In this document: positions 1 to 64,000 of the stretch, piece by piece | Numbering within the stretch: the first letter of the stretch is position 1 | Layout of the letters: every line of letters begins with the position of its first letter | Source: Salipiger mucosus DSM 16094 | GTDB taxonomy: Bacteria > Pseudomonadota > Alphaproteobacteria > Rhodobacterales > Rhodobacteraceae | Direction of reading: 5' to 3' | Length of the DNA stretch: 64,000 bases | NCBI RefSeq assembly: GCF_000442255.1 | Contig: NZ_KE557275.1 | Coordinates: forward strand, 71,232-135,231 | Notes under the pieces: generated by a model | Told to the model about the DNA's origin: nothing | Seen by the model: only the letters and a program-made list of their open reading frames with translations | The model's database searches: none | Program-made: the position numbers and the translations under genes

Positions 1-170
1 CCGGGGTGCAGGGTGTGGGTCAGGTCGGCCACGCCGCCGGTGCCGCCCCCGCCGTGCGAGGCCGCCATCGCGGGCCCGGCCGCGGCCCCCAGCGCCGCCG
101 CGGCGCCCGCCCCGGCCGAGGCGCGGAAGAACCCGCGCCGCGACAGCATTCTGTCCTTAACCTTGTTCAT
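1..170 (-). CDS. Cyclase-family protein with Tat signal (N-terminal part only)
   Basis: The gene runs off the left edge, so only about 56 residues are visible. They start with a twin-arginine export signal: SRRGFF at residues 9-14, then an Ala/Gly-rich hydrophobic stretch ending in AMA, the likely signal peptidase site. The mature part begins with a Gly-rich linker and then DLTHTLHP, which resembles the start of the metal-dependent cyclase/kynurenine formamidase-like family (PF04199), where this His-containing motif binds metal. A periplasmic hydrolase or cyclase is therefore likely, with unknown substrate. An internal ATG at 149 would start the protein directly before SRRGFF and is an equally good start. 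Confidence 0.6.
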   Translation of the reverse strand, partial: MNKVKDRMLSRRGFFRASAGAGAAAALGAAAGPAMAASHGGGGTGGVADLTHTLHP

Positions 171-346
171 CACGCAGACATCACACATCTTCGGTCTCCC
201 TGTTGGTCGTATGACGCCGCCAGCCTAGCGCGTCCCGGCCACCACGCGACGGAATTTCCGTGACGGGCGCTTGATTTCGCCGCCGTCAGGCGGTCAGCTG
301 CCAAGCAAAGGGGCGGCGCGCCCGCCCGACCCGGACGGATATCACG

Positions 347-613
347 ATGTATGCCCTGGCGCGTTTCCTGCTGATCGGATTCGCCGTTCTGACGGTGATC
401 TACCTGGCGCTCTCGGCCTGGTCGCGGTCGGTGCGGCGGCGCAAGCTGCAGGCGCGGTGGGATGCCCGCGGTGGCCCCGGCACGCGCGCGGACTACGTCG
501 CGCGGGGCCTGCGGGCCTACGATCGCTCGCTCCGGCGCAAACTGATTCTGGGTGTCTATATCGTTCCTGCTTGCGTTGTGGCATTGATCGTCTATCTGAC
601 GAATTTCCACTAG
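347..613 (+). CDS. Small two-helix membrane protein (88 aa)
   Basis: The protein has an N-terminal membrane helix (about residues 5-24), a strongly basic central section (SVRRRKLQARW, later SLRRKL), and a second helix near the C terminus (about residues 66-85). I recognise no catalytic motif. Proteins like this are common next to DUF1523 genes in Rhodobacteraceae, sometimes under an unsupported efflux-pump name. The stop codon is 12 bases before the DUF1523 start, so the two genes almost certainly form an operon. The function is unknown. Confidence 0.75.
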   Translation: MYALARFLLIGFAVLTVIYLALSAWSRSVRRRKLQARWDARGGPGTRADYVARGLRAYDRSLRRKLILGVYIVPACVVALIVYLTNFH

Positions 614-625
614 GAGTCCGCCGAG

Positions 626-1246
626 ATGAGATACTTCAAATGGGCCGTCATCGCGCTGTTCTGGCTGCTTGTGGCGGGGTTCCTGCACTACACGCTGCCG
701 CAGCACGACGTGGCGCGGATCACGGACACCTACGAGAAGCGCATCGACCCGGGCGAAAACAGCTGGTTCTGGTCGCAGGCCGCCTCGGGCGACAGCACGC
801 TGGCGACCAACCGCGACGTGTTCTTCATCCAGACGCGGCTCGCCTCGGACGGGGTGATGGTCTACCGCAACGAGGACACCGGCTGGGGCTGGCCGCCCTA
901 CTTCAAGTTCGACACCGCGAACCTGCAGGCCGAGGCCGCCGACATGCGCTCGACCGCGGCCGATCCGCAGTGGGTGGTGATCCGTCACTACGGCTGGCGG
1001 AACGAGTTCCTGTCGATCTATCCCAACGCCGTCAGCATCCGCCCTGTGGCGGGACCGGACGTGACCATCGTGCCCTGGCTCAACATCGTGATCCTCGTGG
1101 CGCTGGCCGCCGTGGTCTGGGCGATCTGGGTCCGCTGGCGCCGGTTCCGACAGCGCCGCATCGACCCTGTGATGGAAGACATGAACGACGGGCTGGCCGA
1201 CGCCGGCGACCGGGTGCGCGGGCTCTTCGGGCGCAAGAAGGTCTGA
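626..1246 (+). CDS. DUF1523 family membrane protein (206 aa)
   Basis: The protein has an N-terminal helix (about residues 5-23), a periplasmic domain of about 125 residues rich in aromatics (SWFWSQ, GWGWPPYF), and a second helix near residues 150-168. A basic cytoplasmic tail ends in FGRKKV. The length and the conserved stretches around HYTLPQHDVARI and VVIRHYGWR fit the DUF1523 family, which is restricted to alphaproteobacteria and has no known function. It is the second gene of an operon with the 88-aa membrane protein. It converges on the soe operon, with 33 bases between the two stops. Confidence 0.85.
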   Translation: MRYFKWAVIALFWLLVAGFLHYTLPQHDVARITDTYEKRIDPGENSWFWSQAASGDSTLATNRDVFFIQTRLASDGVMVYRNEDTGWGWPPYFKFDTANLQAEAADMRSTAADPQWVVIRHYGWRNEFLSIYPNAVSIRPVAGPDVTIVPWLNIVILVALAAVVWAIWVRWRRFRQRRIDPVMEDMNDGLADAGDRVRGLFGRKKV

Positions 1247-1279
1247 GCGCCCTTCTGGTCGGCCGTGCCTGAGGCCCGC

Positions 1280-2239
1280 TCAGGCGCCGGTCTGGCCCAG
1301 GATCTGCGCCAGCACGCCGGGGCGGTCGTAGAGCGTCCACTCGCGGCGCAGCCCGTCGGGGCCGAACTCCGCCTGCGTCATCCCGAGGATGTCCACCATG
1401 GCCCCGGTCGGGCGCCCCAGCGCGCCGTGACCGTCGTGACGGCCCGTCAGGCGCCAGCGCATGGTGGCGCGCGGCGGGCCGAGCGCTTCCTCGGCCCCCA
1501 GCAGGTGCTCGACCCGGAACTCGGCCGAGGGGAAGGCCGCGCGCAATCCGATCCAGAAGGCCTGCGCCTCGCCCGGTCCGCAGCCGGTGTCGCCGCCGGG
1601 CAGGAAAAGCTCGGCCGCCGGGTCGTAGTGGCGCTCGATCACGTCGGTCTCGCCGCACATGACGCGGTGCAGCAGGTCGCCCAGCGTGTGGCCCCAGGCA
1701 TCGTCGTTGCCCGTCCCGGCGTAGCCCGGCGCGGGCAGGTCGCCCCCCGGCGCAGGCGCCGTGGCGAGACGCCAACGGGCGCCCTCTTCCTCGTCCATGC
1801 CGATCTGGCGCAACAGCGCCGCCTCGTCGCGCAGGATCCATTCCTCGCGCAGCTTTCCGGCGACGCACCAGCGCTCGGTCATGACGATGCAGCCCACCGC
1901 GCGGCCCGTGGGCGCCCCGTAGAGGCCCGGCCCGTCGTGCCGGCCCGCCATCTGGAAGCGCTGCGCCGCAACGAGCGCGTTCTGCGCGGTGGCGGTCCAG
2001 AGCGTTTCCTCGGGCAGCATCGAGAGATCGGGAAAGGCCGCCCGCCGCGCCGCGAGATCGGCGGCCACCTCGGCGGGGCCCGACATCGCCAGTCCGCCGC
2101 CGCCGTGCGAGACCACGTCGCCGGCCAGATACTCGGGCACCCGGTCCAGCCGCCGTGCCTCGCCCAGATCGCGGCGAAGCGCGTCGAGATAGGCCGCGGC
2201 ATCGTGCCAGTCGGGGGCAAACCCGGCGAGAAAGGACAC
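1280..2239 (-). CDS. Tandem NTF2-like (SnoaL-type) protein, last gene of the soe operon
   Basis: This 319-aa protein contains two NTF2-like folds, roughly residues 10-150 and 170-315. Each carries the EW-(I/T)-L-(R/Y)-D strand typical of SnoaL-like ester cyclases (EEWILRDE in the first, EWTLYDRP in the second). Some family members are polyketide cyclases or small-molecule isomerases, but many are only binding folds, so no reaction is assigned. The gene begins with GTG directly after the TGA of soeC, which implies translational coupling and a role connected to the sulfite dehydrogenase. Such a partner is not part of the described SoeABC complex. Confidence 0.75.
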   Translation of the reverse strand: MSFLAGFAPDWHDAAAYLDALRRDLGEARRLDRVPEYLAGDVVSHGGGGLAMSGPAEVAADLAARRAAFPDLSMLPEETLWTATAQNALVAAQRFQMAGRHDGPGLYGAPTGRAVGCIVMTERWCVAGKLREEWILRDEAALLRQIGMDEEEGARWRLATAPAPGGDLPAPGYAGTGNDDAWGHTLGDLLHRVMCGETDVIERHYDPAAELFLPGGDTGCGPGEAQAFWIGLRAAFPSAEFRVEHLLGAEEALGPPRATMRWRLTGRHDGHGALGRPTGAMVDILGMTQAEFGPDGLRREWTLYDRPGVLAQILGQTGA

Positions 2240-3100
2240 TCAGCGTCTCCCGTAGTAGAGGCTCACGACATGCTCGGCCTCGGCAAAGAACAACCAGCGC
2301 GAGACAAGCACGCCCGCGACATGCGAGACAAGGGCCAGCACGCCCAGGACATGCGGCAGGGGCAATGGCAGCGCGACCGGCAGGATCGCCATGAGAAACA
2401 ACGCGATGGCCCGAAGCTTGGTGACATGGCGGCGGGCCACGGTCCCGGCCATCTCCCGCATGACGTAGTTGCTGCCCGTGTGCGGCGGAAAGAGCGGGCG
2501 AGAGGCGTTCTCGAGCCCCGTGGCGGTTTCGAGGCTCGTGCCCGCGCGGGCGAAGCGGCCATCGCCATCCCACCAGGTGTAGAGCTGCAGCGCGCCGGCC
2601 AGGGGCAGCATGCCCAGCGCGACACCCGCGCGGCCTGCCAGCAGCGCACCGCCGGTGAGCGAAAGCCACAGGAAGAGCGCGGGCGTGGTCCAGTGGTGCC
2701 AGCGCGGCACGGTGCGCAGCTGCGCGTAGATCATCGAGGTCGTGCCGACCGTCACCAGCGCCAGCGCGGCGCCCAGCCAGCCCAGCGGCAGCACGACAAC
2801 GCCCAGCATCAGCAGCAGGCCATGCAGCCCCATGACGCCCAGCGCGGCGGCCGAGGCCCAGGCCTCGCGCGAGAGCCAGCTCGTGCGCCACTGGGTGAAG
2901 GCCTTGAGCGCCCGCTCGGGCCGCCGCAGGTGCAGGGCCGAGGCGCCCAGCCCCGCCAGCGTCAGCCCGTGGCCCAGCGCGAAGAAGACCAGCGCCACCC
3001 AGCCGGTGGGCGGCGTCGGGTCGATGCCCAGCCACGTCAGCAGCCCCAGCCCCAACCCCGACAGGGTCGTGAAGAAGACGAGCGAAGGGGCCGCGTGCAT
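2240..3100 (-). CDS. soeC: Sulfite dehydrogenase membrane anchor SoeC (DmsC/NrfD-like)
   Basis: This 286-aa integral membrane protein has about eight predicted helices and the general look of the DmsC family anchor. That family carries electrons between an iron-sulfur subunit and the quinone pool. Its place right behind an iron-sulfur subunit and a molybdopterin subunit makes it the anchor of that complex. The family also serves DMSO reductases. The name SoeC rests on the sulfite-oxidising SoeABC enzymes known from purple sulfur bacteria and roseobacters, and on the soeA-like catalytic subunit here. The start codon follows the soeB stop with one base between them. Confidence 0.8.
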   Translation of the reverse strand: MHAAPSLVFFTTLSGLGLGLLTWLGIDPTPPTGWVALVFFALGHGLTLAGLGASALHLRRPERALKAFTQWRTSWLSREAWASAAALGVMGLHGLLLMLGVVVLPLGWLGAALALVTVGTTSMIYAQLRTVPRWHHWTTPALFLWLSLTGGALLAGRAGVALGMLPLAGALQLYTWWDGDGRFARAGTSLETATGLENASRPLFPPHTGSNYVMREMAGTVARRHVTKLRAIALFLMAILPVALPLPLPHVLGVLALVSHVAGVLVSRWLFFAEAEHVVSLYYGRR

Positions 3101-3101
3101 C

Positions 3102-3851
3102 TCAGAGCTTCCCCAGCGTGCGGTCGATCCAGCCCAGCAGGCCGCGCGGCTCCTCGGCCACGGGCTCGAGGTAGGGCGCGAGCACGTCGGTCTCTCCTTC
3201 CCAGGCGTCGCGTGGGCGTGGGGGGAGATATTTGTTGACCGGCTTCGTCCCCTGCTCGGGCATCAGGTCCATGCCGCCGCGTTCGGCCACGAGCTGCGAA
3301 ACTTCGCTTTCGGGATCGCCGAGGTCGCCGAAGTGGCGCGCGTTCGAGGGACAGGTGCGCACGCAGGCGGGAGTGCGATCCTCCTCGGGGAGGTTGTCGT
3401 TGTAGATGCGGTCGACGCAGAGCGTGCATTTCTTCATCACGCCCTCGGCCGCGTCCATCTCGCGCGCGCCGTAGGGGCAGGCCCAGGCACAGAGGCCGCA
3501 GCCGATGCAATCGGACTCGTTGACGAGCACGATGCCGTCCTCGGTCCGCTTGTAGCTGGCGCCGGTGGGGCAGACGGCGACGCAGGGCGCGTCCTCGCAG
3601 TGCAGGCAGGAGCGCGGGAAGTGCACAAGCTGCGGCGGGCCCTGCTCGGGCGTGACCTCGAAGCTGTGCACGCGGTTGAGGAAGGTGCCGGTCGGGTCGG
3701 CGCCGTAGGGGTCCTGGTCGGAGAGCGGGCTGTCCTGGCTCTGCGTGTTCCAGCCCTTGCAGGAAACGACGCAGGCGTGACAGCCGACGCAGGTGTCGAG
3801 GTCGATGACCAGGCCGAGCTTGCGGTCGGTATGATCGGGTAGCGCGGTCAT
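3102..3851 (-). CDS. soeB: Sulfite dehydrogenase iron-sulfur subunit SoeB
   Basis: This 249-aa cytoplasmic subunit should carry four [4Fe-4S] clusters. The four cysteine groups are visible in order as CVGCHACVVSC, CLHCEDAPCVAVC, CIGCGLCAWAC and CTLCVD with a distant CVRTC, as in DmsB-type electron-transfer subunits. It passes electrons from the molybdenum subunit SoeA to the membrane anchor SoeC. The ATG at 3851 was chosen because it overlaps the stop of the small upstream ORF as ATGA. A GTG at 3860 would add three residues. No strong ribosome binding site precedes either start, so translation probably depends on coupling. Confidence 0.87.
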   Translation of the reverse strand: MTALPDHTDRKLGLVIDLDTCVGCHACVVSCKGWNTQSQDSPLSDQDPYGADPTGTFLNRVHSFEVTPEQGPPQLVHFPRSCLHCEDAPCVAVCPTGASYKRTEDGIVLVNESDCIGCGLCAWACPYGAREMDAAEGVMKKCTLCVDRIYNDNLPEEDRTPACVRTCPSNARHFGDLGDPESEVSQLVAERGGMDLMPEQGTKPVNKYLPPRPRDAWEGETDVLAPYLEPVAEEPRGLLGWIDRTLGKL

Positions 3852-4054
3852 GGAAAACACCGTGGCTCTTCATGAGCCTTGGCCTGCTGTCGCGGTTCCT
3901 CGCTCGGAAGCAAGGTCGGATGCCGCCAAGCCTGAGATTGCAGCAGTCGTCTTGCCGACCCGGAAGCAGGGCGCGGCAGCGCCGCCGGGCCGCGCATGAA
4001 GACGTGCCGCGCCGTGCCGCCAACGTCCCGAATTGGCTGCGAATACCGGCTCAT
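3848..4054 (-). CDS. 68-aa ORF bridging soeA and soeB, coupled at both ends
   Basis: The ATG overlaps the soeA stop as ATGA (4051-4054), and its own TGA overlaps the soeB ATG in the same way (3848-3851). The frame therefore fills the 200-base gap between the two subunit genes exactly. The product is basic and Pro/Arg-rich, with no recognised domain, signal or helix. About two thirds of its codons end in G or C, clearly below its neighbours, so it may be a young gene or a coupling device that only moves ribosomes to soeB. A short perfect stem, GGCTC-ATGAA-GAGCC, lies near its end. I do not recognise a homologue. Confidence 0.45.
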   Translation of the reverse strand: MSRYSQPIRDVGGTARHVFMRGPAALPRPASGSARRLLQSQAWRHPTLLPSEEPRQQAKAHEEPRCFP

Positions 4055-6876
4055 TCGCCCACCCTCCAGCGCAGCGCTCCGGGCCCCTTGCCCACGGGCG
4101 ATTTCAGCGCGCCGAAGACGGGCTGCGCCTCGTCGGGGACGGCGGATTTCTCGAGCCGCACGCGCAGGTCGAACCAGGCCGCCTGCCCGGTGATCGGGTC
4201 GGAATTGGACCAGCGGTGGCCGTCGCCGCGCTCGGGCAGCAACTCGTGGATCAGGTGGTTGAGCAGGAAGCCCTTGGTCGCCTCGGGCGCCTTCTCGTCC
4301 AGCGCCCAGGCGCCCTTGCGCTTGCCGATGGCATTCCAGGTCCAGACCGTGTCGGCGTTCAGCGCCGCCATGTGCGCGACCGGCACCGTGATCTCGCCGT
4401 GCGACGAGATCACCCGCACCCAGTCGCCCTCGGAAAGGTCCAGCTTCTCCCACCACCAGGTCGGCAGATAGAGCGGGTTCACCCCGTGGATCTGCCGCAG
4501 CCAGGCGTTCTGCGAGCCCCAGGAGTGATACATCGCCATGGGCCGCTGGGTGATGGCATGGATCGGGAACTCGGCCGGGTCCTCGTGGGCGTCCGACAGC
4601 GGCGCGTACCAGTCTGGAAGCGCATCGAAGGTGGCGGCGATCCGGCCGCGCAGATGCTCGGGCGGTTGCCGTTCGCCCTTGCCCTCGGCGGCGAGCTGGA
4701 AGCGGCGCAGCGGCTCGGACCAGAGCTGGATCAGGTAGGGCTGCGGCGCTTCGGCAAGGCCCATCTCGACCGCCCAGTCCTGGTAGGCCATGTTCCAGGG
4801 CTTGTAGTAGGCCGCCTCCTCGGGGACATGCGCGGTGAAATAGCCGCCCTGCGCGATGTAGCTGTCGAGCTGCGCCGCGTTGGGCTCGCCCCGGCCGTGG
4901 GTCAGCCCGGCCTCGCCCATGCGCCAGCCCGCCAGCGGGCCGACGCCCGGCTTGCGCTCGTGGTTGACGATGTAGTCGGCGTAGTCGGCATATGTGGGCG
5001 AGCCGTCCTCCTCGACCATGCCGGGCAGGCCCAGCCGGGCGCCGAGGTCCAGCAGCACCGACTGGAAGGGCCGCACGTCGCGGTCGGGCTCCACCACCGG
5101 CCAGCGGATCGCGTCGGCGGCGGCATCGGGTTCGCTGATCGGCCGGTCCAGCAGAGAGATGCAATCGTGCCGCTCGAGGTAGGTCGTGTCGGGCAGCACG
5201 AGATCGGCATAGGCCACCGTCTCGGACGAGTAGGCGTCCGAGCAGATGATGCGAGGGATGACATAGTCGCCGTCCTCGTCCTGGCGGGTCAGCATCTCGA
5301 TGGTGCCGCGCGTGTTCATCGAGGAGTTCCACGCCATGTTCGCCATGTAGAGGAACAACGTGTCGATCCGGTAGGGATCGCCCGCGGCGGCGTTCGAGAT
5401 CACCATGTGCATCAGCCCGTGCGCCGAGAGCGGGTTCTCCCAGGTGAAGGCCTTGTCGATGCGCTGCGGGGTGCCGTCCGCGTCCAGCGCGAGATCCTCG
5501 GGGCCCTGCGGAAAGCCCAGGTGCGGCCCCGGCAGCGGCGCGTCGGGGCATGCCACGGCATGGGGGCGCGGGTGCGCGTCTGCGGGCTTGGGATAGGGCG
5601 GCTTGAAGCGGAAGCTGCCCGGGGTCTCGACCGCGCCCAGAAGCACCTGCAGCACATGCAGCGCGCGGCAGGTCTGGAAGCCGTTGGCATGGGCCGAGAT
5701 GCCGCGCATGGCGTGCATGGCGACGGGACGGCCGGGCATGCTCTCGTGACGCTCGCCCCGGAAGTCGGTCCAGGGGCGGGGCAGGTCCACCGCCTCGTCA
5801 AAGGCCGCGCGGGCCAGCTCGGCGGCGATGCGGCGGATGCGGTCTGGCGCCACGCCGCAGCGGCCGGCCACCTTTTCGGGGGCGTATTTCGGGTCGAGGT
5901 AGCGCTCGGCGATCTCGTGCATGACCGAATGGTGGGTCACGCCCGCGCGCCGGATGTGGCCGGTGAGCTTGGGCTGCACGCCCTGCCCGTCCCAGGGCGC
6001 GGTCCGTCCGGTCGCGCGATCGACCACGAGCGGCTTGCCGTCCTCGTCGCGCAGGAAAAGGCCGTGGGTGTCGGACTTCGGATCGCAGTCCAGCAGCACC
6101 GGGGCATTGGTGTAACGCGCGAGGTAGTCGAGGTCGATTCGCCCGGCGCGCAGCAGCTCGTGCACCAGCGACAGGATGAACAGCCCGTCGGTGCCCGGCG
6201 TGATGCCCACCCATTCGTCCGCGATGGCGTTGTAGCCCGAGCGCACCGGGTTCACGCCGATGACCTTGGCGCCGCGCTCCTTGAGCCGGGCAAGGCCCAT
6301 CTTCATCGGGTTGGAGTCGTGGTCCTCGGCCACGCCGAAGAGCAGCATGAGCCGCGCGTTCTCCCAGTCCGGCGATCCGAACTCCCAGAACGAGCCGCCC
6401 AGCGTGTAGATCCCCGCGGTCGCCATGTTGACCGAACAGAAGCCGCCGTGCGCGGCATAGTTGGGCGTGCCGAACATCTGCGCCCACCAGCCGGTGAAGC
6501 TCTGCGACTGGTCGCGGCCGGTGAAGAAGGCCAGTTTCTCGGGCGCCTCGTGCCGCAGCGGCGAGAGCCAGTCGGCCGCGGTCTTCAGTGCCTCGTCCCA
6601 GCTGATCTCCTCGAACTCGCCCGAACCGCGCGGCCCCGTGCGGCGCAGCGGCTTGCGCAGACGCGCGGGCGAATTGTGCTGCATGATCCCGGCCGAGCCC
6701 TTGGCGCAGAGCACGCCCCGGTTCACCGGGTGATCGCGATTGCCCTCGATGTAGGAGACCTTGCCGCCCTTCAGGTGCACGTCGACGCCGCAGCGGCAGG
6801 CACACATGTAGCAGGTGGTCTTGCGGATCTCGTCCGAGACCCTGGGCGCGGTGTCGATCCGGGGCTGGTCCGTCAT
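4051..6876 (-). CDS. soeA: Sulfite dehydrogenase molybdopterin subunit SoeA
   Basis: This 941-aa molybdopterin oxidoreductase is the catalytic subunit of a SoeABC-like complex that oxidises sulfite to sulfate in the cytoplasm. An N-terminal [4Fe-4S] site is visible (Cys22, Cys25, Cys29, Cys57, in CYMCACRCG and GVLCAKG). The catalytic domain with GTPNYAAHGGFCSVN and the late molydopterin-dinucleotide-binding domain (from about residue 770) follow. There is no Tat signal, which fits cytoplasmic SoeA and argues against a periplasmic DMSO reductase. The gene is first in the operon and is followed by the bridging ORF, soeB, soeC and an NTF2-like gene. The exact substrate is inferred from family resemblance; polysulfide or another sulfur oxyanion is possible. 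Confidence 0.82.
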   Translation of the reverse strand: MTDQPRIDTAPRVSDEIRKTTCYMCACRCGVDVHLKGGKVSYIEGNRDHPVNRGVLCAKGSAGIMQHNSPARLRKPLRRTGPRGSGEFEEISWDEALKTAADWLSPLRHEAPEKLAFFTGRDQSQSFTGWWAQMFGTPNYAAHGGFCSVNMATAGIYTLGGSFWEFGSPDWENARLMLLFGVAEDHDSNPMKMGLARLKERGAKVIGVNPVRSGYNAIADEWVGITPGTDGLFILSLVHELLRAGRIDLDYLARYTNAPVLLDCDPKSDTHGLFLRDEDGKPLVVDRATGRTAPWDGQGVQPKLTGHIRRAGVTHHSVMHEIAERYLDPKYAPEKVAGRCGVAPDRIRRIAAELARAAFDEAVDLPRPWTDFRGERHESMPGRPVAMHAMRGISAHANGFQTCRALHVLQVLLGAVETPGSFRFKPPYPKPADAHPRPHAVACPDAPLPGPHLGFPQGPEDLALDADGTPQRIDKAFTWENPLSAHGLMHMVISNAAAGDPYRIDTLFLYMANMAWNSSMNTRGTIEMLTRQDEDGDYVIPRIICSDAYSSETVAYADLVLPDTTYLERHDCISLLDRPISEPDAAADAIRWPVVEPDRDVRPFQSVLLDLGARLGLPGMVEEDGSPTYADYADYIVNHERKPGVGPLAGWRMGEAGLTHGRGEPNAAQLDSYIAQGGYFTAHVPEEAAYYKPWNMAYQDWAVEMGLAEAPQPYLIQLWSEPLRRFQLAAEGKGERQPPEHLRGRIAATFDALPDWYAPLSDAHEDPAEFPIHAITQRPMAMYHSWGSQNAWLRQIHGVNPLYLPTWWWEKLDLSEGDWVRVISSHGEITVPVAHMAALNADTVWTWNAIGKRKGAWALDEKAPEATKGFLLNHLIHELLPERGDGHRWSNSDPITGQAAWFDLRVRLEKSAVPDEAQPVFGALKSPVGKGPGALRWRVGE

Positions 6877-7045
6877 GCGGGAACGATCCCTCCTTCGTCC
6901 CGAACGCTAGGGCAGCGCGGACGGCGAGGCCAGCAAATTCCCCTGCGCGATCCGGGGGATGAGCGGAAATCCCTCGACACGTCAGGTGGTTTTCCGGGCC
7001 ATGTGGGCGGGATCGATCCGGGCGCCGGCAATGGCACGAGAGGCC

Positions 7046-9853
7046 CTAGTGCGCCGCAGCCCAGTTCGCGCCCTGCCCCGCGTCGACCACCAGCGGCACG
7101 TCGAGCTTGACCACCGGCTCGGCCGCGGCCTCCATGACCTTGCGCGCGGCATCGATCAGCGAGTCCTCGGCACCGGCCTCGACCTCGAAAAGCAGTTCGT
7201 CGTGGACCTGCAGCAGCATGGTCGCGGGCAGGCTCTCGATCGCCTCCGGCATGCGGATCATGGCGCGGCGGATGATGTCGGCGGCGGTGCCCTGGATCGG
7301 CGCGTTGATCGCCGCGCGCTTGGCAAAGCCCGCGCGCGGGCCCTTGGCGGCGATCTCGGGCGTGTGGATCACCCGGCCGAAGAGCGTTTCGACCCGCTTG
7401 TGCTCCTTCGCGAAGGCCGTGGTTTCGTCCATGTAGGCCTTGATGCCGGGGAAACGCTCGAAGTAGCGGTCGATGAAGCCCTGCGCCTCGCTGCGCGGGA
7501 TGCGCAGGTTTCGGGCAAGGCCGAAGCCCGAGATGCCGTAGATCACGCCGAAGTTGATGGCCTTGGCCTGTCGCCGCACCTCGGGCGTCATCTCGTCCAT
7601 GGGCACGTTGAACATCTCGGACGCGGTCATCGCGTGGATGTCCTGCCCGTCGCGGAAGGCCTGCTTCAGCGCGTCGATCTCGGCCATGTGCGCAAGGATG
7701 CGCAGCTCGATCTGGGAGTAGTCGAGCGAGACCAGAGTCTTGCCCTCGGGCGCGACAAAGGCCTCGCGGATGCGGCGGCCCTCCTCGCTGCGCACCGGGA
7801 TGTTCTGCAGGTTCGGATCGGTCGAGGCGAGCCGCCCGGTGTTGGCCCCGGCGATCAGGTAGGAGGTGTGGACGCGGCCCGTCTCCTTGTTGATGTGCTC
7901 CTGCAGGGCGTCGGTGTAGGTCGACTTCAGCTTGCTGATCTGCCGCCAGTCCAGCACGCGGGCGGGCAGGTCGTGCTCGGTCGCGAGATCCTCGAGCACG
8001 TCGGCGCCGGTGGCATAGGCGCCGGTCTTGCCCTTCTTGCCGCCCTCAAGCCCCATCTTGTCGAAGAGGATCTCGCCCAGCTGCTTGGGGCTGCCGACGT
8101 TGAAGCTTTCGCCCGCGAGTTCGTGGATCTCCTCCTCGAGCTGGGCCATCTTCTGGTTGAAGGCGCCCGACATGCGCGAGAGCACGTCGCGGTCGACCTT
8201 GATGCCGGCCATCTCCATCTGTGCCAGCACCGGCACCAGCGGCCGTTCCAGCCCCTCGTAGACGCGGGTGACATGGGCGCGGTGGAGCTGAGGCTTGAAG
8301 AGCTGCCAGAGCCGCAGGGTGATGTCGGCATCCTCGGCCGCGTATTTCACGGCATCGGCCACCGGGACGCGGTCAAAGGTGATCTGGCTCTTGCCCGAGC
8401 CCAGCAGCGACTTGATCGGGATCGGCGTGTGCGACAGGTAGCGTTCCGACAGCGTGTCCATGCCGTGCCCGTGCAGGCCGGCGTTCATGGCGTAGGACAT
8501 CAGCATGGTGTCGTCGATCGGCGCGATCTCGATGCCGTAGCGGGCAAAGATCTTGGCGTCGTATTTCATGTTCTGGCCGATCTTCATGACGGCCGGGTCC
8601 TCGAAGAGCGGCTTCAGCGCCTCCAGCGCCTTGTCCATGTCGATCTGCCCCTCGGCCAGGTCGTCGGAGCCGAAAAGATCGTCGGTCGCCGCCGCCCGGT
8701 GGGCGAGCGGGATGTAGCAGGCCTCGCCCGCCTCGATGCAAAGCGAGATGCCCACGAGACCGCAGGCCATTTCGTTGAGCCCCGTCGTCTCGGTGTCGAC
8801 GGCGACCCACCCACGGTCGCGGGCCTTCTCGATCCAGCGCTCCAGCGCGGCCATGTCCGAGACCTGCTCATAGGCCTCGGGGTCGATGGGCGGCGCATCG
8901 GGGGCGTCGTCCTCCGGCGGGTTGGCGCCCTCGGGGGTGGTGTCGGGAATGACCGGCGCCTCGCGGCCCAACGTCTCGGCCACGCGCTTGGACAGCGAGC
9001 GGAACTCCATCTCCGACAGGAAGCCCAGCAGCGTCTCGGGGTCGGGGTCGCGCACCTCGAGATCGTCGAGCGTGAACTCCAGCGGCGTCTCGCAGTCGAG
9101 CTGCACCAGCCTCTTGGACAGCTCGATCTGCTCGCGCTTCTCGATCAGGGTCTGACGGCGCTTGGGCTGCTTGATCTGCTCGGCGTTCTCGAGGAGTTCC
9201 TCGAGCGAGCCCCACTCGTTGATCAGCAGCGCCGCCGTCTTGATGCCGATGCCCGGCGCGCCCGGCACGTTGTCGACCGAGTCGCCGGCCAGCGCCTGCA
9301 CGTCGACCACCTTGTCGGGGCTCACGCCGAACTTCTCCTCGACGCCCTCGCGGTCGATGCGGCGGTTCTTCATGGCGTCGAACATCTCGACTCCGTCGCC
9401 CACGAGCTGCATCAGGTCCTTGTCCGAGCTCACGATGGTCACGCGGCCGCCGGCCTCGCGCGCCTGGCACGAGAGCGTGGCGATGATGTCATCGGCCTCG
9501 AAGCCCTCGATCTCCTTGCAGGCGATGTTGAAGGCCTCGGTCGCGCGGCGCGTCAGGGGAATCTGCGGACGCAGATCCTCGGGCATCTCCTCGCGGTTGG
9601 CCTTGTACTGGTCGTAGAGGTCGTTGCGGAAGGTGTGCGACCCCTTGTCGAAGATCACCGCGATATGCGTGGGCGCGTCGTTGCCGTGATCGTGGTCGAG
9701 GTAGCGGCGCAGCATGTCGCAGAAGCCCTGCACAGCGCCCACGGGCATGCCGTCGGACTTCCGCGTGAGCGGCGGCAGCGCGTGGAAGGCCCGGAAGATG
9801 AAGGCCGATCCGTCGATCAGGTGCAGGTGGCATCCCTTGCCGAACTGGGTCAT
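7046..9853 (-). CDS. polA: DNA polymerase I
   Basis: This 935-aa enzyme fills gaps during Okazaki fragment maturation and excision repair. Three domains are visible. The 5'-3' exonuclease starts at LIDGSAFIFRAFHALP near residue 12. The 3'-5' proofreading domain has its DTETTG motif intact near residue 350, so proofreading is probably active (some bacterial PolA proteins have lost it). The polymerase domain carries motif A SLDYSQIELR and the O-helix region RRQAKAINFGVIYG. The length matches alphaproteobacterial PolA. The 76-base gap to mbfA downstream on the same strand holds nothing I recognise. Confidence 0.97.
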   Translation of the reverse strand: MTQFGKGCHLHLIDGSAFIFRAFHALPPLTRKSDGMPVGAVQGFCDMLRRYLDHDHGNDAPTHIAVIFDKGSHTFRNDLYDQYKANREEMPEDLRPQIPLTRRATEAFNIACKEIEGFEADDIIATLSCQAREAGGRVTIVSSDKDLMQLVGDGVEMFDAMKNRRIDREGVEEKFGVSPDKVVDVQALAGDSVDNVPGAPGIGIKTAALLINEWGSLEELLENAEQIKQPKRRQTLIEKREQIELSKRLVQLDCETPLEFTLDDLEVRDPDPETLLGFLSEMEFRSLSKRVAETLGREAPVIPDTTPEGANPPEDDAPDAPPIDPEAYEQVSDMAALERWIEKARDRGWVAVDTETTGLNEMACGLVGISLCIEAGEACYIPLAHRAAATDDLFGSDDLAEGQIDMDKALEALKPLFEDPAVMKIGQNMKYDAKIFARYGIEIAPIDDTMLMSYAMNAGLHGHGMDTLSERYLSHTPIPIKSLLGSGKSQITFDRVPVADAVKYAAEDADITLRLWQLFKPQLHRAHVTRVYEGLERPLVPVLAQMEMAGIKVDRDVLSRMSGAFNQKMAQLEEEIHELAGESFNVGSPKQLGEILFDKMGLEGGKKGKTGAYATGADVLEDLATEHDLPARVLDWRQISKLKSTYTDALQEHINKETGRVHTSYLIAGANTGRLASTDPNLQNIPVRSEEGRRIREAFVAPEGKTLVSLDYSQIELRILAHMAEIDALKQAFRDGQDIHAMTASEMFNVPMDEMTPEVRRQAKAINFGVIYGISGFGLARNLRIPRSEAQGFIDRYFERFPGIKAYMDETTAFAKEHKRVETLFGRVIHTPEIAAKGPRAGFAKRAAINAPIQGTAADIIRRAMIRMPEAIESLPATMLLQVHDELLFEVEAGAEDSLIDAARKVMEAAAEPVVKLDVPLVVDAGQGANWAAAH

Positions 9854-9929
9854 CGCGCCGTCTCCCTTGGCCGTCGTGCGCGACCAGCAATGCCACGACG
9901 GCGCCGGGGCTTCCAGAGGCGATGCGGCG

Positions 9930-10904
9930 TCAGCCGCTGCCGATCAGCACACCGGCGGCCAGCACGAGCGCCCCGCCCAGCACGACCTGCAGGGTCGCGC
10001 GGAAGAAGGGCGTCTCCATGTAACGGTTCTGGATCCAGGCGATGGCCCAGAGCTCGATGAAGACGATGATCCAGGCGAGGATCGTGGCCGTCCAGAAGTG
10101 CGGGATCAGGTAAGGCAGCGCGTGGCCCAGCCCGCCCACGGTGGTCATCACGCCCGAGGCGATCCCGCGCTTCATCGGCGAGCCGCGGCCCGAAAGCTCG
10201 CCGTCGTCCGAGGCGGCCTCGGTGAAGCCCATCGAGATCCCGGCGCCGACCGAGGCCGCGAGGCCCACGAGGAAGGTCGTCCAGGTGTCCTGCGTGGCGA
10301 ATGCGGTGGCGAAGATCGGCGCCAGGGTCGAGACCGAGCCGTCCATCAGCCCCGCCAGCCCGGGCTGCACCCAGGTCAGAACGAACTTTCGGTGCGCGAG
10401 GCGGTCCTCGTCGGCGCGGGCTTCTTCGCCGAGATGCGCGCGCTCGAGATGCTCGGCGGTGTCCTGGTGGCCGGCCTCGGCGGCGGCGAGGTCGCCCAGC
10501 AGCTTGCGCGTGGCCGCGTCTGTGCTGCGCTTCGCGGCCTCGAGGTAGAAGCGTTCGGCGTCGGCTTCCATTCCCTCGGCCTGCTCGCGGATGCGTTCCA
10601 GCGGCAGGTTCTTGACCAGCCAGACCGGCCGGCGGGCGTAGAAGCCGGCAACATGCTCGCGCCGGACCAGCGGGATCACCTCGCCGAACCGCGCGCGGTG
10701 CAGCTCGATCAGCGCCTGCCGGTGACCGTCCTCCTCCTCGGCCATGGCGTCGAAGACCCTGGCCGAGTCGGGATAGTCCGCACGCAGCATCTCGGCGTAG
10801 CTGCGGTAGATGCGGGCGTCGTCCTCTTCCGAGGAGATCGCCAGCGCGAGCACTTCCTGCTCGCTCAGATCGCGGAAATGGCGTCGCTGGGTGAAGAATT
10901 GCAT
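9930..10904 (-). CDS. mbfA: MbfA-like ferritin/VIT iron exporter
   Basis: This 324-aa protein joins an N-terminal rubrerythrin-like four-helix domain (about residues 1-160, with iron-ligand signatures SEEDDAR, AEEEDGH and AEAGHQ) to a C-terminal CCC1/VIT1-type membrane domain with about five helices. This is the architecture of membrane-bound ferritin A, which exports iron and protects against iron and peroxide stress in Bradyrhizobium and Agrobacterium. There it is repressed by Irr at low iron. The upstream region holds a clear ICE-like palindrome (10916-10932), so the same control is expected here. The start at 10904 has an AAGAGGG ribosome binding site. Confidence 0.9.
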   Translation of the reverse strand: MQFFTQRRHFRDLSEQEVLALAISSEEDDARIYRSYAEMLRADYPDSARVFDAMAEEEDGHRQALIELHRARFGEVIPLVRREHVAGFYARRPVWLVKNLPLERIREQAEGMEADAERFYLEAAKRSTDAATRKLLGDLAAAEAGHQDTAEHLERAHLGEEARADEDRLAHRKFVLTWVQPGLAGLMDGSVSTLAPIFATAFATQDTWTTFLVGLAASVGAGISMGFTEAASDDGELSGRGSPMKRGIASGVMTTVGGLGHALPYLIPHFWTATILAWIIVFIELWAIAWIQNRYMETPFFRATLQVVLGGALVLAAGVLIGSG

Positions 10905-10915
10905 GGCCGGCCCTC

Positions 10916-10932
10916 TTTAGAACCATTCTAAT
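10916..10932 (-). promoter_or_regulatory. Irr/ICE-type operator of mbfA
   Basis: Read on the minus strand the site is ATTAGAATGGTTCTAAA, with 7-base arms around a 3-base spacer and one outer mismatch. It matches the TTTAGAA-N3-TTCTAAA form of the iron control element bound by Irr in alphaproteobacteria (recalled consensus). A plausible promoter (TTGCGG, 16 bases, TAGATT) puts the palindrome over the -10 edge and transcription start, 11 bases before the mbfA ATG. That position suits repression under iron limitation. Confidence 0.75.
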
Positions 10933-10995
10933 CTACAAGTCCCCGCCGGATCCGCAAGCCCCTCGCAAGCGCTGCGGCAAATGGCGCGGCCCGCC

Positions 10996-11023
10996 TTGTC
11001 GATACTGAACCGTTCTGTTTAAA
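10996..11023 (+). promoter_or_regulatory. Promoter of the TetR gene with internal palindrome
   Basis: TTGTCG (10996-11001) and TTTAAA (11018-11023) are spaced by 16 bases. The spacer contains ACTGAACCGTTCTGT, an imperfect palindrome centred on GAAC-C-GTTC (11007-11015). A palindrome between the -35 and -10 boxes of a TetR gene is the usual arrangement for self-repression. This is inference from position only. Confidence 0.45.
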
Positions 11024-11046
11024 TTACCACATCAAGGAGATCCGGA

Positions 11047-11664
11047 ATGACGGCCGAGCCAGCCGAAGTGCGCCGCGGGCGCAAGTACGATCAGGTTGTG
11101 GCAGGCGCGCGCGAGGTCTTCATGCGCGACGGCTTCGAAGGCGCAAGCGTCGACGAGATCGCCCGTGCCGCCGGGGTCTCCAAGGCCACGCTCTACAGCT
11201 ACTTCCCGGACAAGCGCCTGCTGTTCATGGAGATGGCCACGCTGGAGTGCGCGCGGCAGGCCGACGAGGCGCTGACCACCATCGACCAGTCGCAGCCGCC
11301 GCGCGTGGTGCTGCCGCAGGTCGCGCAGACCTTCCTGAGCTTCATCCTGAGCGAGACGGGCCAGCGCATCTTCCGCATCTGCGTGGCCGAGGCCGACCGC
11401 TTTCCCGACCTCGGCCGCCGCTTCTACCAGAGCGGGCCGATGCTGATGCGCGACGCCGTGACCCGCTACATGCAGGCCTCGATGGCCCGGGGCGAGCTGT
11501 GCATCGACGACCTCGATCTCGCGGCCGACCAGTTCACCGAGCTCTGCAAGGCCGATCTCTGGATCCGTACGGTCTTCGGCATCCGCGACAGCTTTGAAGA
11601 GGCCGAGATCGCGCGGGTGGTCGATGGCGCCGTCGAGACCTTTCTGGCCCGCTACAGCGCCTGA
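11047..11664 (+). CDS. TetR/AcrR family transcriptional regulator
   Basis: This 205-aa repressor has an N-terminal helix-turn-helix (about residues 12-58, with GFEGASVDEIARAAGVSKATLYSYFPDK). Its C-terminal ligand domain resembles the AefR-like TetR_C group. Such proteins usually sense a small hydrophobic compound and control an efflux or membrane-modification gene. It is divergent from mbfA, but the mbfA side has its own Irr-type site, so a direct link between the two is not shown. Its probable operator lies in its own promoter. The ATG follows the RBS AAGGAGA. The inducer is unknown. Confidence 0.88.
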   Translation: MTAEPAEVRRGRKYDQVVAGAREVFMRDGFEGASVDEIARAAGVSKATLYSYFPDKRLLFMEMATLECARQADEALTTIDQSQPPRVVLPQVAQTFLSFILSETGQRIFRICVAEADRFPDLGRRFYQSGPMLMRDAVTRYMQASMARGELCIDDLDLAADQFTELCKADLWIRTVFGIRDSFEEAEIARVVDGAVETFLARYSA

Positions 11665-11667
11665 CCC

Positions 11668-12375
11668 TCAGTCGAGGCGGCGCACCAGCAGCTGGTTGCC
11701 CGGGCCGCGCTTGGTCTCGAAGACCTTGAGGTCCGAAACGAGGTCCGACAGCTTGCGCTTGCCGTAGGTGCGCGTGTCGAAATCGGGGTTGGCCGCGGTG
11801 ATGAACTGGCCGAGCTGGCCCAGCGTGTACCAGTCGTCTTCCTGCTCGATCGCGTCCATCGCCGTGAAGATGAGGTTACGCGCCTCGTCCAGGCGGCCCC
11901 GCTCGGCCGGTTTCTCGCCCTGCGCCTTGCCGGGCGCACCGTCGAGGTTCTCGAGGAAGATGAACCGCTTGCAGGCCTTGCGGAAGGCGTCCGGCGTCTT
12001 CTGCATCCCCATCCCGTAGACATCGAGCCCCTGCTCGCGCAGGCGCTGCGCGAGACGGGTGAAGTCGCTGTCCGAGCTGACCAGCATGAAGCCGTCGAAT
12101 CGACCCGAGTGCATCAGGTCCATGGCGTCGATCACCAACGCGATGTCGCTGGCGTTCTTGCCCACGGTGTTGGCCGGCTGGTGATGCGGCACGATGCCGA
12201 ACTCGGCAAAGACCTTGGCCCAGCCGGCCATCTGCTGGCTGGAAAAGTCGCCGTAGACGCGCCGCACGCTGGCCTCGCCGATGCTGGCGATCTCGTCGAA
12301 GATGGCCTTCGCGTACTTGGGCGAGGTGTTGTCGCCGTCGATCAGGACGGCGAGAAGGCGGGTTTCTTCGGGCAC
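11668..12375 (-). CDS. NYN-domain ribonuclease-like protein with OST-HTH/LOTUS domain
   Basis: The N-terminal half (about residues 6-150) is a NYN (PIN-like) nuclease fold. LLAVLIDGDN carries the first acidic residues, VIDAMDLM the middle ones and LVSSDSDF the DSDF motif, so the expected metal-binding aspartates are present. The C-terminal part (about residues 160-233) is an OST-HTH/LOTUS-type RNA-binding winged helix. Proteins of this design are thought to act on RNA, but no bacterial target is established. It is the last gene of an operon behind a channel and a GNAT enzyme, 22 bases after the GNAT stop. Confidence 0.85.
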   Translation of the reverse strand: MPEETRLLAVLIDGDNTSPKYAKAIFDEIASIGEASVRRVYGDFSSQQMAGWAKVFAEFGIVPHHQPANTVGKNASDIALVIDAMDLMHSGRFDGFMLVSSDSDFTRLAQRLREQGLDVYGMGMQKTPDAFRKACKRFIFLENLDGAPGKAQGEKPAERGRLDEARNLIFTAMDAIEQEDDWYTLGQLGQFITAANPDFDTRTYGKRKLSDLVSDLKVFETKRGPGNQLLVRRLD

Positions 12376-12397
12376 GTGGGGGCTCCGCTGGTTCGGG

Positions 12398-12898
12398 TCA
12401 GGTGTCGAGGCGCTTGTACATCACGAGAGCATCGACGTAACCCTTTTGCGGGTGACGAAAAGCCCCCGGAAGGCGGCCGACAGTCTCGAACCCGGCGCCC
12501 TCCCAGATCGCGACGGCCCGCGTGTTGGTCGAGACGACGAAGTTGAACTGCATGGCACGGAAGCCGCGCGCCGGCGCCTCTTCCAGCGCGTGGGCCAGCA
12601 TCTGCCGCGCCACACCCCGGCCGCGCGCCGCCGGGTCGGTGACGAAACCGCAGTTGCAGACATGGCCGCCGCCCCCACCCTGGTTCCGCACGATGTAGTA
12701 GGAGCCGAGGATCCGCTCCGCGTCCTCGGCCACGAAGACGGCCCGGCCCGGCCCGCACCAGTAGTCGAGCGCCGCCTCGCGCGGGATGTCCGGGTCGATG
12801 GCATAGGTGTCGCCCGCCCGGAACACCGGCTCGAGCATGTGCCAAAGCGCGTCCCGGTCGCTTTCCGCGACCGGGCGCAGGGTGATTTCGGTGCTCAT
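12398..12898 (-). CDS. GNAT family N-acetyltransferase
   Basis: This 166-aa protein has the GNAT fold with a clear acetyl-CoA loop in the RGRGVARQML motif (about residues 92-101) and the late NTRAVAIWEGAGFE motif (about residues 125-138). The EGAGF segment is typical of the small-molecule and protein-acetylating branch. The acceptor cannot be told from the sequence. Its ATG overlaps the stop of the upstream channel gene as ATGA, so the two are translationally coupled. Confidence 0.88.
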   Translation of the reverse strand: MSTEITLRPVAESDRDALWHMLEPVFRAGDTYAIDPDIPREAALDYWCGPGRAVFVAEDAERILGSYYIVRNQGGGGGHVCNCGFVTDPAARGRGVARQMLAHALEEAPARGFRAMQFNFVVSTNTRAVAIWEGAGFETVGRLPGAFRHPQKGYVDALVMYKRLDT

Positions 12899-13704
12899 TC
12901 GAGCCCCTCCGTTTCGATTCGTATGACGGCACCGCAGTGCTTGCAGTGCACCGCGTCGGCGTCGTGCAGAAGCAGGCCGCAGGTCTCGCAGGGCTGGCGC
13001 ACCTTCGTGGGGCGGAACAGCACCTGTGCCAGCCGCAGGAACAGCGTGACACCGCAAATCATCACCACGACCGCGATGGTGCGGCCGAGCGTGCCAGTCA
13101 GGGTGATGTCCCCGAAACCGGTGGTCGTCAGCGCCGTGACGGTGAAGTAGAGCGCATCGGCGTAGTTTCCGATCTGCGGGTTCGTGCGATACTGCGTGGC
13201 ATAGACCAGCCCCGTCATCACGAAGATGAAGACGATCAGGTTCAGCGCCGCGACGATGACCTCCTCGTTCTCGCGAAAGAACCGGTAGTCGCGCCGCAGC
13301 CGCAGCAACAGCTGGTAGGTGTGCAGCAACCGCAGCGTGCGCACCACGCGCAGAAAGCCCAGCCCCTCGCCTGCCAGCGGCGCGAGGAAGGAGACAATCG
13401 AGATCATGTCGGCGATGGTCACCGGCCGGACCAGGAACCGCAGCCGCCGACGCTCGCAGGCGAACCGCGCCGCGAAGTCCGCCAGGAGCACGACACCGAC
13501 CACCGCGTCGATCGTCTCGACCACGGGGCCGTGGTCGGTGAAGGAGGTGGCGATCACGAAAAGCACCGTGGCGATGTCGAAGAACAGCAACGCGGTGCGG
13601 AAGCGGTGTGCCCGCTCGTCGCTGCCCTCGTAGAGATTCCGAAGCCGTTCCAGCGCCGCGTCCTTTCCCGTCTCGCGCCCGCGCCGGCGCCGTCCCTTGG
13701 TCAT
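12895..13704 (-). CDS. Voltage-gated-type potassium channel with C-terminal zinc ribbon
   Basis: This 269-aa membrane protein has six predicted helices. The fourth carries regularly spaced arginines (FLRVVRTLRLLHTYQ), as in a voltage sensor. The pore loop before helix six contains TALTTTGFGDI, a variant of the potassium selectivity filter. After the last helix the chain ends in CETCGLLL and HCKHCG, two CxxC pairs that look like a zinc ribbon, which is an unusual ending for such a small channel. The chosen ATG (13704) gives a basic cytoplasmic start. The frame stays open upstream, but that part overlaps the divergent mltB gene. The gene heads an operon with GNAT and NYN genes. Confidence 0.82.
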   Translation of the reverse strand: MTKGRRRRGRETGKDAALERLRNLYEGSDERAHRFRTALLFFDIATVLFVIATSFTDHGPVVETIDAVVGVVLLADFAARFACERRRLRFLVRPVTIADMISIVSFLAPLAGEGLGFLRVVRTLRLLHTYQLLLRLRRDYRFFRENEEVIVAALNLIVFIFVMTGLVYATQYRTNPQIGNYADALYFTVTALTTTGFGDITLTGTLGRTIAVVVMICGVTLFLRLAQVLFRPTKVRQPCETCGLLLHDADAVHCKHCGAVIRIETEGLE

Positions 13705-13864
13705 GGACTCTCGGGACGAAGACGGCAAGTCCCGCGGCGCCCCGGGCCGATTGGGCGAAAGACCGCCGCGACGCCGGACCGGGGCGCGCGACGCTGACAG
13801 GGCGCTTGAGGTGGCGCCCCGAAGCGGACAGACTGGCCGCAAAAGCGAGCAGAAAGGCAGAACA

Positions 13865-15109
13865 ATGGCCGTGACACGCAGATGGATGATGACCGCCGCC
13901 ACGGCATTGGTGGCAGGGTGCGGCGGCACCGCGCGCATGGCCGGCGTGAGCGCGCCCGCCGCAGACCCCGAACTGCAGCCGCAGCCCAACCCCGGCTGGG
14001 ATGCCTGGGTCGCGCGCTTCCGCGAGCGCGCGGGCGCGCGCGGGATCTCGGGCGCGACGCTGGACGGAGCCTTTCGCGGCGCGGGCTTCCTGCCCGGCGT
14101 GGTGGAACGCGACCGCAACCAGACCGAGTTCACCCGCACGCTCGAGGACTACCTCGCCATCACCGCCTCCGAGACCAAGGTCGCCACCGGCCGCGACCGG
14201 CTGCGCGCGCGGATGGGCCTGCTGCGCGAGATCGTCGACCGCTACGGCGTGCCGCCCGAGGTCGTCGCGGCCGTCTGGGGCATGGAGAGCAACTACGGCG
14301 CCCGGCGCGGCAACATCCCGGTGATTTCCTCCACCTCGACCCTTGCTTTCGACGGCCGGCGCGGCGCGTTCTTCGAGGCGCAGCTCATGTCGGCCCTGCG
14401 GCTGCTGGAACGCGGCGACACCACGCCCTCGCGTCTTGTCGGCAGCTGGGCCGGCGCCATGGGCCACACCCAGTTCATTCCCACGACCTACCAGGAATAC
14501 GCCGTCGACTTCCGCGGCGACGGAAGGCGCGACATCTGGTCCGAGGACCCGACCGACGGGCTGGCCTCGACCGCGAACTACCTCTCGCGCAGCGGCTGGC
14601 GCCGTGGTCAGCCCTGGGGGTTGGAGGTGGGCCTGCCGGACGACTTCCCCGCCGGGCTGGCCGGTCGCGGCACGACCCGCAGCAGCGGCCAGTGGGCTGC
14701 GCTCGGCGTGACGCCGGTGGGTGGCGGCGCCCTGCCCGACGCGGGGCCCGGGTCGGTGCTGATGCCCTCCGGGCGCGGCGGCCCGGCCTTCCTGGTGTTC
14801 CGCAACTTCGGCGTGATCCTGCGCTATAACAACTCCGAGAACTACGGCATCGGGGTCGGCCACCTCTCGGACCGCCTGCTCGGCGGCGGCCCGCTGCGGG
14901 GGACATTCCCGCCCGACCGCTTCGGCCTGACCATCGAGGACCGCAAGGAGTTGCAGCGGCGCCTCACCTCTGCCGGCTTCGACGCGGGCACTCCCGACGG
15001 CGTGCTGGGCTCGCGCACCGAGGCGGCGATCGAGGCCTACCAGGCGCGCGCAGGCCTTCCGATCACGGGCGAGCCCTCTCGCGGTTTGCTGACGCGGCTG
15101 CGCGGGTGA
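13865..15109 (+). CDS. Lytic murein transglycosylase (MltB family) with peptidoglycan-binding domain
   Basis: This 414-aa periplasmic lipoprotein cuts the glycan strand of peptidoglycan, releasing 1,6-anhydro-muropeptides. The lipobox is ALVAGC with Cys19. The SLT_2/MltB catalytic domain (about residues 43-345) contains the proposed catalytic Glu141 in WGMESNYG, followed by MGHTQFIPTTY. A peptidoglycan-binding domain of type 1 (about residues 350-412) ends the protein. The ATG is preceded by AAAGG at good spacing. The stop codon touches the 3' end of the convergent tRNA-Arg gene. Confidence 0.93.
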   Translation: MAVTRRWMMTAATALVAGCGGTARMAGVSAPAADPELQPQPNPGWDAWVARFRERAGARGISGATLDGAFRGAGFLPGVVERDRNQTEFTRTLEDYLAITASETKVATGRDRLRARMGLLREIVDRYGVPPEVVAAVWGMESNYGARRGNIPVISSTSTLAFDGRRGAFFEAQLMSALRLLERGDTTPSRLVGSWAGAMGHTQFIPTTYQEYAVDFRGDGRRDIWSEDPTDGLASTANYLSRSGWRRGQPWGLEVGLPDDFPAGLAGRGTTRSSGQWAALGVTPVGGGALPDAGPGSVLMPSGRGGPAFLVFRNFGVILRYNNSENYGIGVGHLSDRLLGGGPLRGTFPPDRFGLTIEDRKELQRRLTSAGFDAGTPDGVLGSRTEAAIEAYQARAGLPITGEPSRGLLTRLRG

Positions 15110-15186
15110 TGGCGACCCCGGCAGGATTCGAACCTGCAACCTGCCCCTTAGGAGGGGGCTGCTCTATCCAGTTGAGCCACGGGGCC
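15110..15186 (-). tRNA. tRNA-Arg (anticodon CCU)
   Basis: The minus strand folds into a complete 77-nt cloverleaf with encoded CCA. The acceptor stem is GGCCCCG with CGGGGTC (one G-U pair). The anticodon stem is GCCCC/GGGGC with loop CTCCTAA, giving anticodon CCU. The T arm is GCAGG-TTCGAAT-CCTGC. It reads AGG codons. The CCA end abuts the stop codon of the convergent mltB-like gene. Confidence 0.97.
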
Positions 15187-15364
15187 GCTGGCCGGTGCGG
15201 CGGGTCCGTCCGGGGGCGGGCCCGGCCGTCGGCCTGCCCTGATTACCGATTGCCGCCGGAATTGTCATCCCGCAAAGGGAATGTCGAAGCGGTTGCGCCA
15301 ACATCTTGTGCCCGTGGGCAAATCCGCTAACATCGGCCCATGAGCAGCATGGAGGAGGCCGCAA

Positions 15365-16387
15365 GTGGCTGACGACGATCCCCGCCCGCTGACCCTTCGT
15401 GACGTGTCAGAAGCCTCCGGCGTATCCGAAATGACCGTGAGCCGCGTGCTGCGCAATCGTGGCGACGTGTCCGAAACGACGCGCGCCCGGGTGCTCGAGG
15501 CGGCCAAGACGCTGGGTTACGTGCCCAACAAGATCGCGGGCGCCCTTGCCAGCCAGCGGGTGAACCTCGTCGCGGTCATCATCCCCTCGATGCGGAACAT
15601 GGTCTTTCCCGAGGTCATGGCCGGCATTTCGGCCGTGCTCGAGGATACTGAGCTGCAGCCCGTGGTCGGCGTGACCGATTACACCCCCGAAAAGGAAGAG
15701 CGCGTCCTCTACGAGATGCTCTCCTGGCGGCCCTCGGGCGTCATCATCGCCGGGATCGAGCATTCCGAGGCCTCCAAAGCCATGCTCCGCGCCAGCGGCA
15801 TCCCCGTGGTCGAGATCATGGACACCGACGGCAAGCCCATCGACTGCGCGGTCGGCATCTCGCACCGCCGCGCGGGCCGCGAGATGGCGCGCGCCATCCT
15901 GCGCGCCGGCTACCAGAAGATCGGCTTCCTCGGAACCAAGATGCCGCTCGACTACCGCGCCCGGAAACGCTTCGAGGGCTTCACCGAGGCGCTGGCCAAG
16001 GGCGGCGTCGAGGTCATGGAACAGGAATTCTACTCGGGCGGCTCGGCGCTGAAGAAGGGCCGCGAGATGACGCAGGCCATCCTCGAGCGCGAGCCCGAGC
16101 TGGATTTCCTCTACTACTCGAACGACATGATCGGGGCCGGCGGGTTGCTCTACCTGCTCGAACAGGGCCGCGACATCCCAGGCGACATCGGTCTCGCCGG
16201 GTTCAACGGAGTCGAGCTGCTCGAGGGGCTGCCGCGCCGGCTGGCCACGATGGACGCCTGCCGCGCCGAGATCGGCCGCAAGGCGGCCGAGATCATCGCA
16301 TCGCGCGTCAACGATCCGGACGCCAGCTTCGATTCAGTAATCGAGCTGACGCCCAAGATCGCCTACGGCGACACCTTGCGGCACTGA
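15365..16387 (+). CDS. LacI family transcriptional regulator (gluconate GntR-like)
   Basis: This 340-aa repressor starts with a LacI helix-turn-helix (LTLRDVSEASGVSEMTVSRVLRN, about residues 9-31) and the hinge helix NKIAGALASQR. A periplasmic-binding-protein-like sugar domain follows. The SWRPSGVIIAGIEH and GFNGVELLEGLPRR stretches resemble the GntR branch that controls gluconate use, but no gluconate gene is in the window. The start is GTG at 15365 with the RBS GGAGGAGG eight bases upstream; a nearby ATG at 15340 is in another frame. It converges with the Crp/Fnr gene, 15 bases apart. Confidence 0.88.
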   Translation: MADDDPRPLTLRDVSEASGVSEMTVSRVLRNRGDVSETTRARVLEAAKTLGYVPNKIAGALASQRVNLVAVIIPSMRNMVFPEVMAGISAVLEDTELQPVVGVTDYTPEKEERVLYEMLSWRPSGVIIAGIEHSEASKAMLRASGIPVVEIMDTDGKPIDCAVGISHRRAGREMARAILRAGYQKIGFLGTKMPLDYRARKRFEGFTEALAKGGVEVMEQEFYSGGSALKKGREMTQAILEREPELDFLYYSNDMIGAGGLLYLLEQGRDIPGDIGLAGFNGVELLEGLPRRLATMDACRAEIGRKAAEIIASRVNDPDASFDSVIELTPKIAYGDTLRH

Positions 16388-16402
16388 CCGCGGGCGCCCC
16401 TG

Positions 16403-17134
16403 TCAGATCAGCGGGCGCTCGACCGGCGCCTCCGGCGTGATCATCGCGATATTGGCCAACTCGGTCAGGTCGTTGACCCGCAGCGTCCCGTTGGTCCAGG
16501 TCACGAGTTGGCGCCGCCGCAGGCTTTGCAGAACCTTGTTGGTGTGCACCAGCGACAGGCCCAGCGCGTCCGCGAGATCCTGCTGGCGGAAGGGGAAGGG
16601 CACGCCGCCCGTGCCCTCGAGGCCGACCGACTGCATGCGCTGGTAGAGCTTCACCACCGCCCAGGCGATGCGCTGCGTCGCGTCGCGCTGCCCGAGCGTG
16701 ACGAGCGATTCGCCAAGGAAGTGCTCTTCGGCCGCGGACATCCAGGTCACGTCGAAGGCCAGCGACGGCTGGCCCCGGAACAGCGACCACAGGTCCTCGC
16801 GCCGGAAGACGCAGAGCTCCATGTCGGTCGCCGCCTCCACCGAGTGCTGCATCTCGCCCAGCAGGCCGGACTGCAGGCCCACGAAATCGCCCGGAAAGAC
16901 GAAATTGATCACCTGCCGCCGGCCGTTCTCGAGCAGCTTGTAGCGCAGCGCCATGCCGCTGAGCACGGTGTAAAGCTGCGGCGACTTCGATCCCTCGATG
17001 AGGAGCTGCGTGCCCGCTTCGACCGACAGCTCGCCGGACTTGAAGTCCTGCATGAAGTCGAGCTCTTCGCCGGTGAAGCGGCGAAAGACGTCCAGACTGC
17101 GGATCGGACAGTCACGACAGGAAATCGAGCTCAT
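16403..17134 (-). CDS. Crp/Fnr family transcriptional regulator
   Basis: This 243-aa protein has a cyclic-nucleotide-binding-type beta-roll (about residues 25-140, with FPGDFVGLQSG) and a C-terminal winged helix (about residues 155-225, with RQQDLADALGLSLVHTNKVLQSLRRR). Near the N terminus are two cysteines in SCRDCPIR. The four-cysteine cluster of oxygen-sensing Fnr is not complete, so sensing by a 4Fe-4S cluster is unlikely. The signal is unknown. An in-frame ATG at 17164 would add ten residues. It is divergent from a small receiver-like gene with about 100 bases between starts. Confidence 0.85.
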   Translation of the reverse strand: MSSISCRDCPIRSLDVFRRFTGEELDFMQDFKSGELSVEAGTQLLIEGSKSPQLYTVLSGMALRYKLLENGRRQVINFVFPGDFVGLQSGLLGEMQHSVEAATDMELCVFRREDLWSLFRGQPSLAFDVTWMSAAEEHFLGESLVTLGQRDATQRIAWAVVKLYQRMQSVGLEGTGGVPFPFRQQDLADALGLSLVHTNKVLQSLRRRQLVTWTNGTLRVNDLTELANIAMITPEAPVERPLI

Positions 17135-17234
17135 GTTGCGCCCCGTGTTGATGCCATATGTCACAGTTTAATGCAGATCGGGGCGCCGAGGTCCATGGTG
17201 CGCGCAACATCGGAAGAAAGGCAAGAATACATCC

Positions 17235-17612
17235 ATGTGTCCCTATGACGACGCCGTCGCGCGCCGACCGGTTGTTTTCGTTTTCGTGAAGGACGCCTTC
17301 GTCGTGGAGGACGTCACACGCACGGTGACGGAACTTTTCCCGGACGCGATCATAACTTCAACATCCAAGCCCGAGGACGTGCCCGGCAAGCTCGAAGGCC
17401 TGCCCCACCTCGACATGGCAGTCGTGCACCTCTCGCCGGACGAAGTCCACCAGTCTCAGGTCGGTGCGGTGCTGCGCGAACGCGGAGCCCGGCTGCTTCT
17501 GGTCGGCGACGCGGCCGAGGAATCGCACGCCGCCGCCGGTTTCGACGTGCTCGTGCGCCCGTTCCGGACGCAGGATCTCGAGGCGCATCTGAAACGCACC
17601 ATGGCCCGCTGA
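17235..17612 (+). CDS. Small receiver-like protein without the phosphorylation site (125 aa)
   Basis: The alternating hydrophobic strands (PVVFVFVKDAF, LDMAVVHLSP, RLLLVGDAA, FDVLVRPF) look like a response-regulator receiver fold. However, the acidic pocket is not obvious, and the phospho-acceptor position reads VVHLS, with no aspartate. It may be a pseudo-receiver used for protein-protein contact. It lies divergent to a Crp/Fnr gene, which is the only hint about its role. A strong terminator-like hairpin sits about 150 bases after its stop. Confidence 0.6.
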   Translation: MCPYDDAVARRPVVFVFVKDAFVVEDVTRTVTELFPDAIITSTSKPEDVPGKLEGLPHLDMAVVHLSPDEVHQSQVGAVLRERGARLLLVGDAAEESHAAAGFDVLVRPFRTQDLEAHLKRTMAR

Positions 17613-17758
17613 GCACAGGGTGCGCGGGCCATCGGCGATGTCATATCGCTGTCACGGGAAAGGCCTAGGCATCGGCTAGTCCGTAACGAGTGCAAAGGTG
17701 CCGGTCAGTTCCGGCCTGTCCCCCCCGAAGCATTTCGAGATCGATTTCAGCACGACCC

Positions 17759-17784
17759 GGGGTGGCGCTTGCGCCACCCCTTTT
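17759..17784 (+). terminator. Rho-independent terminator, plus strand
   Basis: A perfect 9-bp stem GGGGTGGCG/CGCCACCCC (17759-17767 with 17772-17780) closes a 4-base loop and is followed by TTTT. There is no T-run on the other side, so it acts on plus-strand transcripts. The nearest plus-strand gene ends 147 bases earlier, so it ends either a long 3' UTR or a separate small RNA. Confidence 0.8.
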
Positions 17785-17795
17785 CGCGTTTGCGA

Positions 17796-18788
17796 TCAGT
17801 CGAGCGCTTCGTCGGTGATCTCGTGCGTCCAAGCGGCATCGCCCGGGCTTTCGGTGATGACCGGGTCGGCGCCCGCGCCCAGCAGCACTTCGACCGTACG
17901 CTCGAAGTCCGCCGGATCCAGCGCGCCGTTCGAGCCGGCGGTGAGCTTGGCGATCTCGCCCATCATCCGCTTCTGGTGCGTCTCGGTCTGCGCGCCGGTG
18001 GCGTCGTTCTCGAGCACGATCATGGCCGCCTCGTCGGGGTTCTCCTCGGCCCACTTCCAGCCCTGCATCGAGGCACTGACGAACCGGACCAGCTTCTCGA
18101 CCATCTCGGGATCCTCGAGGTTCTCCTCGGTGGTGTAGAGCCCGTCCTCGAGTGTCGAGATGCCCTCGTCCTCGTACTTGAAGACCACGAGGTCCTCCGG
18201 CGTGAGGCCCGCGTCGATGACCTGCCAGTACTCGTTATAGGTCATGGTGGTGGCACACTCGACCTGCTTCTGCAGCAGCGGATCGACGTTGAAGTTGATC
18301 TTCTGGATCGTCACGCCGCCTTCCGAGCCATCGGTCGGGTAGCCGAGCTTGGACATCCAGGAGTAGAGCGGCAGCTCGTTGCCGAAGAACCAGGTGCCGA
18401 GGGTGTGGCCGGGGAAGTCCTCGGGGCTCTCGATGCCGTGTTCCTTGAGGCAGGTCAGCATCAGGCCCGAGCTCTTGAAGGGCTGGGCGATGTTGACGAT
18501 AGGCGCACCGTTCTCGCGCGCGGCCAGCGCCGAGGGCATCCAGTCGACCATCACGTCGGCGCCGCCGCCCAGCAGCACCTGCACCGGCGCGATGTCCGGT
18601 CCGCCCGGCTTGATGGTGACGTCGAGACCGGCCTCCTCGTAGAAGCCCTGGTCCTGCGCCACGTAATAGCCGGCGAACTGCGCCTGCGTGACCCACTTGA
18701 GCTGCAGCGTCAGCTCGTCCTGGGCCTGCGCCGCACCGGCGGCAAGTCCCATCACCGCCGCCGCGGCCAGCTTGATCGTCTGTTTCAT
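17796..18788 (-). CDS. NMT1/THI5-like ABC transporter substrate-binding protein
   Basis: This 330-aa protein has a Sec signal (KQTIKLAAAAVMGLAAGAAQA, cut before QDE) and the NMT1/THI5-like fold used to bind pyrimidines and pyrimidine-like vitamin precursors. LQLKWVTQAQFAGYYVA resembles the start of ThiY-type proteins. It is the last gene of the ABC operon (ATPase, two permeases, this protein) beside the pyrimidine genes, so uracil, thymine or a related base is the probable ligand. The ATG at 18788 has a strong RBS (GGAGGTAAC). An upstream in-frame ATG (18854) overlaps the permease stop but would bury the signal peptide. Confidence 0.85.
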   Translation of the reverse strand: MKQTIKLAAAAVMGLAAGAAQAQDELTLQLKWVTQAQFAGYYVAQDQGFYEEAGLDVTIKPGGPDIAPVQVLLGGGADVMVDWMPSALAARENGAPIVNIAQPFKSSGLMLTCLKEHGIESPEDFPGHTLGTWFFGNELPLYSWMSKLGYPTDGSEGGVTIQKINFNVDPLLQKQVECATTMTYNEYWQVIDAGLTPEDLVVFKYEDEGISTLEDGLYTTEENLEDPEMVEKLVRFVSASMQGWKWAEENPDEAAMIVLENDATGAQTETHQKRMMGEIAKLTAGSNGALDPADFERTVEVLLGAGADPVITESPGDAAWTHEITDEALD

Positions 18789-18850
18789 GTTACCTCCATG
18801 TTGTCGTCGGTTGGTTGTCTTTGTTGTCGTTCTTGTTTTCTGCGGTGCCG

Positions 18851-19693
18851 TCATCCCTGCCCGCGCTGCGAGGGATGCCAGAAGGTCACCGCCTTCTCGA
18901 TTAGCGCGAGCCCGCCGTAGAAGGCCGAACCCGCCAACGCCGCGACGACGATTTCAGCCCAGACCAGGTCCAGCGCAAGAAGCCCCACGCTGGTCGAGAT
19001 GCGAAAGCCCATTCCGCGGATCGGCGAGCCGAAAAATTCCGCGACGATGGCCCCGATCAGCGCCAGGGTGCTGGCGATCTTGAGCCCGTTGAAGATGAAG
19101 GGCATGGCCGCCGGCAGCCGCAGCTTGAGCAGCGTCGTCCAGTAGCCCGCGGCATAGGTCCGCATCAGGTCGCGCTGCATGACACTGGTGTCGCGCAGCC
19201 CCTCCACCGCGTTCACCAGCACCGGGAAGAAGACCATGACGACCACGACCGCCGCCTTGGATTGCCAGTCGAAGCCGAACCACATGACGAGGATCGGCGC
19301 GGTGCCGACGATGGGCAGCGCGGCCACGAAGTTGCCCACCGGCAGCAGGCCGCGGCGGAGGAAATCGAACCGGTCGACGACCACCGCCGTCAGCAGCGCG
19401 GCCCCACAGCCGATGACGTAGCCCGAGAGCGCGCCCTTCAGCACCGTCTGCACGAAGTCCTCCCAGAGGACCCCCGCGCTCTGCCCGAACTCGGCGGCGA
19501 TGGCCGTGGGCGCGGGCAGCAGCACCGGCGAGATGCCGAAGCCGCGCACCACGGCCTCCCAGACGATCACGATGGTCAGGCCGAAAACCACCGGCACGGC
19601 CAGCGCCGTCGCGCGGCTGCGCGCGCGGCCCGCGAGCCAGACGTTCAGCGCCCAGCCGGCGACCCAGGCGAGGATGCCGAGTGCGATCCACAT
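18851..19693 (-). CDS. ABC transporter permease (BPD type), second permease
   Basis: This 280-aa inner-membrane permease has about seven helices and the SsuC/TauC-like transporter domain. The EAA loop is seen near LMRTYAAGYWTTLLKLRLPAAMP, which contacts the ATPase. Its ATG overlaps the stop of the preceding permease as TGATG. With that permease it forms the heterodimeric channel of the proposed pyrimidine importer. Confidence 0.88.
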   Translation of the reverse strand: MWIALGILAWVAGWALNVWLAGRARSRATALAVPVVFGLTIVIVWEAVVRGFGISPVLLPAPTAIAAEFGQSAGVLWEDFVQTVLKGALSGYVIGCGAALLTAVVVDRFDFLRRGLLPVGNFVAALPIVGTAPILVMWFGFDWQSKAAVVVVMVFFPVLVNAVEGLRDTSVMQRDLMRTYAAGYWTTLLKLRLPAAMPFIFNGLKIASTLALIGAIVAEFFGSPIRGMGFRISTSVGLLALDLVWAEIVVAALAGSAFYGGLALIEKAVTFWHPSQRGQG

Positions 19694-20553
19694 CACGTCA
19701 TCCCCATGCGCTTGAGCGTCACGCGCTGGATGAGCCCGATGAGCCCCACCATGCCGGCCGCGACGATCGCCGCCATGAAGAGCGCCGACCAGATCTGGAT
19801 GGTCTGGCCGTAGTAGCTGCCTGCAAGCAGACGCGCCCCGAGGCCCGCCACGGCGCCGGTGGGCAGCTCGCCCACGATGGCCCCGACAAGGCTCGCGGCC
19901 ATGGCGATCTTCATCGAGGCGAAGAGGTAGGGCATCGAGGCCGGCAGCCGCAGCCGCAGGAACTCCTGCGGCCGCGTCGCGCTCCAGGTCCGCATCTGGT
20001 CGAGTTGCATGCGCGAGGGCGAGCGCAACCCTTTGACCATGCCCACGACCACCGGGAAGAACGACAGGTACATCGAGATCATCGCCTTGGGCAGCAGCCC
20101 CGAGATGCCCATGGCGTTGAGCACCACGATGATCATCGGCGCGATGGCGAGGATGGGAATGGTCTGCGAGGCGATCACCCAGGGCATGACGCTCATGTCC
20201 ATCACCCGGTTGTAGACGATTCCCACCGCGAGCGAGATCCCCAGCACCGTGCCCAGCCCGAACCCCGCCAGCGTGGCGCTCAGCGTGACCCAGCCGTGAT
20301 AGACCAGGCTGCGCTTCGAGGTGATGTTCTGGCCGATGGTGGTCTTCCAGAGTTCTGCCGCGACCTGGTGCGGCGCCGGCAGCTTGGGCTTGTCCTGGCT
20401 CCAGGTGTCGAGCACCAGCGCGATGCCGCCCAGCTCGCGATCCTGCCGCGCCGCCATGTCCAGCGCCCACTGCGCGTTCAGCCAGACCGAGGCCGCGTAC
20501 CAGAGCCCCAGGATCACCGCCACGACGGTCAGGACGGGAAGCACAGACCTCAT
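19693..20553 (-). CDS. ABC transporter permease (BPD type), first permease
   Basis: This 286-aa permease starts with a signal-anchor helix, followed by an extra loop of about 60 residues before the usual five-helix core. The EAA-type loop is MRTWSATRPQEFLRLRLPASMP. It belongs to the SsuC/TauC/ThiX-like branch that works with NMT1-type binding proteins. The gap to the ATPase gene upstream is 264 bases and contains an inverted-repeat element, so the operon may be internally regulated there. Confidence 0.87.
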   Translation of the reverse strand: MRSVLPVLTVVAVILGLWYAASVWLNAQWALDMAARQDRELGGIALVLDTWSQDKPKLPAPHQVAAELWKTTIGQNITSKRSLVYHGWVTLSATLAGFGLGTVLGISLAVGIVYNRVMDMSVMPWVIASQTIPILAIAPMIIVVLNAMGISGLLPKAMISMYLSFFPVVVGMVKGLRSPSRMQLDQMRTWSATRPQEFLRLRLPASMPYLFASMKIAMAASLVGAIVGELPTGAVAGLGARLLAGSYYGQTIQIWSALFMAAIVAAGMVGLIGLIQRVTLKRMGMT

Positions 20554-20570
20554 GCCGCGCGCCCCATGCC

Positions 20571-20645
20571 TTCATCTTTCCCCAAATACGCAAACCCCGG
20601 TCGCGGCCGAGGAGTCGATTTGCGTATTTTTAGAAAGATGAAAGG
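20571..20645. repeat. Inverted pair of TTTGCGTATTT-type dispersed repeats
   Basis: Two copies of a roughly 25-base element face each other (20571-20596 and 20617-20645), both built around CAAATACGCAAA / TTTGCGTATTT followed by AAAGATGAA. They agree at about 22 of 26 positions and are separated by about 20 GC-rich bases, so the RNA can fold into a long hairpin. The pair sits in the 264-base gap between the ABC ATPase and its permeases. A related single copy lies at 53355-53382. The rest of this gap shows nothing recognisable. Confidence 0.7.
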
Positions 20646-20817
20646 ATCTTCGGTTTCGATGGTCGTGCGGTACAGGCTGGCGAGCCGATGACCGCGAAAG
20701 GTGAAGGGGCCCGCGTCCTTACCCAAAGCGCGGGATGGCTGCGGGGGATGCGGGCGCGCGAAATGCGGTCCCGTGGTCCTCCGCACCGTATCGCAGGAAA
20801 TCGCGGCATGACTTGTC

Positions 20818-21624
20818 TCAATCATAGGCATGCCCCGCGCGCAGGCCCTCGCGGACGCGGTGCGCGACCTCGAGGAACTCGGGCGTATCGCGGATGTCGA
20901 GCGGACGCTCGCGGGGCAAGGGACTTTCGATCACGTCGGCGATCCGGCCGGGACGCGGCGACATCACCACGATCCGCGTGGAGAGGTAGACCGCCTCGGG
21001 AATCGAGTGCGTGACGAAACAGATCGTCTTCTGTGTTCGGGCCCAGAGCGCAAGGAGCTGCTCGTTGAGGTGGTCGCGCACGATCTCGTCCAGCGCGCCG
21101 AAGGGCTCGTCCATCAGCAGGATGTCGGCATCGAAGGCCAGGGCCCGTGCGATCGAGGCGCGCTGCTGCATGCCGCCCGACAGCTGCCAAGGGTATTTCT
21201 TCTCGAACCCCGCCAGCTCGACCAGCTCGAGCACCCGCGCCACGCGCTCGGACTGTTCGGTCTTCGAATAGCCCATGATCTCGAGCGGCAGGCGGATGTT
21301 GCCGCCGATGGTGCGCCAGGGATAAAGCCCCGCCGCCTGGAAGACATAGCCGTAGGCGCGGGCCTTGCGCGCGTTCTCGGGCGAGACACCGTTGATCGTG
21401 ACGCTGCCGCCCGTGGGGTGCTCGAGGTCGGCCATGACCCGCAGGAAGGTGGTCTTGCCGCAGCCGGAGGGGCCGATGAAGGAGACGAAGTCGCCCTTGC
21501 CGACCTCGAGGTTGACGGAGCTGAGCGCCTGGACCGGCCCGTCGTTCGTCTGGAAGGTGAGGTCGAGGTCCCGCGCCGAGATGACGCTTGACAGGGAACT
21601 GTCCGCGGCCGCCTGCTGGGTCAT
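20818..21624 (-). CDS. ABC transporter ATP-binding protein
   Basis: This 268-aa ATPase belongs to the nitrate/sulfonate/taurine (SsuB/TauB/ThiZ-like) group. Walker A is GPSGCGKTT (about residues 52-60), the signature is LSGGMQQR, and Walker B is ILLMDEPFGALD with a switch histidine in FVTHS. It powers import together with the two permeases and the NMT1-type binding protein downstream. Its start is only 26 bases from the start of the divergent cupin gene. Confidence 0.93.
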   Translation of the reverse strand: MTQQAAADSSLSSVISARDLDLTFQTNDGPVQALSSVNLEVGKGDFVSFIGPSGCGKTTFLRVMADLEHPTGGSVTINGVSPENARKARAYGYVFQAAGLYPWRTIGGNIRLPLEIMGYSKTEQSERVARVLELVELAGFEKKYPWQLSGGMQQRASIARALAFDADILLMDEPFGALDEIVRDHLNEQLLALWARTQKTICFVTHSIPEAVYLSTRIVVMSPRPGRIADVIESPLPRERPLDIRDTPEFLEVAHRVREGLRAGHAYD

Positions 21625-21650
21625 GCCGCAACCTCAGCGAGGGACGAGCC

Positions 21651-22064
21651 ATGACCACCGCAACGACCGGGCAATGCCGCCGTATCCGGGCCGAAAGCAC
21701 CTACGACGGAAAGCAGGGCTTCACCTATTTCGAGGGGATCGCGCGAGAGAGCACCGGCGCGCAGGCGATCTGCATGCATCTCCTGCGCATTCCGCCCGGC
21801 GGCCGCGCGAAGGCCCACATGCACGAAAACCACGAAACCGCGATCTACGTGATTGAGGGGCGCACCATCATGCACTGGGGGCCGCGTCTCGAGAACCTCA
21901 TGGAGGCCGTCGCCGGCGACATGGTCTACATCCCCGCCGACGTGCCGCACCTGCCGATCAACGACGGCGACACCGAAGCGGTCGCCGTCATCGCGCGCAC
22001 CGATCCGCACGAGCAGGAGAGCGTCGTGCTCCTGCCCGAGCTCGAGGCCTGCGTTCCGTCCTAG
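21651..22064 (+). CDS. Cupin-domain protein of the pyrimidine locus
   Basis: This 137-aa protein is a single cupin barrel. The first motif is PPGGRAKAHMHENHETAIYVIEG, with metal-ligand histidines, and the second is GDMVYIPADVPHLPIN. The metal ligands appear complete, so enzyme activity is possible, but the reaction is unknown. It lies on the opposite strand inside the pyrimidine cluster, between hydA and the ABC ATPase, and its stop is 6 bases from the hydA stop. A role in modifying a pyrimidine or intermediate is inference from position. Confidence 0.8.
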   Translation: MTTATTGQCRRIRAESTYDGKQGFTYFEGIARESTGAQAICMHLLRIPPGGRAKAHMHENHETAIYVIEGRTIMHWGPRLENLMEAVAGDMVYIPADVPHLPINDGDTEAVAVIARTDPHEQESVVLLPELEACVPS

Positions 22065-22070
22065 GCGCAT

Positions 22071-23525
22071 TCACACACCGCTCGCCGGGATGCCGGTGCG
22101 CTCGACCTTGCGCGGCGCGGTCAGCTCCTTCCACGAGGAGAGCGCCTTGTTCACCGGGCCTGCCGGGTCGCGCTTGACGAACTCGCCGTGACCGGGCTCC
22201 GAGGTGATCTCGCCATCGGTGACGGCCACCATGCCGCGGGTCAGCACGTAGCGGGGCAGGCCCTTGACATGCTTGCCCTCGAAGACGTTGTAGTCGATCG
22301 CCGAGGCTTGGGTCTCGGCCGAGATGGTCTTTTCCTTCTCCGGGTCCAGCACGACGATGTCGGCATCCGCACCCACGAGGATCGCGCCCTTCTTCGGGTA
22401 GACGTTCAGGATCTTGGCGATGTTGGTCGAGGTCACAGCCACGAACTCCTGCGGCGTCAGCCGGCCGGTGCCCACGCCGTAGGTCCAGAGCATCGGCAGA
22501 CGGTCCTCGACCCCGCCGGTGCCGTTCGGGATCTTGGTGAAGTCGCCGACGCCGTAGCGCTTCTGCTCGGTGGTGAAGGCGCAGTGGTCCGTCGCCACGA
22601 CCGAGAGCGAGCCGCCCTGAAGCCCGTTCCAGAGGCTGTCCTGGTGCTTCTTGTTGCGGAAGGGCGGCGACATCACGCGGCGCGCGGCGTGGTCCCAGTC
22701 GGGATTGGCGTATTCGCTCTCGTCCAGCGTCAGGTGCTGCACCAGCGGCTCGCCCCAGACGCGCTTGCCGTTCATCCGCGCGCGGCGGATCGCCTCGTGG
22801 CTCTCCTCGCAGGAGGTGTGCACGACGTAAAGCGGCACGCCCGCCATGTCGGCGATCATGATGGCGCGGTTGGTGGCCTCGCCCTCGACCTCGGGGGGGC
22901 GGGAATAGGCATGCGCCTCGGGGCCGTCGTTGCCCTCGGCCATGAACTTCTGCTGCAGCTCGGCCACGACGTCGCCGTTCTCGGCATGCACCATCGGGAT
23001 CGCGCCCAGCTCGGCGCAGCGCTGGAAGCTGGCGTAGAGCTCGTCGTCGTTCACCATCAGCGCACCCTTGTAGGCCATGAAGTGCTTGAAGGTGTTGATG
23101 CCGCGGTCCTTCACCACGGTCTCCATCTCCTTGAAGACCTGCTCGGACCACCAGGTGATCGCCATGTGGAAGGAGAAATCGCAGTGCGCGCGCGTGGACT
23201 TGTTGTCCCACATCTGGATCGCGTCCAGCAGGCCCTGCCCCGGCTGCGGCAGGCAGAAGTCCACCACCATCGTGGTGCCGCCGGCCAGCGCCGCGCGGGT
23301 GCCGGTGTCGAAATCGTCGGTGGAATAGGTTCCCATGAAGGGCATCTCGAGGTGCACGTGCGGGTCGATCCCGCCCGGCATCACGTAGCACCCCGTGGCG
23401 TCCAGCACCTCGTCGCCGGTCAGGTCCTTGCCGATCTCGACGATCTTGCCGCCGTCGACCAGCACGTCCGCCTCGTAGGTCAGGTCGGCCGTGACGATCG
23501 TGCCGTTCTTGATGACTTTGGTCAT
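22071..23525 (-). CDS. hydA: Dihydropyrimidinase
   Basis: This 484-aa amidohydrolase opens the ring of dihydrouracil or dihydrothymine to the N-carbamoyl-beta-amino acid, the second step of reductive pyrimidine breakdown. Metal-binding residues are visible: HVH in GGIDPHVHLEMPF, the probable carboxylated lysine in FKHFMAYKGALM, YVVHTSCEE, and the Asp in VVATDHCAF. The length matches the family. The ATG at 23525 was preferred over an upstream in-frame ATG because MTKVIKNGTIVTAD is the usual start. It follows the Zn hydrolase gene, with a dispersed repeat between them. Confidence 0.95.
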   Translation of the reverse strand: MTKVIKNGTIVTADLTYEADVLVDGGKIVEIGKDLTGDEVLDATGCYVMPGGIDPHVHLEMPFMGTYSTDDFDTGTRAALAGGTTMVVDFCLPQPGQGLLDAIQMWDNKSTRAHCDFSFHMAITWWSEQVFKEMETVVKDRGINTFKHFMAYKGALMVNDDELYASFQRCAELGAIPMVHAENGDVVAELQQKFMAEGNDGPEAHAYSRPPEVEGEATNRAIMIADMAGVPLYVVHTSCEESHEAIRRARMNGKRVWGEPLVQHLTLDESEYANPDWDHAARRVMSPPFRNKKHQDSLWNGLQGGSLSVVATDHCAFTTEQKRYGVGDFTKIPNGTGGVEDRLPMLWTYGVGTGRLTPQEFVAVTSTNIAKILNVYPKKGAILVGADADIVVLDPEKEKTISAETQASAIDYNVFEGKHVKGLPRYVLTRGMVAVTDGEITSEPGHGEFVKRDPAGPVNKALSSWKELTAPRKVERTGIPASGV

Positions 23526-23557
23526 GTCTCGCTCCCTTGTCAGATCCCGGCGCGGCG

Positions 23558-23625
23558 GCATCTTCTGGCTGCAAATATCCCGGGGAGTCCGCGGCGCAGG
23601 CCGCGGACGGGGCGGAGCCCCGGAC
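23558..23625. repeat. Dispersed Roseobacter-type repeat with two hairpins
   Basis: The unit GCATCTTCTGGCTGCAAATA (23558-23577, then TCCC) recurs almost unchanged at 45335-45359. It is followed by a perfect stem GTCCGCGG/CCGCGGAC (23587-23594 with 23601-23608) and a second one, GGGGC-GGA-GCCCC (23609-23621). The element lies between two genes of one operon and could act as an RNA stabiliser or weak attenuator. It has no T-run. Confidence 0.75.
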
Positions 23626-24876
23626 TCACTCGACGATCTCCGCCGTCTCGAGCACCGCGTGGAACAGGACCTCGGCGCCTGCCGTGGCCCAGTCCTTGGA
23701 AATCTCCTCGGCCTCGTTGTGCGAGAGGCCGTCGACGCAGGGGCACATGACCATCGCGGTCGGCGCCACCTGGTTGATCCAGCAGGCGTCGTGTCCCGCG
23801 CCCGAGATGATGTTGGTGTGGCTGTAGCCCAGCCGGTCGGCCGCGTTCCGGATCGCGGTCACGCAACCTGCGTCGAACTCGACCGGGTCGAAGCCCCCGA
23901 CGTTCTCGAACTCGACGCTCAGCTGCATCTCGTCGCAGATCTTCTGCGCGCCGGCCTTCATCTGGGACACCATCTCCTCGATCACCGCCAGGTCGGGCGA
24001 GCGGAGATCGACGGTGAAGACCGCCTTGCCGGGGATCACGTTGCGCGAATTGGGGAAGACCTCGATATGGCCCGCGGCGCCAACCGCGTGGGGTCCGTGC
24101 GCGACGGCGATCTCGTCCACGAGATCCAGCACCCGCGCCATGCCGAGCCCGGCGTTGCGACGCATGGGCATCGGGGTCGAGCCGGTGTGCGATTCCTTGC
24201 CCGTGATCGTGACCTGCGTCCAGCTCAGGCCCTGGCCATGGGTGACGACGCCGATGTCCTTGCCCTCGGCCTCGAGGATCGGGCCCTGCTCGATGTGCAG
24301 CTCGAAGAAGGCGTGCATCTTGCGCGCGCCGACCTCTTCCTCGCCCTTCCAGCCGATGCGGTTCAGCTCGTCCTCGAAGCGCTTGCCCTCGGCATCGACC
24401 CGGTCGTAGGCCCAGTCCTGCGCATGGACGCCCGCGAAGACGCCCGACGCCAGCATGGCCGGGGCAAAGCGGGTGCCCTCCTCGTTCGTCCAGTTGGTGA
24501 CGACGATGGGATGCTTGGTGCGGATGTCCATGTCGTTGAGCGAGCGGATGACCTCCAGCGCGCCCAGCACACCGAGCACGCCGTCGTACTTGCCGCCGGT
24601 GGGCTGGGTGTCGAGGTGGCTGCCAACGTAGACGGGCAGCGCGTCCGGGTCGGTGCCCTCACGCCGCGCGAACATGTTGCCCATGGTGTCGAGCCCCATG
24701 GTGCAGCCCGCGGCCTCGCACCAGCTCTGGAAGAGCGCGCGGCCCTCGGCATCGGCATCGGTCAGCGTCTGGCGGTTGTTGCCGCCGGCCACGCCGGGAC
24801 CGATCTTTGCCATTTCCATCAGGCTGTCCCACAGCCGGTCGCCGTCGATCCGGAGATTCTCGCCCGGTGCCGCCAT
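23626..24876 (-). CDS. Zn-dependent hydrolase, probable beta-ureidopropionase
   Basis: This 416-aa M20-family amidase has the two-metal signature of N-carbamoyl-amino-acid hydrolases: GSHLDTQPTGGKYDG, TNWTNEEGTRF with the EE pair, HIEQGPILE, and a late SGAGHDACW. The same fold serves allantoate amidohydrolase and N-carbamoyl-L-amino-acid hydrolase. Its place next to hydA, preA and preT makes it the third enzyme of reductive pyrimidine degradation, releasing beta-alanine (or beta-aminoisobutyrate), CO2 and ammonia. The ATG is preceded by AAAGGG. A RutR-like operator lies 57 bases upstream. Confidence 0.9.
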   Translation of the reverse strand: MAAPGENLRIDGDRLWDSLMEMAKIGPGVAGGNNRQTLTDADAEGRALFQSWCEAAGCTMGLDTMGNMFARREGTDPDALPVYVGSHLDTQPTGGKYDGVLGVLGALEVIRSLNDMDIRTKHPIVVTNWTNEEGTRFAPAMLASGVFAGVHAQDWAYDRVDAEGKRFEDELNRIGWKGEEEVGARKMHAFFELHIEQGPILEAEGKDIGVVTHGQGLSWTQVTITGKESHTGSTPMPMRRNAGLGMARVLDLVDEIAVAHGPHAVGAAGHIEVFPNSRNVIPGKAVFTVDLRSPDLAVIEEMVSQMKAGAQKICDEMQLSVEFENVGGFDPVEFDAGCVTAIRNAADRLGYSHTNIISGAGHDACWINQVAPTAMVMCPCVDGLSHNEAEEISKDWATAGAEVLFHAVLETAEIVE

Positions 24877-24933
24877 CCCTTTGCCCCCTGTTGTCGGCTT
24901 GTACGGCGCGACGATCGCGCCTTGCGCCGGTTT

Positions 24934-24949
24934 TTTACCATTTGGTAAA
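24934..24949. promoter_or_regulatory. RutR-like operator between rutR and the hydrolase-hydA operon
   Basis: TTTACCATTTGGTAAA is a perfect inverted repeat with 7-base arms and a 2-base spacer. The core ACCA-NN-TGGT is the same as in the E. coli RutR box TTGACCANNTGGTCAA. It lies in the divergent region between the Zn hydrolase (start 24876, minus) and rutR (start 25063, plus), so one site can control both. A near-identical copy lies before preT at 28446-28461. Confidence 0.8.
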
Positions 24950-25062
24950 GGCACGATTGCAACGGGTCGGGAAGCTGTCAAGAATTGACCGCGCAACCGG
25001 GCCGGAGACATGCCCGCAATTCCGGCGAGGCTGCACGGAAAATCGGCAGAGGGTGGAGGACC

Positions 25063-25683
25063 ATGGGCGCCAACACGGAGAAGAAACCGAGTCGGATCCA
25101 GCTGAAGAACCGCAAGCGGATCATGGACGCCGCGCTCGACGTCTTTTCGCAGCACGGCTACCGCGGCGCGACGCTGGACCAGATCGCCGAGGCGGCGGGC
25201 ATGTCGAAGCCGAACCTCATCTACTACTTCGACGGCAAGGAGGCGATCCACGTCGCGCTGCTCAACGCGCTCATGGAGGAATGGCTGGACCCGCTGATCG
25301 AGATGAAGGCCGAGGGCGATCCGATGACGGAAATCCTCGGCTACGTGCGCCGCAAGATGGAGATGAGCCACCGGTATCCGCGCGAGAGCCGGCTGTTCGC
25401 GGGCGAGATCATACAGGGCGCCCCGCGCATGAAGCCGCACCTCGAACGCCGGCTGAAGCCGCTCTTCGACGAGAAATGCGCGCTGATCGAAAGCTGGATG
25501 AAGGCCGGGCGCATCGCGCGGATGGACCCGAGACACCTCATCCTGACGATCTGGGCCGTGACGCAGCACTACGCGGATTTCGACGCCCAGCTTCGCGTGC
25601 TACTGCCCGAGGGCGACGGCGCCGACGCCCATGTCGAGACGATGTTCCGCAGGCTTCTGACGCCGGAACCAACGAAGCGTTGA
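25063..25683 (+). CDS. rutR: RutR-like TetR regulator of pyrimidine catabolism
   Basis: This 206-aa TetR-family protein resembles E. coli RutR along its whole length. Shared stretches include the helix-turn-helix QIAEAAGMSKPNLIYYF, YPRESRLFAGEIIQGAP in the middle and IWAVTQHYADF near the C terminus. RutR senses uracil or thymine and controls pyrimidine use. Here it sits in the middle of a reductive (PreTA/HydA) pathway, not beside rut genes. The ATG at 25063 has a GGTGGAGG ribosome binding site; a TTG at 24985 would add 26 residues and is less likely. Two matching palindromes nearby support its role. Confidence 0.92.
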   Translation: MGANTEKKPSRIQLKNRKRIMDAALDVFSQHGYRGATLDQIAEAAGMSKPNLIYYFDGKEAIHVALLNALMEEWLDPLIEMKAEGDPMTEILGYVRRKMEMSHRYPRESRLFAGEIIQGAPRMKPHLERRLKPLFDEKCALIESWMKAGRIARMDPRHLILTIWAVTQHYADFDAQLRVLLPEGDGADAHVETMFRRLLTPEPTKR

Positions 25684-25742
25684 CCGGAATCGCCCAAGGC
25701 AGCGCGGATGCAACACCATCCGCGCCTTCGCGTGCCTTGGCC

Positions 25743-27047
25743 TCACTCCGCCGCGGTGCGCCGCATCGGGTTGTTGGGATGCGTCGTCCAGTCGCCGAAT
25801 TCCGCCGGCACCACGGTGCCGGTCCGCTCGTCCGTCGCGCCGGCTTCGACCCGCTCCATGGTGATGCAGTCCTCTACCGGGCAGACGTTGACGCAGAGGT
25901 TGCAGGCCACGCATTCGTCGTCCTTGACGGTGAAGACCCGGTCCTCGGACATGTCGATCGCCTGGTGCGAGGTATCCTCGCAGGCGGCATAGCAGCGACC
26001 GCACTTGATGCAGGCGTCCTGGTCGATCCGGGCCTTGGTGACGTAGTTGAGGTTCAGGTTCTGCCAGTCGCTGACGTTGGGCACCGCGCGGCCCACGAGG
26101 TCGTCGAGCGTCATGCCCTTGTCGTCGAGATACTGCGACAGTCCCGAGATCATTTCCTGCACCACCTTGAACCCGTAGGTCATGGCCGCCGTGCAGACCT
26201 GCACGTTGCCCGCCCCGAGCGCGAGGAACTCCGCCGCGTCCTTCCAGGTGGTGACGCCGCCGATGCCCGAGATCGGCAGCCCCGGCATCTCCGGGTCGCG
26301 GGCGATCTCGGCCACCATGTTCAGCGCGATGGGCTTGACCGCCGGGCCGCAGTAGCCGCCGTGCGCGCCTTTTCCGTCGATCGTCGGTTCGGGCGCGAAG
26401 AGATCGAGGTCGACCGAGGTGATCGAGTTGATCGTGTTGATGAGGCTCACCGCGTCGGCTCCGCCCTCGAAGGCCGCCATGGCCGGCTTGCGGATATCGG
26501 TAATATTGGGCGTCAGCTTCACGATGCAGGGCAGGTTGGAATACTGCTTCACCCAGCGCGTGACCATGGTGATGTACTCGGGCACCTGCCCCACGGCCGA
26601 GCCCATGCCGCGCTCGCTCATGCCGTGCGGACAGCCGAAATTCAGCTCCACCCCGTCGGCGCCGGTCTCCTCGACCAGCGGCAGGATCGTCTTCCAGGCC
26701 TCCTCGGTGCAGGGCACCATGAGCGAGACGATCACCGCGCGGTCCGGGTAGTCGCGCTTGACCGCCGCGATCTCGCGCAGGTTCACCTCGAGCGGCCGGT
26801 CGGTGATGAGCTCGATGTTGTTGAGCCCCAGGAGCTGCCGGTCCGCGCCCCAGACCGCGCCGTAGCGCGGACCGTTGACGTTGACGACCGGCGGGCCTTC
26901 CTCGCCCAGGGTCTTCCAGACGACGCCGCCCCAGCCGGCCTCGAAGGCGCGGCGGACATTGTATTCCTTGTCCGTCGGCGGCGCCGAGGCGAGCCAGAAC
27001 GGGTTGGGCGAGGTAATGCCCACGAAGTTGGTGGTCAGGTCTGCCAT
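25743..27047 (-). CDS. preA: NAD-dependent dihydropyrimidine dehydrogenase subunit PreA
   Basis: This 434-aa protein is the catalytic FMN subunit that reduces uracil and thymine. An N-terminal dihydroorotate-dehydrogenase-like barrel (about residues 1-310) contains the pyrimidine-binding NFGCPHG segment, with the active-site cysteine in GAHGGYCGPAVKP. A C-terminal ferredoxin domain carries two [4Fe-4S] sets (CIKCGRCYAAC and CVACNLCVNVC). It works with PreT, encoded 23 bases upstream. The stop is 60 bases from the convergent rutR stop. Confidence 0.95.
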   Translation of the reverse strand: MADLTTNFVGITSPNPFWLASAPPTDKEYNVRRAFEAGWGGVVWKTLGEEGPPVVNVNGPRYGAVWGADRQLLGLNNIELITDRPLEVNLREIAAVKRDYPDRAVIVSLMVPCTEEAWKTILPLVEETGADGVELNFGCPHGMSERGMGSAVGQVPEYITMVTRWVKQYSNLPCIVKLTPNITDIRKPAMAAFEGGADAVSLINTINSITSVDLDLFAPEPTIDGKGAHGGYCGPAVKPIALNMVAEIARDPEMPGLPISGIGGVTTWKDAAEFLALGAGNVQVCTAAMTYGFKVVQEMISGLSQYLDDKGMTLDDLVGRAVPNVSDWQNLNLNYVTKARIDQDACIKCGRCYAACEDTSHQAIDMSEDRVFTVKDDECVACNLCVNVCPVEDCITMERVEAGATDERTGTVVPAEFGDWTTHPNNPMRRTAAE

Positions 27048-27070
27048 GTCGTGTCCTCCTCGTCCGGGCC

Positions 27071-28393
27071 TCAGCCCATCAGCCGCGCGTGAATGTCTTC
27101 GGCCGCGTCGCGCCCTTCGGCCACGGCGGTCACCGTCAGGTCGTCCCCCCCGGCGGCACAGTCGCCGCCGGCCCAGACGCCATCGACGGTGGTGCGCCCG
27201 GCGCCGCTGACCGCGATCTTGCGGCCGGAGAGCTCGGGCAGCCCCTCGCCCACCAGCGTCTGGCCGATGGCGCGGAAGACCTGGTCGGCGGGTAGCCGGA
27301 ACCGCTCGCCCGTGGGGGCGAGGTCGTCGTCGGTAAACTCGAACTCGACCTCGCGGACCGTGCCGTTGCCGTGCACGGCCACCGGCGAGGCACCGCAGAT
27401 GATATGCACGCCCTTCGAGGCCGCGAGATCCTGCTCGTAGCGGCTGGCCGCCATGCGCTCGCGCGAGCGGCGGTAGACCAGCGTCACGTTCATCGCCCCA
27501 AGAAGGCGCGACTGCACCGCCGCGTCGATGGCGGTCATCCCGCCGCCGATCACGACCACGTCGCGCCCCACCGGCAGCGCCGCGAGGTCCGAAACCTGCC
27601 GCAGGTCCGCGATGAAGTCGACCGCGTCGGTCACGCCCTCGCGGTCGTCGCCGCTGACACCCAGCGCGTTCACACCGCCAAGACCCATGCCGAGGAAGAC
27701 CGCGTCATGCGCCTCGCGCAGGCCGTCGAGCGTGATGTCGCGGCCCAGCACCTGCCCCTCGCGCAGGGTGATGCCGCCGATCTGCATGAGCCAGTCGACC
27801 TCGCGGGCGGCGAAATCCTCGGTGCTCTTGTAGGCGGCGATGCCGTATTCGTTGAGCCCGCCCGGCTTGGGGCGCGCCTCGTAGATCGTCACCTCGTGGC
27901 CCTTCATGGCCAACCGGTGCGCGCAGGCCAGCCCCGCCGGGCCCGCGCCCACGACCGCGATGCGCTTGCCCGTGGGCGCCGCGCGCATGAAGGGATGCAC
28001 GCCCTTCGCCATCACCGTGTCAGTCGCGTAGCGCTGCAGCCGCCCGATCTCGACCGGCTTGCCCTCGGCCGTCTCGCGCACGCAGACCTCCTCGCAGAGC
28101 GTCTCGGTCGGGCAGACGCGGGCGCACATACCCCCGAGGATGTTCTGCTCGAGGATGGTGCGTGCCGCCGCTTCCGGCATGCCGGTCGAGATCTGGCGAA
28201 TGAAGAGCGGGATGTCGATGTCCGTCGGACAGGCCGTGACGCAGGGCGCGTCGTGGCAGAAGTAGCAGCGATCCGCCGCGACATGGGCCTCGTGCCCGTC
28301 AAGCGGCGGATGAAGGTCCGAGAACCCCGCCGCGATCAGTTCCCCGTCGAGCCGTCCCGGCTTGATGCCCGGGGCCAGAGCCTTTGCGTCCAT
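27071..28393 (-). CDS. preT: Dihydropyrimidine dehydrogenase electron-transfer subunit PreT
   Basis: This 440-aa FAD/NAD(P)-binding protein takes electrons from NADH and hands them to PreA. The N terminus holds a cysteine-rich cluster domain (CYFCHDAPCVTACP and CARVCPTETLCEEVC). The FAD-binding GAGPAGLACAHRLAMKG comes next, then a second dinucleotide site (VIGGGMTAIDAAVQSRLLGA) with the glutamate-synthase-beta architecture. The ATG at 28393 was chosen because the longer frame would run through the RutR-like operator at 28446-28461. It heads the preTA operon. Confidence 0.94.
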   Translation of the reverse strand: MDAKALAPGIKPGRLDGELIAAGFSDLHPPLDGHEAHVAADRCYFCHDAPCVTACPTDIDIPLFIRQISTGMPEAAARTILEQNILGGMCARVCPTETLCEEVCVRETAEGKPVEIGRLQRYATDTVMAKGVHPFMRAAPTGKRIAVVGAGPAGLACAHRLAMKGHEVTIYEARPKPGGLNEYGIAAYKSTEDFAAREVDWLMQIGGITLREGQVLGRDITLDGLREAHDAVFLGMGLGGVNALGVSGDDREGVTDAVDFIADLRQVSDLAALPVGRDVVVIGGGMTAIDAAVQSRLLGAMNVTLVYRRSRERMAASRYEQDLAASKGVHIICGASPVAVHGNGTVREVEFEFTDDDLAPTGERFRLPADQVFRAIGQTLVGEGLPELSGRKIAVSGAGRTTVDGVWAGGDCAAGGDDLTVTAVAEGRDAAEDIHARLMG

Positions 28394-28445
28394 CGGTCGC
28401 CTCCCGCTGCCTGCGCTTTCGAAAAGGCTTCCACAGGTCGATTTT

Positions 28446-28461
28446 TTTATCAACTGGTAAA
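28446..28461. promoter_or_regulatory. RutR-like operator before preT
   Basis: TTTATCAACTGGTAAA differs from a perfect 7-2-7 palindrome at one position and from the rutR-proximal copy at three. The core reads (A/T)CA-NN-TGGT. It lies 53 bases upstream of the preT ATG, in an AT-rich stretch expected to hold the promoter. Together with the copy at 24934 it marks the two main promoters of the pyrimidine locus. Confidence 0.72.
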
Positions 28462-28511
28462 ATATCTGGAGGCGCGATCAGCGCGAGGCGGTGCTGAAAA
28501 AGCATGCAACG

Positions 28512-28540
28512 AAAAAGGCCACGCCCGAGGGCGTGGCCTT
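28512..28540 (-). terminator. Rho-independent terminator of rpsD
   Basis: On the minus strand a 9-bp stem GGCCACGCC/GGCGTGGCC with a 4-base loop is followed by TTTTT (complement of 28512-28516). It lies about 25 bases past the rpsD stop. On the plus strand it ends in TTT only. Confidence 0.88.
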
Positions 28541-28565
28541 TCGCATCGGATGGCGCGGAACCGGA

Positions 28566-29186
28566 TCAGTTCTGCGCGTAGAATTCGATGACGAGGTTCG
28601 GTTCCATCTGCACCGCGAAGGGCACGTCGGCCAGGCTGGGCGTGCGCACGAAGGTCGCGGTCATCTTGGAGTGGTCGGCCTCGAGGTAGTCGGGCACGTC
28701 GCGCTCGGGCAGCTGGGTGGCCTCGATGACCGACGCCAGTTGCTTGGACTTCTCGCGAACCTCGATGACGTCGCCTTCCTTCACGCGGTAGGAGGGGATG
28801 TTCACCTTCTTGCCGTTCACCAGCACGTGGCCGTGGTTCACGAACTGACGCGCCGCGAAGACGGTCGGCACGAACTTGGCACGGTAGACGACGGCGTCGA
28901 GACGGCGCTCGAGCAGGCCGATGAGCAGCTCACCGGTGTCGCCCTTGATCCGCTCGGCTTCGGCAAAGATGCGGCGGAACTGCTTTTCGGTCAGGTCGCC
29001 GTAGTGGCCCTTGAGCTTCTGCTTGGCGCGAAGCTGCAGGCCGAAGTCGGACATCTTGCCCTTGCGGCGCTGGCCGTGCTGGCCGGGCGCGTACTCGCGG
29101 CGGTTGACCGGGGACTTCGGACGGCCCCAGATGTTTTCGCCCATGCGGCGGTCGATCTTGTACTTGGCAGACGTGCGTTTGGTCAC
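28566..29186 (-). CDS. rpsD: 30S ribosomal protein S4
   Basis: This 206-aa primary 16S rRNA-binding protein has the N-terminal [21 protein letters not shown] typical of alphaproteobacterial S4 and an S4 RNA-binding domain (about residues 95-160, [14 protein letters not shown] then [18 protein letters not shown]). The start is GTG at 29186 with an AAGGAGA ribosome binding site, giving the length seen in relatives. It stands alone, outside the alpha operon, as is usual in this group, with its own terminator. Confidence 0.97.
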
Positions 29187-29455
29187 GGCTGATCTCCTTC
29201 GTTCAGGTTTCGAAGGGCGTTGTCCTCTCCCCGGACCGGACCCCCGGCTGCCCGGATTGACAGGCATCCCCTTGCGGGGGCCACCAACACCAGTGAAGGC
29301 GCGCTTATATGCGCATGCCGCGTGGAGTCAACCGCGCAGTGCCATACGGGGGATTTACGTCGAATGCCGTCTTTTACGCGGGCTTAAGCGGGGCGGGGCA
29401 CTGTGCCGGCGTGGCGACTTTGCAGGCCACGGCACGGATCAGGGAATCGGCTTCG

Positions 29456-30262
29456 ATGACACTTGCCCGCAACGCGCTCGAGGCGGCGCTGGAAACCCGC
29501 GACGACGGCACGCTCGACATGGTGCGCCAGGCGATCCGGCACCGGCAGGTGATGCTCGCCTTCCAGCCCGTCGTGCAGGCCGCCGATACCACGCGGGTGG
29601 CCTTTCACGAGGCGATGGTGCGCGTGCTGGACGAGACCGGGCGCATCATCCCCGCGCGCGACTTCATCATGGCTGTGGAGGAGACGGAGGCAGGGCGCGA
29701 GCTTGATTGCATCGCGCTGGAACAGGGGCTTGCCGAACTGGCGCGGCAGCCCGGCCTGCGGCTGGCCGTCAACATGTCGGCCCGCTCCATCGGCTATGGC
29801 CGCTGGATGCAGGTCCTTCTGCGCGGGCTGGACAGCGCGCCGACGATCGGCGAACGCCTCATCCTCGAGATCACCGAATCCTCGGCCATGCTGGTGCCCG
29901 AGCTGGTCAGCGGCTTCATGACCGACCTGCAACGCCGCGGCATCACCTTCGCCATGGACGATTGCGGCGCCGGCCAGACGGCGCTGCGCCACATGCGCGG
30001 CTTCAGCTTCGACATCATGAAGATCGACGGCCAGTTCGCCCGCGGCATCGCGCGCGACCCGGACAACCAGGTGCTGACCCGTGCCCTAGTCGCCATCGCC
30101 GATGAGTTCGACATGTTCACCGTGGCCGAATCGGTCGAACGGGCCGAGGACGCGCAATGCCTCGTCGCGCTGGGGGTCGACTGCATGCAGGGCTACTACT
30201 TCGGCGCCCCCACCGTCAGCCCGCCGTGGCGCAACACGGGGACGACCCGCGCCACCGCCTGA
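29456..30262 (+). CDS. Stand-alone EAL-domain protein (c-di-GMP phosphodiesterase-like)
   Basis: This 268-aa protein is almost only an EAL domain. The name motif reads HEAMVR in place of EALLR, but the glutamate is kept. The other metal and catalytic motifs are present: VNMSARS, EITESS, DDCGAG, KIDGQF, AESVE (usually AEGVE) and QGYYFG. Activity on cyclic di-GMP is therefore plausible but not certain. There is no GGDEF, PAS or membrane segment, so it is cytoplasmic. The frame is open upstream; this ATG gives a start just before the domain. The 269-base gap upstream (29187-29455) holds only the rpsD promoter side and nothing recognisable. Confidence 0.82.
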   Translation: MTLARNALEAALETRDDGTLDMVRQAIRHRQVMLAFQPVVQAADTTRVAFHEAMVRVLDETGRIIPARDFIMAVEETEAGRELDCIALEQGLAELARQPGLRLAVNMSARSIGYGRWMQVLLRGLDSAPTIGERLILEITESSAMLVPELVSGFMTDLQRRGITFAMDDCGAGQTALRHMRGFSFDIMKIDGQFARGIARDPDNQVLTRALVAIADEFDMFTVAESVERAEDAQCLVALGVDCMQGYYFGAPTVSPPWRNTGTTRATA

Positions 30263-30435
30263 CCGGCGGCCAGCCGCGGCATATTCGAAAAACCGCGAAA
30301 AATCGGTGACGACACCCTGTCCAGTGCCTCCGGGCCAAGTTATCAAATAGTCACGGACACAACGCGGGCGCCTTCGGCTGGTCAAGTCGACGGTCGGAGC
30401 ACCTGCCGGTATGCTCTGCTTGGAGGACATTTTTC

Positions 30436-31611
30436 ATGACCAACGTCGTCATCGCATCCGCCGCGCGCACCGCCGTGGGCAGCTTCAGCGGCGCCTTCGC
30501 CTCAACCCCCGCGCACGACCTGGGCGCCGCCGTTCTCGAGGCGCTCGTTGCGCGCGCCGGCATCGAGAAGGGCGAGGTCAGCGAGACCATCCTCGGCCAG
30601 GTGCTGACCGCCGCGCAGGGCCAGAACCCGGCGCGCCAGGCGCATATCAACGCCGGCCTGCCCAAGGAAAGCGCGGCCTGGGGCATCAACCAGGTCTGCG
30701 GCTCGGGCCTGCGGACCGTGGCACTCGGCGCGCAGCACATCCTGCTGGGAGACGCCGACATCATCTGCGCCGGCGGCCAGGAGAACATGTCGATGAGCCC
30801 CCACGCGCAGAACCTGCGCATGGGCCACAAGATGGGCGACGTGAAATACATCGACACGATGATCCGCGACGGCCTCTGGGACGCCTTCAACGGCTACCAC
30901 ATGGGTCAGACCGCCGAGAACGTCGCCGACCAGTGGCAGATCACCCGCGAGCAGCAGGACGAGTTCGCCCTGGCCTCGCAGAACAAGGCCGAGGCGGCGC
31001 AGAACGCCGGACGGTTCGATGACGAGGTGATCCCCTTCACCGTCAAGACCCGCAAGGGCGAGACCGTCGTCGACAAGGACGAGTACATCCGCCACGGCGC
31101 CACCATCGAGAACATGCAGAAGCTGCGCCCGGCCTTCACCAAGGACGGCTCGGTCACCGCGGGCAACGCCTCGGGGATCAACGACGGCGCCGCCGGCGTG
31201 CTGCTGATGACCGCCGAGAACGCCGAGAAGCGCGGCATCGAGCCGCTGGCGCGCATCGCGTCCTACGCGACCGCCGGTCTCGATCCGTCGATCATGGGCA
31301 CCGGCCCCATCCCCGCCTCGCGCAAGGCCCTGGACAAGGCCGGCTGGAAGGTCGAGGATCTCGACCTCGTCGAGGCGAACGAGGCCTTCGCGGCACAGGC
31401 CTGCGCCGTGAACAAGGACATGGGCTGGGATCCCTCGATCGTGAACGTGAACGGCGGCGCCATCGCCATCGGCCACCCGATCGGCGCCTCGGGCGCGCGG
31501 GTCCTGAACACGCTGCTCTTCGAGATGAAGCGCCGCGACGCCAAGAAGGGCCTTGCCACGCTGTGCATCGGCGGCGGCATGGGCGTGGCGCTCTGCGTCG
31601 AGCGCGACTGA
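30436..31611 (+). CDS. phaA: Acetyl-CoA C-acetyltransferase (beta-ketothiolase)
   Basis: This 391-aa thiolase condenses two acetyl-CoA to acetoacetyl-CoA, the first step of PHB synthesis, or runs backwards in degradation. The nucleophile is Cys88 in NQVCGSG. The other active-site residues are His347 in GHPIGASG and Cys377 in CIGGGMG. Length and sequence are those of biosynthetic PhaA thiolases. A patatin gene and the acetoacetyl-CoA reductase phaB follow on the same strand. An RBS GGAGGA precedes the ATG. Confidence 0.95.
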
Positions 31612-31645
31612 GCGCAGGCGGGCCCCTCGGGGCCCGCTCCCCCTC

Positions 31646-32485
31646 ATGAGAGAGATCCCCAGAGACCCCGACCAGATCGTCTTTTCCGGCGGCGGCCTGC
31701 GCTGCTTCTGGCAGGGCGGCGTGATGACGACGCTCTGCAGGGAATGGCCCCTGAAACCCAAGCGCGTCACCGGCGTCAGCGGCGGCGCGCTCGCCGCGGC
31801 GGCCTTCCTCACCGGGCGCGAGAAACGCCTGCTGGACGAGATGTGCGCCGCCTTCGAAGAGCGGGATTCGAACCTCGACCTCTTCGCCGCGGACAAGAAC
31901 GGCATCACGCCCCACCAGGAGCTCTACTGCGAGGTGGTGAGCCGCGTGATCGACGACGAGGCGGCCCGCATCATCGCCGAAGGGCCGCAGCTGCAGATCC
32001 TGATCGCGCATCCGCCCGACACCGGGCTCCCCACGCTGACCGGCACAGCGATGACGGTGGCCTACGAGGCCGAACTTCACACCGTGAACTCGCCGCATTT
32101 CGACTGGGCCGAGAAGATTGGCCTGACCTCGAAGCTGGTCGATGCCAACGCCGCCGCCCGCGAGGGGCAGCTGGTCGAGCTGATCTCGGCCGCAGCGGTG
32201 ATCCCGCCCGTCTTCGAGCCGCCCCTCTGGGAGGATCGGCGCGTGGTGGACGGCGGCATGGCCGATCAGGCGCCGCTGCCCGATCCGGACGAGGGCGACA
32301 CGCTCGTGCTGCTGACCCGCGACTACAAGCGTGTGCCGGACGTCTCCGGGCGCTGCTACGTTCATCCCTCGGAGGAGACGGTGGCCGACAAGATCGACTT
32401 CACCGATCCGCAGAAGCTGCGCGACACCTGGGCACAGGGTGAACGTGATGCGCAGCGTTGGCTTGACGCCGGGGGAACGACGTGA
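31646..32485 (+). CDS. Patatin-like phospholipase, between phaA and phaB
   Basis: This 279-aa hydrolase has the patatin elements: an oxyanion loop FSGGGLRCFW at residues 13-22, a nucleophile elbow GVSGG with Ser45, and catalytic Asp202 in VDGG. No signal peptide or membrane helix is visible, so it should act in the cytoplasm. Patatins are lipid acyl hydrolases. Its place between the two PHB-precursor genes suggests a link to PHB granule lipids or polyester turnover, which is inference. Only 34 bases separate it from phaA. Confidence 0.88.
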   Translation: MREIPRDPDQIVFSGGGLRCFWQGGVMTTLCREWPLKPKRVTGVSGGALAAAAFLTGREKRLLDEMCAAFEERDSNLDLFAADKNGITPHQELYCEVVSRVIDDEAARIIAEGPQLQILIAHPPDTGLPTLTGTAMTVAYEAELHTVNSPHFDWAEKIGLTSKLVDANAAAREGQLVELISAAAVIPPVFEPPLWEDRRVVDGGMADQAPLPDPDEGDTLVLLTRDYKRVPDVSGRCYVHPSEETVADKIDFTDPQKLRDTWAQGERDAQRWLDAGGTT

Positions 32486-32569
32486 TCTGCGTGAGCGCAA
32501 TAAAGTTGCGTATCATCGTGTAAAATTTTAGGAATCCGTTACATATCACAGGCCAGATCGGAGGAAAGC

Positions 32570-33292
32570 ATGGCAAGGGTTGCATTGGTCACGGGAGGAA
32601 GCCGGGGTATCGGCGAGGCGATCTCGAAGGCGCTCAAGGCGGAAGGCTACGAGGTTGCGGCGACCTACGCCGGGAACGACGAGAAGGCCAAGGCCTTTAC
32701 CGAGGCGACGGGCATCAAGACCTACAAGTGGAACGTGGGCGACTATGCCGAAAGCAAGGCCGGCATCGAGCAGGTCGAGGCCGATCTCGGCCCGATCGAC
32801 ATCGTTGTCGCCAACGCGGGCATCACCCGCGACGCGCCGTTCCACAAGATGACGCCCGAGCAGTGGAACGAGGTGATCGACACCAACCTCACCGGCGTCT
32901 TCAACACCATCCACCCGGTCTGGCCCGGCATGCGCGAGCGTGGCTTCGGCCGCATCGTCGTGATCTCGTCGATCAACGGTCAGAAGGGCCAGTTCGCCCA
33001 GGTCAACTATGCCGCCACCAAGGCGGGCGATCTCGGCATCATCAAGAGCCTCGCGCAGGAGGGGGCCTCGAAGGGCATCACCGCCAACGCGGTCTGCCCC
33101 GGCTACATCGCGACCGAGATGGTCATGGCGGTGCCCGAGAAGGTGCGCGAGAAGATCATCGCGCAGATCCCCGCCGGACGCCTTGGCGAGCCCGAGGAGA
33201 TCGCGCGCTGCGTGGCCTTCCTCGCCTCGGACGACGCGGGCTTCATCAACGGCTCGACGATCTCGGCCAACGGCGGCCAGTTCTTCGTCTGA
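32570..33292 (+). CDS. phaB: Acetoacetyl-CoA reductase
   Basis: This 240-aa short-chain dehydrogenase reduces acetoacetyl-CoA to (R)-3-hydroxybutyryl-CoA with NADPH. The cofactor loop is TGGSRGIG, and the catalytic residues are Ser134, Tyr147 and Lys151. The overall sequence is the PhaB type (RVALVTGG start, SISANGGQ-like end). An AT-rich 84-base region with a good GGAGGAAAG ribosome binding site separates it from the patatin gene, so it may also have its own promoter. Confidence 0.95.
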   Translation: MARVALVTGGSRGIGEAISKALKAEGYEVAATYAGNDEKAKAFTEATGIKTYKWNVGDYAESKAGIEQVEADLGPIDIVVANAGITRDAPFHKMTPEQWNEVIDTNLTGVFNTIHPVWPGMRERGFGRIVVISSINGQKGQFAQVNYAATKAGDLGIIKSLAQEGASKGITANAVCPGYIATEMVMAVPEKVREKIIAQIPAGRLGEPEEIARCVAFLASDDAGFINGSTISANGGQFFV

Positions 33293-33326
33293 ACTGCCCC
33301 GGCATCACGCCGGACCGAAAGACACG

Positions 33327-33360
33327 AAAAGCCCCGGGTCATGTGCCCGGGGCTTCCGTT
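33327..33360 (+). terminator. Terminator after phaB
   Basis: A stem built on AAGCCCCGGG/CCCGGGGCTT with a 7-base loop (33329-33338 with 33346-33355) lies about 35 bases after the phaB stop. The following bases CCGTTT make a weak T-run. On the other strand the stem is followed by TTTTC-like bases, so it may also serve the convergent ydcH side. Confidence 0.7.
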
Positions 33361-33432
33361 TGGGTCACTGGTGAAACGTGAGTGGTGTACCGGCCCGGAT
33401 CGCGCGCTGCTGGGACCGGTGGGCAAAGGCGG

Positions 33433-33606
33433 TCACTGAGGACGGTCGGTCAGGCGCGCGATCTCTTCCTTGATACGGAGTTTCTGCTTTTTCAGTTCGG
33501 CAACGCGCAGGTCATCGACCCCCGGACTGCGCTGCATCTCTTCGACCACACTGGAGAGGGACTGGTGCTTCTTCTTCAGTTCCTGCAGGTGCGAACTCAA
33601 GCTCAT
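33433..33606 (-). CDS. YdcH/DUF465 family small protein (57 aa)
   Basis: This short, charged, all-helical protein (SLSSHLQELKKKHQSLSSVV then ELKKQKLRIKEEIARL) is a coiled-coil of the DUF465/YdcH family. The family is widespread in proteobacteria and has no firm function. The start at 33606 gives the usual family start; an upstream in-frame codon would add 14 unrelated residues. Confidence 0.85.
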   Translation of the reverse strand: MSLSSHLQELKKKHQSLSSVVEEMQRSPGVDDLRVAELKKQKLRIKEEIARLTDRPQ

Positions 33607-33718
33607 GGGATCCTCCTTTTTCCGGGTTGGACCTTCACTGCAGCACAACTTGACCCGCGAGTCACGCTGCGTCAGCGAAAACGGTCAACCAACTGTTACA
33701 ATCCGCCGAGACGCGGGC

Positions 33719-34492
33719 TCACGCGGGGAATTTCAGCGCGCCCCCCTCCCACAGGACCGTACGGAAAACCTCGGTATGGTCGTCGCCATCCGCAAGGTGA
33801 GTCGCGCCACGGTGAATGACCATCGGCGCATGAAAGCGGAAGTCCGCCCGCCCGCCCTTGCGTCCACGGGCAAGAACCAGCCGGGGCGCCCTGCCCTCGC
33901 GCGGGGCAAGTGGCAGCAGTTCCAGCGCGCCAAGGGGGCCGGAAAGGGCCGCGAGGAGCTCTGGCAGGCGCTCGGCGCGCTGGATCACGGTCATGGTGCC
34001 GCCCGGTCGCAGCCGCCGCGCCGCCAGCGCCACCCAGTCCGAGAGCGGCACGGGTCCGGCCAGGGCCAGTTCGCGGCCGTCATCCTCGGCGGTCGAGCGG
34101 GCACCAGCGCGGAAATAGGGCGGGTTGGCCATGACGTGGTGAAAGCTCCGCTGCCGCAGTGCGGCGGGCGGATCGGCGACGTCGCCGTCCAGGATCTCGC
34201 CGGTCAGCCCGTTGTCCGCGAGGTTGCGCCGCGCCAGCGCGGCATAGCCCGGCTGCAGTTCCAGCCCTGCCAACGCTAGGCCCGGCACCCGTGCACCAAG
34301 ACAGGCAAGCGCGGGTCCGGCACCGCAGCCCAGTTCCAGCACGCTCTGCCCCGCCTTCGCCGGCACGGATGCGGCCAGAACCACCGGATCGATTCCCGCG
34401 CGGTAGCCCTCCCGCGGCTGCCACAGGGCGATGCGCCCGCCCAGGAAGGCGTTGCGCGTCAGCTCGGGCTCGGCAAAGGGCTCAGCCCTCAA
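33719..34492 (-). CDS. TrmN6-like tRNA1(Val) adenine N6-methyltransferase family protein
   Basis: This 257-aa Rossmann-fold methyltransferase has the SAM-binding motif VLELGCGAGPALACLG (about residues 50-65) and the catalytic NPPYF (about residues 123-127) of N6-adenine methyltransferases. The start, NAFLGGRIALWQPREGYRAGIDPVVLAA, is typical of the YfiC/TrmN6 group that modifies tRNA position 37. Substrate assignment is by family only. Its start overlaps the end of the DUF2007 gene by 11 bases, which indicates coupling. Confidence 0.82.
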   Translation of the reverse strand: MRAEPFAEPELTRNAFLGGRIALWQPREGYRAGIDPVVLAASVPAKAGQSVLELGCGAGPALACLGARVPGLALAGLELQPGYAALARRNLADNGLTGEILDGDVADPPAALRQRSFHHVMANPPYFRAGARSTAEDDGRELALAGPVPLSDWVALAARRLRPGGTMTVIQRAERLPELLAALSGPLGALELLPLAPREGRAPRLVLARGRKGGRADFRFHAPMVIHRGATHLADGDDHTEVFRTVLWEGGALKFPA

Positions 34493-34697
34493 AGGACACG
34501 CCGTTCATGCGCAGGATGCGCCGCGCGTCGTCGATCTGGTCCCTGCGGACCATCAGCCGCCGCGGCAAAATGCCGATGCTTCCCTCGAGCACGCTCATGT
34601 TTACGTCCAACTCGAAGCTGTCTATACCCTCGTCGTCGAGAAGGGTCTTCACCAGCGGGATCAACGTGATGTCGGTGGTTCGCAGAAGTTCTTCCAT
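34482..34697 (-). CDS. DUF2007 family small protein (71 aa)
   Basis: MEELLRTTDITLIPLVKTLL at the start and the RILRMNG end fit DUF2007 proteins, which have a ferredoxin-like fold similar to GlnB-type signal domains. Function is unknown. It overlaps the methyltransferase gene by 11 bases and is divergent from ddsA, with 54 bases between the two starts. Confidence 0.85.
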   Translation of the reverse strand: MEELLRTTDITLIPLVKTLLDDEGIDSFELDVNMSVLEGSIGILPRRLMVRRDQIDDARRILRMNGVSFEG

Positions 34698-34751
34698 GAC
34701 GGGGATGTAAGACCGGGGCCGGCGCTTTGTCGAGCCTCGCCGGAGAGAGCG

Positions 34752-35753
34752 ATGGGGCTGGACACACCGAAGGACAAGCCGCACGACCGGCTGGCCGCGC
34801 TGCTGACCGACGACATGGGTCAGGTCAACGCGCTGATCCGCGAGCGCATGGCGTCGAAACACGCCCCGCGCATTCCCGAGGTCACGGCGCACCTGGTCGA
34901 GGCCGGTGGCAAGCGGCTGCGCCCGCTGCTGACGCTGGCTGCCGCGCGGATGTGCGGCTACGCTGGAGAGGATCACACCAAGCTGGCCGCGACGGTGGAG
35001 TTCATCCATACCGCGACGCTGCTGCACGACGATGTCGTGGACGAGAGCAGCAAGCGGCGTGGGCGCCCGACGGCGAACCTGCTGTGGGACAACAAGTCGA
35101 GCGTGCTGGTCGGGGACTACCTCTTCGCGCGCGCCTTCCAGCTCATGGTCGAGCCGGGCGACCTGCGCGTGCTCGACATCCTGTCGAACGCCGCCGCCAC
35201 CATCGCCGAGGGCGAGGTGCTGCAGCTCACGGCGGCGCAGGATTTGCGCACCAACGAAGAGATCTACCTCCAGGTGGTGCGCGGCAAGACGGCGGCGCTG
35301 TTCTCGGCCGCGACCGAGGTGGGCGGCGTCATCGCCGGCGTCGAGGAGGCGCAGATCCGCGCCCTCTTCGACTATGGAGACGCACTGGGGATCGCCTTCC
35401 AGATTGCCGACGATCTGCTCGACTACCAGGGCGAAAGCACGGCCACCGGCAAGAACGTCGGCGACGATTTCCGCGAGCGCAAGCTGACCCTGCCGGTCAT
35501 CAAGGCCGTGGCGGCCGCCGACGCCGAGGAGCGCGCCTTCTGGGCCCGCACCATCGAGAAGGGCGACCAGCGCGACGGCGATCTCGACCACGCGCTCGCG
35601 CTGCTCGACCGGCACGGTGCACTCGATGCCACGCGCGCGGATGCGCGGGGCTGGGCGGACAAGGCAAAGTCCTCGCTCGAGGCCCTGCCCCGCACCGAGC
35701 TGCGCGACGTGCTGATCGACCTCGCGGATTTCGTGGTAGCGCGGCTCTACTAG
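34752..35753 (+). CDS. ddsA: Decaprenyl diphosphate synthase (all-trans polyprenyl synthetase)
   Basis: This 333-aa enzyme makes the long isoprenoid tail of ubiquinone. The two aspartate-rich motifs are DDVVD (residues 93-97) and DDLLD (residues 220-224). The chain-length class (C50, giving ubiquinone-10) is inferred from alphaproteobacterial homologues and the small residues before the first motif. The stop codon TAG shares the palindrome CTAG with the stop of ispE on the other strand. The spacing to the divergent DUF2007 gene leaves room for one short promoter region. Confidence 0.92.
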   Translation: MGLDTPKDKPHDRLAALLTDDMGQVNALIRERMASKHAPRIPEVTAHLVEAGGKRLRPLLTLAAARMCGYAGEDHTKLAATVEFIHTATLLHDDVVDESSKRRGRPTANLLWDNKSSVLVGDYLFARAFQLMVEPGDLRVLDILSNAAATIAEGEVLQLTAAQDLRTNEEIYLQVVRGKTAALFSAATEVGGVIAGVEEAQIRALFDYGDALGIAFQIADDLLDYQGESTATGKNVGDDFRERKLTLPVIKAVAAADAEERAFWARTIEKGDQRDGDLDHALALLDRHGALDATRADARGWADKAKSSLEALPRTELRDVLIDLADFVVARLY

Positions 35754-36661
35754 GCGCCCGGCACGGCGCCTTCGTCCACCCGCGGCATCGCCAGCTCCGA
35801 CTGGTCGCCCAGCAGACCCGAAGCGATCCACCAGTCCGGATGCGCCGCCTGAAGCGCGCGCGCGGCGGCCTGCGCTTCGGTCGGCTCGGTAAAGAGGCCG
35901 AAGCATGTCGCTCCCGATCCCGACATGCGCGCCAGCCCGCATCCCGGCTGCCCCTGCAGCGCGTCCAGCACCGCGCCGATCACCGGCTGCACCGCACGCG
36001 CAGGCGCCTCCAGGTCGTTGCGCATGCCCCGCAGCGCCGCGATCAGGGCGGCGGCATCCTGCATCTGCGGCAGAGGGTCGGGCATGGGCGGGTTGTCACG
36101 CGCGCTCAGAGCCTTGAAGACCGCCGGGGTCGAGACGGGCAGGCGCGGGTTGACCAGCACGGCCGGCACATCGGGCAGAGCGACGGGGCTCAGCGCCTCG
36201 CCGATCCCGCCAACGCGCAGGGGCTTTGAGAGCAGGCACATCGGCACGTCCGCCCCGAGCGCGAGGATCGCCTCGCCGCGCTCTTCCAGCAGCCGCTCGG
36301 GCTGTCCTGCGCAAGGACCGAGATGCGCCGCCATGCCCCGCAGCGCCGCCGCCGCATCGGCAGACCCGCCGCCGATGCCCGAGGCCGCGGGCAGGCGCTT
36401 GTCGAGCCGCAGCGCGGCACCACGCGCCCCGGCCAGCAGGGCAGCGGCGCGAACCGCGAGGTTTCCGGCATCCGTGGGCACGCCCGCCGCCTCGGGCCCC
36501 TCGACCGTCAGCGACAGCCCCTCGGCCTCTGTGACGATCAGCCAGTCGCCCACGGGCGCGAAGCTGACCAGCGAATCCAGCATGTGATAGCCGTCGTCGC
36601 GGCGGCCCGTGACGTGCAGCGCCAGGTTGACCTTTGCCGGCGCGAAGACCCTAGTCGCCAT
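35750..36661 (-). CDS. ispE: 4-diphosphocytidyl-2-C-methyl-D-erythritol kinase
   Basis: This 303-aa GHMP kinase of the MEP isoprenoid pathway begins ATRVFAPAKVNLALHVTGRRDDGYH, as expected. The ATP-binding glycine-rich loop is PAASGIGGGSADAAA (about residues 90-104), and motif 3 is MSGSGATCFGLF. It faces ddsA tail to tail, so two isoprenoid genes converge. Its start overlaps the end of the upstream TPR gene by 11 bases. Confidence 0.95.
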   Translation of the reverse strand: MATRVFAPAKVNLALHVTGRRDDGYHMLDSLVSFAPVGDWLIVTEAEGLSLTVEGPEAAGVPTDAGNLAVRAAALLAGARGAALRLDKRLPAASGIGGGSADAAAALRGMAAHLGPCAGQPERLLEERGEAILALGADVPMCLLSKPLRVGGIGEALSPVALPDVPAVLVNPRLPVSTPAVFKALSARDNPPMPDPLPQMQDAAALIAALRGMRNDLEAPARAVQPVIGAVLDALQGQPGCGLARMSGSGATCFGLFTEPTEAQAAARALQAAHPDWWIASGLLGDQSELAMPRVDEGAVPGA

Positions 36662-38375
36662 TCGCCATCCGCAGCGGCGGCGCGCCTTCCTCGGCGAGCA
36701 CCTGGTCGAGACCGACCTCGAGCTTCTGCCGGATACGCTCCATGTCGACCTCGTCCGACGCGTCGTCCCAAGTCGCGAAACTCAGCGCCCGCTTCCACTG
36801 GAACTCGGCCTCGACCTCGCGCCCGACCGCCCAGTAGACGTCGCCGAGGTGGTCGTTCACCACCGGGTCCACCGGCATGAGCTCGGCCGCGCGCTCCATG
36901 TGGACGACGGCCTCCTCGTACTTGCCCAGCCGGTAGAGCGCCCAGCCGAGGCTGTCGACGATGTAGCCGCTCTGTGGCTGCGCCGAGACGGCGCTCTCGA
37001 TCATCGACAGCGCCTCGTCGAGCTTCTCCTGCCGCTCGACCAGCGAATAGCCGAGGTAGTTCAGCACCTGCGGCTGTTCCGGGTTCAGCTCCAGCGCCGC
37101 GCGGAAATCCTCCTCGGCCGCGTCCCAGTGGCTCAACCGCTCGTGGCTGATGCCGCGCGCGTAGTGCAGGAACCACTGCGCCGGGTCGGGTTCCTCGAAG
37201 GTGTCGAGCGCGCGGCCGTAGGCCTCGATCGCCTCCTCGTAGCGCTCCTGCTGGCGCAGCACGTCACCCAGCGCCGATTGTACCGCGGGCATGTCGCCGT
37301 GGCTGGCGGCAAGCTGTTCCAGCACCTCGATCGCCGCATCCGGCTTGCCCGAGGCGCGCAGCGCGTCGGCGCGGCCCATCTCGGCGGCATGGAAGTCCGG
37401 GTCGTCGCGCGGCACGGTCTTGTAGGCCGCGACGGCGAGGTCGTGCTGGCCCAGCTTCTCGAGCAGGGTCGCCGTCATCAGGATTGCGCCGGAGTGCTCC
37501 GGGCGCAGGAACTGCGAGATGCGGGCATAGAGCAGCGTGAAATCGTCGTTCGCCTCGCTCGAAAGCGCACCGGCGAGCGTGTAGAAGACCTCGGCCACGC
37601 CATCGCGCGCGGTGCGCACCAGCGAGAAAGGCAGCGTGTCGTCGGCCTCGAGCGCGGCGCGCAGCTGGGTCAGGCGCGGGTCGAGCGTCGGGCCGAAGGT
37701 CTCGTCGATGAGCGCGATGGCCTCGTCCTCGCGGTCGAGCTGGCTGAGGATCTGCACCCGGCCCTCGATGGCGCGGCGCGTGGTCTGCATGCTGCCTGCC
37801 TGGCGGCCGGCGAAGACCGCATCGGCCCCCTCGAAATCGCCGACCGAGGCCAGCGCCAGCGCCTTGTGATAGGCCGCGAACCCGGCAAGCCCCTTCTCCT
37901 TCGCCAGTTCGTCGAAGGCGACGAGCGCGGCGCTCATGTCGCCGCGGCCCAGTTCGGACCAGGCGGCGACCAGCCCGTCGACCAGCGGCCCGATGGCCCG
38001 CTGTTCCGACACCCGGTCGATGAGCCCGGCAAAGTCCTGTGCCTTGGCCAGCGTGGCGACCTCGGCCATGTGGCCGACCTGGCTGTCATAGCCCTCGTCG
38101 GCCAGCCGTTCCGCCAGCGCCGCGGCGCGTTCCATCTCGCCAAGCGACATGTGCGCGAGGGTGGCGCGCTCCAGCAGTTCGGGGTTCGCGGGGTCATGGG
38201 CGATGGCCCGGCCGTAGTACTCCGCCGCGGCCGAATAGTCGCCGAGGAAACTGGCCTGCCGTGCGGCGAGGTAGTCGCCCGCCAGCGTCTCTGCCCCGGC
38301 GGGGAACGCGAGGCCCGCAGCCAGCACCAGCCCGGCGCCACAGGCGCGCATCCTCGAAATCATCCCACCTGCCAT
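36651..38375 (-). CDS. Periplasmic TPR-repeat protein
   Basis: This 574-aa protein starts with a Sec signal (ACGAGLVLAAGLAFPAGAE) and then consists almost only of tetratricopeptide repeats. Clear units lie near residues 35-100, 330-420 and 430-540 (for example LGDVLRQQERYEEAIEAYGRAL and LGYSLVERQEKLDEALSMIESAV). Such proteins scaffold envelope complexes; no partner is visible. The start at 38375 has the RBS GGAGG at seven bases. Coupling to ispE by an 11-base overlap is conserved in style with related genomes, as far as I recall. Confidence 0.85.
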   Translation of the reverse strand: MAGGMISRMRACGAGLVLAAGLAFPAGAETLAGDYLAARQASFLGDYSAAAEYYGRAIAHDPANPELLERATLAHMSLGEMERAAALAERLADEGYDSQVGHMAEVATLAKAQDFAGLIDRVSEQRAIGPLVDGLVAAWSELGRGDMSAALVAFDELAKEKGLAGFAAYHKALALASVGDFEGADAVFAGRQAGSMQTTRRAIEGRVQILSQLDREDEAIALIDETFGPTLDPRLTQLRAALEADDTLPFSLVRTARDGVAEVFYTLAGALSSEANDDFTLLYARISQFLRPEHSGAILMTATLLEKLGQHDLAVAAYKTVPRDDPDFHAAEMGRADALRASGKPDAAIEVLEQLAASHGDMPAVQSALGDVLRQQERYEEAIEAYGRALDTFEEPDPAQWFLHYARGISHERLSHWDAAEEDFRAALELNPEQPQVLNYLGYSLVERQEKLDEALSMIESAVSAQPQSGYIVDSLGWALYRLGKYEEAVVHMERAAELMPVDPVVNDHLGDVYWAVGREVEAEFQWKRALSFATWDDASDEVDMERIRQKLEVGLDQVLAEEGAPPLRMANGD

Positions 38376-38491
38376 GTCACTGCCTCCGGTCGAAGAATTG
38401 GCCGAGCGTAACGCGCGGCCGACGGCGGCGCAACGCGCCGCGCGCTCACGCCCGCGTCAGCGGGTCTGGTTCAACGTAGGTGGCGGGATAT

Positions 38492-38568
38492 TGGTCGGAG
38501 TGGCGAGATTCGAACTCACGGCCCCTGCCTCCCGAAGACAGTGCTCTACCAGGCTGAGCTACACTCCG
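38492..38568 (-). tRNA. tRNA-Pro (anticodon CGG)
   Basis: The minus strand gives a 77-nt cloverleaf including encoded CCA. The acceptor stem is CGGAGTG/CACTCCG with discriminator A. The anticodon stem CTGTC/GGCAG has loop TTCGGGA, anticodon CGG, and the T arm is GTGAG-TTCGAAT-CTCGC. It reads CCG, one of the most used proline codons in this GC-rich genome. Confidence 0.97.
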
Positions 38569-38654
38569 ACCGTGGCGCGCGGGATAGACCAAGCCCGCGC
38601 CCTTGGCAAGATCAGATCGACCGGAATTCGACGCTGATTGCACCCTTGGGGAAC

Positions 38655-38682
38655 GAAAAACGCGCCCGGGGGCCGGGCGCGT
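38655..38682 (-). terminator. Rho-independent terminator of leuB
   Basis: The minus strand has a perfect 10-bp stem ACGCGCCCGG/CCGGGCGCGT with a 3-base loop followed by TTTT (complement of 38656-38659). It lies about 40 bases after the leuB stop. Confidence 0.9.
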
Positions 38683-38722
38683 CGTGGCGGCCGCCTGGAC
38701 CGCCCTGAAATGAGCCGTCGGC

Positions 38723-39826
38723 TCAGAGGCTCGCGTCGAGTTTCTCGAGAATCGCCGTGCCCATTTCCGAGGTCGTGACGGGCTGCACGCCCTCCTCGCC
38801 CAGCAGGTCGGCGGTGCGCTTGCCATCGGCGAGCACGGCCTCGACGGCCTTCTCCAGCCGGTCGGCCTCGGCCCCCTGGTCGAAGCTGTAGCGCAGCGCC
38901 ATTGCGAAGCTCAGGATGCAGGCAATCGGGTTCGCCTTGCCCTGCCCGGCGATGTCCGGGGCCGAGCCGTGGACCGGCTCGTAGAGGGCCTTGGGCCGGC
39001 CGTTCGCCATAGGCGCGCCGAGCGAGGCCGAGGGCAGCATCCCCAGCGAGCCGGTCAGCATCGCCGCAAGATCCGACAGCATGTCGCCGAAGAGGTTGTC
39101 GGTCACGATCACGTCGAACTGCTTGGGCCAGCGGGTGAGCTGCATGGCGCCGGCATCGGCGTACATGTGGCTCAGCTCGACCTCGGGGTAGTCCTTGCCA
39201 ACCTCGGTCACGACCTCGCGCCAGAGGATGCCGGACTCCATCACGTTGGCCTTTTCCATCGAGCAGAGCTTCTTGTTCCGCTTCATGGCCAGCTCGAAGG
39301 CCGAGCGCGCGACACGGTCGATCTCGGACTCGGTGTAGCGCTGGGTGTTGATGCCGACGCGCTCGTTGCCCTCTTCGATGATGCCGCGCGGCTCGCCGAA
39401 GTAGATGCCCGAGGTCAGTTCGCGCACGATCATGATGTCGAGCCCGGCGACCACGTCCTTCTTCAGCGACGAGAAGTCGGCCAGCGCGTCGAAGCACTGC
39501 GCCGGACGCAGGTTGGCGAAGAGGTCCATCTCCTTGCGCAGGCGCAGCAGACCGCGTTCGGGCTTCACGCTGAAGTCGAGCGCGTCGTACTTGGGCCCGC
39601 CCACGGCGCCCAGCAGGACGGCGTCGACCTCCTGCGCCTTGGCCATCGTGTCGTCATGCAGCGGCGTGCCGTGCTTGTCGTAGGCGCAACCGCCGACGAG
39701 ATCCTCGGACACGTCGAAGACCATCCCGCGCGCGGTTCCGTACCAGTCGATGATGCGCCGCACCTCGGCCATGACTTCGGGGCCGATGCCGTCGCCCGGC
39801 AGGATCAGAAGCGAAGGGTTGCTCAT
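38723..39826 (-). CDS. leuB: 3-isopropylmalate dehydrogenase
   Basis: This 367-aa enzyme catalyses the oxidative decarboxylation of 3-isopropylmalate in leucine synthesis. Family signatures are [13 protein letters not shown] at the start, the substrate-binding [14 protein letters not shown], and [14 protein letters not shown] with the metal-binding aspartates. [14 protein letters not shown] lies near the NAD site. It is separated from leuCD by about 5.6 kb, which holds five other genes, as often seen in this family of bacteria. Confidence 0.97.
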
Positions 39827-39883
39827 GGGGTGGGTCCTCTCCTCGAAAATACCGCTTGGCCGTAGCCGCTGGGAGGGGCGCGG

Positions 39884-40780
39884 TCAAGAAACCAGAGGTG
39901 CGAGCCCCTCGCCCAGCAGGTCCCAGACGCGGCGGATGCGGGGCGTGCCCCGCATCGCCTCGGGCGCGGCAAGCCAGAGCGGCAGCCTCGGCACCGGCGT
40001 CTCCGGGAAAAGCCGCTCGAGGCCCGGGTCGCCCTCGGCCAGCACGCATTGCACGATGCCGATGCCGCAGCCCGCCCGCACCAGTTCGGCGGCCACGGCG
40101 AAGTCGTCGCAGCGGGTGGCGAACCAGTCGCGCGTCGCGGGCACCCCGAAGTCGCGGAAGCCGCGGATCATCGTGTCGCCCCGATCCATGCCGACAAGAT
40201 CGCGGCGCCACATCTCGTCGACCGTCTCGGGCCGGCCGGTCCGGTCGAGGTAGGCGCGCGCGGCATAGAACCCCAGCTCGAGCTCGCCCAGGTACCGCGC
40301 CACGATGTCGAGCTGCTCGGGACGATACATCCGCACCGCGATGTCGGCCTCGCGGAACAGCAGGTTGCGCGAGGCGTCGTCGGGCACGATCTCGACGGCG
40401 ACCTCCGGCTCGAGCGCGCGGATCCGGGCAACGATGGGCGGTAGGTGATAGAGCGCCGTCACCACGCTCGAGGTGATGCGCACCGTACCGCGCAGCCCCT
40501 CGGTCCGGCCCGCTGCCGCGAGGCTGAAACCGTTCATCGCCTCCTGCATCGCCCGGGCGTGTGGCAACAGCGCCGCGCCGGTCTCGGTCAGCTCCAGCCC
40601 GCGCGGATGCCGGCGGAACAGCGTGACGTCGAGCCGGTTCTCGACCTGGCGCACCTGCCGGCCCACCGTGGGCTGACTGAGCCCCAGCGCCCGCGCCGCC
40701 CCCGACAGCGAGCCCGTCTCGGCCACCGCCAGAAAGCCCTGCACGAGCGACCAATCGAGTTCATTCAGCGCACCATCCAT
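39884..40780 (-). CDS. LysR family transcriptional regulator
   Basis: This 298-aa regulator has the N-terminal LysR helix-turn-helix (GSLSGAARALGLSQPTVGRQVRQVE, about residues 23-47) and a C-terminal substrate-binding domain. It is divergent from an NAD-dependent epimerase-like gene, its most likely target. A promoter (TTGTCT, 16 bases, TATTCA; 40788-40815) lies between them, and its -10 overlaps the palindrome ATTCATGAAT, which would fit self-control. The effector is unknown. Confidence 0.88.
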   Translation of the reverse strand: MDGALNELDWSLVQGFLAVAETGSLSGAARALGLSQPTVGRQVRQVENRLDVTLFRRHPRGLELTETGAALLPHARAMQEAMNGFSLAAAGRTEGLRGTVRITSSVVTALYHLPPIVARIRALEPEVAVEIVPDDASRNLLFREADIAVRMYRPEQLDIVARYLGELELGFYAARAYLDRTGRPETVDEMWRRDLVGMDRGDTMIRGFRDFGVPATRDWFATRCDDFAVAAELVRAGCGIGIVQCVLAEGDPGLERLFPETPVPRLPLWLAAPEAMRGTPRIRRVWDLLGEGLAPLVS

Positions 40781-40782
40781 TC

Positions 40783-40815
40783 ATTCATGAATACATGGCC
40801 TGACATTTTAGACAA
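40783..40815 (-). promoter_or_regulatory. Promoter of the LysR gene with palindrome over the -10 box
   Basis: On the minus strand TTGTCT (40815-40810) and TATTCA (40793-40788) are 16 bases apart. The perfect 10-base palindrome ATTCATGAAT (40783-40792) overlaps the -10 box directly before the LysR ATG. Assignment is from position and pattern only. Confidence 0.4.
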
Positions 40816-40873
40816 TTCCCCGACTCAGGCGAACAGGTGATGATGCTCCCGACACCAGGAAAGGGAGGGTGCC

Positions 40874-41791
40874 ATGACGGGAACGGTTCTGATCCTCGGC
40901 GGCTCCGGCCGGTTCGGCAGCAACGCGGCCGAGGCCTTCTGGAACGCAGGCTGGCGGGTGCGGCTCTTCGACCGCGCGAGTGGCGACCTCGACGCCGAGG
41001 CCGAGGGGGCGGACGTGATCGTGAACGGCTGGAACCCGGCCTATCCCGACTGGGCGCGCGATCTGCCCGGACAGACCCGCCGGCTGATCGAGGTCGCAAG
41101 GCGCTCGGGCGCCACGGTGCTGATCCCCGGCAACCTCTATGTCTACGGCGCGGGATCGCCCGAGGTGCTGGGTGTCGCGACACCGCACCGGGCAGAAAAC
41201 CCGCTGGGCCGCCTGCGCCGCGAGATGGAAGAGACGTGGCGCGCCTCGGGCTGCCGGGTGATCCTGCTGCGGGCGGGCGATTTCCTCGACACCCGTGCCT
41301 CGGGCAACTGGTTCGACCGGATGATGGCGCCCAAGCTGCCGCGCGGCGCCCTCACCTACCCCGGCAACCCCGACGTGCCCCACGCCTGGGCCTTCCTGCC
41401 CGACCTCGCCCGCGCCGCCGTCGCGCTGGCCGAGCGGCGCGTGGAACTGCCCGCCTTTGCCGAGATTCCATTCCCCGGAATCACGCTCACGGGGCGCGAG
41501 ATGGCGGCCACGCTGACGTCCGTCATGGGACGCGAGGTCCGGGTCAGGCGCATGCATTGGTGGCCGCTGCGCCTGGCCGCGCCGGTCTGGCCGATGGCGC
41601 GGCACCTTCTCGAGATGCGGTATCTCTGGGACATGCCCCACCGCATCGACCCCGCGCCCTTCGAGACCTTGCTGCCGGGCTTCGCCTCGACTCCGCCCGA
41701 GGACGCCCTGCGTGTCGCTACGGCGCACCTGCGGGCAGGGACAGGGTCACCCAGACCAGCCGGTGCGCGAGCGGTGGGGCGACCGGCCTGA
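40874..41791 (+). CDS. NAD(P)-dependent epimerase/dehydratase-like protein
   Basis: This 305-aa protein has an N-terminal Rossmann fold (VLILGGSGRFGSNAAEAFWNAG, about residues 5-26) and the NLYVYG segment of extended short-chain dehydrogenases. The typical YxxxK pair is not clear, so it may be an atypical NmrA-like or binding member. It is probably controlled by the divergent LysR regulator. The last 74 bases overlap the end of the convergent endonuclease/phosphatase-family gene. Confidence 0.75.
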   Translation: MTGTVLILGGSGRFGSNAAEAFWNAGWRVRLFDRASGDLDAEAEGADVIVNGWNPAYPDWARDLPGQTRRLIEVARRSGATVLIPGNLYVYGAGSPEVLGVATPHRAENPLGRLRREMEETWRASGCRVILLRAGDFLDTRASGNWFDRMMAPKLPRGALTYPGNPDVPHAWAFLPDLARAAVALAERRVELPAFAEIPFPGITLTGREMAATLTSVMGREVRVRRMHWWPLRLAAPVWPMARHLLEMRYLWDMPHRIDPAPFETLLPGFASTPPEDALRVATAHLRAGTGSPRPAGARAVGRPA

Positions 41792-42659
41792 CCGCCGCAT
41801 CGCTCACCCGCAGACCGGCCGAGGGCAGGATATAGCTCACCCGCATCGGGCCGGTCTGCTCCCAACTCACGGTGGCCTGCCCCGGCAGCGGATCGCGGAA
41901 CCGCGGGTCCTCCAGCACGTCGCGCATCGCAGCATGGCGCCCGTCGCCGCGCGCGGGATCGAGATTGGCGTCCCCGATCAGCACGAAGCGTGCGGGCGGC
42001 GGCGCGCCCAGATCCCCGTCGAGGTAGCGCAGCCAGAGCCGCAGCTCGTCCGCGTTGCGTCGCCCGTTCCGGTCCTCGGGCCCGTCAAAGACCGGCGGCG
42101 TGGCGTGGTGGATCAGCAGCTCGACCGGGCCCGCCGCCGTCTTCACCGGCAGCGCCCAATGCCCGCTCGACGACAGGCGCTGCACCCCGGGCGCGGGATC
42201 GCTCTCGATCCGCAGGTTGCCCGGCAGGTCGGCCCAGAGCAGCGCCGAGAAATCCCGCACCGCGCCGAAGGGACGCCGCGAGAGCACCGCCATGCCGCCC
42301 TGCCCCGAGAACTCGCCGTAGCCCTGCGCGTCGCGTGGCCCGCCCAGCAGGCCGTCGCCATCGAGATCCAGGCCCGTGGGCCGGCCCGTGTTCGGCCGCA
42401 GCGCGAAGCGGTAGGGATAGGCCGCGCCCGCCGCCTCCAGCAACGCGGCCAGCCGGGTCAGCGCCACAAGCTCGCGGTCGTAGTCGATGTCGGTCAGCAC
42501 CAGCACGTCGGGGTCCACGGCGGCGATCTCCGCTACGACGGCCTCGATCTCCGCCGCCGGCTCCAGCAGGTCGCGCAGCAGCAGCCCCGGCCCGCGCCGC
42601 GACAGGTCCACATGCCAGGTGGCGAGCGTCAGGCTCTCCGCCGCCGCCGCCGTCGCCAT
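41718..42659 (-). CDS. Endonuclease/exonuclease/phosphatase family protein
   Basis: The protein belongs to the EEP fold. LTLATWHVDLS opens the domain, VLVLTDIDYD carries the expected acidic residue (Asp in place of Glu), FVLIGDANLDPARGDG is the D-x-N motif, and the end has a His in LAHRLVW. Such proteins hydrolyse phosphodiesters and are often exported. The start is uncertain. ATG 42659 gives 313 aa beginning ATAAAAE, but the hydrophobic stretch GALLVALVMATAAAA upstream in the same frame looks like the rest of a signal peptide with no ATG, GTG or TTG close by. A rare start such as CTG, or translation coupled to the gene before it, is possible. Confidence 0.72.
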   Translation of the reverse strand: MATAAAAESLTLATWHVDLSRRGPGLLLRDLLEPAAEIEAVVAEIAAVDPDVLVLTDIDYDRELVALTRLAALLEAAGAAYPYRFALRPNTGRPTGLDLDGDGLLGGPRDAQGYGEFSGQGGMAVLSRRPFGAVRDFSALLWADLPGNLRIESDPAPGVQRLSSSGHWALPVKTAAGPVELLIHHATPPVFDGPEDRNGRRNADELRLWLRYLDGDLGAPPPARFVLIGDANLDPARGDGRHAAMRDVLEDPRFRDPLPGQATVSWEQTGPMRVSYILPSAGLRVSDAAVRPVAPPLAHRLVWVTLSLPAGAP

Positions 42660-42682
42660 GACCAGCGCGACAAGAAGGGCGC

Positions 42683-43543
42683 CTAGATGGCCTGCAGGTC
42701 CGCCTGCGCGTAGGCGCGGCGCCGCTTTTCCTCGATCAGCTGAGCGATGCGCATGAGCGCCACCCCCCGCATGATCAGGCTTGCCGGCAGGAAGGCCCAT
42801 GCGCTCACCGTCCAGATCAGTGTGTGCGGCTCGGTCAGCGAGATCGGGTCGATGACCTCGGACGCCAGCTTCATCACCGCCGGGATCAGGAATGGCAGCA
42901 AAAACCCTAATGCAGTGTTAACCTGACCGTCCCGCTTGAGGCGGTAAAGCACGTCGCCCCCGGTGGTCGGATCGAAAAGCGGCAGGTTGACCCAGAAGTT
43001 GAAGGCGCCCCGCCGGATCGGCCAGTTGAGCAGGCGCACCGTGACGAAGAAGGCGATCATGGTCGCCAGCGAGATCAGGTAGGCGATGCCCGCGCTGGTG
43101 CGGATCATCGCCACGTCGGCGGCGCTCATCGCCTCCGTGCGCAGGAGCACCATCAGCCGCACCGGCGAGTAGGGAAAATCCATCGCGTGCCCCAGCACGG
43201 TGCCCGCCTGCGTCAGCGCCTGACTCAGCGCGGAGGGGTTGCTCGCACCGCGCAGGATCATCGACAGCACGAAGAGCGTGAGAAACAGCGCGAGAAACCG
43301 CATCCGGTTGAAGGGCGGCGCGTCGCGGAACTCGATGATCGAGGGATAGTCGCCCACGTATTCGACAAAGGTCAGGACGGCGGCGATCAGGGACAGCAGC
43401 AGGATCAGCTGGACGGCGTCCGGGGCGTAGCCCGGAACAAGCACCGTCGGCATTCCCATCAGCACCGCCACGAGGACAGCGCGCGTGCCGGCCTTTGCCA
43501 CCCGCTCGATCACAGATTCCGCCCTTTGGATCCGGCCGGACAC
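42683..43543 (-). CDS. Conserved multi-pass membrane protein of unknown function
   Basis: This 286-aa protein has about six to seven hydrophobic helices (for example residues 20-65, 80-100, 145-170, 215-265) and a cytoplasmic C-terminal tail with EEKRRRAYAQADLQ. I recognise no transporter or enzyme motif. It lies upstream of the endonuclease-like gene on the same strand, with the stop about 24 bases before that gene's first ATG, so the two are probably co-transcribed. Confidence 0.75.
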   Translation of the reverse strand: MSGRIQRAESVIERVAKAGTRAVLVAVLMGMPTVLVPGYAPDAVQLILLLSLIAAVLTFVEYVGDYPSIIEFRDAPPFNRMRFLALFLTLFVLSMILRGASNPSALSQALTQAGTVLGHAMDFPYSPVRLMVLLRTEAMSAADVAMIRTSAGIAYLISLATMIAFFVTVRLLNWPIRRGAFNFWVNLPLFDPTTGGDVLYRLKRDGQVNTALGFLLPFLIPAVMKLASEVIDPISLTEPHTLIWTVSAWAFLPASLIMRGVALMRIAQLIEEKRRRAYAQADLQAI

Positions 43544-43880
43544 GATTCTTCGCCGCGTCTCGATCTGCGCCGGACCTCGCCGTCTTGGCGATATGCCTCA
43601 TTATTGCCCAATTTTTGCCGCCTTCCCCCGCACCCAGCAAGCGAAGACGAAACGACAGCAGGCGATTCTGGCGCTTTCGTGGTGAGAACGGTGCGAAATT
43701 GCATCAATTGGCCTGTAGAATTGGGGTGACAGACGCGGCACCCACAAGATATTGCCGCCTCCCGAAAATTTGCTCCGGGTCGGGTTTTTCGGGTCAGGTT
43801 TGACCTACCGCATGGTCGCCGCGGCGCAACAGGCGTTGAACGGGGCCAGCGGGAGGACAGGCACGGAAACGGAGACAGAA
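43544..43880. other. 337-bp divergent intergenic region
   Basis: The stretch separates the membrane-protein gene (minus) from the CoA-transferase genes (plus) and should hold both promoters. It is less GC-rich than its surroundings, especially 43590-43770. I see no RNA gene, terminator or clear operator. The frame of the CoA-transferase A subunit stays open back to 43752, but the ATG at 43881 gives the normal family start. Confidence 0.6.
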
Positions 43881-44534
43881 ATGCAATTGGCGATTTCGAT
43901 CGAGGAAGCGGTCGAGATGATTCCGGACGGCGCGCGCGTCATGCTGTCGGGCTTCATGGGGGTCGGAACCCCGGATACGCTCGTGCGGGCGCTGGCGGCC
44001 TCGGGCAAGAAGGACCTGACGATGATCGTCAACGACGCCGCGCGCCCGCACACCGGCGTCGGCCCGCTGGTTCGCGCGCGCTGCGTGCGCAAGTTCATCG
44101 GCAGCCACATCGGCCTGAACCCCGACGTGCAGGACCAGATGCGCGAGGGCTCGCTCGAGGTCGAGCTGGTGCCGCAGGGCACCTTCGTCGAGCGCGTACG
44201 GGCGGCAGGGGTCGGCCTGGGCGGCGTGCTCACGCCCACCGGGCTCGGCACGCGCATCGCCGAGGGCAAGCAGACCGTCGAGGTCGAGGGCAGGACCTAC
44301 CTGCTCGAGCCGCCGCTGCGCGCCGACTTCGCGCTGATCGCGGCGCGGACCTGCGATTACGTGGGCAACCTGAGCTACATGCTCTCGGCCACGAACTTCA
44401 ATCCGATCATGGCGCTGGCCGGCGACGTGGTGATCGCCGAACCCGAGGAGATCGTGCCGGTCGGTGTCATCCCGCCCGACGCGGTCAAGACACCGGGCAT
44501 CATCGTGGACCATGTCATCAAGAGGGCGTCATGA
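43881..44534 (+). CDS. CoA-transferase subunit A (AtoD-like)
   Basis: This 217-aa alpha subunit of a class I CoA-transferase contains VMLSGFMGVGTPDTLVRAL near the start (the CoA-binding glycine motif) and GGVLTPTGLGT in the middle. The heteromeric pair resembles acetate/acetoacetate/butyrate CoA-transferases (AtoDA), and activation of acetoacetate or another short-chain acid is likely. The substrate cannot be fixed from sequence. The start of subunit B overlaps its stop as ATGA. Confidence 0.9.
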   Translation: MQLAISIEEAVEMIPDGARVMLSGFMGVGTPDTLVRALAASGKKDLTMIVNDAARPHTGVGPLVRARCVRKFIGSHIGLNPDVQDQMREGSLEVELVPQGTFVERVRAAGVGLGGVLTPTGLGTRIAEGKQTVEVEGRTYLLEPPLRADFALIAARTCDYVGNLSYMLSATNFNPIMALAGDVVIAEPEEIVPVGVIPPDAVKTPGIIVDHVIKRAS

Positions 44535-45220
44535 AGGACATTCTGGATTTCACCGAAATGGACCCCAAGGAAATCATCGCGCGGCGCGTCTCGCTCGAGA
44601 TCCGGCCCAAGTCGCTGGTCAACCTCGGCATCGGCATCCCCACGCTGGTCTCGGACCACCTCGACGAGAGCATGGGCGTCTTCTTCCAGTCCGAGAACGG
44701 CGTGGTCGGCCTGGGCCACCGCCCGCCCGAGGGCATGACCGACCGTCACCTGACCGACGCGGGCGGCACCACGGTCTCCGCGGTGCCGGGGGCCTCGATC
44801 ATCGACTCGGCCTTTTCCTTCGGGCTCATCCGCGGCGGGCACCTCGACCTGACCGTGCTGGGCGGGCTGCAGGTGGACGCACGGGGGCACCTCGCGAACT
44901 GGATGATCCCGGGCGAATTCGTGCCGGGCATGGGCGGCGCCATGGACCTCGTGACCGGCGCCAGGAAGGTCATCGTCGCCATGATGCACACCGCCAAGGG
45001 CCGCTCCAAGATCGTGCCGGCCTGCGACCTGCCGGTGACCTCGCAGCGGCGGGTGGACCTGATCGTGACGGAACTTGGCGTGATGCAGCCTCGCGACGAC
45101 GGCCTCCACCTGCTCGAGACCGGCCCCGGCGTGACCGTCGAGCAGGTCCAGGCCGCGACCACCGCCGAACTGATCGTAACCGGCACGGTGCCGGAGATGG
45201 ACCTGTCGCGAACGATCTGA
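44531..45220 (+). CDS. CoA-transferase subunit B (AtoA-like)
   Basis: This 229-aa beta subunit carries the catalytic glutamate in QSENGVVG (about residues 52-59), which forms the thioester intermediate. LVNLGIGIPTLVSDHL precedes it and GGHLDLTVLGGLQVD follows. It forms the enzyme with the subunit encoded just before it, coupled by a 4-base overlap. The pair could link to PHB or leucine breakdown, but no neighbour proves this. Confidence 0.92.
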   Translation: MKDILDFTEMDPKEIIARRVSLEIRPKSLVNLGIGIPTLVSDHLDESMGVFFQSENGVVGLGHRPPEGMTDRHLTDAGGTTVSAVPGASIIDSAFSFGLIRGGHLDLTVLGGLQVDARGHLANWMIPGEFVPGMGGAMDLVTGARKVIVAMMHTAKGRSKIVPACDLPVTSQRRVDLIVTELGVMQPRDDGLHLLETGPGVTVEQVQAATTAELIVTGTVPEMDLSRTI

Positions 45221-45249
45221 AATGCTCGGATTGCCGCGCGGCGATCCGG

Positions 45250-45362
45250 ACGGGCGGGGGCTCCGCCCCCGTCTCCCTGCGGGAGACGACCCCGCGGCCC
45301 GTACCGGCACCTGCGCACCGGACCCGCCACGCGAGCATCTTCTGGCTTCAAATATCCCCGCC
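45250..45362. repeat. Hairpin cluster and dispersed repeat downstream of the CoA-transferase genes
   Basis: Two perfect hairpins follow each other: CGGGGGC-TCC-GCCCCCG at 45255-45271 and GTCTCCC-TGC-GGGAGAC at 45271-45287 (they share one base). The dispersed unit GCATCTTCTGGCTTCAAATA at 45335 follows, the second copy of the element at 23558. The area lies between convergent transcripts (CoA-transferase and leuD). The rest of 45221-45442 shows only GC-rich inverted repeats without T-runs. Confidence 0.7.
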
Positions 45363-45442
45363 GGAGGCAGCCCGAACCATCGCGTTCCGCCTGACCGGCG
45401 CCGGAGGCGGGCGGCACCGATGCACCGCCCGCAGATGCGTCC

Positions 45443-46048
45443 TCAGACCCAGGGACGGGCCTGGGCAGCGTCCGCCTCGAAGCTGTCGATGGCCGTAACC
45501 TTCTCCATGGTGAGGCCGATGTCGTCGAGCCCCTCCATCAGGCAGTGCTTCTTGAAGGCATCGATCTCGAAGGAGAACGCCTCGCCGTCGGAAGTCGTCA
45601 CCACCTGGTTCTCGAGATCCACGGTCATCCGTGCGTTCGAGCCCTTCTCGGCATCCTTCATCAGCACGTCCACCGCCTCCTGCGGCAGCGCGATCGGCAG
45701 CAGGCCGTTCTTGAAGCAGTTGTTGTAGAAGATGTCCGCGAAGGAGGTCGAGATGATCGCCCGGATGCCGAAGTCGGCCAGGGCCCAGGGCGCGTGCTCG
45801 CGCGAGGAGCCGCAGCCGAAGTTGGCGCCCGCCACGAGGATCTGCGCATCGCGGTACTGCGGCTTGTTCAGCACGAAGTCCGGCACCTCGTTGCCGTCAT
45901 CGTCATAGCGCATCTCGTCGAAGGCGTGCACGCCGAGGCCGGTGCGCTTGATCGTCTTCAGGAACTGCTTGGGGATGATCATGTCGGTGTCGATGTTCAC
46001 CAGCGGCATCGGCGCCGCCACCCCGGTCAGCTTTTCGAACTTTTCCAT
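45443..46048 (-). CDS. leuD: 3-isopropylmalate dehydratase small subunit
   Basis: This 201-aa subunit completes isopropylmalate isomerase with Leu[20 protein letters not shown] at the start and [17 protein letters not shown] in the middle are the swivelling-domain signatures. The length fits the bacterial 200-aa type. It follows leuC with 12 bases between. Confidence 0.97.
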
Positions 46049-46060
46049 TGCCGGGACTCC

Positions 46061-47485
46061 TCAGGCAGGCTCGTTTTCGGTCATCAGTTCACGCACGTCG
46101 GTCAGCCGTCCGGTGACCGCCGCCGCCGCCGCCATGGCCGGCGACATCAGGTGCGTGCGTCCGCCGCGGCCCTGGCGACCCTCGAAGTTGCGGTTCGAAG
46201 TGGCCGCGCAGCGCTCGCCCGGGGCCAGCTGGTCGGGGTTCATCGCGAGGCACATGGAGCAGCCCGCGAGGCGCCACTCGAAGCCCGCCTCGGTGAAGAT
46301 ATCGGCAAGGCCCTCTTCCTCGGCCTGCGCGCGCACGAGGCCGGAGCCCGGCACGATCATGGCGCGAATGCCGTCCTTGACCTTGCGGCCCTTCAGAACT
46401 TCGGCCGCGGCGCGCAGGTCCTCGATCCGGCCGTTGGTGCAGGAACCGATGAAGACGGTATCGATCTCGATCTCGTCGAGCGGTGTGCCCGGCGTCAGGT
46501 CCATGTAGGTGAGCGCGCGCTTGGCCGCCTCGACCTTGCCGCCCGAGAAATCCTCGGCGGCGGGAACCTTGGCAGTGATCGGCAGCGCGTCCTCGGGCGA
46601 GGTGCCCCAGGTCACGGTCGGCGCGATGTCCTCGCCGCGGATGGTCACGACCTTGTCCCAGTAGGCGTCCTCGTCCGAGTGCAGCGTCTTCCACCAGGCC
46701 AGCGCGGCCTCCCACTGGGCGCCCTTCGGCGCGTGAGTGCGGCCCTTGACGTAGTCGAAGGTCTTCTCGTCGGGCGCGATCAGGCCTGCGCGGGCGCCGC
46801 CCTCGATGGCCATGTTGCAGATCGTCATGCGGCCCTCCATCGAGAGCTCGCGGATCGCGTCGCCGCAGTACTCGATGACGTAGCCGGTGCCGCCGGCAGT
46901 GCCGGTGTGGCCGATGATCGTCAGCACCACATCCTTGGCGGTGACGCCCGGCGCGAGGCTGCCGGTGATCTCGACCTTCATGTTCTTGGACTTGGACTGG
47001 ATCAGCGTCTGCGTGGCCAGCACGTGCTCGACCTCGGAGGTGCCGATGCCATGCGCCAGCGCGCCGAAGGCGCCATGCGTCGCGGTGTGGCTGTCGCCGC
47101 AGACCACGGTCATGCCGGGCAGCGTCCAGCCGTTCTCGGGACCGACGATGTGCACGATGCCCTGCCGGATGTCCGACACCGGGTAGTAGTTCACGCCGAA
47201 GTCGCGCGCGTTCTTGTCGAGTGCCTCGACCTGAATGCGGCTGTCCTCGGGCATCTGGTCGGGGTTCTCGCGGCCCAGGGTGGTCGGCACGTTGTGGTCG
47301 GGCACGGCGATGGTGCGCTGCGGAGCGCGCACCTGGCGGTTCGCGAGGCGCAGCCCCTCGAAGGCCTGGGGCGAGGTCACCTCGTGCACGAGGTGACGGT
47401 CGATGTAGAGCAGGCTGGTGCCGTCATCGTCCGCGTGGACGACGTGGGCATCCCAGATCTTGTCGTAGAGTGTCTTGCCGGACAT
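46061..47485 (-). CDS. leuC: 3-isopropylmalate dehydratase large subunit
   Basis: This 474-aa aconitase-family subunit holds the [4Fe-4S] cluster through the Cys in FIGSCTNGR and the C-x2-C of [43 protein letters not shown] is typical of LeuC. It isomerises 2- to 3-isopropylmalate. The start at 47485 follows GGAGGA. The leader upstream contains a sigma-70 type promoter with a 28-codon ORF starting at the predicted transcript start. Confidence 0.97.
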
Positions 47486-47562
47486 GGGTGTCCTCCGGAT
47501 ATCGTCTGGCTTTGGCTGGGCGCGGGTCATCCGCCCGCGCCGCATGGCGGGCTCGGGCAGGA

Positions 47563-47649
47563 TTATAGGCGCGCCAGCACCGTCCGGGTGGCGCCGTGGA
47601 ACCGTTCGCGCAGACGCGCGCGGTCGCCCATGTCTACAAAGCGATCCAT
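47563..47649 (-). CDS. Possible leaderless 28-aa leader ORF before leuC
   Basis: The ATG (47649) lies 7 bases after a good -10 box (TATATC at 47662-47657), which is where transcription should begin, so the mRNA would start at or next to the AUG. The frame has 28 codons, seven of them Arg and three Leu, and ends in TAA inside a TATAAT-like sequence. It is not rich in leucine, so classic leucine attenuation is not supported. A GGCGCGGG/CCCGCGCC hairpin without T-run lies between it and leuC. It may be a real leader peptide or a chance frame. Confidence 0.35.
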
Positions 47650-47656
47650 CGCGCGG

Positions 47657-47685
47657 GATATACAGCCTCGCCCCGAGTCTATCAA
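47657..47685 (-). promoter_or_regulatory. Sigma-70 type promoter upstream of leuC
   Basis: On the minus strand TTGATA (47685-47680) and TATATC (47662-47657) are separated by exactly 17 bases. A second -10-like TATAAT occurs at 47567-47562, but no good -35 precedes it. The promoter lies 28 bases after the arfB stop, so leuCD has its own transcription start. Confidence 0.65.
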
Positions 47686-47712
47686 GCCCGGCGGACTGCC
47701 CACGCGGGCCGC

Positions 47713-48135
47713 TCAGCCGTCGGGATCGACCCGGCCGCGCAGGGCCTTCTTCTGGCCGGTGGCCTTCTTCGACTCCAGCCGGCGGCGCTTGGAGCCCAGC
47801 GTCGGGCGTGTCGGGATGCGCCGCTTGGGCTTTTCCAGCGCCTTGCGGATCAGCTCGGCCAGCCGGTCGCGGGCGATCTCGCGGTTGCGGGCCTGGCTGC
47901 GGGTCTCGTCGACCTGCAGCACCAGCGCGCCCTCGGTCGTCCAGCGCCGGCCGGCGAGCTTGCGCAGGCGCGTCTTGACCGGCTGCGGCAGGTTCGGCGA
48001 CCGCGCCGCCTCGAACCGCAACTCGACCGCCGAGGCGACCTTGTTCACGTTCTGCCCGCCGGGCCCGGAGGCGCGGACGAACTGCTCGGTGAGTTCCCAG
48101 TCCTCGATCTGGATGCGGTCGGTGATCTTCAGCAT
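47713..48135 (-). CDS. arfB: Alternative ribosome-rescue factor ArfB (peptidyl-tRNA hydrolase YaeJ)
   Basis: This 140-aa release-factor-like protein frees ribosomes stalled at mRNA ends. The catalytic GGQ is at residues 26-28 ([15 protein letters not shown]), and the C-terminal tail is rich in Lys and Arg ([13 protein letters not shown]), which enters the mRNA channel. There is no stop-codon-recognition domain, which separates it from RF1/RF2. A terminator-like hairpin and a short ORF lie directly upstream, so expression may be controlled by attenuation. Confidence 0.93.
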
Positions 48136-48169
48136 GAAACAGTCATACAGCACAGGCCGGGACAAATGA

Positions 48170-48201
48170 AATGGGCCGCCCGGCCTGTCGGGCGACCCAT
48201 T
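48170..48201 (-). terminator. Terminator-like hairpin just upstream of arfB
   Basis: On the minus strand AATGGGTCGCCCG (48201-48189) pairs with CGGGCGGCCCATT (48182-48170) through 13 pairs including one G-T, with a 6-base loop. A T-rich tail (TCATTTG) follows. It ends 35 bases before the arfB ATG. It would stop transcripts carrying the 18-codon ORF before arfB. Confidence 0.7.
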
Positions 48202-48267
48202 CGAGATCAAGGAGGCGTGCCGGTTAGGCAGAGGCCAACCCGTGTTTCCGGTTCACCAGGGGCTGCC

Positions 48268-48324
48268 CTAGTGCCAGTCCCTCCGAGCTGTTCCGACACC
48301 TCTCTCCAATGTTTCTCTAGACAC
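48268..48324 (-). CDS. 18-aa ORF with ribosome binding site matching the 16S 3' end
   Basis: The GTG start (48324) is preceded by GAAAGGAGGTGATCCAG (48340-48324), complementary to the 3' end of 16S rRNA over 17 bases. GGAGG is spaced 7 bases from the GTG, the ideal distance. The peptide would be MSRETLERGVGTARRDWH, basic, with no known family. After the stop, a GGCAG/CTGCC stem encloses a smaller hairpin. A CGCCTCCTT segment (48217-48209) can pair with AAGGAGGTG of the ribosome binding site, and the terminator at 48170-48201 follows. I do not recognise this element. It lies between the queuosine-transporter gene and arfB. Confidence 0.5.
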   Translation of the reverse strand: MSRETLERGVGTARRDWH

Positions 48325-48405
48325 TGGATCACCTCCTTTCAGCTGTTGAAAAACGCAGGTCCAGCCTTGCACGGGTGCCGGCTTTCGCAAAGCGTTTTCT
48401 GCAGG

Positions 48406-49047
48406 TCAGGCGGTGGCGGGCCGACCGGTCGCCTTGGAAACGATCATCCGGAAGGGAATGAGCGCGATCAGCGCCAGCGCGAGCTTCACCATCCAGTCCG
48501 CGACGGCCAGCGAGACCCAGAGCGGCACCATCGGCCCGGCCCCCAGAAGCGGCAGCGGCTCGTTGGCCCAGGACACGTCGTTGCCCGGCTCGATGAAGCT
48601 CAGGCCGGCGGAAAAGGCCACGGTGAAGAAGATCGCGGTGTCGAGCGAGGAGCCGATCAGCGTCGAGGCCAGCGGCGCGCGCCACCAGCGGCCCTCGCGC
48701 AGGCGGTCGAAGACCGCGACGTCCATCATCTGCGCCACGAGGAAGGCGGCGCCCGAGCCGATGGCGATGCGCAGCGTGACCGCCGGGTAGGTGAAGCCGT
48801 CGCCCTGCAGCATGATCTGCGTGCCGATCAGCGAGCAGATGACGCCCACGATGAAGCCGGCGAAGACGACCTTGCGCGCGGCCTGCACGCCGTAGAGGCG
48901 GTTCATCAGGTCGGTGACGAGGAAGGCGAGCGGATAGGTGAAGGCGCCCCATGTCAGCCACTGGCCGAACAGGAACTGGACGAGGATGTTCGAGGCCAGC
49001 ACGATGGCGGCCATGGCAGCGATGCCGGGAAGATGTGCGCGTGTCAT
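48406..49047 (-). CDS. Queuosine precursor transporter (YhhQ/DUF165 family)
   Basis: This 213-aa inner-membrane protein has about six helices and the YhhQ family pattern (LVTDLMNRLYG near residue 45, FLVAQMMDVAVFDRLR near residue 105, SSLDTAIFF near residue 135). The family imports preQ0/preQ1 for queuosine in tRNA. No preQ1 riboswitch is recognisable in the 68 bases upstream. The 82-base gap to the 18-codon ORF downstream has a short GCTTT/AAAGC stem but no clear terminator. Confidence 0.88.
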   Translation of the reverse strand: MTRAHLPGIAAMAAIVLASNILVQFLFGQWLTWGAFTYPLAFLVTDLMNRLYGVQAARKVVFAGFIVGVICSLIGTQIMLQGDGFTYPAVTLRIAIGSGAAFLVAQMMDVAVFDRLREGRWWRAPLASTLIGSSLDTAIFFTVAFSAGLSFIEPGNDVSWANEPLPLLGAGPMVPLWVSLAVADWMVKLALALIALIPFRMIVSKATGRPATA

Positions 49048-49115
49048 GAATCTCTGACCCGTTTTGACAAGGTTGCGGGGACTTGGTCCGCCACCGCGGC
49101 GGACAACCGGGGCCT

Positions 49116-50024
49116 CTAAGGCCTCGGGGGCGCTGACGCAAGCGATTCCGGCAGGCTGTACTCGACGATCTCGCTGCGCTGCAGGGCGCTGAAGTTGTCG
49201 TCGGCCACCATCGTCAGGCGGATCGCGCCGCTCTCGTCGCGCCAGACCGACAGGCCCTCGAGGTTGCCGTGCCTGAAGGACGCGGTCTCGAGCAACTGCT
49301 CCTCAGCGACGATCCGGTCCGCGTCCAGCGTGAAGCGCCGCACCCGGCTGCGGAAGGAATAGCCGGTGAAGTTGCGCTCCAGCAGATAGAGCCGCCCGTC
49401 AGGTCCGAAATCGGCGCCCACCGGCAGGAAGGGCCCGCGGCGCGGGATGTCGAAGGGCTGATCCCAGTGCCGCGCGTCCAGCCGCCAGACCGGGAACGGC
49501 CGGTCCATCTGGCCCGAGCGTTCGGGCAGCGTGTAGAGCCGGCCCTGCCCGTCGATGGCCAGCGCCTCGGGGCCGGCGTTGCGCTCGAATGTCTTGAAGG
49601 CGTCGGGGCGCGGCAGGCGCGCCGCCTTGTCGGGCGTGACATAGGCCCAGACCCGCGCGACCCCCTCGAAGGAGACGAAGAGCCGCCCGTCAGCGCGCTG
49701 CGCCAACCCTTCGGCGTCGCCGACCTTGCGGGCCATGCGCCCACCGTCCGGACCCGGCAGCATCTCCAGTGGGCCGGTCTCGATGCTGGTCAGGCGCCCG
49801 CCCTCGCGGATGAAGCGCCCCGAGACAATCATCGCGCGGTCGCTGATGGCGGTGAAGGTGCTGCCGTCCTCCGAGACCTCGAGCCCCGAGAACCCGCCGA
49901 AGCCGGGTTCGTCCGAAGTCCATGTCAGGCGACCGGCAAAACGCGCTGTCTCGGCCCCGAGCGGGGCCGAGAACGCGAGCACTGCCAGGGCCGCCGCTAC
50001 TGCGCGGCGATGACGGTGGCGCAT
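49116..50024 (-). CDS. Esterase-like-activity-of-phytase family protein
   Basis: This 302-aa exported protein has a Sec signal (RRAVAAALAVLAFSAPLGAE) and a beta-propeller-like domain of the PF13449 family (GGFSGLEVSEDGSTFTAISDRA, KVGDAEGLAQRADGRLFVSFEG, FRHGNLEGLSVWRDE). Related proteins show phosphoesterase or esterase activity; the natural substrate is not known. It overlaps the mepA gene by 28 bases and appears to be the last gene of an operon with the MFS gene and mepA. Confidence 0.87.
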   Translation of the reverse strand: MRHRHRRAVAAALAVLAFSAPLGAETARFAGRLTWTSDEPGFGGFSGLEVSEDGSTFTAISDRAMIVSGRFIREGGRLTSIETGPLEMLPGPDGGRMARKVGDAEGLAQRADGRLFVSFEGVARVWAYVTPDKAARLPRPDAFKTFERNAGPEALAIDGQGRLYTLPERSGQMDRPFPVWRLDARHWDQPFDIPRRGPFLPVGADFGPDGRLYLLERNFTGYSFRSRVRRFTLDADRIVAEEQLLETASFRHGNLEGLSVWRDESGAIRLTMVADDNFSALQRSEIVEYSLPESLASAPPRP

Positions 50025-50911
50025 TGGGCTGGCAGGTCTCCCATCGTGAGCTCGCGGCGCGGCTCGGGCGGCGGCGCGTTCGGGTCCGGCGGCGGCGGGT
50101 TGAGGATGTTGTTCACCCATTCCTGCGCCTGCCCGCAGCCGTCGCCCGGCGGCGGCGGCGTCTGGTTCACGCAGCCGCGCGCGCCGTCGGGACAGGCGAG
50201 CCGGACGTGGAAATGGTAGTGATGCCCCCACCAGGGCCTGATCTTGCGCAACCAGGCGCGATCGCCGGTCTCGTCGTTGCACATGCGCACCTTGGCGCCG
50301 GGGAAGACGAAGATGCGCGCGACGCGCGGGTCGCTCGCGGCGGCCTTGAGGATCTCGTGGTGCTGGGGCGTCCAGTTGTCGTTGGTGAAGGCCCCGTTCG
50401 AGCGCCGCAGCGAAATCGACGAGATGTTCTCGCGCTGGCCGCGGCTGAGCGACAGGTTGTCCGCCGGGCGCATCCAGATGTCGGCGTCGAGGCCGATCTG
50501 GTGGCTGCGGTGCCCCGTGAGCATCGGCCCGCCGCGCGGCTGGCTCATGTCGCCGACGTAGAGCCCGTTCCAGCCGGGCTGCCGAGAGGCCTGGCGCGAC
50601 AGGTCCTGCACGAAATCGATCAGCTCGGGGTGGGCCCAGTTGCGGTTCCGCGACAGGCGCATCGCCTGCCAGGTCGGCCCGGTCTCGGGCAGCTGCTCGG
50701 CACCGGCGAGGCAGCCCTTGGCATAGCTGCCGTAGGGTGCGGAACTCTGCGGCGAGCCATTGTCGTGCGCCCCGAAGAGCTGCTTGGCGCTTCGGGTCGA
50801 CAGCACGCCGGTGATGCGGGGAAGGTCGGCCTCGGTCGTCTCGGGGGCGGGACGCTCGCCGCAGGCGGCGAGGCTCAGCACGAGCGTGAGGCCCAGGATT
50901 GTTCGGATCAT
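49997..50911 (-). CDS. mepA: Penicillin-insensitive murein endopeptidase
   Basis: This 304-aa lipoprotein (lipobox LSLAAC) is a LAS-family zinc peptidase that cuts peptidoglycan cross-links. Zinc ligands are visible in GHRSHQIGLDADIW (His and Asp) and in HHYHFHVRL (His-x-His) near residue 230. A proline-rich tail (PPPPDPNAPPPEP) precedes the C terminus. Its ATG overlaps the stop of the upstream MFS gene as ATGA. Confidence 0.94.
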   Translation of the reverse strand: MIRTILGLTLVLSLAACGERPAPETTEADLPRITGVLSTRSAKQLFGAHDNGSPQSSAPYGSYAKGCLAGAEQLPETGPTWQAMRLSRNRNWAHPELIDFVQDLSRQASRQPGWNGLYVGDMSQPRGGPMLTGHRSHQIGLDADIWMRPADNLSLSRGQRENISSISLRRSNGAFTNDNWTPQHHEILKAAASDPRVARIFVFPGAKVRMCNDETGDRAWLRKIRPWWGHHYHFHVRLACPDGARGCVNQTPPPPGDGCGQAQEWVNNILNPPPPDPNAPPPEPRRELTMGDLPAQCATVIAAQ

Positions 50912-52245
50912 TCTGCTCGATCTCCGTCCGGGTTCACCCAGAGTAGCAGAACCAGCCCGATCACGAAAAGCCCGATGATCGGGGAAACGCCCACGCGCTG
51001 CGAGCCGGTCGCGGCCGTCGCCACCCCGATGAGCGCGGGCGCGAGGAACGAGGTCGCCTTGCCCGCCAGCGCGTAGAGCCCGAAGGCCTCGGTCACCCGC
51101 GCGGGGTCCGCCTGGCGGCACATCATCGTGCGCGAGGCGGCCTGCAGGACACCGCCCGCCGCGCCGATCACCGCGCCGAAGACCCAGAAGGCGTAGTCCG
51201 GCGCCGCCGAGCCCTCGGGCAGCGGGATGCCATAGAGCGTGTCTCGGTCGACCAGCACGATCGAGACGGCAACGAAGGTCAGCACGAGAATGCAGCCGGT
51301 GATGACCGGCTTGGGCCCGAAACGCGCGTCGGCCTTGCCGCCCAGCCAGGCAAAGAGCGCGCCGGCCACGATGGCGATGATGCCGAAGACGCCGGTATCG
51401 ACCACCGTCCAGTCCAGCACGCCCGCCGCGTAGATCCCGCCGAAGGCATACATGCCGTTCAGCGCGTCGCGGTAGAACATCGACGAGGCGAGATAGGCAA
51501 AGAGCGAGGGGCTGCGCGGCAGGTGCCGCAACGTCCGGCCGAGCCCGGAAAGCGCCTTGCGCACGGCGCCCGGCGGCGCGCCCTTTCCGCGCGGATCGCG
51601 CACCCAGAGGAAGAAGGGCACCATGAAGACCGCGTACCACAGCGCCGTCAGGGGTCCGACGAAACGCGTGCCCTCGCGCGCCTCCGGGTCCAGCCCCAGC
51701 GCGGGCCTCAGGCCCAGGAACGTGCGCCCGGTCTCGGCGCTTTCCGCGAAGAAGCCCAGCATCAGCACCAGCGCCACCAGCCCGCCGAGATAGCCGAAGG
51801 CCCAGCCGTTGCCCGAGATGCGGCCGATCTGCTCGGGCGGGCCGAGGTCGGGCAGCATGGCGTTGGTGAAGATCGTGGCGAACTCCATCCCGATCAGGCC
51901 CAGCGCGAAGAAGGCCAGCGTGGTCAGGAGGTCGAAATCGCCCGGCGCGGCGAACCAGAGCATGCCTGCGCCCACGACGTAGAGCGCCGAGAAGCCCCAG
52001 ATCCAGCGCATCCGGTGCCCGCCGGTGTCGGCCAGCGCGCCCAGCACGGGCGCCAGCAGGGCGATCACCACGCCCGCCGCGGCGATGCCGAAGCCCCAGG
52101 CCGCCTGTGCGCGGCTGCCATCGCCCATCAGTTCCTTGACGTAGGGCGCGAAGATGAAGGTGATGAGCAGGGTGTTGTAGGGCTGGCTCGCCCAGTCGAA
52201 GAAGAACCACCCCCAGATCCGTCTGCGCAGTCCCGCCTGTGCCAT
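50908..52245 (-). CDS. MFS transporter, UMF1/Atg22-like family
   Basis: This 445-aa protein has about 12 helices. WGWFFFDWASQPYNTLLITFIFAPY at the start is the hallmark of the UMF1 (Vps22/Atg22-like) branch of the major facilitator superfamily, which includes proposed amino-acid or metabolite effluxers. The later ASRTMMCRQADPARVTEAFGLYALAGKATSF is also typical. The substrate is unknown. It is translationally coupled to mepA. Confidence 0.88.
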   Translation of the reverse strand: MAQAGLRRRIWGWFFFDWASQPYNTLLITFIFAPYVKELMGDGSRAQAAWGFGIAAAGVVIALLAPVLGALADTGGHRMRWIWGFSALYVVGAGMLWFAAPGDFDLLTTLAFFALGLIGMEFATIFTNAMLPDLGPPEQIGRISGNGWAFGYLGGLVALVLMLGFFAESAETGRTFLGLRPALGLDPEAREGTRFVGPLTALWYAVFMVPFFLWVRDPRGKGAPPGAVRKALSGLGRTLRHLPRSPSLFAYLASSMFYRDALNGMYAFGGIYAAGVLDWTVVDTGVFGIIAIVAGALFAWLGGKADARFGPKPVITGCILVLTFVAVSIVLVDRDTLYGIPLPEGSAAPDYAFWVFGAVIGAAGGVLQAASRTMMCRQADPARVTEAFGLYALAGKATSFLAPALIGVATAATGSQRVGVSPIIGLFVIGLVLLLWVNPDGDRAE

Positions 52246-52318
52246 GCTACCCCCTGTCCGCGCGGCGATAGAACCCGCGGGCGGGGGCGGAGGCAAGCGC
52301 AAAGGCGTCTTGCGCAGC

Positions 52319-52885
52319 TCAGGGCGCGGGCGGCGCCTCGAAGGCGGTCGCATCCTGCATCGGCGGCCAGGGACGGGCGTCCTCGGCCTCGAGCCACTGG
52401 CGCACCCAGCCGGGCAGCTCGGGCGAGACCGGCGAGATCCCCATCGCCCCGGCCACCCGGGCAGGAGCGACGATGCCCTCGGGGCCCACCGCCGCGCCGC
52501 GGTAGACGGCATGGTTGGCGCACTCGCCGTCGGCCTTCCACATGCTCTGCTCGAGGTACATGAAGCGCCGGTCCCAGCCGATCAGCCGCGAGCGCATCTC
52601 CACGCGCTCCATCAGCAGGATGCGCCGGCGATAGCGCACCACCGCGCCCGCCATGGTGATCCCCCAGCCCTCGCGCTTCATCGTCGCGGCAAGGCCCGAG
52701 CGATGCACCAGCGGCAGCCGCCCGAGATCGTAGAGCGTCAGCGTGCGGCCGTTGTTGAGTTCGTTCCAGAGATCGAGATCCCAGGGCCAGCAGCGGTGGT
52801 GCGAGACGTGGATCTCGCCGGGGCCGAGCGGGGGCATTCGGCGGGCGATGGCCATCTGCCGGGCCATGCGGATGAACGGATACAT
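52319..52885 (-). CDS. Acyl-CoA thioesterase-like hotdog protein
   Basis: This 188-aa single hotdog domain has a 4HBT-like layout (WDLDLWNELNNGRTLTLYDLGRL at about residues 34-56, then RYRRRILLMERVEMRSRLIGWD). Members hydrolyse acyl-CoA or acyl-carrier-protein thioesters. The Asn-rich NELNNGR segment aligns with the active-site helix of the 4HBT group, but the catalytic residue is not certain. It is divergent from yggT. Confidence 0.8.
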   Translation of the reverse strand: MYPFIRMARQMAIARRMPPLGPGEIHVSHHRCWPWDLDLWNELNNGRTLTLYDLGRLPLVHRSGLAATMKREGWGITMAGAVVRYRRRILLMERVEMRSRLIGWDRRFMYLEQSMWKADGECANHAVYRGAAVGPEGIVAPARVAGAMGISPVSPELPGWVRQWLEAEDARPWPPMQDATAFEAPPAP

Positions 52886-53014
52886 GCGGAGCCTCCTTTG
52901 GCGCCACCTTTCGGCTGCGCGCCGCGAGGTCAACCGGAACATCGCGGCACTCTTGTTCTCCGGGGCCGGGGCGCTTACGTCTGTGCGCGGCCCAGACAAG
53001 CGGAGAGCGTGCCC

Positions 53015-53308
53015 ATGCAGTCCCTGTTCCAGATCCTGATGCTGATCCTCGACGTGATCTGGTTCATCATCATCGCGCATGTGATCATGAGCTGGCTGAT
53101 CAACTTCCAGGTGCTGAACCTGCGCCAGCCGCTCGTGGCCCAGATCTGGGACGGGTTGAGCCGCCTGCTGGAACCGGCCTATTCCGCGATCCGCCGCATC
53201 CTGCCGCCGATGGGCGGGCTCGACCTCGCGCCGCTGGTGGCGCTGATCGGCGTCTACGCGATCCGCATCATCCTCGCGAACAACGCGGGCGTCTTCTACG
53301 GATACTGA
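53015..53308 (+). CDS. YggT family membrane protein (97 aa)
   Basis: This small protein has two hydrophobic helices (about residues 3-30 and 70-90) separated by a loop with LEPAYSAIRRILPPMGGLDLAPLVAL, the conserved YggT signature. The family is linked to osmotic tolerance and membrane-protein placement, but no reaction is known. The ATG at 53015 follows GGAGAGCG. Confidence 0.92.
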   Translation: MQSLFQILMLILDVIWFIIIAHVIMSWLINFQVLNLRQPLVAQIWDGLSRLLEPAYSAIRRILPPMGGLDLAPLVALIGVYAIRIILANNAGVFYGY

Positions 53309-53354
53309 CGCCCGGCCCTCGCGCCGCCGCTGCCGGAGGGCGGCGACGCGGGCG

Positions 53355-53382
53355 GGGTTTGCGTATTTGGAACAAGAAGAAG
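53355..53382 (+). repeat. TTTGCGTATTT-type dispersed repeat
   Basis: GGTTTGCGTATTTGGAAC with an AAGAAG tail is a third copy of the element seen as an inverted pair at 20571-20645. It lies between yggT and recQ. GAACAAGA here and TCTTGTTC at 53411-53418 form a wider inverted repeat whose meaning is unclear. Confidence 0.6.
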
Positions 53383-53479
53383 CACCGGGGCATCCCGTCG
53401 CCGGGCGCGCTCTTGTTCACCGAATCTTGGTGTGCGATTGTTCCACTCGAGCAGATGTAGTGACAATCGAGGCAGGGAC

Positions 53480-55537
53480 ATGCCCCGCGATACGGTCGCG
53501 CCCGAGGCGCTGTTGCAGGAGATCTTCGGCTTCGACGCCTTCCGGCCCGGGCAGGGCGAGATCGTCGAGGCGGTGGCCGCCGGCCGCAACGTGCTGGCGA
53601 TCATGCCGACCGGCGGGGGCAAGTCGCTGTGCTACCAGCTGCCCGCGCTGATGCGCGAGGGGGTGACGGTGGTGATCTCGCCGCTCATCGCGCTCATGCG
53701 CGACCAGGTGCGCGGCCTGCGCGAGGCGGGCGTCGCCGCCGGCGCGCTGACCTCGGGCAACACCGAGGAGGAGACCGAGGAGGTCTGGCAGATGCTGGAG
53801 ACGGGCGCGCTGCGCCTGCTCTACCTCGCGCCGGAACGGCTGGCCTCGGCGGGCGCGCAGCGGATGCTGGCGCGGGCGGGCGTCGGGCTGATCGCCGTGG
53901 ACGAGGCGCATTGCGTCAGCCAGTGGGGGCATGATTTCCGCCCCGACTACCTGCGCATCGGCGAGCTGCGGCGCGCTCTGGACGTGCCGCTGGCGGCCTT
54001 CACCGCCACCGCCGACGCCGAGACCCAGGCCGAGATCGTCACGCGGCTCTTCGACGGGGCCGAGCCGCAGCGCTTCCTGCGCGGCTTCGACCGGCCGAAC
54101 ATCCACCTCGCCTTCCAGGCCAAGGACCAGCCGCGGCGCCAGATCCTGGCCTTCGCCGGGGCGCGCAAGGGCCGCTCGGGCATCGTCTACTGCGGCACGC
54201 GGGCCAAGACCGAGAGCCTGTCGCGCGCCCTGTCCGAGGAGGGGCACAGCGCCTGTTTCTACCACGGCGGCATGGACCCCGAGGCGCGGCGCGCGGTCGA
54301 GACGCGCTTTGCCAACGAGGACGGGCTGATCGTCGTCGCCACGGTGGCCTTCGGCATGGGCGTCGACAAGCCCGACATCCGCTGGGTTGCCCACGCCGAC
54401 CTGCCCAAGAGCATCGAATCCTACTACCAGGAGATCGGCCGCGCCGGGCGCGATGGCGCGGCGGCCGAGACGCTGACGCTCTTCGGGCCCGAGGACATCC
54501 GCCTGCGCCGGTCCCAGATCGACGAGGGCATGGCCCCGCCCGAGCGCCGCGCCGCCGACCACGGGCGGCTCAACGCGCTGCTGGGGCTGGCCGAGGCGCT
54601 GGGCTGCCGGCGCCGCCAGCTGCTGCGCTATTTCGGCGAAGAGATGGCCGAGGACTGCGGCAACTGCGATCTCTGCGACCGGCCGCCCGAGGTCTTCGAC
54701 GGCACCGAGGCGGTGCGCAAGGCGCTTTCGGCCGCGCTGCGCACCGGCGAGAATTTCGGCGCCGGGCACCTGATCGACATCCTGACGGGCAACGAGACCG
54801 ACAAGGTGAAGCAGCGCCGCCACGACGAGCTGCCGACCTTCGGCGTGGGCCGCGAGCTGAAGAAGGGCGAGTGGCACGCGGTCTTCCGGCAGATGATGGG
54901 ACACGACCTCGTGCGGCCCGACCCCGAGCGCCACGGCGCGCTGGTCATGACCGAGGCGGCGCGCCCGATCCTGCGCGGCGAGCAGGGCATCTCGCTGCGG
55001 CGCGACATCATGGCGCGTGCAACCGAGCGGCGCCCGGCGGTCAAGACGCTGGTCAGCGACGAGGACGCGCCGCTGCTTTCGGCGCTCAAGGCCAAGCGCC
55101 GCGCGCTGGCCGAGGCGGCGCAGGTGCCGGCCTATGTCATCTTTCCCGACCGCACGCTGATCGAGATGGCCGAGACCCGGCCGCAGAGCCTCGACGACAT
55201 GGCGCGCATCAACGGCGTCGGCGCCAAGAAGCTCGACCGCTACGGCGCCGAGTTCCTGTCCGTCATCACCGGCGCCGAGGAAGAGGTGCATCCGACCCGC
55301 ATGAAGCTCGCCGCGCGCGGCGCGGGCGAGGTCTACGATCGGCTGATGGCGGCGCAGGCCGACCTGTCGCGCGGGGTGGACGGGACGGAAAAGCCGCTGT
55401 CGTGCTCGGCCTCGCTGCTGGCGAAGGTGGCGCAGAACCGCCCGGGCAGCGCCGACGACATGGCGCGGCTTCTGGGCGAGCGGCGGTTCGACCGCTTCGG
55501 CGCGGCCTTTCTGGACGTTCTGGCGCAGGCGGACTAG
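53480..55537 (+). CDS. recQ: ATP-dependent DNA helicase RecQ
   Basis: This 685-aa 3'-5' helicase works in recombination and restart of stalled forks. Walker A is MPTGGGKS with Lys48, and the DEAH box is at residues 141-144. The arginine-finger motif VI is QEIGRAGRDG. The RQC zinc-binding cysteines (CRRRQLLRYFGEE, CGNCDLC) follow near residues 375-405, then a winged helix. HRDC domain one is about residues 525-595. A second, HRDC-like segment (about residues 615-683) makes the protein longer than E. coli RecQ (about 610 aa). No SOS box is recognisable upstream. Confidence 0.96.
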   Translation: MPRDTVAPEALLQEIFGFDAFRPGQGEIVEAVAAGRNVLAIMPTGGGKSLCYQLPALMREGVTVVISPLIALMRDQVRGLREAGVAAGALTSGNTEEETEEVWQMLETGALRLLYLAPERLASAGAQRMLARAGVGLIAVDEAHCVSQWGHDFRPDYLRIGELRRALDVPLAAFTATADAETQAEIVTRLFDGAEPQRFLRGFDRPNIHLAFQAKDQPRRQILAFAGARKGRSGIVYCGTRAKTESLSRALSEEGHSACFYHGGMDPEARRAVETRFANEDGLIVVATVAFGMGVDKPDIRWVAHADLPKSIESYYQEIGRAGRDGAAAETLTLFGPEDIRLRRSQIDEGMAPPERRAADHGRLNALLGLAEALGCRRRQLLRYFGEEMAEDCGNCDLCDRPPEVFDGTEAVRKALSAALRTGENFGAGHLIDILTGNETDKVKQRRHDELPTFGVGRELKKGEWHAVFRQMMGHDLVRPDPERHGALVMTEAARPILRGEQGISLRRDIMARATERRPAVKTLVSDEDAPLLSALKAKRRALAEAAQVPAYVIFPDRTLIEMAETRPQSLDDMARINGVGAKKLDRYGAEFLSVITGAEEEVHPTRMKLAARGAGEVYDRLMAAQADLSRGVDGTEKPLSCSASLLAKVAQNRPGSADDMARLLGERRFDRFGAAFLDVLAQAD

Positions 55538-55569
55538 ATCGCCCTGCGACCCCGAACGGAGAGACCTGA

Positions 55570-56343
55570 ATGCTTGTCGTGATTTCCCCCGCCAAGAAGC
55601 TCGACTGGTCCGAGCGCGAGACCGAGACGACCGCCCCCGCCTTTGCCGAGGATGCCCTGCACCTGGCCGAGGTCGCGCGGGGGCTCTCGCAGGACGAACT
55701 GAAGAAACTGATGGGGCTGTCGGACAACCTCGCGAAGCTCAACCGCGAGCGGTTCCGCGATTTCGCGGAGACGCCCGGCGATGACGCCGTTCGGCCAGCG
55801 GCACTGGCCTTTGCCGGGGACACCTACCAGGGGCTCGAGGCGGGCTCGCTGGACCCCGAGGAGCTGGACTGGGCGCAGGATCACCTGCGGATCCTCTCGG
55901 GCCTCTACGGGCTGCTGCGGCCGCGCGATGCGATCCAGCCCTACCGGCTGGAGATGGGCTCGCGGCTGAAGACGGAGCGCGGCAAATCGCTCTACGACTA
56001 CTGGGGCGACGCGCTGGCCGAGGCGCTCGACGCGCAGGCCGAGGCGGTGGGCAGCGATGTCCTGGTCAACTGCGCGAGCCAGGAGTACTTCGGCGCGGTG
56101 CCGGAAAAAGCGTTGAAGCGGCTGCGGGTGATCACGCCGCAGTTCCTCGAGGACAAGGGCGGCGCGCCCAAGGTGGTGAGCTTCTACGCCAAGAAGGCGC
56201 GGGGCGCGATGGCACGCTACATCGTCCAGCACCGGCTGACCGACCCCGAGGCGCTGCGCGATTTCGACACCGGCGGATATGCCTGGGACGCCGACCGCTC
56301 GACGCCCGAACAGCCGGTCTTCGTGCGCCCCTACCCGGCCTGA
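55570..56343 (+). CDS. yaaA: Peroxide stress protein YaaA
   Basis: This 257-aa protein begins MLVVISPAKKLDWSE and contains LMGLSDNLAKLNRERF, LSGLYGLLRPRD and the C-terminal VSFYAKKARGAMARYI, all YaaA (DUF328) signatures. E. coli YaaA lowers free iron and protects DNA during peroxide stress. It starts 32 bases after recQ on the same strand, so a joint DNA-damage/oxidative-stress transcript is likely. It overlaps the end of the convergent histidine kinase gene by 13 bases. Confidence 0.95.
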   Translation: MLVVISPAKKLDWSERETETTAPAFAEDALHLAEVARGLSQDELKKLMGLSDNLAKLNRERFRDFAETPGDDAVRPAALAFAGDTYQGLEAGSLDPEELDWAQDHLRILSGLYGLLRPRDAIQPYRLEMGSRLKTERGKSLYDYWGDALAEALDAQAEAVGSDVLVNCASQEYFGAVPEKALKRLRVITPQFLEDKGGAPKVVSFYAKKARGAMARYIVQHRLTDPEALRDFDTGGYAWDADRSTPEQPVFVRPYPA

Positions 56344-58856
56344 CTGCCGGGCACCGTCCATGTTTCGAGCAGCCTCTGCAGCGCGGCCTTCCGGACCGGC
56401 TTGGTGATGTAGTCGTCGAGTCCCGCCTCGAGAAAGCTGTCACGGTCGCCCGTCATCGCATGGGCCGTCACGGCAATGATCGGCAGGCGCGGGCCGGGCC
56501 CCTCCATCTTGCGGATCTCGCGCGTCGCCTGCTTGCCGTCCATGTGCGGCATCGAGATGTCCATGAAGACGATGTCCGGGCGCCGGGCGCGCACCGCCTC
56601 GATGGCCTCCAGCCCGTTGTCCGCGAAACGCAGGTCGAGCGGCCGCCCGATCCGCTCGATCATCTTGCGAAAGACCAGCTGATTGGTGCGGTTGTCCTCG
56701 GCCACGAGCACGTCGAGCGGCGCCGCTGCGGGCGTCGGGGGTGACGGCCCGGGCGCGGGGTGGCGCAGGAAGGTCGCGGGAGCGCGATCCGCCCCGCCCG
56801 CCGCAAAGGCCTGCGTCATCGCGGCCAGCAGTGCGCGGCACGGTGCCGGTTTCTGCAGCACGGTGACCGACCCCTCCGCCGCTCCGGCCCCGGTCCGGCC
56901 CACAGGGTCCGATGACATCAGCACCAGCGGAATGTCGTGATCGGCCAGCATGGGCCGGACGGACGACTCCGCCAGCTCCTGCGCGGCGATGACGAGGTCC
57001 GGCGCATCGCGGAGGCCATCACCCAGGTCCGCGACGCTGGCGCAAAAGACGGCATCGAGGCCGGCGGCCGCGAGTTGCCGGCCCAGGATGCTGCGCGTCA
57101 CCGGATTGTCCTCGAGCACGAGCACCCGCCTCAGACCCTCCGGCAGGCTCCGCGGCTCGCAGGCCTCGGACTCCTCGGCGGGCAGGACGATGCGCAGGCC
57201 GAAGCACGATCCCTCGCCCGGCGCGGATTCGACCCATAGCTCGCCACCCATGAGGCCGACCAGCCGCCGCGTGATGGCGAGGCCGAGTCCCGTGCCCTCG
57301 AAGGCGCGGTTGCGCTCGTCCTCGACCTGGTTGAACTCGCCGAAGATGTGCTCGAGCTTTTCGGGCTCGATCCCGATGCCGGTATCCTCGACCGCCATGT
57401 GAACTGCGGTCTCGCCCCCTGCCCCGACACGGCCGGTGACCCGCACCAGGACGTGACCCTGCGCTGTGAACTTGACCGCGTTGCCCAGCAGGTTGGTCAG
57501 GATCTGCCGCACGCGCCCCGCATCGCCCCGGAAGCGCGTGGGCAGGAAAAGGTCGTAGTCGACGAGGATCTCGATCCCCTTGTCGCGCGCGGCGGGCTGC
57601 AGCAGCATCGCCACCTCGTGCACCGCGCTTTCGAGGTCGAAGGGCTCCGGCACCAGCGTCAGCTTGTCGGCCTCGATCTTCGAGTAGTCGAGGATGTCGT
57701 TGATGATCGCCAGCAGCGCCTCGCCCGAATTGCGGATGGTCTGGGTATAAAGCCGCTGCTCCTCGGTCAGGTCGGTCTCCATCATGAGCTCGGCCATGCC
57801 CACCACGCCGTTCATCGGCGTGCGGATCTCGTGGCTCATGTTGGCGAGGAAGGTCGACTTGGCGCGGCTCGCGATCTCGGCCCTCTGGCGGGCCTGGTCG
57901 AGTTCCTCCTGCGTGCGCTTCATGTCGGTGATGTCGATGCGCAGCCCGACACGACCGCCGTCGGTCAGCGGCCGCTCGAGGACGCGCAGCCAGCGCCCGT
58001 CGTCCAGTTGCTGCTCGATCTCCTGCGAGGCGCCACGGTGCTTTTCCAGCCGCTCCTCCAGCCAAGCCTCCTCGCGGCCCTCGGCCTCGGGATACTGGCC
58101 CTGCGCGAGACCGTAGCGCAGGATGTCCTCGAACCCGGCGCCGGGCACGATGGCCGGAGCGCTGGTGGCATAGAGCCGGCGGTAGGGCGCGTTGCACATC
58201 AGCAGCCGATCGTCGGAATCGTAGATCACGAAGCCGTCGGGCAGCTCCTCGATGGCGGACCACATGCGCATCAGTTCGGTGATGTCGACGCAGAGGCTGA
58301 CGATGCCGCCGTCGGGCAGGTGCCGGTCCTCGATCTTGACGAAGCGGCCCGACCAGAGGCGGATGATCTCCGTCGGGATCGGGTCCACCTGCCACCGGGC
58401 GAGCATCCGGGCCCGCCAGGCTTGTCCGTCCTCGCCCTGCAGGTCGACGATGCCCTCCTCGACCATCATGTCGAGCACGTGGTGAAAGCTTGCCCCGGGG
58501 CCGATGGTGTCGAGATCCTCGAAGGCCCCAAGGTAGGCGGGATTGGCCAGCTCCATCGTCCGCTCGGCGCTGAAGAGGGCAAAGCCGTCGCGCATGGTCT
58601 GCAGCGCCTTCCACAGCTGTCCCTCGACCAGCTCGATCTTCTGGTGCGCGGCGCCCAGCTGCGTCTTGACGCGCAGGTTCTCGTTGCGGACCTCGGCCAC
58701 CTCGGCGCGGGTCTCGGTGATCTCGTGGCTGAGCTGGCGGGCGTGCTTGCCCAGCTTGCGGTTCGCCGCGAAGAGCTCGGCCTGCTTGAGCTCGAGCAGC
58801 CGCTCGGCGGCCAGTCGTGCGCGCCGCTCCTCCGCCAGCCGTGCCGCCAGACTCAT
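56331..58856 (-). CDS. Hybrid sensor histidine kinase with two PAS and two receiver domains
   Basis: This 841-aa cytoplasmic kinase starts with a long coiled coil (about residues 5-85), then PAS-like domains (about 90-195 and 205-315). A HisKA domain follows with His342 in [10 protein letters not shown], then a HATPase domain ([27 protein letters not shown]). The first receiver (about 598-705) lacks the phospho-acceptor Asp (DLVIAAQEL in place of DLVLLD) but keeps the acidic pair and the lysine. The second (about 718-835) is complete with Asp766 in [11 protein letters not shown]. There is no membrane segment, and no phosphotransfer partner nearby. The ATG at 58856 was chosen because upstream codons do not resemble the coil. 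Confidence 0.9.
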
Positions 58857-58992
58857 GCACCCGGATCCTCCTGAAACCGCGGGCACTCTTGGGCCACGAT
58901 GGTGAACATCGCCTTAAGCCCGATCCGGGGAATCGTTGCCAGCGGCGCGTCCGAAGGTGCACCATGGCGGCATTGTCACGGGAGGTTTCGAG

Positions 58993-61900
58993 ATGCGCAT
59001 CATTGCAGCGGCCATGGCCGTCGTCCTGTCCGTCACCGCACTGGCCGCCCAGGAACAGGCGCCGATCCCCGAACGCAGGCTCGTCGTCACCCGTGACATG
59101 GACTTCTACGGCGCCGACCTGCAGGCCCTTTTCGACACCACGCTCGAGGCCTGCCAGGCGCTCTGCCTCGACGACCCGTCCTGCCGCGCCTTCACCTTCA
59201 ACGGGCGGGCCGGTGCCTGTTTCCCCAAGTCCGAGGTGACCGACCGCCGCCCCTACGACGGCGCCATCTCGGCCGAGGTGCTGGCAACCGAACCCGCGAC
59301 GCTGGCCGCCGCCACCGGCCGCGCGGCGGAGCTGGACTTCCTCGAGCCGCAGGACCTCGCCCGCGGGCGTGACGAGGCGCTTGCGCTCGGCGCACGCCAC
59401 GCCGCCGGGCAGTGGAGCGTCTCGCAACTGCAGGACGCGGCCGGAAACGCAGAGACGCTGGGCAACCTGCGCGACGCGGTGCACTGGACCGGCGCGGCGC
59501 TGGCCCGCTCCGACACGGCGCGGGGCTGGCTGGACTACGCGCGCCTGTCGCTTCGCCATGCCGCGAAGCTCCGCGGCGGCGACCGGCGCGAGATGGAGCG
59601 CCGTGCCCTGCTGGCGGCGATCAACGCCTACCTGCGCGCCACCGACCCGGCCTCGCGCGCCACGGCGCTGCTGCGCATGGCCGAGGCGCTGGAGGCCACG
59701 GACCGCACCCGCACCATGATCCCGGCGCTCAGGCTGGCCGACCGGCTGGACCCCCGCCCCGAGATCACGCGTGCGCTTGAGGATGCCGTCGGGAAGTATG
59801 GCTTCCGAATCGTGGAGACCGAGGTCGAGGCCGACAGCGCCACCCCCCGCGTCTGCGCGCGCTTCTCCGAGCCGCTGGCCCGCGCGGGCGTCGACTATGC
59901 CCCCTACGTGCGCCTGCCCGACGACCGGCTCGCCGTCAGCGCCGACGACCGCCGCCTCTGCGTGAGCGGCGTCGAGCACGGCAGCCGCTACACGCTGACC
60001 TTCCGCGCGGGACTGCCCTCGGCCGAAGGCGAGGAACTGCTGCGCGACGTGCCGCTGACCGCCTACGTGCGCGACCGCGCGCCTTCGGTGGCCTTCCCGG
60101 GTCGGGCCTATGTCCTGCCCAAGGGCCCCGACGCCGGGCTGCCGGTCGAGACCGTGAACCTGTCGGAGATCGAACTGAAGCTGCGCCGCGTCTCGGACCG
60201 CAACCTCCTGCGCGCGATCCAGGAAAGCTACTTCGGTCGCCCGCTCTCGGGCTGGCAGGACCGGCAGTTTTCCGAGGACATCGCCGAAGAGATCTGGACC
60301 GGCACCGGCGAGGTCGAGGATCGTCTCAACGCCGAGGTCACGACACGCCTGCCCATGGGCGAGGTCCTGGGCGATTTGCCCGCGGGGATCTACGCGCTGA
60401 CCGCCTCGGTGCCGGGCGCCGATCCCTACGACGAGCCGGGCGCGACGCAGTGGTTCGTGCTCTCCGACATCGGGCTGACCACGCTCCAGGGCACTGACGG
60501 GCTGACGGTCCTTGCCCGCGGGCTCTCGGACGCGGCGCCACTCGAAGGGCTCGAGGTCACGCTGCTCTCGCGCTCGAACCGCGCGCTCGGGACCGCCACG
60601 ACCGACGCGCAGGGCGTCGCGCGCTTTGCCCCCGGCCTCGCGCGGGGCACCGGCGGCGCCGCGCCCGCACTGGTCATGGCCGCGCGGGGCGAGGACGATC
60701 TGTCCTTCCTGTCGCTGACCGACCCGGCCTTTGACCTCTCGGACCGGGGCGTCGCGGGCCGCGCGCCCTCGGGGCCGGTGGACGCCTTCCTCGCCACCGA
60801 TCGGGGCGTCTACCGCGCGGGCGAGACGATCCACGCCACCGCCCTGCTGCGCGACGCCGAGGTTGCCGCCGTGGATGGCCTGCCGCTGACGGCGGTGCTG
60901 ACGCGGCCCGACGGCGTGGAATACCTGCGCGAGGTCTCGGCGCAGGGCATGGACGCCGGGCATGTCTTCGACCTCGCGCTCGCGCCCACGGTGCCGCGTG
61001 GCACCTGGCGGCTTGCGCTTTTCGCCGACCCCGAGGCCGAGCCTCTGGTCACGCGCCCCCTCCTGTTCGAGGATTTCGTGCCCGAGCGCATCGACGTCGA
61101 CCTCTCCCTGCCCGAGGGGCCGATCCGCCCGACCGCGCCGCCCGAGCTGGAGGTCGCGGTGCGCTACCTCTTCGGGGCGCCGGGCGCCGATCTGCCCGTC
61201 GAGGGGGAGCTGACCCTCTCGCCGCTCACCACGCTCGATGCGTTGCCCGGCTACCGTTTCGGCCGCCACGACGCCGAGACCGGGCCGCAGACGCGCCCCC
61301 TGCCCGCCGACCTGCGCACCGACGCGGAGGGCATGGCACGCCTCGCCCTTCCCCTGCCCGAGATCGCCGGCCAGCCGCACGAGGCCCGCGTGACCCTGCG
61401 CGTCGCCGAGGGCTCTGGCCGCCCGGTCGAGCGCAGCATCGCCCGTCCCGTCGCCCCGGATGGCCCGATCATCGGCATCCGTCCCGAGTTCGACGGCACC
61501 GTCCCCGAGGGGACCGAGGCCGCCTTCCTGCTGCAGGCCGTGGGCCCGGACCTTTCCCCGGTGCCGATGGAGGCGGAATGGCGGCTCGAGCGGGTGAACC
61601 TCCGTTACCAGTGGTACGAACTCTACGGCAACTGGAACTGGGAGCCCGTGACCACGCGCGAGACCGTCGACAATGGCATCGCCACGCTGGGCGACAGCCC
61701 GCAGCGCATCGCCGCGCCGGTCGACTGGGGCCGCTACGAGCTGGTGGTCGCACGCAGCGACGGCACGCATGTCGCCTCCTCGGTCGGGTTCGAGGCCGGC
61801 TGGTTCGCCCCCGCCGGGGCCGTCGCGACGCCCGACACGCTGGAACTCTCGCTCGACCAGCCCGCCTATGCCCCGGGCGACACCGCCCGCCTGCGGATCG

Positions 61901-64000
61901 TGCCGCGCGCCGCCGGGCAGGCGCTGGTAACGGTGCTGGCCGACCGCGTCATCTCGATGCGCGCGGTCGAGGTGCCCGAGGGCGAAAGCGTGATCGAACT
62001 GCCCGTGACCGACGACTGGGGCGCCGGCGTCTATGTGACGGCGCAGGTCCTGCGCCCCGCCGCGCAGGCCGAGGGCCGCGTGCCCGCGCGCAGCCTCGGG
62101 CTGGCCCATGCCGGGATCGCCCCCGGCGACCGGCAGCTCTCGGTCGCCATCGACGCGCCCGCGGAAAGCGCACCGCGCGCGCCCCTGCGGACCACGCTGC
62201 GGGTCGATGGCCTGGCCGAGGGCGAGCGCGCCCATGTCACCGTCGCCGCCGTGGACGTGGGCATCCTCAACCTCACCGGCTTCGAGAGCCCCGACCCCTC
62301 GGCGCATTACTTCGGCCAGCGGCGGCTGGGGGTCGAGATCCGCGATCTCTACGGGCGCCTCATCGACGGGCGCGACGGTGCCATGGGGCGGCTGCGCTCG
62401 GGCGGGGACGCAGGCGCGGCGATGCGCCTGCAAGCGCCCCCGCCGACCGAGGAGACCGTCGCGCTCTTCTCCGGGCCGGTCACCGTCGGGCCGGACGGCC
62501 GCGCCGAGGTCACCTTCGACATGCCCGAATTCAACGGCACCGTCCGGCTCATGGCCGTCGCCTGGAGCCCCCGCGCCGTCGGTCAGGCCGAGGCCGAGGT
62601 GCTGGTGCGCGACCCGGTCGTGATGCAAGCCTCCCTGCCGCGTTTCCTGGCCCCGGGCGACGAGACCCGGCTGCGGCTGGAGCTGACCCACGCCAAGGGC
62701 CCCGCGGGCGAAATGCCACTGGAGATCACCGCGCGCGGCATCACACTCGACCGCGCCGCGATCCCCGGGACGGTCACGCTGGCCGAGGGCGGCACCGCAC
62801 GGATCGACATTCCCCTCACGGCGGAGGCCCCCGGCGACCACGCCATCGAGATCGCGCTCGGAACGCCCGAGGGCGACACCCTCACGAAGCGCCTCACCAT
62901 CGGCACCCGCGCCAACGACCCGGCGCAGGGCCGCACGCGGCGGCTCGTGCTCGACCCGGGCCAGACCTTCACCCTCGACCGCGACGCGCTGGCCGGCCTG
63001 CGGCCCGGAAGCGCCGAGGTGCTTGTCTCGGCCGGGCCGCTCGCACGCTTCGATGTGCCGGGCATGCTGGCCACGCTCGACCGCTACCCCTACGGCTGCA
63101 CCGAGCAGGTGACCTCGCAGGCCCTGCCGCTGCTCTCGATGGGCACGACCGCCGGGCAGCTCGGCCTTGGCACCCCGTCCCGGATCGCCGAAAAGATCGA
63201 CGAGGCCATCGCGCTGGTGCTGACCCGGCAAGCCCCGAACGGCGCCTTCGGGCTCTGGCAGGCGGGATCGGGCGACGGCTGGCTCGACGCCTATGTCACC
63301 GATTTCCTGAGCCGCGCCCGCGCCGCCGGCCATGCGGTGCCCGACCGCGCCATGACCATGGCGCTCGACAACCTGCGCAACCGCATCGCCTATGCGCCCG
63401 ACTTCGACAGCGGCGGCGAGGACCTCGCCTATGCCCTGCTCGTACTCGCGCGCGAGGGCGCGGCGGCGGTGGGCGACCTGCGCTACTACGCCGACGAGAA
63501 GGGCGCCGCGCTCGGCACGCCGCTGGCGCAGGCGCAGCTTGGCGCGGCGCTCGCTGCCTACGGCGACCAGGCGCGCGCCGATCGCATGTTCCGCCTCGCC
63601 GCCGCCTCGCTGGCAGCGCAGCAGGACAGGCGGCGCTGGCGCGAGGACTTCGGAACGCCGCTGCGCGACGCCGCCGGGCTGCTGACACTGGCCTCCGAGG
63701 CGCGCTCGCAGGCGGTGGACACCGCCGCCATGATCGCGCGGATCAGCGCCGCCGACCGGCCGCTCTCGACGCAGGAACAGGCCTGGTCGCTCATGGCCGC
63801 GCGGGCGCTGGTCGAGGCCCCGGGCGCCGCAGGCCTCAGCGTTGACGGTGCCCCGGTGACAGGCCCCCTCCTGCGCCGGATCAAGGGCACGGCCCTTGCC
63901 CCCATGCAGATCGCCAACACCGGCAGCGCGCCGGTGCCGCTCACGCTCACGACACTGGGCGTGCCGGCGGGCGAGACCGAGGCCGGCGGCTATGGCTACG
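58993..64000 (+). CDS. Bacterial alpha-2-macroglobulin family protein with N-terminal PAN-like domain (C terminus beyond window)
   Basis: About 1,669 residues are visible and the stop lies beyond the right edge. A Sec signal (IIAAAMAVVLSVTALA) is followed by a PAN/Apple-like domain with paired cysteines (CQALCLDDPSCRAFTF, GACFP; about residues 50-80). A long run of macroglobulin domains follows. The thioester motif is YGCTEQ with Cys1369, so the CxEQ reactive bond is kept, and the alpha-helical thioester-domain repeats come after. The family guards the periplasm against proteases and usually pairs with penicillin-binding protein PbpC, not seen here because the window ends. No lipobox is visible, unlike E. 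coli YfhM. Confidence 0.93.
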   Translation, partial: MRIIAAAMAVVLSVTALAAQEQAPIPERRLVVTRDMDFYGADLQALFDTTLEACQALCLDDPSCRAFTFNGRAGACFPKSEVTDRRPYDGAISAEVLATEPATLAAATGRAAELDFLEPQDLARGRDEALALGARHAAGQWSVSQLQDAAGNAETLGNLRDAVHWTGAALARSDTARGWLDYARLSLRHAAKLRGGDRREMERRALLAAINAYLRATDPASRATALLRMAEALEATDRTRTMIPALRLADRLDPRPEITRALEDAVGKYGFRIVETEVEADSATPRVCARFSEPLARAGVDYAPYVRLPDDRLAVSADDRRLCVSGVEHGSRYTLTFRAGLPSAEGEELLRDVPLTAYVRDRAPSVAFPGRAYVLPKGPDAGLPVETVNLSEIELKLRRVSDRNLLRAIQESYFGRPLSGWQDRQFSEDIAEEIWTGTGEVEDRLNAEVTTRLPMGEVLGDLPAGIYALTASVPGADPYDEPGATQWFVLSDIGLTTLQGTDGLTVLARGLSDAAPLEGLEVTLLSRSNRALGTATTDAQGVARFAPGLARGTGGAAPALVMAARGEDDLSFLSLTDPAFDLSDRGVAGRAPSGPVDAFLATDRGVYRAGETIHATALLRDAEVAAVDGLPLTAVLTRPDGVEYLREVSAQGMDAGHVFDLALAPTVPRGTWRLALFADPEAEPLVTRPLLFEDFVPERIDVDLSLPEGPIRPTAPPELEVAVRYLFGAPGADLPVEGELTLSPLTTLDALPGYRFGRHDAETGPQTRPLPADLRTDAEGMARLALPLPEIAGQPHEARVTLRVAEGSGRPVERSIARPVAPDGPIIGIRPEFDGTVPEGTEAAFLLQAVGPDLSPVPMEAEWRLERVNLRYQWYELYGNWNWEPVTTRETVDNGIATLGDSPQRIAAPVDWGRYELVVARSDGTHVASSVGFEAGWFAPAGAVATPDTLELSLDQPAYAPGDTARLRIVPRAAGQALVTVLADRVISMRAVEVPEGESVIELPVTDDWGAGVYVTAQVLRPAAQAEGRVPARSLGLAHAGIAPGDRQLSVAIDAPAESAPRAPLRTTLRVDGLAEGERAHVTVAAVDVGILNLTGFESPDPSAHYFGQRRLGVEIRDLYGRLIDGRDGAMGRLRSGGDAGAAMRLQAPPPTEETVALFSGPVTVGPDGRAEVTFDMPEFNGTVRLMAVAWSPRAVGQAEAEVLVRDPVVMQASLPRFLAPGDETRLRLELTHAKGPAGEMPLEITARGITLDRAAIPGTVTLAEGGTARIDIPLTAEAPGDHAIEIALGTPEGDTLTKRLTIGTRANDPAQGRTRRLVLDPGQTFTLDRDALAGLRPGSAEVLVSAGPLARFDVPGMLATLDRYPYGCTEQVTSQALPLLSMGTTAGQLGLGTPSRIAEKIDEAIALVLTRQAPNGAFGLWQAGSGDGWLDAYVTDFLSRARAAGHAVPDRAMTMALDNLRNRIAYAPDFDSGGEDLAYALLVLAREGAAAVGDLRYYADEKGAALGTPLAQAQLGAALAAYGDQARADRMFRLAAASLAAQQDRRRWREDFGTPLRDAAGLLTLASEARSQAVDTAAMIARISAADRPLSTQEQAWSLMAARALVEAPGAAGLSVDGAPVTGPLLRRIKGTALAPMQIANTGSAPVPLTLTTLGVPAGETEAGGYGY

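Follow-up and report, generated by a model that had tools for sequence, protein, structure and literature searches.

The window, a stretch of 64,000 nucleotides from Salipiger mucosus DSM 16094, carries on its minus strand a gene for a queuosine precursor transporter (48406-49047; TIGR00697, 101.6 bits) and, downstream of it, arfB (47713..48135; NF006718 ArfB, 182.8 bits with a cut-off of 100). Between the two genes, the minus strand reads in order CAACAGCTGAAAGGAGGTGATCCAGTG, an 18-codon open reading frame (ORF), a structured stretch, CACGCCTCCTTGATCTCGAA, and a terminator-like hairpin; arfB follows and lies outside the element. The initial annotation had placed these elements near 48165-48345, and all of them are present there. 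The complement to the 16S tail is exact over the claimed 17 bases (GAAAGGAGGTGATCCAG, 48340-48324), the GTG (48324-48322) stands 7 nt past GGAGG and opens an ORF of 18 codons that ends in TAG (48270-48268), the nine-position segment able to pair with the Shine-Dalgarno sequence (SD) is CGCCTCCTT (48217-48209), and the arfB ATG at 48135 leaves the described gap of 35 bases after the hairpin. The hairpin itself, given as a 13-bp terminator-like structure, can form up to 14 pairs (approximately 48201-48171), but its U-rich tail is interrupted.

The SD (48324..48340, minus strand) was delimited by 17-mer searches and by the ends of 16S genes from the same genus. These genes (genomes G006, G019, G009, and G003) end in GGCTGGATCACCTCCTTTCTAAGG, so the SD-16S match comprises 17 contiguous bases; no 16S gene with the end GGCTGGATCACCTCCTTTCTAAGG was found in the assembly of the window's own genome. 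With up to three mismatches allowed, the window yields 2 matches to the 17-mer versus 0.09 expected, of which the one at this site is exact; the 17-mer occurs a single time in the genome. The segment AAGGAGGTGATC is present at nine sites in the 5.7-Mb genome, with a start codon at the usual spacing only at the window site; one other site has a GTG, farther off. Across the class, AAAGGAGGTGATC followed by 2 nt and an A/G/T-TG start was found in 80 of 385 genomes, as compared with 1 of 385 for the same pattern with the start one base nearer. An origin as a 16S fragment or antisense artefact was ruled out, as the match is followed by a start codon and an ORF instead of further 16S sequence and belongs to a conserved unit of 180-190 nt. 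The start codon, the frame, and the hairpin tail all lie on the minus strand, which makes a plus-strand RNA the less favoured reading.

A permissive Rfam search aligned the window at 48348-48172 to all 159 positions of RF01867, the CC2171 small RNA (sRNA) of Caulobacter, with a score of 42.5 bits (E 7e-8), which is below the gathering score of 75. The remaining Rfam matches at the site (BjrC1505, suhB, nhaA-I, Pedo-repair, and ciona-mir-92) scored 11.6-16 bits, below their gathering scores, and were taken as chance. RF01867 matched 42 of 61 relatives at E <=0.001, with only one genome over the cut-off, and among 14 control genomes it matched Caulobacter vibrioides only; plain DNA similarity matched 34 of the 61 relatives, among them all 20 genomes of the genus. 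We also built a covariance model, R1, from 51 sequences of the 18-codon form. R1 matches the window RNA at positions 1-189 with 175.1 bits, a score to be read knowing that the window sequence is itself included in R1, and it matches 224 of the 248 genomes sampled from the family (196 of the 215 good ones). When applied to ten loci from other orders, R1 matched seven over their full length (E 2e-6 to 2e-4), missed L108 and L123, and matched L130 only elsewhere. The window RNA is thus related to CC2171 by a significant full-length match in both directions, and the two share the 5' block CAACA...GAAAGGAGGUGAUCCAGUGUCU and the final hairpin. They differ in that the window RNA has its anti-SD after the ORF, closing on the SD, an ORF of 18 codons versus 20-26, and a start-codon hairpin. 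Together, R1 and RF01867 outline the whole RNA, an 18-codon form of a CC2171-like structured small RNA, at 48166..48351 on the minus strand.

CC2171 reportedly goes back to a description in Caulobacter by Landt et al. in 2008. Folded and widely conserved among Alphaproteobacteria, this small RNA has so far been catalogued as non-coding. In the accessible text of two further sources, RF01867 is named in a Mesorhizobium sRNA survey, as MH_s33 of 215 nt in an RNA-seq table (PMC5596092), and in the Rfam 15 paper (PMC11701678). Within the accessible portions of the literature searched (CC2171/RF01867, anti-SD and 16S-mimic sRNAs, arfB expression, and Roseobacter/Rhodobacter sRNAs), we recognised no description of the CC2171 RNA that covers its ORF, long SD, or mimic.

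For comparative analysis we assembled 174 records, 39 from covariance-model matches and 135 from matches to the SD-start pattern, which were deduplicated by identical 90-nt core and required to have 250 nt of downstream sequence. ORF length played no part in the selection, whereas the invariance of SD and start in 135 of the 174 records holds by construction because these were collected by that pattern. Among the matches listed, exact-pattern loci occur in Brevundimonas, Phenylobacterium, Bosea, Methylobacterium, Bradyrhizobium, Azospirillum, Ancylobacter, and many Rhodobacteraceae. Of the genomes in a phylum-wide sample, 9 of 38 from Alphaproteobacteria contain this pattern, as do 0 of 112 others. 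Relatives in many alphaproteobacterial orders carry the SD, the start codon, a short ORF, and usually the terminator. Five of the matches listed come from non-alphaproteobacterial bins, namely metagenome-assembled genomes (MAGs) of Phycisphaerales (L093 and L153), Gemmatimonadetes (L087), Nitrosomonadales (L138), and Nitrospinota (L149). All five contigs have the same SD and start codon and an ORF of 11-24 codons, and they may be misbinned, transferred, or convergent. One genome (G048) has two copies, with ORFs of 24 and 18 codons (L034 and L065), both with the long SD.

The window ORF (48268..48324, minus strand; GTG start, TAG stop) encodes VSRETLERGVGTARRDWH. Exactly 18 codons are found in 61 of the 174 records, 14 codons in 14, 20-26 codons in 81, and other lengths in 18. 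Within the 18-codon group (n=61), the start is GTG in 56 records and ATG in 5, and the stop is TAG in 38, TGA in 13, and TAA in 10. A stop codon falls inside the first 13 codons in 2, 59, and 73 of the 174 records for frames 0, 1, and 2, respectively; these records are related, so the counts give no probability. The frame bias of stop codons, together with the exact placement of the start, points to selection on the reading frame, with only a weak third-position signal: variability at the three codon positions in the 18-codon group is 0.69, 0.73, and 0.86, the third being only mildly higher. In the accessible text of a ribosome profiling study of Caulobacter, two unspecified RNAs formerly predicted to be non-coding are reported as translated (PMC4117421).

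A kept frame and start would also be expected of a simple small-protein gene, that is, an mRNA for a functional peptide whose fold merely tunes expression, and within the 18-codon group the peptide is recognisable as VSRxxLERGVGTxRR. Azospirillum-type and Geminicoccaceae-type loci (L130 with its SD near 6756, L160, L171, and L209; L107 and L227) carry after the same SD an ORF of 56-59 codons whose N-terminus, e.g., MSHGASPVVAALFGLAALLTAGIANA, looks like a signal peptide by eye, which would suit the same explanation; the one such product tested had no Pfam match. Across orders, however, the peptides are wholly different (VSHCHQ..., MSSE..., VSYLKRCHLAGIAR), and codons 2-5, as well as the codons that encode the mimic described below, follow RNA pairing. 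We therefore regard a simple small-protein gene as improbable. Bradyrhizobium and close relatives (L108, L115, L120, L121, L135, L146, and L148) have a 14-codon ORF that ends in a constant KRCHLAGIAR, the codons of which hold two segments able to pair with the SD. We consider it very probable that the window element is a CC2171-related, structured, stand-alone, and translatable RNA, which would be made as a separate transcript and would be translated.

The window RNA region folds with z = -4.68 and with the SD paired to the anti-SD. To define the consensus fold, we aligned 51 of the 61 18-codon records, leaving aside three doubtful members (L065, L073, and L140) and seven near-duplicates (L043, L048, L050, L052, L061, L067, and L069). 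This alignment yields 53 consensus pairs, present in 89.7% of cells; 32 of the 53 change on both sides. Double changes were counted in 205 cells versus 80.6 (sd 7.6) in shuffles, and the signal was lost when partners were slid. The SD:anti-SD helix (helix 1), in which CGCCUCC (48211..48217, minus strand), an imitation of the 16S tail, pairs with 48336-48330, is paired in 98.6% of cells in the 51 sequences. Its SD side is constant, partly through the choice of records, while substitutions on its anti-SD side exchange A with G and C with U, always keeping standard or G-U pairs with the SD. The comparison across relatives that the initial annotation had proposed finds SD, ORF length (18 codons), and SD:anti-SD pairing kept, as that annotation required for support, the invariance of the SD being largely by construction.

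Further helices involve the start codon and the ORF. The start-codon hairpin (helix 2; 48305..48328, minus strand), formed by 48328-48320 with 48313-48305, is paired in 93.2% of cells, with double changes in 3 of 9 pairs, and its loop can reach the pre-terminator segment (near 48206-48201) in a pairing that is strong across the class and weak within the 18-codon group. The central helices (helices 4-6; 48237..48290, minus strand) join the end of the ORF to the stretch past the stop, approximately 48290-48281 with 48246-48237 and 48274-48266 with 48261-48253; 15 of their 16 pairs change on both sides, and 73-86% of cells are paired. Helix 8, the terminator-like hairpin with its interrupted U-rich tail (48164..48201, minus strand), is paired in 95.9% of cells, with double changes in 11 of 14 pairs and a folding energy of -25.1 kcal/mol.

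A class-wide helix pairs codons 2-5 with the segment just before the terminator and displays compensation of the whole helix (CAUUGUC/GACAAUG, GUGAG/CUCAC, and AUGAGAUU/AAUCUCAU). Permutation tests used the records with a usable terminator or anti-SD motif (133 and 138 of the 174). The mean energy of this helix is -9.28 kcal/mol versus -6.52 kcal/mol (sd 0.22) with permuted partners, a value that 0 of 2000 permutations reach (133 records; likewise 0 of 2000 in the test on 138). A control stretch was matched by only 3 of 2000 permutations; as it beats nearly all of them, kinship of the records contributes to the helix signal. CC2171 has an outer stem that joins codons 3-5 to the segment preceding the terminator. 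Its counterpart is strong across the class and weak within the 18-codon group, where 33 of 2000 permutations do as well (58 of 61 records included), and the window version is GAGA/UCUC only. Because the codon 2-5 helix crosses the SD:anti-SD helix in linear order, the two would mean either a pseudoknot or two alternative states.

We searched for duplexes between the SD and the rest of each RNA and scored them against dinucleotide shuffles. In 157 of 174 records the SD partner outscores the shuffle mean, and in 85 of 174 it ranks within the best 10 of 200. The partner, which lies within the ORF or beyond it, is often similar to the 16S tail: many Rhizobiales-type records have CUGGAUC...GCCUC inside the ORF, Bradyrhizobium has CACCUC and GGGAUCGCC inside its 14-codon ORF, and the 18-codon group has C(A/G)(C/U)CUCC directly before the terminator. 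In thermodynamic folding, the SD is less accessible than in shuffles in 59 of 61 records with 18 codons and in 13 of 14 with 14 codons, as compared with only 22 of 81 with 20-26 codons and 7 of 18 others. The 20-26-codon group, which is nearest to CC2171 proper, has a mean unpaired SD fraction of 0.40 versus 0.31 in shuffles. A uniform sequestration of the SD across the class is ruled out by this group (22/81). In these folding models, SD sequestration is well supported for the 18-codon lineage and Bradyrhizobium, and not for the whole family.

The mimic raises the alternative of a base-pairing sRNA that acts in trans, with an incidental ORF, a CCUCC that binds the SDs of targets, and an own SD that serves as a safety lock. 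RF01867 is catalogued by Rfam as an sRNA gene, and the SisA-D RNAs of Caulobacter, according to the accessible text of their description, repress targets via a motif with an anti-SD signature (PMC12559287). A purely non-coding role leaves the kept start position and frame unexplained, and in most records outside the 18-codon group (101 of 113) the ORF itself contains the best SD partner; we judge this alternative unlikely. Compared by description only, SisA-D resemble the window RNA as small RNAs with an anti-SD signature and differ from it in acting in trans with Hfq, whereas the anti-SD of the window RNA has a partner in cis (PMC12559287, accessible text).

Signals consistent with a separate transcript flank the conserved fold. 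By eye, a possible -35 (TTGCGA) lies at 48385..48390 on the minus strand, 51 nt before AAAGG, and a 17-nt spacing suggests a possible -10 (AGGCTG) at 48362..48367 on the same strand, from which transcription would be expected to start near 48350-48354. These marked elements are weak, and a strict consensus scan of 48050-48500 found no sigma-70-type promoter. Among the records, TTGAC occurs 48-52 nt upstream of the SD in 44 of 172, versus 3 matches in a 100-nt control stretch. This set distance would put the 5' end near the conserved CAACA, at or near which the RF01867 and R1 models both begin. At the other end, the window U tract reads UUUCAUUUG, and many relatives have a run of T. The same 48050-48500 interval contains no terminator that passes the T-run rule of a strict scan, and we therefore describe the hairpin as terminator-like and not as textbook. 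For 121 of 174 records, a simple detector placed the end of a terminator-like hairpin 100-170 nt past the start codon; 36 gave an earlier end, 15 a later one, and 2 no hairpin at all. In the 36 early cases, the detector may have stopped at internal hairpins.

The initial annotation had suggested that the element senses ribosomes and gates arfB. As an arfB leader or attenuator, it would let ribosomes on the short ORF control transcriptional read-through of the hairpin into arfB. We searched for arfB by tblastn with the window ArfB as query (E <=1e-6). In 48 of the 61 18-codon records, a same-strand arfB was found downstream at a distance of at most 700 nt (46 of 59 when only records with at least 700 nt of sequence are counted), and in the window the gap of only 35 nt and the interrupted U tract leave room for read-through. 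The 52 upstream genes of this group form one same-strand cluster, the identity of the transporter being known from the window member only; transporter, RNA, and arfB are a kept gene order in the 18-codon group. This order and the interrupted U tract make a local read-through effect on arfB possible in this lineage.

As a general function, however, the gating of arfB finds no support. No arfB was found downstream in the 113 records outside the 18-codon group (0 of the 104 having at least 700 nt of sequence), and among the 38 of them for which a nearest conserved downstream gene could be called, its orientation is mixed (same strand in 18, opposite strand in 20); on these grounds, the RNA is probably not a general arfB leader. 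Even within the 18-codon group, arfB is present anywhere in the examined stretch in 52 of 61 records and absent from it in 9 (two of them, L065 and L140, from other groups), and it lies 0.7-1.1 kb away in four (L084, L097, L102, and L151). The SD-mimic pairing is kept where arfB is absent or distant (L040, L102, and L134), the terminator of the consensus fold is the same whether the SD is paired or free, and in linked records anything from 164 to 333 nt separates the start codon from arfB. We consider an arfB leader quite unlikely. The annotation's other suggestion, a separate short mRNA or sRNA, is favoured because the element is conserved far beyond arfB, has a promoter-like signal at a set position, and has no constant downstream gene outside the lineage.

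Overall, the explanation that we prefer, by a modest degree of belief, is a stand-alone, ribosome-gated small mRNA/sRNA and not an arfB attenuator; its gating, a switch thrown by 30S subunits, is the more tentative part. The RNA would be a separate transcript of ∼185 nt, the mainly Rhodobacterales 18-codon form of CC2171 (RF01867), with a near-maximal ribosome-binding site at its 5' end whose SD, complementary to the single-stranded 16S tail over 17 nt, would open the short ORF. The in-cis imitation of the 16S tail would compete with real 30S subunits for the SD, and the further helices would hold the start codon and the ORF. Available 30S subunits would displace the mimic, leading to translation of the short ORF and unfolding of the RNA; when they are scarce, the RNA would close. 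Any output would lie within the RNA itself, through its stability or the exposure of the CCUCC mimic to other mRNAs, and not in a long protein or arfB. A bolder extension, which we hold as doubtful, is a class-wide sensor in which the SD is balanced against the in-cis imitation such that the open fraction reports free 30S, and opening through initiation or translation of a throw-away ORF frees CCUCC or alters decay, adjusting translation in trans.

Two further systems offer comparison, each as described in the accessible text of its source. The rnTrpL/peTrpL RNA of Sinorhizobium meliloti is likewise a small transcript with a very short ORF, translated there and predicted here, but it is leaderless and serves as the trp attenuator, whereas the window RNA has a very long SD and no constant downstream operon (PMC10117765). 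The arfA gene of E. coli, a rescue gene that senses the state of translation, is the model for the idea of gating arfB; its control works by way of the non-stop arfA mRNA and trans-translation (PMC10107115), and nothing comparable was seen in the window. The element is an RNA, matched in 224 of 248 sampled family genomes, that carries a 17-nt complement of the 16S tail, with an imitation of that tail also present in most copies examined. The first reading is redirected: arfB is a neighbour in one lineage and not a likely general target. If the balance between SD and mimic is functional, the RNA would be a natural gauge of ribosome availability.
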